DNA from: a virus | Direction: 5' to 3' (one strand) | IMG/VR virus record: IMGVR_UViG_3300042691_018353 | Coordinates: 1 to 23,469 of that record | DNA: 23,469 nt | Shown: in pieces, positions 1-23,469 of the stretch | Position numbering within the stretch: the first letter of the stretch is position 1 | Layout: each line of letters begins with the position of its first letter | Position numbers and translations under genes: made by a program | The notes under the pieces: model-generated | Told to the model about the DNA's origin: nothing | What the model saw: only the letters and a program-made list of their open reading frames with translations | Database searches by the model: none

Positions 1-1702
1 CTACAACACCTTGTAGACGACCATTCAAGTATTCTCTAAGATATCTAGCTTGACCTGCTTTACTGTGAGTTCTACTACTTAAAAGATTTGTGTTATACTT
101 TTCAGAAGCTTGCTTTAGTGCTTGATGAATTTCTCCTCCAATAGCAGTTCCTTCATAATTTTGTCCTCCAAGCTTAGTTACATCTCCTTGATCTTGGTAA
201 GGATAATCCAGATCTTTAATCAAACCTTTTGTTGAAATGTTAGGATTTTTAACAGACGTTATGTCTTTACCTAACATTTGTTTTATCTTATTAGATAAAG
301 TGGGTGCTCCAAAATTCGTGTTGTTATCTAGCGTTATACTACCTAAAGTGACCCACCCTGTTTTAGGATCATTTACCTTAACTGTTAATGAAACCTTATC
401 TTTAAATGAAGAATTAGACTGAAAATAGTATGGGTCTAATTTTACCTCTACATCTGTTTTTTTAATCCCAAGTCCTTTTGACAAGAGATCGTTTGTTTCA
501 TTAATTACAGATTTGAGATCGTTTGACTTTATTCTCTTATCTACAGCTTTACCAGCAACTTCATCTAGTTTATTAAATACCTTTTTTAAACCTTCCTTAG
601 GTGGGGCATTAAGTATATTTCTTAGAGGCTCTAATTTAACACTAGCATCGTCTATTGCACCATATATTGATCGATAAATAGGCATGCCTGTATTTCCAAA
701 CAACTCATCATGCAAAATTCTTTCATATCTAAGAGCTCTATGGGGCATTGCTGAGGTTTCAACATCTATTTCTGGTATAGTTTTACCAGTCTTCTTTACC
801 ATGAAATCTTCCAACCAACGAGTAGCTTCTGAACTTGTTAGACCAAAACGATTCATTACTTCAGGAGCAGCAACAAATCTTGTCCAATTTTGTCCCATTT
901 GAGGATCTCTTCCAAAAGGATATTTAGGAGGAGTGAGTGCTTTTTTAGCTGCAAGTAATTCTTGAACAGCTGGCTGAACTACTGGCTTACTAAGCACGCT
1001 TAGTCCTGGGCCTACACCTGCTGCTGATGCCAATAAATCAAATCCCATCATTGCTCCACCTAATACATTATTAGCTGTAAATCCTTTATTAGGATCGATA
1101 CCATATTGATTTGTTCCAGATACTTGTGATGCTAATCTTCCTGTTGATGTTATGGGGGCTAGCCATGGATGTGCGTTTATAAAGACATCTGAACCAGCTC
1201 GTCCAGCATCATAATCTCTTCCTGAGGGCGTGAGCATTGCTGCTGTTTTGACAAGTTCAGGAGTTTGAATAAAAGAAGCAGCTGACCATTCGCTAGGTGA
1301 GGCACTCTCTTTTATTACAAGATCTCCTGTATCAAAGTTGTATTTATACTTATCAGGGTTTGATTGTGCAATTTCTCTATTGCGTTGTCTTCTTATCTCT
1401 TCTGCTTTTTCTCTTTCAGGTCCAGACAATGGCACACGATCTGCACTTACAGTTGCTTGACTTCTCATGGAAGTTTCTATGTAATCCTGTTTAAGTCTTT
1501 TCTCGTCTTGAGCTTTAACTTTTACAGCAGTTTCGTTCTGTTGTTTGATATTTGGAACACCAGCTCCAACAGCATCGCTTGTAGGAGTCATTACAATACG
1601 ATCCTTCCATGAAAAGGGTTTAGTTGTAGCGTCTGTTGTAGTGGAAGACACCTCTCCTCCATCAGCATAGTTGTTTAACCAACCTTTTATTTTCTTTGCC
1701 AT
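1..1702 (-). CDS. Large internal virion (cargo/ejection-type) protein, 3'-truncated by window edge
   Basis: An open frame of 567 codons starts with ATG at 1702 and runs off the left edge with no stop, so the C-terminus is missing. The ATG overlaps the TAA of the upstream gene (TAATG), implying coupled translation. The N-terminus is lysine-rich and carries GWLNNYADGGEV (residues 7-18), a type of start I associate with internal virion proteins of Bacteroidota phages. Residues 55-112 are highly charged and probably helical. Residues 213-234 form a Gly/Ala/Met-rich hydrophobic stretch (GGAMMGFDLLASAAGVG) that could contact membrane or pack in a capsid lumen. The rest is mixed and hydrophilic. Its place directly after the muzzle genes matches the cargo proteins of crAss-like phages, which are packed in the tail or head and ejected into the host. 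No catalytic motif was seen. The class is an inference from position and N-terminus. Confidence 0.6.
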   Translation of the reverse strand, partial: MAKKIKGWLNNYADGGEVSSTTTDATTKPFSWKDRIVMTPTSDAVGAGVPNIKQQNETAVKVKAQDEKRLKQDYIETSMRSQATVSADRVPLSGPEREKAEEIRRQRNREIAQSNPDKYKYNFDTGDLVIKESASPSEWSAASFIQTPELVKTAAMLTPSGRDYDAGRAGSDVFINAHPWLAPITSTGRLASQVSGTNQYGIDPNKGFTANNVLGGAMMGFDLLASAAGVGPGLSVLSKPVVQPAVQELLAAKKALTPPKYPFGRDPQMGQNWTRFVAAPEVMNRFGLTSSEATRWLEDFMVKKTGKTIPEIDVETSAMPHRALRYERILHDELFGNTGMPIYRSIYGAIDDASVKLEPLRNILNAPPKEGLKKVFNKLDEVAGKAVDKRIKSNDLKSVINETNDLLSKGLGIKKTDVEVKLDPYYFQSNSSFKDKVSLTVKVNDPKTGWVTLGSITLDNNTNFGAPTLSNKIKQMLGKDITSVKNPNISTKGLIKDLDYPYQDQGDVTKLGGQNYEGTAIGGEIHQALKQASEKYNTNLLSSRTHSKAGQARYLREYLNGRLQGVV

Positions 1703-2583
1703 TATTTATAAGAGATTTGTGCTGGAGTCACAATGAACTGACTAGTTAAATGTGCGTCTGAGCGATTATCTAATATATGTCTTACTTTTAATTCTTTTGC
1801 TCTTAGAGGTTCCTTCTTAAAGGATCTCTTACCATAGTCCATATTTGACTGGTTCACCAACTTATCCAAAGATAGGGTTGAGCAACAGTCTGTTACAAAC
1901 AAAGGTATTCTTTTATCCTTTACCAAAGACCAGAATGTATTGTACTGGTAGAAGTTGTCACTCTTTGTGAAGGTGATGGTTTTGCTCTCAGTTCCATATA
2001 TAGGATATTTCATATACTCGCTGAGGTTGCGCAATGGTTTTGGTACAAGTTCTAGCACACCTGTAGACTGTTGTCCATTGTACAGAACAGCCTTGTTAAA
2101 CCATATGTCGTCAGTTTCTATTTTAGCATTGTCGTTCCATACACCATTAGGAGAGTCTAAATACTGATATGCTTTTGTATAGTCTTTTACGTTCTGCAAG
2201 ATTTCATCTTGGAACTGGTATGCAAAAGGATATTCTATTATATAAGGATACACAGTGTTGTAGTAGTAGTTGTATATCTTTGGATTGGTAAGATGTCTCC
2301 AAAGAGATGCTGTGTTTGTATTGGTAAACTTGAGATCTACTATGTCAAGCACAGTGAGTTCTGTAATACCAATTCTTATCTCCACTTCACAATTTGTAGT
2401 ACACCCCTTAACAGACTTTATTATTACAACACTCACGTTATCAGCCACCTCAACAGTCAGTCCAGATATAAGCTTACTCTTAGGAACAGATGTTCCCAAG
2501 ACGTTTCCAAAGTTATCTGTCACATCAAAAGGACCAGTTCTTGATCCTGCCTTTGTTAATTTTATGGTTATTATTCTTGACAT
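1702..2583 (-). CDS. Probable C-terminal segment of the muzzle protein with an N-terminal TGPF module
   Basis: 293 residues, ATG start, TAA overlapping the next ATG. Residues 1-72 form a small beta-rich module with TKAGSRTGPFDV, a glycine turn, a K-x-x-L-x-x-G segment and CTTNCEVEI. The same pattern opens the adhesin at 12110-13927. From about residue 92 the character changes to dense aromatic sequence: SLWRHLTNPKIYNYYYNT, then YPYIIEYPFAYQFQDEILQN (about 112-131), DDIWFNKAVLYNGQQ, LVPKPLRNL, MKYPIY, FTKSDNFYQYNTFW, and RSFKKEPLRAKELKVRHILD near the end. I recall these motifs from the extreme C-terminus of single-chain stabilisation/muzzle proteins of Bacteroidota phages. Together with the two upstream genes this suggests a muzzle split into several chains. 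It probably sits at the tail tip. Alternative: an independent tail-tip protein that evolved from a duplicated muzzle end. Confidence 0.62.
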   Translation of the reverse strand: MSRIITIKLTKAGSRTGPFDVTDNFGNVLGTSVPKSKLISGLTVEVADNVSVVIIKSVKGCTTNCEVEIRIGITELTVLDIVDLKFTNTNTASLWRHLTNPKIYNYYYNTVYPYIIEYPFAYQFQDEILQNVKDYTKAYQYLDSPNGVWNDNAKIETDDIWFNKAVLYNGQQSTGVLELVPKPLRNLSEYMKYPIYGTESKTITFTKSDNFYQYNTFWSLVKDKRIPLFVTDCCSTLSLDKLVNQSNMDYGKRSFKKEPLRAKELKVRHILDNRSDAHLTSQFIVTPAQISYK

Positions 2584-2602
2584 CTATAGTTAATTAATGT
2601 GA

Positions 2603-3415
2603 TTATGGACAATCCCCACTTGTACTACAAGGTAATGTCCCTCCTGTTATTGTTAATGGGAAGAATGATATTACTGAAGACTGTTGAGCACAAACTTTCA
2701 CTGTCTCTCCACTTAGCAGTATTGTATTCATAAATGTACCATCACACATAACATAAGTAAAGTCTGAAGTCTTGTCTGTGTCATTTGTCACTGTGTAACA
2801 GAAACAGTTTATACACTCACCAAAGGCAAGAATAGCAAACCCAACTCCAGGGTCAGCGAAAGGTGCATTACAAGAACATGCATTAATGAAGCTACCTGCT
2901 TCTAAATAAATTACATATTCTTCATTTGTGTAACATGATGTTAGTGTTACTGGTTGTAGAGTAAGTGTTGTATTTGTAATTGTATAAGTGAAACACGAAG
3001 GACAAATTGTTGTAGTTGATGTAGTGGTACTTGTACTTGTACTACTACTTGTAGTGGTTGTTGTTGGGTTTGGTTGTATTACAAAGTTTCCTTCAATCTC
3101 ACAATCAAGAACAGTTGTAGTTGTTGTAGTTGTAGGTTCTGGTGGCTTACACCCTATACAAGGAGTGGTTGTACTTGATGTGGTGAAAGGTACTTCCTCA
3201 AAAGCAATCGCAGATAGATCACATCCTCCATTGAGTCCTGAGTAGAAGAAATTGTTCTCAGCAACATACCAGTTTGGAATGTAGCTGTGAAAAGAAATCC
3301 AACTCTTTGTATTAAAATTAAACGAAAGAGTCCAGGACTTATTACAGAAATATTCAGGATCTGTAACGTCAATTACAGTTCTTCTATAAACAGGTGTACA
3401 ATTGTTTTGTGCCAT
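2603..3415 (-). CDS. Muzzle-derived segment fused to Thr-rich linkers and two Cys-containing beta modules
   Basis: 270 residues, ATG after an A-rich gap of 15 bases behind the muzzle stop. Residues 20-63 contain KSWTLSFNF, TKSWISFHSYIPNWY and NNFFYSGLN, which I recognise as a conserved stretch near the C-terminus of Bacteroidota-phage stabilisation/muzzle proteins. Thr/Ser-rich linkers follow (about 78-101 and 118-136). Two related modules come next: C141-x19-C161-x12-G174-x5-C180 and C206-x17-C224-x11-G236-x5-C242, each opening with an aromatic-Thr-Ile/Val-Thr-Asn strand (FTYTITN, CYTVTN). A similar module lies inside the muzzle protein at residues 637-674. No signal peptide or membrane segment is seen. 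The likely role is a displayed tail-tip component, possibly host-surface binding. That role is inference; the domain layout is visible in the sequence. Confidence 0.6.
   Translation of the reverse strand: MAQNNCTPVYRRTVIDVTDPEYFCNKSWTLSFNFNTKSWISFHSYIPNWYVAENNFFYSGLNGGCDLSAIAFEEVPFTTSSTTTPCIGCKPPEPTTTTTTTVLDCEIEGNFVIQPNPTTTTTSSSTSTSTTTSTTTICPSCFTYTITNTTLTLQPVTLTSCYTNEEYVIYLEAGSFINACSCNAPFADPGVGFAILAFGECINCFCYTVTNDTDKTSDFTYVMCDGTFMNTILLSGETVKVCAQQSSVISFFPLTITGGTLPCSTSGDCP
3008..3133. repeat. Low-complexity trinucleotide tracts encoding Thr/Ser linkers
   Basis: Two GTN-rich tracts on the plus strand (3008-3064 and 3113-3133) encode runs of Thr and Ser on the minus strand within the 270-residue gene, separated by a short cysteine-containing spacer. 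Imperfect trinucleotide reiteration of this kind is prone to slippage, so linker length may vary between isolates. Confidence 0.75.
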
Positions 3416-3430
3416 TTCTATCTCTTTTGT

Positions 3431-6400
3431 TTAACAAGCCCCAGACACATCTGGAAGTCCTGCTATTGTACCATCTGGTTTAATTTTAGCATAGTAGTTT
3501 AATCCAGAAAGTGAATTTGTTATTTTATGATACCAGTTTTGTCCATTGTATGGAATAGTCAGTCCTAAGTCTACATAGAATGTCATACCTGATGTAAATG
3601 TAGGTATGTCACTATATAGCGTAGCGCCACCTGTAGATATGAAGCATATCGCACCACCTGTTGTATTTCCTGCATCGTTTGTTCCAATCCAGTAATTAGG
3701 AGGTATTGCTGTTGTCGTGCTACTAGTGGTAGAAGTCGTACTTGTAGTACTTGTAGTTGACGTTGTGCTTGTGGTACTTGATGTCGACGTTGACGTGCTA
3801 CTACTACTTGTCGTAGTGGTTGTAGGACAATCGATAACAAGTTCCTCTATATAGAACTCTTTTGTTGTTTCATCGTATTTGATTCTTGGATCAGTAGGAA
3901 CATAGTCTAGTTTTGATATGATCACTCTATCATACTTAGAATCATACACACCATGTAATCCAATTCCATTGAAGTGGTTATCTGTGTCAACGTTAGGGAA
4001 ATGTCTCAATATCTCAAAAGCAAGATGGTCTGTGAAGAATCTGTTTAGTCCTGAGCCAAATGCAGAAAGATCTGTAGCACCTTGTCCTGTAAGAAGAAAC
4101 ACTTGTCCTCTCTTAGCATCTACAGTAACCTGTCCTTGAGGAATCTTCAAGAGCATTTTGTTCTGACATCCCACATATCCAAGATCTGTTTCAGCAAAGT
4201 CTACAGGAGGAGCTCCTTCAAATAGTTTACTGTTTCCTATATATGCAGCTTTTGGATTACTTGTATCAATTGTTATAAGCTGATTATACAGAAGTGTCTT
4301 GTTCTCAAACCTTGCAAGAATTTCTTTGTTCTGTACACCATCTAATGATGTAAGTTTTCCATAGTTCTGAGGGAAATCAAAAAACGAAATAGGACGATAT
4401 ATCAACCAGTTATTTGTTTGGTTTGTTACACTGTCCTGCTGCATATCAGAGTATATTGTTCTGAATGGATAGTAGGTGTAACAAAGCCTCTTCTGCCAGT
4501 CTACAGGAAGATGAGAGAAGTAGTTCTCTCTATTTTGTTTAGAATAGGTTACGTTATAGTAGTATGTATTGTCCTGAGCAATGGTTACAAAACTTTCTTG
4601 TAACCAGTCATCAGGAATACTTGTACTTACATGAGGCCAGAACTCCCCTTCTCTGTTATTGAACGCTTGACGAAGGTCTACATTTATTAAACTTTCGCAA
4701 TAGAACGAGGGAATACCATAAGCAAATAAGTAGAACTTACCATCATAGTATGTTCTTCCAGGATTATTTGTAGCAGGGGTTTGACTATTTGGACAATCAA
4801 AGTTGTGAGCCTTTATAGATATGAGGTTTGTCATATTTAAAGGATTACTATTAACTGTATTAGTATAGTTTCCCAATACAGATCTTGCAGAGTGCCAGTA
4901 TTTAGGATAGGCAACATTACCAATCTCATCGTAGAATATATCTGAATCATCAGGAGCACTTACACGATTATCTATGAAGAATGGAAGCTTTGTCTTGAAT
5001 GCAAATCTGCTGATGAACGTGTCGCCACCAAACACTGTTACAGTTCCTTGAGCATATGGATCCAATGACTTTTGAAGATCAATGTTTCTTTGGAATCCTG
5101 TATCAATAGTGTCATACGAATACATTTGTCCCCATTGGTTGACAAAGTCATTTTTCATAGAAGCATAATACGCAACAACTTTTGTATTGACTTCTTGTTG
5201 AGGTTTATTACATGAACTTCCTCTTGTAGTATCAGACAGAACAAATCTTGTATCATCCTCTATAAGACTTGTTCCTGATGACATGAGGCTTGGTGTGTTG
5301 TTTGGGAAAGGAAGCGCTGATCTTGTTAACGTAACTGCCTGTACACCACTTCCTAATGGTGTAATCGTGTAACTTATAGAACCACTTACATATACAGGAT
5401 AAGTTGTAGAGTTGTAAGTCAAACATGTTGACGCTCCAGGGATATTCACTGTCATTGATCCAGTTGCTGGATCTGTTATCTTTATTACAGTGTCATTTGT
5501 AGAAAGAATTGCGTTATTACAAATTTCATAAACTATGTAAGGAACATCGTATGTGTTAGTTTCACTAGCTGTCTTAATGTAAACTGATGATTCTCTATAC
5601 CAGTTGTTTACGTTGTGGTCATCGTTTACGTTTTGTACAACAGGAATAAGATATTGTGCAAGATCAATCTCTCTTTGCTTAACACCATTGTCGTTTGCTA
5701 TTATAGAAGAGTAGTCATATCCTGCAATAGAATTGAACGAGTATGCATAGTTTCTTCTTGTAATACCATTAACATATATTGTAAGGTATGACTGATAAGC
5801 AACAAACATTGCAGCTGGATCAAATGTTCCTGTAAAATTGGCTATCGATGCAGATGAGTCGAGAGCATCGTTTTGTGCTTCAGCTGTAAGAAGTTTATAG
5901 TTTGCATTATCTCTCACTTGTACGAAATGGGCTTTCCCTGCACCATACATTACGTTTTCAAGTTTTAGTATGTTCCCAAGGAAGGGTTGTCCAAAAGATG
6001 TATCAGGAGAATTAAATATAAGTCTATACGCAGACTCAGGAAACTTAAATCCATCTAGAGGAGATGGTGCGCAGTTTCCATTATCAATATCTGCAATCTT
6101 CTCAACTGTTCCAGCATAAATAGGATTACAACAAGTGTATGTTGGAGGAATTAGCGAATCTATATAAAATATGTCTCCTACGTACTGACCAGATGAGGTA
6201 TAGTTATTTAAAAAATATCCATCAGATGGAAAACTTGCATAAATATTGTCATCAAGACATGCTTTACATCCTTGATCGTTTGGATAATCAAAACAAAAAT
6301 CTACCCATGTAGAATATCCTAGTGGAGGATTTCCATGTGGAAGAGTCCAACCAAATGCTGTAAATGACGCCCCTCCTGTAGGAGCAGTATTAGCAAATAT

Positions 6401-8542
6401 GTTTGGAGGAGTGAATCTATAAAACACACCACCAGCACCAGTAATTTTATATCTGCTATATGTGTTACATGTTATAAAGGCTGTTCCTGATATGATGTTT
6501 GGTTTTGGATAGGAGAAAGAACACACTTCTTTTACTTCACCTGCTTTTACTTCTATTGTATCTAGTAAAGTTGTCTCACAATTTTGATATTCAATTACAG
6601 TATCTGTCTTTGCTGTAATCGTAAAGCTTCTACACGTAACTGTTGTATTTACTCCTGATATAAATGCAGTGGTGTAACTATTGCTTGAGTCATTGATAAA
6701 TGGATCAGGCCTAAGGTCGTTATATGGGTAGTTTGGATAGTAATAGTCTGTTCCTTCTCTATTGTACTTTCCTACATTCCTAAGTATGCCCTTTGCTATG
6801 ATGGACTTGTTTGTACCACGATCTCCTCTGACTATTTTGAATGCTACAATCTCTGACTTCTGCTCAGGTGTAAGATCTGATTGTTGTATTAGAGATAATA
6901 CTTGTCCAACATCAAGCTTTACACCAATTGGGAAGATTGCATCCTTTTGCATTACAGGAGCATACTTTCCATTACCATCTATAAATATTGTAGGACTTTC
7001 AAATATAGGAGAGACTAAGACATCAGGAAATTTGTGATGTCTGATTGGTTGATTAGAGAGTTCTCCCCACACTTCCTCGTTACATGGATAGGTTTCTGTT
7101 GATTCCCAATATGCAAACTCGCCATATTCCCAATCACCTTTGTAGGAACTCAATCCTGATTTACCAGGAGCGTCCCCAACTTTATATGCTGTATTATATA
7201 TTTTCCAATATGGACTGTAGCCTAAGTTGTTAACTATTGTATCAGGTTCACCTACAAAATCTTGATTTGTCTGATCGAGAAGAACTAAGTCTTGTGGATT
7301 GACAGCTCTTCCTGGGATGTGGAAACCATCTGTTTGTTTACCATTCCTTAGGAGGAAGACTATTTCAAACGCATACACCTCATCACGCATGTACCCACGT
7401 AGGTTTGTTGCGTTTACCTCATCAGCATAAGATTCTGTGTTTGGAATTCTATAACTCTGCCATTGAAGAGTTATTCTATTCGCTATCTTCTGGTAGTTTA
7501 TTCTTTCAGCAGACGTGAGGTTGTCCCATACAAGAATGTCTTGTACAGCTGTAATATCTTGAGCTACATCATAATATGGGAACTTCTCGAATATATCATC
7601 TACTGTAAGTCTTATCTGTGTTACATTTTGACCTGTGTAAATGATTTCTTTTTGAGCTCTATCTATAAAATATGTTCCAATCAGTTCTACAGAACTAATG
7701 TTATTTACTGTTTTAATTACAGCAACGTTGAAATACTGAAAGTATCCAGTGATATCTATGTTCTTAATATTCAACACAATAGATCTACCCACCTCATAAT
7801 TAAAATCAAGTGTAATCTTATTAGGATCAAAGATTGGGGTAGGGTTAGTTACAGAGTAGTAGGATGTATATCCTGTTCCTATGGAATCACAGTATTGTAT
7901 TGCGAATTGATATGTACCAGCTGTTAGGGCACCACCATTTCTTACATCTACAACACTAAGATCAGGAATCTCAAAGTTTGGTTGTACCTTGAGTTTGTTA
8001 CAATCAATGATAGGAATTCTCTCGTTGTCACAAACATCTGTTCCTGGAGTTACAGTGTATATGCTTGAAATGTCTTCAAGGTCAACGTATCTTCTTGGAT
8101 TAAATCCATCTGTCCAGTATATCTCTGTAGCACAGTTTGATATTTTATGAACAGCTTTGTGTATTGGATATTTTATGTTGAAGTTGAGACATGGTGCGTT
8201 TACAAATGTGCGATAGATGCAATCATTGTTATCCATATATCCAATCTCTGATTCTCCTGTATCAGGATTTGCAAGAAAGAATACGTGTTTACTTTTCTCA
8301 TTTATGAAGTGTTCGCCAATCAAATGATACCCTGTAGGAAAATTCAAACAAAACTCATTACCTGGTTCATTTTGATAATTGACAGAATTAGCGTCAAAGT
8401 TCTCAACAGAAGCGTTCAGAGCATACGATAGTATACCTTTTGGAATCTGATTTACAGATTGATCCATATTAAGGCCAAGTCTCCCTACATTATACTCTGG
8501 GTTTATATTATTACCCTGATTAGTTATTTCTTCTCCAGCCAT
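3431..8542 (-). CDS. Muzzle / tail stabilisation protein (very large)
   Basis: 1703 residues, ATG start 23 bases inside the upstream ring-protein gene. The N-terminus (NMDQSVNQIPKGILSYALNA, then NEPGNEFCLNFPTGYHLIG, EIYWTDGFNPRRY) matches my knowledge of crAss-like muzzle and P22 gp10-type stabilisation proteins, which close the tail distal end with a propeller fold. Other conserved stretches are NYPYNDLRPDPF (about 610), FNSPDTSFGQPFLGN, YYASMKNDFVNQWGQMYSYD, FGGDTFISRFAFKTKLPFF and NVAYPKYWHSARS. Between the conserved blocks lie apparent insertions. One holds C637-x14-Y-x2-C655-x12-G668-x5-C674, the module seen twice in the next gene. Another spans about 1005-1075. After KYDRVIISKLDYVP (about 1536) the chain ends in a 38-residue Thr/Ser linker (1574-1611) and a 92-residue tail domain. 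The final parts of the usual muzzle core appear to be encoded by the next two genes. Gene order ring-IHF-ring-muzzle supports the call. Confidence 0.85.
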   Translation of the reverse strand: MAGEEITNQGNNINPEYNVGRLGLNMDQSVNQIPKGILSYALNASVENFDANSVNYQNEPGNEFCLNFPTGYHLIGEHFINEKSKHVFFLANPDTGESEIGYMDNNDCIYRTFVNAPCLNFNIKYPIHKAVHKISNCATEIYWTDGFNPRRYVDLEDISSIYTVTPGTDVCDNERIPIIDCNKLKVQPNFEIPDLSVVDVRNGGALTAGTYQFAIQYCDSIGTGYTSYYSVTNPTPIFDPNKITLDFNYEVGRSIVLNIKNIDITGYFQYFNVAVIKTVNNISSVELIGTYFIDRAQKEIIYTGQNVTQIRLTVDDIFEKFPYYDVAQDITAVQDILVWDNLTSAERINYQKIANRITLQWQSYRIPNTESYADEVNATNLRGYMRDEVYAFEIVFLLRNGKQTDGFHIPGRAVNPQDLVLLDQTNQDFVGEPDTIVNNLGYSPYWKIYNTAYKVGDAPGKSGLSSYKGDWEYGEFAYWESTETYPCNEEVWGELSNQPIRHHKFPDVLVSPIFESPTIFIDGNGKYAPVMQKDAIFPIGVKLDVGQVLSLIQQSDLTPEQKSEIVAFKIVRGDRGTNKSIIAKGILRNVGKYNREGTDYYYPNYPYNDLRPDPFINDSSNSYTTAFISGVNTTVTCRSFTITAKTDTVIEYQNCETTLLDTIEVKAGEVKEVCSFSYPKPNIISGTAFITCNTYSRYKITGAGGVFYRFTPPNIFANTAPTGGASFTAFGWTLPHGNPPLGYSTWVDFCFDYPNDQGCKACLDDNIYASFPSDGYFLNNYTSSGQYVGDIFYIDSLIPPTYTCCNPIYAGTVEKIADIDNGNCAPSPLDGFKFPESAYRLIFNSPDTSFGQPFLGNILKLENVMYGAGKAHFVQVRDNANYKLLTAEAQNDALDSSASIANFTGTFDPAAMFVAYQSYLTIYVNGITRRNYAYSFNSIAGYDYSSIIANDNGVKQREIDLAQYLIPVVQNVNDDHNVNNWYRESSVYIKTASETNTYDVPYIVYEICNNAILSTNDTVIKITDPATGSMTVNIPGASTCLTYNSTTYPVYVSGSISYTITPLGSGVQAVTLTRSALPFPNNTPSLMSSGTSLIEDDTRFVLSDTTRGSSCNKPQQEVNTKVVAYYASMKNDFVNQWGQMYSYDTIDTGFQRNIDLQKSLDPYAQGTVTVFGGDTFISRFAFKTKLPFFIDNRVSAPDDSDIFYDEIGNVAYPKYWHSARSVLGNYTNTVNSNPLNMTNLISIKAHNFDCPNSQTPATNNPGRTYYDGKFYLFAYGIPSFYCESLINVDLRQAFNNREGEFWPHVSTSIPDDWLQESFVTIAQDNTYYYNVTYSKQNRENYFSHLPVDWQKRLCYTYYPFRTIYSDMQQDSVTNQTNNWLIYRPISFFDFPQNYGKLTSLDGVQNKEILARFENKTLLYNQLITIDTSNPKAAYIGNSKLFEGAPPVDFAETDLGYVGCQNKMLLKIPQGQVTVDAKRGQVFLLTGQGATDLSAFGSGLNRFFTDHLAFEILRHFPNVDTDNHFNGIGLHGVYDSKYDRVIISKLDYVPTDPRIKYDETTKEFYIEELVIDCPTTTTTSSSSTSTSTSSTTSTTSTTSTTSTTSTTSSTTTAIPPNYWIGTNDAGNTTGGAICFISTGGATLYSDIPTFTSGMTFYVDLGLTIPYNGQNWYHKITNSLSGLNYYAKIKPDGTIAGLPDVSGAC
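3710..3823. repeat. Trinucleotide tract encoding a 38-residue Thr/Ser linker
   Basis: 114 bases encode only Thr and Ser (muzzle residues 1574-1611), largely as a repeating Ser-Thr-Thr unit. The tract separates the muzzle body from a 92-residue C-terminal domain. Codons are varied (ACA, ACG, ACT, AGT, AGC, TCG), so selection on the protein rather than pure slippage probably maintains it. Confidence 0.85.
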
Positions 8543-9485
8543 ATCTGTTTATTCTATTTGGTAATTCGTACATGTTAAACCTGTTCAAATCATTTATTAT
8601 TCGTCTCTGTTTAGCATATACGTCTTGTTTCTTAATTTCAATATCTGCCATGATGAAGGCTTCTTCAGACAACTGCTTGTAGTAGGCAAGCTTTTGTTGT
8701 AGTTGTTGAAAAGTCTCATCGTTAATTTGATTTGCCAATGTTTCAAACACCTTATACTTAATGAATGCTTCAATATATTCTTTAATACGATAGTTATCTG
8801 GAATCATCTGGTTTCCACCATTGTCATACTCTGTAGCATAGAAAACTAAATGAACAATCCCATGTCTGAAATTAGTGACAAACTTGTTGTCTCTGATATC
8901 AAATGAATCCAAAGACGAGGATGCTGGTGTAAACTGGTTAAGTGGAGCAGCTTGTTGTCGAAAGCTCCAATTGTTTGTGTAGTCTACATCACAATGACTT
9001 CTAACAGAAATGTTTCCTGGCTTCAACAGATAATCTCTTTTATAAGTTCTTGGAATCTGTTGATTTGTTTTATATACAGCCTGAATAAGATCTGGCATAC
9101 ATGTACAAGCATTTGGAGGACAATTGCTATTACAAGGAACTTGATCTATTATTACAGGGCTCACTTGTATAGTTGTCTGTAGTGCAGCTTGAGAATAAAA
9201 CGAATTAGCAGTTTGATATGAGTTTCCTGGAACCTCAGTACACATCCATGCTTCTCTTACAGCATAAAAGTTATCTGGAAGTCTAGCCTGAAAGTCCTCT
9301 ATGAATAGAGCAGTTTCAGCAATGACATAAGTAGTTCTTCCTAGTTTCCTAAGACACTTGTCTAAGTATGTTGGAAACAGAAGATCATCTACAGCACCTG
9401 TATCGAAGTAGCTTTTCAATTCTTCTTTTACAACAGAATAAACTACCTCAGGGGTTGTAAAATCATATTTATAGTAGTATGACAT
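8520..9485 (-). CDS. Ring / tail adaptor protein (head-tail connector family)
   Basis: 321 residues, ATG after an A-only/AT context (AAAAAATAAAATAAA). The N-terminal third has helices with LDKCLRKLGRTTYVIAETAL and LPDNFYAVREAWMC, the pattern of phage adaptor proteins that stack under the portal. A middle Cys-rich loop (PCNSNCPPNACTC, about 118-130) looks like a family-specific insertion. Then comes GIVHLVFYATEYDNGG followed by MIPDNYRIKEYIEAFIKYKV, a conserved signature of tail tubular/ring proteins (P22 gp4-like). The C-terminal 70 residues are helical and charged, ending RRNN. The stop overlaps the muzzle start, so the two are probably translated together. The muzzle docks on such rings in crAss-like virions. 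Which ring number it corresponds to cannot be settled by eye. Confidence 0.75.
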   Translation of the reverse strand: MSYYYKYDFTTPEVVYSVVKEELKSYFDTGAVDDLLFPTYLDKCLRKLGRTTYVIAETALFIEDFQARLPDNFYAVREAWMCTEVPGNSYQTANSFYSQAALQTTIQVSPVIIDQVPCNSNCPPNACTCMPDLIQAVYKTNQQIPRTYKRDYLLKPGNISVRSHCDVDYTNNWSFRQQAAPLNQFTPASSSLDSFDIRDNKFVTNFRHGIVHLVFYATEYDNGGNQMIPDNYRIKEYIEAFIKYKVFETLANQINDETFQQLQQKLAYYKQLSEEAFIMADIEIKKQDVYAKQRRIINDLNRFNMYELPNRINRYGWRRNN

Positions 9486-9491
9486 TTTATT

Positions 9492-9965
9492 TTATTTTTT
9501 CCATTCGTTATACATATGTTGATACTTCTCATTGGTTTTTATGTAGTGGGACAAAAGCCTTGATGTAACTCTTGATGCTTTGAAATACCAGAGATCAATG
9601 TTCTTTAATCTTGCGCTTTCTTTGAACCACATCCATCCAAAAAAGAATCCTTCTGTATGATAATTAAAGTTATAGATTCTTTTTCCTTTTTCTTTAGTTT
9701 TCTGCCAGTCAATTGGAAGATTCACAAACTCATCGTTCAATCCTTTCCTCTTCCTCCTCTTCTTCTTGTTTATGGAAAACTCTCCAAATCCAAAAGGAAG
9801 CTTTGCCTTCTCTCCTGTTTCCAGTATGTAGTTTTTGAAAGAATCATTAAATGAATAAATGATGTTTCTCCATTCATCAAACGATAGGTTTAACGATGGA
9901 TGTTTCTTACAAAAACTATTGTAGTTTTCTCTACTAGCACTTCTCCAATCTATTTTTACTCTCAT
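9492..9965 (-). CDS. IHF/HU-like basic protein encoded among the tail ring genes
   Basis: 157 residues, start overlapping the upstream stop (ATGA). Residues 32-75 resemble the HU/IHF core: an amphipathic helix (WRNIIYSFNDSFKNYI) leads into GEKAKLPFGFGEFSINKKKR, echoing the LPGFGTF-x-basic strand-turn of HU/IHF, then a cluster of Lys/Arg. The second half, with YHTEGFFFGWMWFK and a long helix, is extra relative to bacterial HU (about 90 residues). crAss-like genomes are known to carry IHF-family genes next to tail genes, which fits this place between two ring-protein genes. It may bind DNA in the tail or act structurally; the sequence alone cannot tell. The canonical DNA-intercalating arm proline was not identified. 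Confidence 0.5.
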   Translation of the reverse strand: MRVKIDWRSASRENYNSFCKKHPSLNLSFDEWRNIIYSFNDSFKNYILETGEKAKLPFGFGEFSINKKKRRKRKGLNDEFVNLPIDWQKTKEKGKRIYNFNYHTEGFFFGWMWFKESARLKNIDLWYFKASRVTSRLLSHYIKTNEKYQHMYNEWKK

Positions 9966-10690
9966 CTTCCAGCAGGTGCGTTTGGTGCTTGACCATCCAT
10001 TTGATCTTCTGTCAAGTCTGTTTTTAATGTAAAGTATGTAGATAGAAGTTTCTGCGATGTCAGCTGTAACACCTGACTCTCCAAATATCCAGGCAAACCA
10101 TAAGGTTTATCTAGAGGATTCATGCACCACTGTTCATCTGTTGGTTGGGGTGTTCCACAGTCACACTCAGGAAACATCACTTCATTAGGAACATCTTGTT
10201 CAAAGAATGCTGCTATTCGTATAGCTTGGAGCAAAGGATTGCTTACATACAAATAGTCATTCACAATCCAATAGTATTCCTCGTTCTTTATGACAGGGAG
10301 CTTTAAAAGATTTATATATCTGTTAATGGTAATCTCTTTTAGTTTCTTTCCACTACCACTCATTGCATTTATAGAATACACTCCCTGGATGAGATACTGG
10401 TAGTTTCCTTCTCCTATTCTTGGTAGCTTATATCTGCTTCTTGCCACAGTGCATTCGTCTACATAGTCGCAACACTCTGAAATAGGAACTTCCACCATCT
10501 CCAAACAAGGAATAGTGGTGAACAAAGTTGACGTAGCCCAAAGCTTTCTGAGATTTGTTTCTCTCTTTATCAAAAGCTGAGCGTTGTTTTTAATCTCAGA
10601 AGCTATTGCACGATCTGTTATCAAGCTGTCTGTAGACAGAAGCTTGTGCATAGATCGTACGTCTGATACTAGTTTTCTTAATGTTGACAT
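9962..10690 (-). CDS. Tail ring / connector-type structural protein
   Basis: 242 residues, ATG three bases after the metallophosphoesterase stop. The N-terminus is helical (STLRKLVSDVRSMHKLLSTD) and continues ITDRAIASEIKNNAQLLIKR and LRKLWATSTLFTTIPCLEMV, sequence I associate with conserved structural proteins of crAss-like phages. Residues 70-160 are beta-rich and include YKLPRIGEGNYQYLIQGVYS and a YYWIVNDYLYV strand. A Cys/Pro loop (PECDCGTPQPTDEQWC, about 173-188) precedes a helix and a flexible hydrophilic tail. Its end overlaps the next start by four bases. Neighbours (IHF-like, second ring, muzzle) support a neck or ring role. No enzyme motif seen. Confidence 0.65.
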   Translation of the reverse strand: MSTLRKLVSDVRSMHKLLSTDSLITDRAIASEIKNNAQLLIKRETNLRKLWATSTLFTTIPCLEMVEVPISECCDYVDECTVARSRYKLPRIGEGNYQYLIQGVYSINAMSGSGKKLKEITINRYINLLKLPVIKNEEYYWIVNDYLYVSNPLLQAIRIAAFFEQDVPNEVMFPECDCGTPQPTDEQWCMNPLDKPYGLPGYLESQVLQLTSQKLLSTYFTLKTDLTEDQMDGQAPNAPAGR

Positions 10691-10692
10691 AG

Positions 10693-11916
10693 TTATATTC
10701 TTGATTCAAACTCTCCTATCTTTCCAAGATTAGGATCGTATATGAGCACAAGACCAGCTCGTATGTTATTTACATAATTATTGTCAGCATGCCATCTATC
10801 AGTTCCTGAAAGACTAGGCATTTGTTGTATTCTTACACCTTTCACCTCTTTAGCCATGTAATGGTGCTTATCGCCTGTGTGCACTTCTCTATACTTAGCA
10901 CCACCAAACTTAAAAGAATTATTACCTGTTGCAAACAGTAATGGTAGCTCATCTATCTTACAGTTACCATGATGATACCCTATAAATGTGCTTCCTAGCA
11001 CCACTGATTTAGTTGTAGAGTGTTCTCTCTGAAAAGATATCTTTTCGTTGTTCCTGAAGAAGATGTCTAGTGCGTGTGCAAGGTAGAATGATTTTGTTCT
11101 GTCATGATTTCCTTGTACAAGAATCACTTCCACTTCTTCTGCAACTTCCTGAAGATAGTTTATAGCTGTTACCAAAAGGTCAAACCCCTCCTCATACTCG
11201 TGATTGTATTCTGCAAGCACATCTTGAGGAGTACCATTTGTAGTTTGATTCTGGTAGTTATCTGTATGAAAGAAGTCGTTTGATATTGGAAAAACTACTT
11301 TTCTGATCAAAAAGTTGGATGTAACTTTTTCTATAAGATCGTATAAAGTTACTAGATATTGTATTTTCTTTTCTTGTATTGATTCTCCCTCAAGAGTCTT
11401 TTTGGCTAAGTGAAAGTCTGCTATTGAAACCTCGATATCAACTGTTGAAGTATAAACAGAGTCATTAATAACAGTTCTAACAACGACCTCTTTAGGAGTA
11501 TAGTTCTCAAGAAACTTTGCAAAGTCTTCTACTGTGTAATCTTTTGGTTGTCTGAGAGTTGCAAATACAGAAGATGTAAACTTTCCACTAGACTTCTGTT
11601 TAGTCCAGTAGTTCGAAATCTTATACTTGTCAAGATTTATCTTATGTAGTTTCGCTAGCTCGATGTCATCCTTAGGTTCAAAGTCAGTTTCGATTATTGA
11701 CTCTAGTGTACCTCTGTCGTTATTTACTTTTACAACCAGCTCCTCTAAGTTGCTTATGTAGTTACCAACTTCTGCGTCTTGTTGATTTCTTAGTTCTTTC
11801 AATAAGTTTTCTACATCTTTCTCTGAAATCCCAAGCCTGTTTGCGTAAAAACTTTTACTTTTCTTCCAACTTAACATTTGAGATAGTTCAGAGGACAGGG
11901 ACAGATTATTTTGCAT
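10693..11916 (-). CDS. Calcineurin-like metallophosphoesterase with N-terminal helix-turn-helix
   Basis: 407 residues. Residues 11-45 look like a small helix-turn-helix (FYANRLGISEKDVENLLKEL). The catalytic domain begins near 160 with metal-ligand motifs in the expected order: D167-x-H169, N213-D214 (usual GD replaced by ND), G269-N270-H271-D272, H315-H316, and GDKHH (348-352), where the usual GHxH has D in the second position. The later MPSLSGTDRWH segment is typical of phage members. The family cleaves phosphomonoester or phosphodiester bonds, often in nucleic acid, using two metal ions. It is the first gene after a terminator and may have its own promoter, so it could be expressed separately from the fibres. 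An enzyme among virion genes is unusual; it may be packaged, process DNA or RNA late, or be a resident gene. The substrate cannot be told. Confidence 0.82.
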   Translation of the reverse strand: MQNNLSLSSELSQMLSWKKSKSFYANRLGISEKDVENLLKELRNQQDAEVGNYISNLEELVVKVNNDRGTLESIIETDFEPKDDIELAKLHKINLDKYKISNYWTKQKSSGKFTSSVFATLRQPKDYTVEDFAKFLENYTPKEVVVRTVINDSVYTSTVDIEVSIADFHLAKKTLEGESIQEKKIQYLVTLYDLIEKVTSNFLIRKVVFPISNDFFHTDNYQNQTTNGTPQDVLAEYNHEYEEGFDLLVTAINYLQEVAEEVEVILVQGNHDRTKSFYLAHALDIFFRNNEKISFQREHSTTKSVVLGSTFIGYHHGNCKIDELPLLFATGNNSFKFGGAKYREVHTGDKHHYMAKEVKGVRIQQMPSLSGTDRWHADNNYVNNIRAGLVLIYDPNLGKIGEFESRI

Positions 11917-11941
11917 AAACTAAGATTTATTGCGCATTAAG

Positions 11942-11974
11942 TAAAGTTAATTATTTAATTCTGAATATACCAAA
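11942..11974 (-). promoter_or_regulatory. Candidate Bacteroidota-type promoter for the metallophosphoesterase
   Basis: On the minus strand TTTG (11971-11974) is followed after 21 bases by TAACTTTA (11942-11949), close to the Bacteroidota TTTG / TAnnTTTG promoter pattern but with one mismatch and a spacer somewhat longer than usual. It lies just downstream of a strong terminator and about 26 bases upstream of the ATG at 11916. In such an AT-rich gap a chance match is possible. Confidence 0.3.
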
Positions 11975-12020
11975 TTAAAATAACTCAGTATGTTATTAAT
12001 GATAACTAAAAATGTTAGTT

Positions 12021-12054
12021 TAAAGAAAAACTCCCAGCATAGAAATGCCAGGAG
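12021..12054 (-). terminator. Rho-independent terminator after the fibre block
   Basis: On the minus strand CTCCTGGCAT (12054-12045), loop TTCT, and ATGCTGGGAG (12040-12031) form a 10-pair stem with two G-U pairs, followed by TTTTTCTTT. A second small hairpin lies just upstream (TCCTGT/ACAGGA, 12083-12078 with 12065-12060). It ends the transcript carrying the adhesin 12110-13927. Confidence 0.82.
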
Positions 12055-12109
12055 AACATTCCTGTAAAACCAACAAAACAGGAGTTTTTATATATTGTAT
12101 AGTCTACCA

Positions 12110-13927
12110 TTAAGGTGTTTCACAAATTAGTAATGTGTCAGAACTGTCGTAGTATTCTACTTTAATAGCGTAGTCAGTATTGTTAGGTAAAGTGAGACCT
12201 GTGAACGATGCGTTGTAATATACGTACGTCATAGGTGTAGGTATGTCTACAAACTCAACTGTTGCACTAGTGATTGTATTATATAGAACCACTTTAACAT
12301 AGGCTAGTAGAGGATTACTATTTGTTCTCTCATCCAAGTTAAACTCATAATATGCTGTTGTAAGTGTTGGTATGTTGAAACCAACAGTTGGACAAATCAG
12401 ATTATATGTAAGAGGACATTCTGTAAGATCTTCGTATGGAGGTATGTAATCTGGGTCTCCTAGCACATTAGGTTTTGTAAGACCTGTATTAATACCTGTA
12501 GCAAAGTTGTATTGCTCAAGTGTAACCACATCAACCATTCCTGTATTATACGAGTTTACAGAATTATTAAAGAATGTCACTTTACCATCTCTGGCAGGGT
12601 TTACTGTTCCCCAAGGAGCAGCCCCACCATCTGGTGCCATCAAGCTATCTGTTCCAAAACTATCTGCTACAGGAGCAATCTTATATACAAATACGTCATC
12701 AATCCATCTAACATATGCACCAGTAGCTCTATCAATCTCGTATGTTTTATTACCTGTTGTTCCTCCTATAACCTGACATCCAGCATAAAGTTTTTCTGAA
12801 ACAGGGTCAATAGTGTAATACACGACCATGTTAGTGTTTGCAAGGCTGTTGAACCTAACACTTTGATTCTCAGAACTTATTGGACCAACTGCACCAGTGA
12901 ATGTACTGTTAACTGTAAATCTAAAAATGTTGTTACTACCAATGTCTGATAGATAAAAAGTATTGTAAAACTCATCGTAAAAACCAAACTGCCAATACGA
13001 ACCTCCTCCACCTGCGTAAGGTGCTGTTCCTGTTAATGTTATTGTAGAGTTGTAGGTTAGATCTTGATTAAATACAAGAATATTTCCTGATGGACTGCCT
13101 ACTCCACCTGTGTATGCTCCTGGTCCTGCAACAATCCAATACTTATCTCCAACTTCTATTACGTTCATAGCGTTGGTGACATTGTGAAAGTTTCCTCCTG
13201 TATTATCATAAGCAACAAATGTCACTGATGTAGGAGTGGCTCTGTCTAGAACCCCAAACCCAACAGTAGCTCCACTATACGCTCCTCCAACAATGATTGA
13301 ATTAGTTGTTACGAACAAGGAGATTCTACTAAAAGGAGTGTCAATACCATATGGGTACACTTGATGTGTATTTGTATCAATGTCGTAACTTATCAACCCT
13401 GTATTTGGAACTGTTTGAACACTGGTGCCTGTTAAGTAGATTCTTCTGTAAACAGTGTCTACATAAAGGCTGTACAAAGAGTCGAATTGAATGCCTGTAT
13501 AATACGTGGCATCACTTGCTGTTGTAGCAGTGAATGGATCGAACCAACTTATGTTACCTCTAATGTAATCTTGATGATCTGCTACATAAACACGATTAGT
13601 TGTATTGTCATAGTATGTAGCTCCAGGAGTAACGTAATCTGTAACCTCGTGTGTAATTTCAAAGTTGGAAGCTTGTTCACATTCTGTTGCAAGAGCTCTC
13701 CATCGAAGATCAAGTAGTGTAAGTTCTGAATAGTTTGTACAAATACCCATTGACATAGCCCTTATATCAGTTGTCCCATCAGGAACAACGTATGATGTGT
13801 ATCCTGCAAGAAGGGTTGCCTTATCAATATTTGTTTCAAAAGCAGATGAAAATCCATCTACATCTGAATATAGATTAAATGGACCTGTGTCTGCTCCTGC
13901 AACTGTAAGTGTTATTAATGCTATCAT
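12110..13927 (-). CDS. Putative tail-associated adhesin: TGPF module plus propeller-like domain
   Basis: 605 residues, ATG after CAATTATAAAATCAAAAA. Residues 1-72 form the same module as in the muzzle-end gene: TVAGADTGPFNLY, then DKATLLAGY, VPDGTTDIRA and GICTNYSEL. From about 100 to 460 the sequence carries repeated short strands resembling a YncE/NHL-type beta-propeller: TTNRVYVADHQD, TVYRRIYLTGTSV, TNSIIVGGAYSG, YNTFYLSDIGSNNIFRFTVN and SEKLYAGCQVIGG. About 515-605 looks like a fibronectin/Ig-like beta-sandwich (YYEFNLDERTNSNPLLAYVK ... LPNNTDYAIKVEYYD). No catalytic motif is seen. As the last gene of the fibre block it is likely a receptor-binding or decoration protein. The propeller call rests on repeat texture only. 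It lacks the collar and YadA-like parts of its neighbours. Confidence 0.55.
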   Translation of the reverse strand: MIALITLTVAGADTGPFNLYSDVDGFSSAFETNIDKATLLAGYTSYVVPDGTTDIRAMSMGICTNYSELTLLDLRWRALATECEQASNFEITHEVTDYVTPGATYYDNTTNRVYVADHQDYIRGNISWFDPFTATTASDATYYTGIQFDSLYSLYVDTVYRRIYLTGTSVQTVPNTGLISYDIDTNTHQVYPYGIDTPFSRISLFVTTNSIIVGGAYSGATVGFGVLDRATPTSVTFVAYDNTGGNFHNVTNAMNVIEVGDKYWIVAGPGAYTGGVGSPSGNILVFNQDLTYNSTITLTGTAPYAGGGGSYWQFGFYDEFYNTFYLSDIGSNNIFRFTVNSTFTGAVGPISSENQSVRFNSLANTNMVVYYTIDPVSEKLYAGCQVIGGTTGNKTYEIDRATGAYVRWIDDVFVYKIAPVADSFGTDSLMAPDGGAAPWGTVNPARDGKVTFFNNSVNSYNTGMVDVVTLEQYNFATGINTGLTKPNVLGDPDYIPPYEDLTECPLTYNLICPTVGFNIPTLTTAYYEFNLDERTNSNPLLAYVKVVLYNTITSATVEFVDIPTPMTYVYYNASFTGLTLPNNTDYAIKVEYYDSSDTLLICETP

Positions 13928-13936
13928 TTTTTGATT

Positions 13937-16123
13937 TTATAATTGTACCCATAGGCTACCATTCCAATATTCCAGTCTAGCTGCATCAAGGTTGTACCCC
14001 ATTTCTCCAGGCTCAGGAGAAGTAGGTCTGCCAACTTTTACCACTTCAGATCCATGTGACCAATCTGTAGCACTCGTCCCTGGACCAGCAATAAATGTGT
14101 ATCCTGTAGTGTTAGGTTGTCCCCACAATGGTCTGTCTACAAGATTTGAGAAATCATCACCTGTTTCGTATTGTGTAATTATATATTTTGCTCCACCATC
14201 AAATGTTTGACCACCTGTAGCAACCCATCCACTATCTGTCCATTGTGGAGGAAGCATTCCTCTCTGTCCTGCTCTTGCGTCATGACCATCTTTGGACTTA
14301 ACAAACCCACTCTTCATTACATGGAATATGTTAAGCTTTTCTGCAGGATCTACTCCAGACTGTGTACCATTACCTACACTGAATGTAGGATAGGAAGAAA
14401 CGCCAAACTCAAGAAGATAATCAACTGCACCTATGTTATTATATGAACCAACTTGAAGTGTCCCTGTGTTTGCAGAAGGAATGTCAAGATCATATCCTAT
14501 AGCATGAGAGCGTGTTCCTTGGTTACTTATAGAAAAACCAAGTGCTCCTGAGTTACCATTAGCTATGGTATTTGATTCTCCTATTGCATAACTTGATGAT
14601 CCTGAAGAGAGCGTATTCAGTGCGCCAGCAGCAAAACCATTTTCTCCACCTCCTGCAAGTGTATTGTTTGTTCCTACTGCTACTCCCCATTTCTGTGTAG
14701 GAATGCTATTGTTTCCAATTGATATATAATCATGTTCTCCATAGAGCACTTTTGATCTTGTATTAACTCTTCCAATACCACTTTCTGCTCTTGTAATTAC
14801 AAATGCTGATCTAGTATCAAAATCTACCACTGGAAAATCTCCTTCAATTTTTGATGCTGTCCATATAGGTGCTGTACCATTTGCAATGAATACGCAACCA
14901 TTAGTGTTAATTGTTCCTGAGTATATACTGTCTACAGAAGGTGAGAAATCGTCTGCAGGATCATAATTTGCTATGGTGAAGTAATCTCCAGACTTAAGTG
15001 TTGCAAGACCTGTGTCTGCTGTATATTCAGCAGAACTATACCACGTTTCTTGCCAATTTGCGTTACCAACTCGCTCGTCATAATAATGAGCAAGGAACGC
15101 AGAAGTTCTATTTACTGAGTGAATATAGTCTACTACTTGGAAGTTATGCAAAGAATCCATAACAACCCATGGGTGAGCTGCTTCCCAATTAGCCTGAGCA
15201 TTGTAGGCACTACTTGTATAGTTTGTCAACCATGTTGCTGCAGAAGATTTAAATACAATAGTTCTTGTAACAGATCCTGTTGGAGTGACTGCTATTTGGT
15301 CTCCTGCTTGGAGATATTGAACGCTCTTGTTACCAATTAAAAAAGAGTATATGCTAGGATCAGTGTAGTCTGCTAACGTGAATGTGAAACCATTCATGTT
15401 TACATTAGTATTCTTTATTAAAGTGCCACCTAGCTCGATGTTGTTTCCTGTCTTTGTAAGACCATTGTTTGCTGTAATAGGAGTTCCTAATATCGCACCA
15501 AGAGAAGCTGTAGAGATTCTTCTAACAACACCTGCTGTAGTTTCTGTAACAATAAAATCAGGATTAGCATCTGTCTGAAGCCCAGCTAATGTTAATGTGT
15601 TAACTGCATCTGTAGTTACAGTGGTTGGCTTAATCAATGGCCCACTCAACTGAATGATTCCTCCTGATATGCTAATACCATTGTTGGCAGAGATTCCAGA
15701 AATTATGCTAGCTATTGTTGTTTTTCTAATTACACCAGAACTTGTTTGAGAAAGTATGAATGCAGGATTTGTGTCTGTTGACAATCCTAATAAGGACAGT
15801 GTATTTGCAAAACTTGTTGTAATTACAGTTTGTTGGATTAGTTCTCCACCAAGCTGAATGTTATTTGCAGTTTTGGTTAATCCATTATTTGCTGTTACAG
15901 AAAGTGCTGGAGGATTACAAATCACAGCATCTATCTTCTGAAGAGCTAGTGAAATGTTATCGCATGGATTTATTCCTGAGCAAGGAAGAGTTGGTCCTAT
16001 GTAGAAGACAGCATCGCTTCCAAGTTTTATCGTGTTACATGGATCGAGATTACAGCCTCCTGCAGTTCCTCCTGTTGTATGTATTGTGCTAGTGTAGCAA
16101 GGTGTACCTGGTAAACAAGACAT
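13937..16123 (-). CDS. Long fibre protein with tandem repeats and YadA-like head
   Basis: 728 residues, ATG after TTTAAACTTAATATAA. The N-terminus is Cys-rich with VFYIGPTLPCSGINPCDN and LALQKID, a motif I know from fibre anchors of Bacteroidota phages; a related form is in the next fibre upstream. Residues 78-252 hold two and a half repeats of about 69 residues, each starting with ANNG(L/I) and containing (N/G)NI(Q/E)LGG-type strands. Residues about 255-460 are a mixed domain. Residues 462-555 carry YadA/Hep-Hag-like head repeats (WGVAVGTNNTL, GFAAGALNTL, SYAIGESNTI, SGALGFSISN, SHAIGYDL), which form trimeric beta-rolls in adhesins. The C-terminus (MGYNLDAARLEYWNGSLW) resembles fibre tips. 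Likely a trimeric head or tail fibre contacting the host surface. Whether it attaches at head or tail cannot be told. Confidence 0.75.
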   Translation of the reverse strand: MSCLPGTPCYTSTIHTTGGTAGGCNLDPCNTIKLGSDAVFYIGPTLPCSGINPCDNISLALQKIDAVICNPPALSVTANNGLTKTANNIQLGGELIQQTVITTSFANTLSLLGLSTDTNPAFILSQTSSGVIRKTTIASIISGISANNGISISGGIIQLSGPLIKPTTVTTDAVNTLTLAGLQTDANPDFIVTETTAGVVRRISTASLGAILGTPITANNGLTKTGNNIELGGTLIKNTNVNMNGFTFTLADYTDPSIYSFLIGNKSVQYLQAGDQIAVTPTGSVTRTIVFKSSAATWLTNYTSSAYNAQANWEAAHPWVVMDSLHNFQVVDYIHSVNRTSAFLAHYYDERVGNANWQETWYSSAEYTADTGLATLKSGDYFTIANYDPADDFSPSVDSIYSGTINTNGCVFIANGTAPIWTASKIEGDFPVVDFDTRSAFVITRAESGIGRVNTRSKVLYGEHDYISIGNNSIPTQKWGVAVGTNNTLAGGGENGFAAGALNTLSSGSSSYAIGESNTIANGNSGALGFSISNQGTRSHAIGYDLDIPSANTGTLQVGSYNNIGAVDYLLEFGVSSYPTFSVGNGTQSGVDPAEKLNIFHVMKSGFVKSKDGHDARAGQRGMLPPQWTDSGWVATGGQTFDGGAKYIITQYETGDDFSNLVDRPLWGQPNTTGYTFIAGPGTSATDWSHGSEVVKVGRPTSPEPGEMGYNLDAARLEYWNGSLWVQL
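15368..15892 (-). repeat. Protein-level tandem repeat region in the long fibre
   Basis: Residues 78-144, 146-212 and 218-252 of the fibre are related copies (period about 69 residues, third copy partial). Shared landmarks are ANNG, a NI(Q/E)LGG-like strand, LIK-x-T, TLSLLGL/TLTLAGL, TD(T/A)NP and a closing GV(I/V)R(K/R). The DNA copies have diverged, so recent amplification is unlikely. Confidence 0.75.
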
Positions 16124-16139
16124 TTATATTAAGTTTAAA

Positions 16140-17225
16140 TTATGGACGATACATTATATAATAACAAGCAATTGCTGGCTGATTGTTAGCATGTGGCAAG
16201 TTTCCTCCAGCAGCAACATTAGTAAGACTTACAGTAATTCCTGTTGTTTCAGAGCTAGTTCTGTCTGTTATAGCTCCCTCGTTAATGTTTCCTCCACTAG
16301 CATTGTGTCCATTACCACCCTCGTTCCAAACATTTGGAAGACCATGTGTGTGACCAGGATCAGTAACTGTTAAAGTGTTGTTGTGTATATGTGAAGGAAT
16401 TTGTTGAGTGGTCAGCGTTACAGAATTAGCTCCAACAATTGGACCTGCAAATGCGTAGTTTGGATTGAAAGGTGATGCTGCAGGATTTACTGCTGAAGCT
16501 AAAGGTCCACCAGGAACGCTAGCAATAGCACCAACTGCAACCACACCTCTTCTATCAGGAGTACCATTCAAACCATTACACAAATAAATCTTAGTCCAAT
16601 CTCCTGTACCTGCGCCTGTAGAATCAAATTGAGTTAATGAACCATAATATTCATAAGCGACATATGGAACCATCTTCTGACTTACCAATGTGCTTGATGG
16701 AAGACTTGCCAAGTAATCAGCAATCAGCGTATCAAATTCAGCAACTGAAACATAATCTACTGGTACTGATGCTATAAATGCACACAATGCGTTCATTGTT
16801 GCCTGAAGAATAGCATGTGTTCCTGATGTAGGGGTTACGCCTGTGATACATGAACCTATTGTATAAGGTGCATTGAGCGTAGATAGTTGAGAATTGATTG
16901 TAGAAATTGATGAGGTGTTTGTAGTCACCTGAGTTTGAAGATCGCAAGCAGCTTTCACCAAAGCTGTCAAGAAATCTACCACTGTAAGATCTCCACACGT
17001 AGGGAGATATTGTTTTACAAGATTACATATAATGGTGGGGTTAATATCAACTTTTATCCCAGAACCATCTAATGTAGATGTAAGAAATGTTATGAGAGCT
17101 TGCTCTACAAAAGATAGAGAGTCTCCATTCTTAATACCAAGAACAGGAACATCTATTCCTGTATATCTGACACATTGATCTGAAACAATCTCAGAGCAAC
17201 CATTGAAACAATTTGAACAGCTCAT
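16140..17225 (-). CDS. Fibre protein with C-terminal phage tail-collar domain
   Basis: 361 residues; ATG directly abuts the upstream stop. The N-terminus has three Cys pairs/turns (CSNCFNGC) and CVRYTGIDVPVLGIKNGDSL, a Bacteroidota-phage fibre anchor motif related to that in the long fibre. Residues 100-120 (TNTSSISTINSQLSTLN) look like a short trimeric coiled coil. From about 207 the chain matches the tail-collar/short-fibre tip family: WTKIYLCNGLNGTPDRRGVV, LTTQQIPSHIH (271-281), DPGHTHG (289-295), and NLPHANNQPAIACYYIMYRP at the end. HIH and HTH resemble the metal-binding histidines of T4 gp12-type tips. Likely a trimeric fibre recognising the host or capping another fibre. Head versus tail attachment is unknown. 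Confidence 0.8.
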   Translation of the reverse strand: MSCSNCFNGCSEIVSDQCVRYTGIDVPVLGIKNGDSLSFVEQALITFLTSTLDGSGIKVDINPTIICNLVKQYLPTCGDLTVVDFLTALVKAACDLQTQVTTNTSSISTINSQLSTLNAPYTIGSCITGVTPTSGTHAILQATMNALCAFIASVPVDYVSVAEFDTLIADYLASLPSSTLVSQKMVPYVAYEYYGSLTQFDSTGAGTGDWTKIYLCNGLNGTPDRRGVVAVGAIASVPGGPLASAVNPAASPFNPNYAFAGPIVGANSVTLTTQQIPSHIHNNTLTVTDPGHTHGLPNVWNEGGNGHNASGGNINEGAITDRTSSETTGITVSLTNVAAGGNLPHANNQPAIACYYIMYRP

Positions 17226-17492
17226 TTATTTAAATTTTAAAAGTTTAACTCTACTAGCAATCATCTCTACTGTAAAGGGTAGTGCGTAGTCCTCATTACA
17301 AAGCTTGTATGTAAGTATTCTTTTGTAATTGAGAAGATCTAACATTACCACACCTTTAGCAGGAAGGTTTAATGAAAATACGATATTATTGTAATAGTTG
17401 TTTGCCATCTCGCTCAGCTTGCAATCTATGTCAGATAGAAGTGCTGAGATAGTGGTGCATTCAACACAATTCGTTAATCTTGGTGATAACAT
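17226..17492 (-). CDS. Small conserved phage structural-block protein, function unknown
   Basis: 88 residues, ATG preceded by AAAAAAATTTAAAG and lying 32 bases inside the end of the 47-residue gene, implying translational coupling. It contains NCVECTTISALL near the N-terminus, a probable helix, a short beta segment (NNIVFSLNLPAKGVV), then LLNYKRILTYKLCN and a basic end. No domain with known function is recognised. The cysteine pair C9-C12 could bind metal with partners, or pair with the cysteine-rich neighbour. Its place between the 47-residue gene and a fibre gene suggests a fibre attachment or chaperone role; that is conjecture. Confidence 0.7.
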   Translation of the reverse strand: MLSPRLTNCVECTTISALLSDIDCKLSEMANNYYNNIVFSLNLPAKGVVMLDLLNYKRILTYKLCNEDYALPFTVEMIASRVKLLKFK

Positions 17493-17604
17493 CTTTAAAT
17501 TTTTTTATTCCCTTTTGAACAGCTTCGTTACATGCTGCACAGAGACCATTAATCAATTGACATCCACAGCCAAATTTTGCTCCACAGTTTCTACAGTTTG
17601 CCAT
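17461..17604 (-). CDS. 47-residue Cys-rich (zinc-ribbon-like) mini-protein
   Basis: ATG at 17604 is one base after the upstream TAA; the TGA at 17461-17463 lies inside the next gene. The peptide begins MANCRNCGAKFGCGCQLING and continues LCAACNEAVQKG, with seven cysteines among 47 residues. C4-x2-C7 and C22-x2-C25 make a zinc-ribbon pair, with C13-x-C15 between them. The last third is a Lys-rich helix ending in C47. Tight spacing on both sides and a non-random cysteine pattern argue for a real gene despite its size. Possible roles are a small virion cement or metal-stabilised adaptor; no function is established by the sequence. Confidence 0.8.
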   Translation of the reverse strand: MANCRNCGAKFGCGCQLINGLCAACNEAVQKGIKKFKDVITKINELC

Positions 17605-17605
17605 A

Positions 17606-18157
17606 TTAGTAAAAGTTGGTTATATAATTATTTCCTGAACATCCACATCCACCTTTCGTAAAGTTAGTTAACATTCTGCTTGCTTGTGCATATAATTTAT
17701 TTGCTGTATCAACAGCACAGTTATTAGCAGCAGCAACTGCTCCCTGTATGAAGAAGTATATGCTATTCAGCTCCACTTTAGACTGTGTCTTGATTGCAAG
17801 ATCACATTCCATCATGTCGAGCTTCATAAATGCTGCATCAAACTTTTCTTGTAACTGTTCCACTCTTATTATAGATTTTTCTACATAGTTCTGGAACGCA
17901 GGCGCATTTGTATATTTCAGATAGTACACACCATCTGGTAATGGTAAGTTTGTTCCAACAGCACTGATTCCTAAGGAAGCTGAATTAAATATGTTGAAGT
18001 CGTTTATTACGAATGGAAGATTCACTGTTCCAAATCCTGGAACTTTAATTTCTATAGAAGGGGAAGATGGGACACCATCATACACAGAAGCATCTGCAAT
18101 ACCTAGCGTTAGAGTATTATATGTGGGAACCACTAAGAAATCAAGTTTTGTTGGCAT
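17606..18157 (-). CDS. Conserved virion protein with beta N-domain and helical GCGC-tailed C-domain
   Basis: 183 residues, ATG 16 bases after a strong hairpin. Residues 1-90 are beta-rich and Ig-like in texture, ending with LPDGVYYLKYTNAP. Residues 93-168 are two or three helices: KSIIRVEQLQEKFDAAFMKL, DMMECDLAIKTQ and IQGAVAAANNCAVDTANKLY. The tail reads GGCGCSGNN. This combination recurs, in my recollection, in structural blocks of crAss-like and other Bacteroidota phages, but no specific function is known to me. The helical part could dock on a capsid or neck. It begins the three-gene small-protein cluster and may be cotranslated with the cysteine mini-protein. Confidence 0.7.
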   Translation of the reverse strand: MPTKLDFLVVPTYNTLTLGIADASVYDGVPSSPSIEIKVPGFGTVNLPFVINDFNIFNSASLGISAVGTNLPLPDGVYYLKYTNAPAFQNYVEKSIIRVEQLQEKFDAAFMKLDMMECDLAIKTQSKVELNSIYFFIQGAVAAANNCAVDTANKLYAQASRMLTNFTKGGCGCSGNNYITNFY

Positions 18158-18172
18158 ATAGTTTAAAATAAT

Positions 18173-18214
18173 TATGCCAGAGGATTGAGTTGGAATCCTC
18201 TCACCTCTGGCATA
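18173..18214 (-). terminator. Strong intergenic hairpin with two alternative stems (possible terminator or attenuator)
   Basis: On the minus strand TATGCCAGAGG (18214-18204) pairs perfectly with CCTCTGGCATA (18183-18173). Inside, AGAGGATT (18201-18194) can pair with AATCCTCT (18186-18179), which competes for the same 3' bases. The downstream AATTATTTT is a weak U-tract. It lies 28 bases after the stop of the 372-residue gene and 16 before the next ATG, so it may protect or partly end the upstream message. Confidence 0.65.
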
Positions 18215-18242
18215 GGTTATATGATATTGTTACTCTTTCCTA

Positions 18243-19361
18243 TTAGGTAGTAGTTGGAGTACCCAATGCAGCAGTAAGAATTGCTTCGAACGCAGCAGAT
18301 ACTGCAGCAGGAATAGCAAGAATTACCATTGAATCTTCGTGAATATAATCACCCCACTGATAAGTAGATCTGTCATACTCATTGAATTTAATGTAATAGA
18401 TGTTGTAAAACGTACCATCAGTTACATATGATTCGAAGTTCTGATTGTAACCAGCCATTCTGTAAAGGTGCTTCAAGTAACCAGCTTGGTAGCTGTAGAA
18501 GTTCTTTTCCAACTGAGCAACCTCAGCAGAAGAACCACTAGGATAAGTAGAAGGCACTGTTATGTTTGCCTCAGCTACAATGTTACAAGCATCAGCAACG
18601 ATGAAGTCAGCTGTAGTTGCAGGACCACTGTACACGAATGTTCTGAAGTACATTCTGTCATATTCCCAAGGGAACGCAGCCACATCACAAGGTTGACCAT
18701 ACTTGGTAAGAGGTTTACCAACAATCAACAATGTTCCTGGAGTAGGTTGGCTGAAAGTGAAGAATGTGCTCAAGCTGATGTTGTCAGCATTGATACCTGT
18801 AGAACCAACTGGATCAATGAAAGTAGGAGCAGTAGCTTCCAACTTCTCAATGAACGCATTGATAAGAGCTTCTTCGTCAACAGTAGTACAAGGATCTCCA
18901 CCACAATCGCAGCAAGGAGCTTGAACAGTTACTGAACGAGTGAAACCATTGAAGTACAAAGTGTCAATGTAAGAAGAATGTGCACGAATTGTAAGAGTTA
19001 CAATGTCACCACATTTTACATTCCAAGCTGTAACTTCAGTTTCCTGATTTACTGCGCTAGAATTACCAACAGTTTTGTACCATTCTGTAACATTAGATCT
19101 AGAGTTACCACCAGAGTTCAAAGAACCTGCGATCTTATCAGAACGCTTAGATCCTTGCAAATAGGTGTTGTCACGACCTTGTGCAACATAAAAGTAGGGA
19201 GCTGCAGCAATTGTACCAGCAGTTAGAGCTGTGTAGGGGCCACCTGCGCCTTGGCCAAAGAATCCAACTTTGCCAGCAACAAGATCTTGTGTGGAATCTG
19301 TACTAGCTGGAGTACCGCCAACAGGAACCACAAAGAGGGTAGTTAATGAAAAATCTGCCAT
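18243..19361 (-). CDS. Abundant-type virion protein, possibly auxiliary capsid protein
   Basis: 372 residues, ATG after TAATTTAAAATAAAACAAA. Nearly devoid of charged clusters, rich in Gly, Ala and Thr, with beta-strand texture throughout (VVPVGG near the start, GKVGFFGQGAGGPY, DIVTLTIRAHSSYIDTLYFN). A Cys-rich stretch CCDCGGDPC (about 150-158) sits in the middle, followed by a helix (DEEALINAFIEKLEA). The C-terminal part has YKHLYRMAGYNQN-like aromatic sequence and ends in a hydrophobic Ala-rich helix and TPTTT. Codon choice is partly shifted to CGT for Arg (4 of the 9 I read), between the capsid gene and the tail genes, and a hairpin follows the gene; both suggest high expression. Position after head genes makes an auxiliary capsid or head decoration protein most likely. 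Tail tube is an alternative. Confidence 0.55.
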   Translation of the reverse strand: MADFSLTTLFVVPVGGTPASTDSTQDLVAGKVGFFGQGAGGPYTALTAGTIAAAPYFYVAQGRDNTYLQGSKRSDKIAGSLNSGGNSRSNVTEWYKTVGNSSAVNQETEVTAWNVKCGDIVTLTIRAHSSYIDTLYFNGFTRSVTVQAPCCDCGGDPCTTVDEEALINAFIEKLEATAPTFIDPVGSTGINADNISLSTFFTFSQPTPGTLLIVGKPLTKYGQPCDVAAFPWEYDRMYFRTFVYSGPATTADFIVADACNIVAEANITVPSTYPSGSSAEVAQLEKNFYSYQAGYLKHLYRMAGYNQNFESYVTDGTFYNIYYIKFNEYDRSTYQWGDYIHEDSMVILAIPAAVSAAFEAILTAALGTPTTT

Positions 19362-19389
19362 TTTGTTTTATTTTAAATTATGAAAAAAC

Positions 19390-20121
19390 TTATTCATTTG
19401 TTTGAATCCTTACCTGAGCACTTTGTACAGCAGATTGATTTTCTGTGTACATAGCAAGATTTTGTACTGTTAAATCTAAAATCTCATCTTCAAGATAGGT
19501 TTCTAGTTCACAGTCTTGATCAACAGATGGTGTTCCATCAAACTTTATATATCCACTTTTATCAATGTAAACAGGGTATCTCATGTATGAGATGTATATA
19601 TCAGAAGGAGTGAAAGTTCCATCTGTAAATATAGAGATCTCATCAGACGACAGAAAGTTGAATGTTTCCTGATATTCAAACGATGGTTTGTAATGATCAT
19701 TTGCCAAAAGGAGTGTAAGGTCACCATGTTTAGCAAGTTCCTTATTAATCCAGATCTTTCTATCTTTACATCTTCCTTTGTCAGCTAAAACGTATGCATC
19801 TATATAGAACATATATTTAGGAGACAGATTATGAAGATATGCTGTCCATTGATTTAGTTGTGGATTCTTAATTAATAAATTAAGAGGTTGGTGGTTGTAC
19901 CCTACGATTAAGCTTTGTAAGTCTTCGTAACGTTTCTTGAATGAGTCGAAACCAAGACCTGATACAACGCTTATACCATCGACCTTTTGCTTTATCAATT
20001 TGATTTGAGCCTCGTTCAAGGCTAAAATCTTATCTTCTAACTGTATCTGTTGATGCTCATTAGTCGACAGTTTATTTAGCCTTTGATCTATTTTATATAA
20101 TAAACTGTCTACAGGAATCAT
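19390..20121 (-). CDS. Neck/connector-like structural protein
   Basis: 243 residues; ATG overlaps the upstream TGA (ATGA). Residues 1-60 form a long charged helix with heptad-like spacing (LLYKIDQRLNKLSTNEHQQ and onward), probably coiled coil. The middle is mixed alpha/beta (YMFYIDAYVLADKGRCKDRK). The C-terminal part, with YISYMRYPVYIDKSGYIKFD followed by CELETYLEDEILDLTVQNLA, is a pattern I associate with phage head-tail connector or ring proteins, where a terminal helix follows a Cys or Pro. It lies between two unknown head genes rather than with the tail rings, so it may be the ring nearest the head. Confidence in the exact role is low. Confidence 0.6.
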   Translation of the reverse strand: MIPVDSLLYKIDQRLNKLSTNEHQQIQLEDKILALNEAQIKLIKQKVDGISVVSGLGFDSFKKRYEDLQSLIVGYNHQPLNLLIKNPQLNQWTAYLHNLSPKYMFYIDAYVLADKGRCKDRKIWINKELAKHGDLTLLLANDHYKPSFEYQETFNFLSSDEISIFTDGTFTPSDIYISYMRYPVYIDKSGYIKFDGTPSVDQDCELETYLEDEILDLTVQNLAMYTENQSAVQSAQVRIQTNE

Positions 20122-21086
20122 ACAGATGCAAGTTTCTTAGTTTTTAATTTTTGTTCAAGAGTTATTAATTCGTCTTGGTTATCGTCATCAGCCAAGAACT
20201 TAACTAATTCCTCTTCATCTTTTGCCACTTCAAATTCTCCTTCATAGACTTTACCATTTGCTTTTAGTCTATAAACTGAATGTGCAATAGCTTGTTTTAC
20301 AAGATCTTTAATATGGAGTAAGTTTTCTCTCATGTCTGCGAAGCGAGTGAACACTTCTACAGGATTCAAACCTTGGTATTTACCATTCTTGAATTCTGTT
20401 TGTTTCAGAACATTATCTACTAAGTTGTACACAGCTTCTTCCTTTGTATCGTCAGTTACAGGAAGACCAAGTAAACGAGCAACTTTTCTCTTCTTCTCAG
20501 GAGTCATAGAATCAAACTTGACAATAGCTTTATTGATAAGTTGTTTCTTTTTGAACGTCACTGCATTTTCGATCTCTTCATCAGCAACATAGAACTGTGT
20601 ATCTGCTGGATATTCACCACGCTCCCAAGCTTGATATGAGCTTGCAATTGTAGGATGAACACGTAACCAAGCGAATGCTAGTTCCTGTAGAGGAGAATTC
20701 AGATCGAAGAAATTGTCACCATCGATCAACTTCATAGGTTGTACGTGAGTTGAATCATCAGGAGATGTAGCCATTCCATAGTTCCAAAAAGAAGAACGTG
20801 GACCAAGGTTGATGTCTCCCAAAGCTTCTTCAAGCTTTTTTCTGAGTTCAGTTACACGTTCAATTTCCATTTCCTTTTCAGTAGGATCTTGAATTCTTCT
20901 GATGTACGCAGCATTAGGATCTAATCCTGTTCTATACTGACCATCGAGTTCCTTGTAAGGATACTTAAAAACTCCTGTTCCAGGAATTCTTGTTAAACCT
21001 TTTTGTGCAAGTCCACCTTGCATCGTTTGCACTTGTGCATTGTTGTACTCTTTCTTAATAGTAGAGATTTTTCCTATCTTACCCAT
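20118..21086 (-). CDS. Conserved protein downstream of the capsid gene, function unknown
   Basis: 322 residues from ATG at 21086. In-frame starts exist at 21128 (ATG) and 21137 (TTG), but only 21086 has the A-rich lead-in (AAAACCAAATAAAACAACTA) seen before the neighbouring genes, and the protein then begins MGKIGKISTIKKEYNNAQ. Visible parts: a charged helix about residues 75-95 (IERVTELRKKLEEAL), then SSFWNYGMATSP, a hydrophobic-aromatic helix (ELAFAWLRVHPTIASSYQAW), and a helical segment SMTPEKKRKVARLLGLPV resembling SAP/HeH-like helical folds. The C-terminus is acidic then lysine-rich. No enzyme motif is seen. It follows the capsid terminator and overlaps the next start by four bases. It could be a head-completion or packaged DNA-associated protein. 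Confidence 0.7.
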   Translation of the reverse strand: MGKIGKISTIKKEYNNAQVQTMQGGLAQKGLTRIPGTGVFKYPYKELDGQYRTGLDPNAAYIRRIQDPTEKEMEIERVTELRKKLEEALGDINLGPRSSFWNYGMATSPDDSTHVQPMKLIDGDNFFDLNSPLQELAFAWLRVHPTIASSYQAWERGEYPADTQFYVADEEIENAVTFKKKQLINKAIVKFDSMTPEKKRKVARLLGLPVTDDTKEEAVYNLVDNVLKQTEFKNGKYQGLNPVEVFTRFADMRENLLHIKDLVKQAIAHSVYRLKANGKVYEGEFEVAKDEEELVKFLADDDNQDELITLEQKLKTKKLASV

Positions 21087-21174
21087 ATGTAGTTGTTTTA
21101 TTTGGTTTTGTTTGCAGAGTGCTGCCATCGAAGGCAAAGCAGCTAAAATCGATTAGACTCTTCACTCTGTATTT

Positions 21175-21204
21175 AAAGAAGAGCCTCAGAGTTTGAGGCC
21201 CTTC
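21175..21204 (-). terminator. Hairpin downstream of the major capsid gene
   Basis: On the minus strand GAAGGGCCTCA (21204-21194), loop AACTC and TGAGGCTCTTC (21188-21178) form an 11-pair stem with one G-U, beginning 16 bases after the capsid stop. The downstream tract is a short TTT then AAAT, so termination is probably partial. The plus-strand side has a better T-tract (CTCTTTTTATTTT), so it could also block transcription from the other direction. Confidence 0.7.
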
Positions 21205-21220
21205 TCTTTTTATTTTGAGA

Positions 21221-22780
21221 TTACAATTGTGGAATCTCTTCAATCAAGACTGTACGAGACAAATCTTCGATAAATACATCACAACGATCTTTCATCCAGA
21301 TTTCGTATCCTGGGAACTTATTCGCAGAACTCATACCTTGAGACTTAGCAAAACCTAAGTGGTGACGAGTACCATCGATATAACCCCAAGTCATTGAAGG
21401 AGCTCCTTTCATACGTACTTCACGAATGTTGTTTACCATTGAACCATCGCTCATTGGAGAAACGTCGAACACCATGAATACAGGAGTTGATTTCTTGTTC
21501 TGACCAAATTCCAAGTTAGATTGTGGCAGATCAAGTTCTTTCAAGTGGATCAGTTCAACACGACCAGTCTCACGAGTAACCATTGCATCGAATGCAAAGT
21601 TGTAAGTGATGTGTTGTCCTTCTCCCTGCATGTAACGATTTCCAGAATCAGCCATGAAAGTAAGACCACTGTTCAAAGCGTCAGCTTTCAAAGCTTGTTG
21701 GAACACGTCAAATCCAGCTTCGTTTGTGTACATTTTAACCTTACGATCTTTAACATCCACACGACGATAGAAAAGATCTCCAAAAACTGAACGAATCAAG
21801 TTAGCAGAGAATTCTCCACGATTGTATTGAACCAAGTTACCATTGTTACGCATTCTGTGGTAAACACCAGCAGAGGTACGCTTCAATTCTTGTTTACCAC
21901 CATTAGTCTTAACAGTACCTGGCTTAGACCAGATCATACGCTTAACTTTCAATTCCAACATGCTCTTACGCATCCAGAACTCGATGAATGGTTCCCATTT
22001 AACATCGTTACGAGTCAAAGGCAACTGATTTCTACGCTGAGGAGCATATACTAAGATATCTAGAGGATTACCTTTGCTGTCTCTCATCATTTTGTCATCA
22101 GCCCACTCAGTGATCTTGTGCTCATAACCATATGCAGAACCCAAAGATTCAAACATAGTGATTTGCTCACCCAGACGAGGAAGACCTAACAAGTCTTGAT
22201 CGAATTCACCAATTGCAGCATCAACCAATTCAAGCTCAACACCTACTTGTAAGAATTGAGAAGAAGAAGTCATGTAGTCAACTGTAGGATTGTCAGTTAC
22301 CAAATTGAAAGTGTACAAATATCCCATGTTCCAAGGAACTGGATCTTTGATCACGTAGAAACGAGGACCATATTGGCGAGAACCCACAGAAACGATAGCG
22401 TTCTTAGAGAATTCGTTAGTGTCCAAAACAAGAGTAAACTCTTGACCATCGATACCAATCTTATCCAAAGAAGCAGTTGCTTCTGGAACGTTGATGATCT
22501 TAGGGAATTTGTAAGGAACAGCTACTTGCCATTTCCAAGCATCACTGTTATTATCGATGTAATAAGGTGTGCTTTTGTTAATCATGTCCAAGAAATCATT
22601 GCTGTACAATGAACTTTGGGTGTAGAGACTGATGATCTTCTTGTCATAGTCTGCTGGTTCAGTGCTGTGGAAGCTCTCTAAGTGATTTGCATCAGTAAGC
22701 TTGCCCACTGCACGCTTATCCATAGAGGCTACTCTCGCATACGTAAAACCAGTTAAACCTGGGATTGTTTGAATTGCCAT
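21221..22780 (-). CDS. Major capsid protein
   Basis: 519 residues, a typical length for crAss-like HK97-fold capsid proteins (about 500). ATG follows AATTAAAAAGTAAACAAAA. Recognisable stretches are MAIQTIPGLTGFTYARV at the start, STPYYIDNNSDAWKWQV, a helix-rich middle (EFWMRKSMLELKVKRMIW, then GVYHRMRNNGNLVQYNRGEF), VFGDLFYRRVDVKDRKVKMY (which fits the P-domain/axial region), and APSMTWGYIDGTRHH near the end. Arginine is almost always CGT (22 CGT, 1 CGC, 4 AGA of 27), unlike the AGA-rich tail genes, as expected for the most heavily translated gene. It sits directly after a scaffold-like gene and is followed by a terminator-like hairpin. The fold is inferred from length, position and resemblance. 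Confidence 0.85.
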   Translation of the reverse strand: MAIQTIPGLTGFTYARVASMDKRAVGKLTDANHLESFHSTEPADYDKKIISLYTQSSLYSNDFLDMINKSTPYYIDNNSDAWKWQVAVPYKFPKIINVPEATASLDKIGIDGQEFTLVLDTNEFSKNAIVSVGSRQYGPRFYVIKDPVPWNMGYLYTFNLVTDNPTVDYMTSSSQFLQVGVELELVDAAIGEFDQDLLGLPRLGEQITMFESLGSAYGYEHKITEWADDKMMRDSKGNPLDILVYAPQRRNQLPLTRNDVKWEPFIEFWMRKSMLELKVKRMIWSKPGTVKTNGGKQELKRTSAGVYHRMRNNGNLVQYNRGEFSANLIRSVFGDLFYRRVDVKDRKVKMYTNEAGFDVFQQALKADALNSGLTFMADSGNRYMQGEGQHITYNFAFDAMVTRETGRVELIHLKELDLPQSNLEFGQNKKSTPVFMVFDVSPMSDGSMVNNIREVRMKGAPSMTWGYIDGTRHHLGFAKSQGMSSANKFPGYEIWMKDRCDVFIEDLSRTVLIEEIPQL

Positions 22781-22810
22781 TTTTGTTTACTTTTTAATTA
22801 TTACAAATGT

Positions 22811-23469
22811 TTATAAAAACCAAGAACTAGATTTCTGACTACCTCCAGAGGATTTTCCACTACTTTTTGTTACCTGTCTAGCAACCTCACTGAAGAGTTC
22901 GTTAGATTTTTTAGAAACACCTGACTTTTGAATTGTAGAGAGTGTTGGATCTTTTTCCAGAATCTTCAGGAGCAAGCCAACCTTTACTTTCATAGCATGG
23001 TTCTCAGGTCGTTTGAGTTCAAGTATTACACGATCAAAGTCTGTGAGCGTTTCTCCAGAATTGGTCTTATACTTCTCAACCAGTAGAAAATCTTGTAGTT
23101 CGTTTGCTAACTTTGGATTGATGGGAATACCATCGAAATCCTTAGTCTTTAATTTTTCCTGAAGAACAGCGCTTACGTTGTTGTAGTATTGTTGCTTTAT
23201 GGCTTGTTTTTGTTGAAGCTCGTATTGAGCTTTTTGTTCAAGTTGTTGCAACTTAGCTGCCTCCTTCTTTACTAACACCTTGTGGTGTTTGGTTGCTACA
23301 GTTTCAAGATCTCCATAGTTTTTCAATCTTTCAACTTCGCTGTTTATATCGTCAGGCTCAAAACCTTGATCAGCCAAGGCCTGTTTGATTACTGATATTT
23401 GATTTCCTTCGTCAGCAAGATCCATCTCTGCAAAGTTTGCAATGGTATCGTACGTTCCAAAGTAATCTT
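22811..23469 (-). CDS. Scaffold-like protein upstream of capsid gene, 5'-truncated by window edge
   Basis: The frame is open from the right edge to TAA at 22811; an internal ATG at 23425 gives 204 residues, but the frame continues upstream with DYFGTYDTIANFAE, so the true start is most likely outside the window. The visible part is almost entirely helical and charged, with a Gln/Lys-rich coiled-coil (KKEAAKLQQLEQKAQYELQQ and onward, about residues 50-75 from the internal Met) and a flexible Ser/Gly/Lys tail ending SSSWFL. Such a helical protein directly before the capsid gene is the usual profile of a head scaffolding protein. Alternatives are a packaged structural protein. No protease or other catalytic motif is seen. 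Confidence 0.6.
   Translation of the reverse strand, partial: DYFGTYDTIANFAEMDLADEGNQISVIKQALADQGFEPDDINSEVERLKNYGDLETVATKHHKVLVKKEAAKLQQLEQKAQYELQQKQAIKQQYYNNVSAVLQEKLKTKDFDGIPINPKLANELQDFLLVEKYKTNSGETLTDFDRVILELKRPENHAMKVKVGLLLKILEKDPTLSTIQKSGVSKKSNELFSEVARQVTKSSGKSSGGSQKSSSWFL

Follow-up and report, generated by a model that had tools for sequence, protein, structure and literature searches.

A clade of crAss-like phages that encodes its muzzle protein in pieces

Must the muzzle of a crassvirus be a single chain? The muzzle is the likely gate for DNA and protein ejection by these phages and is among their most conserved proteins (PMC10172136). The question is raised by a 23,469-nucleotide stretch of viral DNA (the window; IMG/VR record IMGVR_UViG_3300042691_018353, positions 1-23,469), in which a preliminary description, made from sequence alone, had assigned the muzzle core to three consecutive ORFs at 1702-8542 and proposed that the segments belong, in order, to one chain. 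The positions and sizes held. All three ORFs lie on the minus strand: chain A (P0001, 1703 aa; 3431-8542), which carries the N-terminal and central parts of the muzzle, chain B (P0002, 270 aa; 2603-3415) and chain C (P0003, 293 aa; 1702-2583).

Three ORFs in the slot of one muzzle gene

The crAss-like tail block occupies the minus strand of the window in the order major head protein (phrog_11589), ring 2 protein (9962-10690; PF25702, E=6e-18), ring 1 protein (8520-9485; PF24228, E=5e-12), A, B and C, with the two ring genes just upstream of chain A. In phiCrAss001, the ring 1 gene gp43 is followed by the single-chain muzzle gp44 and then by the cargo protein gp45; the split muzzle occupies the same slot after ring 1 as gp44. 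The ORF beyond C had no PHROG or Pfam match. The window also encodes an SbcD-like exonuclease that lies within the structural block and adjoins ring 2 (10693-11916, minus strand; phrog_704, E=3e-49), a tail fibre- or collar-like protein (16140-17225, minus strand; phrog_8763, E=1e-14) and a 728-aa ORF without a Pfam match (13937-16123, minus strand), the centre of which resembles, by eye, YadA-type head repeats (AIGESNTIANG..).

Against PHROG profiles of single-chain virion proteins, A, B and C aligned in their gene order to adjoining, non-overlapping stretches of one single-chain family. Profile phrog_37948 matched residues 1099-1624 of P0001 at profile positions 1295-1820 (E=3e-99) and residues 15-62 of P0002 at 2052-2099 (E=1e-9). 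Profile phrog_15100 matched residues 23-418 of P0001 at 12-421, residues 22-64 of P0002 at 1545-1587 and residues 91-291 of P0003 at 1587-1781, so that B and C meet at position 1587. The core of chain A reaches about residue 1573. The core of B, delimited approximately with an HMM at 3218-3385 (minus strand), comprises the second strand of the A/B hairpin and the segment KSWTLSFNF..NNFFYSGLNGG. Homology in C starts near residue 91 (TASLWRHLTNP), and this C core (residues 91-293; 1705-2313, minus strand) is the C-terminal part of the muzzle propeller/nozzle fold. The proposed order of the segments therefore held, and the outcome that would have refuted it did not occur: the smaller ORFs are the missing muzzle segments, neither unrelated proteins nor copies of regions present in A.

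The single-chain relatives include phi4:1 gp042 (annotated as a virion protein from MS/MS), FpV4 gp29, Lbo-JY46 XAI97387 and the csAssE-Sib 'Muzzle protein'. Profile-profile comparison linked this family to the gp44 family (E=4e-32, 99.9%) and the C core to the single-chain family (E=9e-22). The direct match of the C core to gp44 was weak, but in the same register, so the link runs via the single-chain relatives. It was obtainable through profile-profile comparison and not through single-sequence search: neither PDB searches with the three single sequences nor one with a profile of C gave anything useful. B and C had no Pfam match above cutoff. We conclude that A, B and C together belong to the gp44-like crassvirus muzzles by sequence homology, via these relatives. 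A viral-contig scan with the Lbo-JY46 C-terminus returned no relatives. The C core had no match in genome contigs, so no host can be named. We rejected cr108_1 as a split gut muzzle, which tblastn pieces had suggested; it is a single gene. Separately, the annotated muzzle gene of cr109_1 (L093, 2598-6707, plus strand) has 18 in-frame stops under table 11, indicating a reassigned stop codon.

To place the breaks on a structure, we used a predicted model of a single-chain relative (L097:7762-9735) corresponding to the C-terminal part of A plus B and C, which was well predicted from about residue 217 onward. Its best PDB match was the phiCrAss001 muzzle (7QOL, chain 7qol_P; Foldseek E=8e-11), with a VIA Z of 14.6 and an rmsd of 4.3 over 354 residues (model 9-655 on chain 59-1368); podovirus nozzles came next among the VIA matches, at Z of about 10-12. 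A propeller/nozzle fold like that of 7QOL is thus predicted for the single-chain relative, and for the split chains it is inferred from that relative. In this model both breaks lie between beta-strands of the propeller, the A/B break within the segment FRGGRFYRNGQAVEL and the B/C break in the loop that connects strand YFQSG to strand GLWSH. In the alignment of the family with gp44, they fall at about residue 1196 and residues 1233-1236 of gp44, respectively. The final strands of the muzzle fold, absent from A and B, lie in the C core. Its pLDDT was mostly 80-92 within the L097 chain, against about 22-44 in P0003 alone. It is possible that C needs its partners to fold, as this predicted contrast suggests, although the shallower alignment for P0003 (16 rows against 47) may explain the low values. 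The Foldseek list obtained with P0003 alone (mean pLDDT 46.5) was discarded as meaningless.

Two splits of different age

We collected loci from four productive viral-contig scans and classified them with HMMs for A, B, C and the N-terminal module of C (residues 1-76; 2356-2583, minus strand), which we name GPF after its TGPF motif. Each scan retained the best 80 of about 400, giving a query-based sample from which duplicates were removed and in which the window was included. B and C were separate genes in all 191 non-duplicate split-clade records with both sides readable: 162 were A-B|C, 27 were A|B|C and 2 were A?B|C, all with GPF. Another 23 records, the single-chain relatives, had A-B-C in one ORF without GPF. 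Among the sampled records we found no exception and no intermediate between these two states. One gene and one chain, a usual although not defining trait of muzzles, is thus replaced by two or three ORFs in 191 of 191.

On the tree, the single-chain rows (those nearest to the split clade being L100, L101, L109 and L206) need one change, with support of 100; the B|C split has a single origin, in a clade with strong support. The A|B split requires about seven changes and is fixed in one subclade of 14 rows. The window carries it, whereas in L006, its nearest relative, A and B form one chain. The A|B split is a second, younger event, recurrent and sporadic. The preliminary description had treated both breaks alike, and this we correct: B|C alone is a fixed trait of the clade. 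In one record (L149, 2568-2581), an A|B break has overlapping frames and neither linker nor domain, and is possibly a frameshift error in the contig.

Each junction of the window has its own stop, an A-rich spacer of 15-19 nt (15 nt at A/B, 3416-3430; 19 nt at B/C, 2584-2602; both minus strand) and an ATG, which upholds the earlier statement that the breaks are not simple frameshifts. Across the clade, C begins with ATG in 190 of 191 records and lies downstream of B in all of them; its core was single-copy in 15 split-clade records. The spacing from B to C spans -4 to 4295 nt in all frames, being at most 40 nt in 149 records and at least 250 nt in 42, and in 34 contigs an extra GPF-led ORF lies between the two genes. 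The frame of C is open into B in 75 of the 191 records, and in-frame read-through is possible in 11. There is accordingly no conserved overlap or in-frame single stop of the kind that would mark recoding, and because the frames vary, frameshifting or read-through cannot be the shared mechanism. Nor is there an endonuclease gene or an intron at the junctions: Rfam gave no match there, and the genes between B and C are GPF-led, the eight that we tested having no Pfam match above cutoff.

Every piece is maintained as protein. Comparison of the window with L006 gave dN/dS values of 0.037 for the B core, 0.05 for the C core, 0.12 for the A core, 0.26 for GPF and 0.50 for the B tail (residues 135-270). 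Purifying selection on the B and C cores is strong, and constraint on the fast-evolving B tail is relaxed.

Modules at the cut ends

The preliminary description had noted that the boundaries are flanked by added modules. This held, but it had not separated the module at the N-terminus of C. GPF heads C in 191 of 191 split-clade records and was absent from every single-chain record tested; searches of whole records found one to five copies in 16 of 16 split-clade records and none in 11 single-chain records. It also heads the ORFs in the B-C gap and ORFs further up the tail block, including one of 605 aa in the window (12110-13927, minus strand). GPF had no match in Pfam or, by tblastn, in the GenBank phage collection, and for the GPF part, whether in P0003 or in the gap ORFs, no convincing PHROG or NCBIfam match was found. 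Its predicted fold matched mostly FnIII, cytokine-receptor and Ig chains, with VIA Z scores of up to 5.1, too low to exclude a merely common arrangement. GPF may be a small, apparently undescribed and weakly Ig/FnIII-like module, although this rests on a predicted model.

Chain A ends in a Thr/Ser-rich linker (3701-3823, minus strand; limits approximate, read from the translation) and an accessory domain (PNYWIGTND..SGAC; 3434-3700, minus strand), which had no Pfam match and whose homologues sit in the B tails of L119 and L224. The B tail (2606-3217, minus strand) consists of Thr/Ser-rich linkers and Cys-rich variable domains. Such linkers occur in 184 of 191 B tails, which are 6 to 1681 aa long (L029 is nearly tailless), and related domain families recur at the A-tail, B-tail, gap-ORF and upstream GPF sites. 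The B tail of L025 (AB ORF, 2285-8971) ends in VGGDFTAYNG-like repeats, delta-60-like by eye, possibly an extra propeller as a display domain.

In 40 of the 162 unsplit A-B chains, the 120 residues preceding the B core include a Thr/Ser run, and the single-chain muzzles of FpV4 (L004, 5526-6608, plus strand) and phi4:1 (L002, 4232-5005, minus strand) have long inserts in the A/B hairpin, without a Pfam match. We infer that these runs and inserts may represent a stage before the A|B cut. The FpV4 insert has a DRSGS motif that is MIDAS-like by eye. The junction modules look made for display; this too is an inference, made without a view of whether the turns at the breaks face outward.

A proposed reassembly and its rivals

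These results suggest that the products of the three ORFs are translated separately and reassemble into one muzzle (nozzle) subunit. We consider this likely because non-overlapping pieces lie in the muzzle slot, are separate throughout the clade, include a single C, are under purifying selection and are broken between strands. Separate translation, co-assembly, display and a hexameric tail-tip gate remain inferences. The preliminary description had likewise proposed a multi-chain muzzle that reassembles in the virion and displays domains at its junctions; the proposal is supported, but without proteomics or a prediction of the complex, reassembly is still inferred. In this model, neighbouring propeller strands would pair so that the chains associate without peptide bonds, and A, B and C together would replace the single-chain tail-tip gate. 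The new termini would display accessory domains, at the C-terminal ends of A and B (linkers with domains) and at the N-terminal end of C (GPF). As to origin, a neighbouring tail gene headed by GPF may have donated an N-terminal GPF module that brought its own start and was joined to the C core, cutting the old gene once, in the ancestor of the clade; later insertions of linkers and domains at the A/B hairpin would repeatedly have led to a second cut.

Of the rival explanations, neutral gene fission survives best, although we regard it as unlikely: the split would work without any display role, with linkers and tails as passengers. The variable length of the B tails, their dN/dS of 0.50 and the nearly tailless L029 are in its favour, and the split may simply be tolerated. 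Against it, GPF is on C in every record and under purifying selection, linkers occur in nearly all B tails (184/191), and domains of the same families turn up at A-tail, B-tail, gap-ORF and upstream sites alike. A departure of C from the muzzle, to become a separate GPF-headed tail or decoration protein, is very unlikely. GPF does otherwise head separate tail-region proteins, but the C core is the most constrained part of C (0.05 against 0.26 for GPF), has the last strands of the fold that are missing from A and B, is single-copy, is not confidently folded alone and always follows B.

Fusion of the pieces after all, by recoding (frameshift or read-through), an intron or an intein, is all but excluded. 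The open C frame in 75 records and the 11 readable through in frame would permit it, but spacing and frame vary freely (of the 42 records with a gap of at least 250 nt, 34 have a gene in it), C has its own start and an N-terminal module without a single-chain counterpart, Rfam gave no match, and B and C gave none in Pfam above cutoff. Splitting by an endonuclease was rejected, as neither an endonuclease nor an intron was found at the junctions. Finally, the stops might be artefacts of sequencing or assembly in a gene that really encodes one chain, as a metagenomic contig allows and as the L149 break looks. This is all but excluded, and for B|C refuted, because the stops recur across independent metagenomes, whole ORFs separate B from C in 34 contigs, and the A|B junction of the window adds a linker and domain that L006 is without, which no single base error makes.

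The reassembly reading sets this muzzle beside known systems. The muzzles of phiCrAss001 (gp44; 7QOL, PMC10172136), phi4:1, csAssE-Sib, Lbo-JY46 and FpV4 share its homologous core and its slot after ring 1, but they are one chain, whereas the split clade has two and the window three, and they do not have GPF on C or linker-domain tails on A and B. Insertions in the IG2 and crass domains make gp44 itself vary in length (PMC10172136). Podovirus nozzle and hub proteins (P22 gp10, GP4, VP1, SU10 and Pan3), which match the fold of the single-chain relative at Z of about 10-12, are single PDB chains of 445-922 residues and are not known to carry a GPF module or display linkers. NrdA of Aeh1, DNA polymerase 43A/43B of phage 25 and T4 topoisomerase likewise exist as separate, reassembling polypeptides from one ancestral chain, and the split NrdA and 43A/43B are known to function in two-chain form (PMC2988022). 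All of these are enzymes, and homing endonucleases split several of them; the muzzle is a virion structural protein with no endonuclease or intron found at its junctions, a clade-fixed split and accessory domains on its cut ends. We found no report of a split muzzle or nozzle in the open-licence literature searched (subscription papers were outside its scope), nor of cuts with added modules at propeller turns in the literature searched.

A widespread environmental crAss-like clade thus encodes its muzzle in pieces, and the propeller need not be one chain. For annotation, the small gene downstream has to be counted too: it bears no Pfam or NCBIfam name, and without it the large 'muzzle' gene of this clade is missing its C-terminal part. 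The breaks offer natural cut sites for structural work and hint at how tail-tip domains are gained and swapped; the inferred picture is of a tail tip resembling a self-assembling platform whose parts can be swapped. A bolder and speculative reading, against which we lean, is that the gate is obligately multi-chain, with chain junctions as evolvable ports, and that GPF would serve to dock accessory proteins, encoded separately, at the tail tip. If it were true, surface-contacting domains would be exchangeable as whole genes, leaving the gate untouched.
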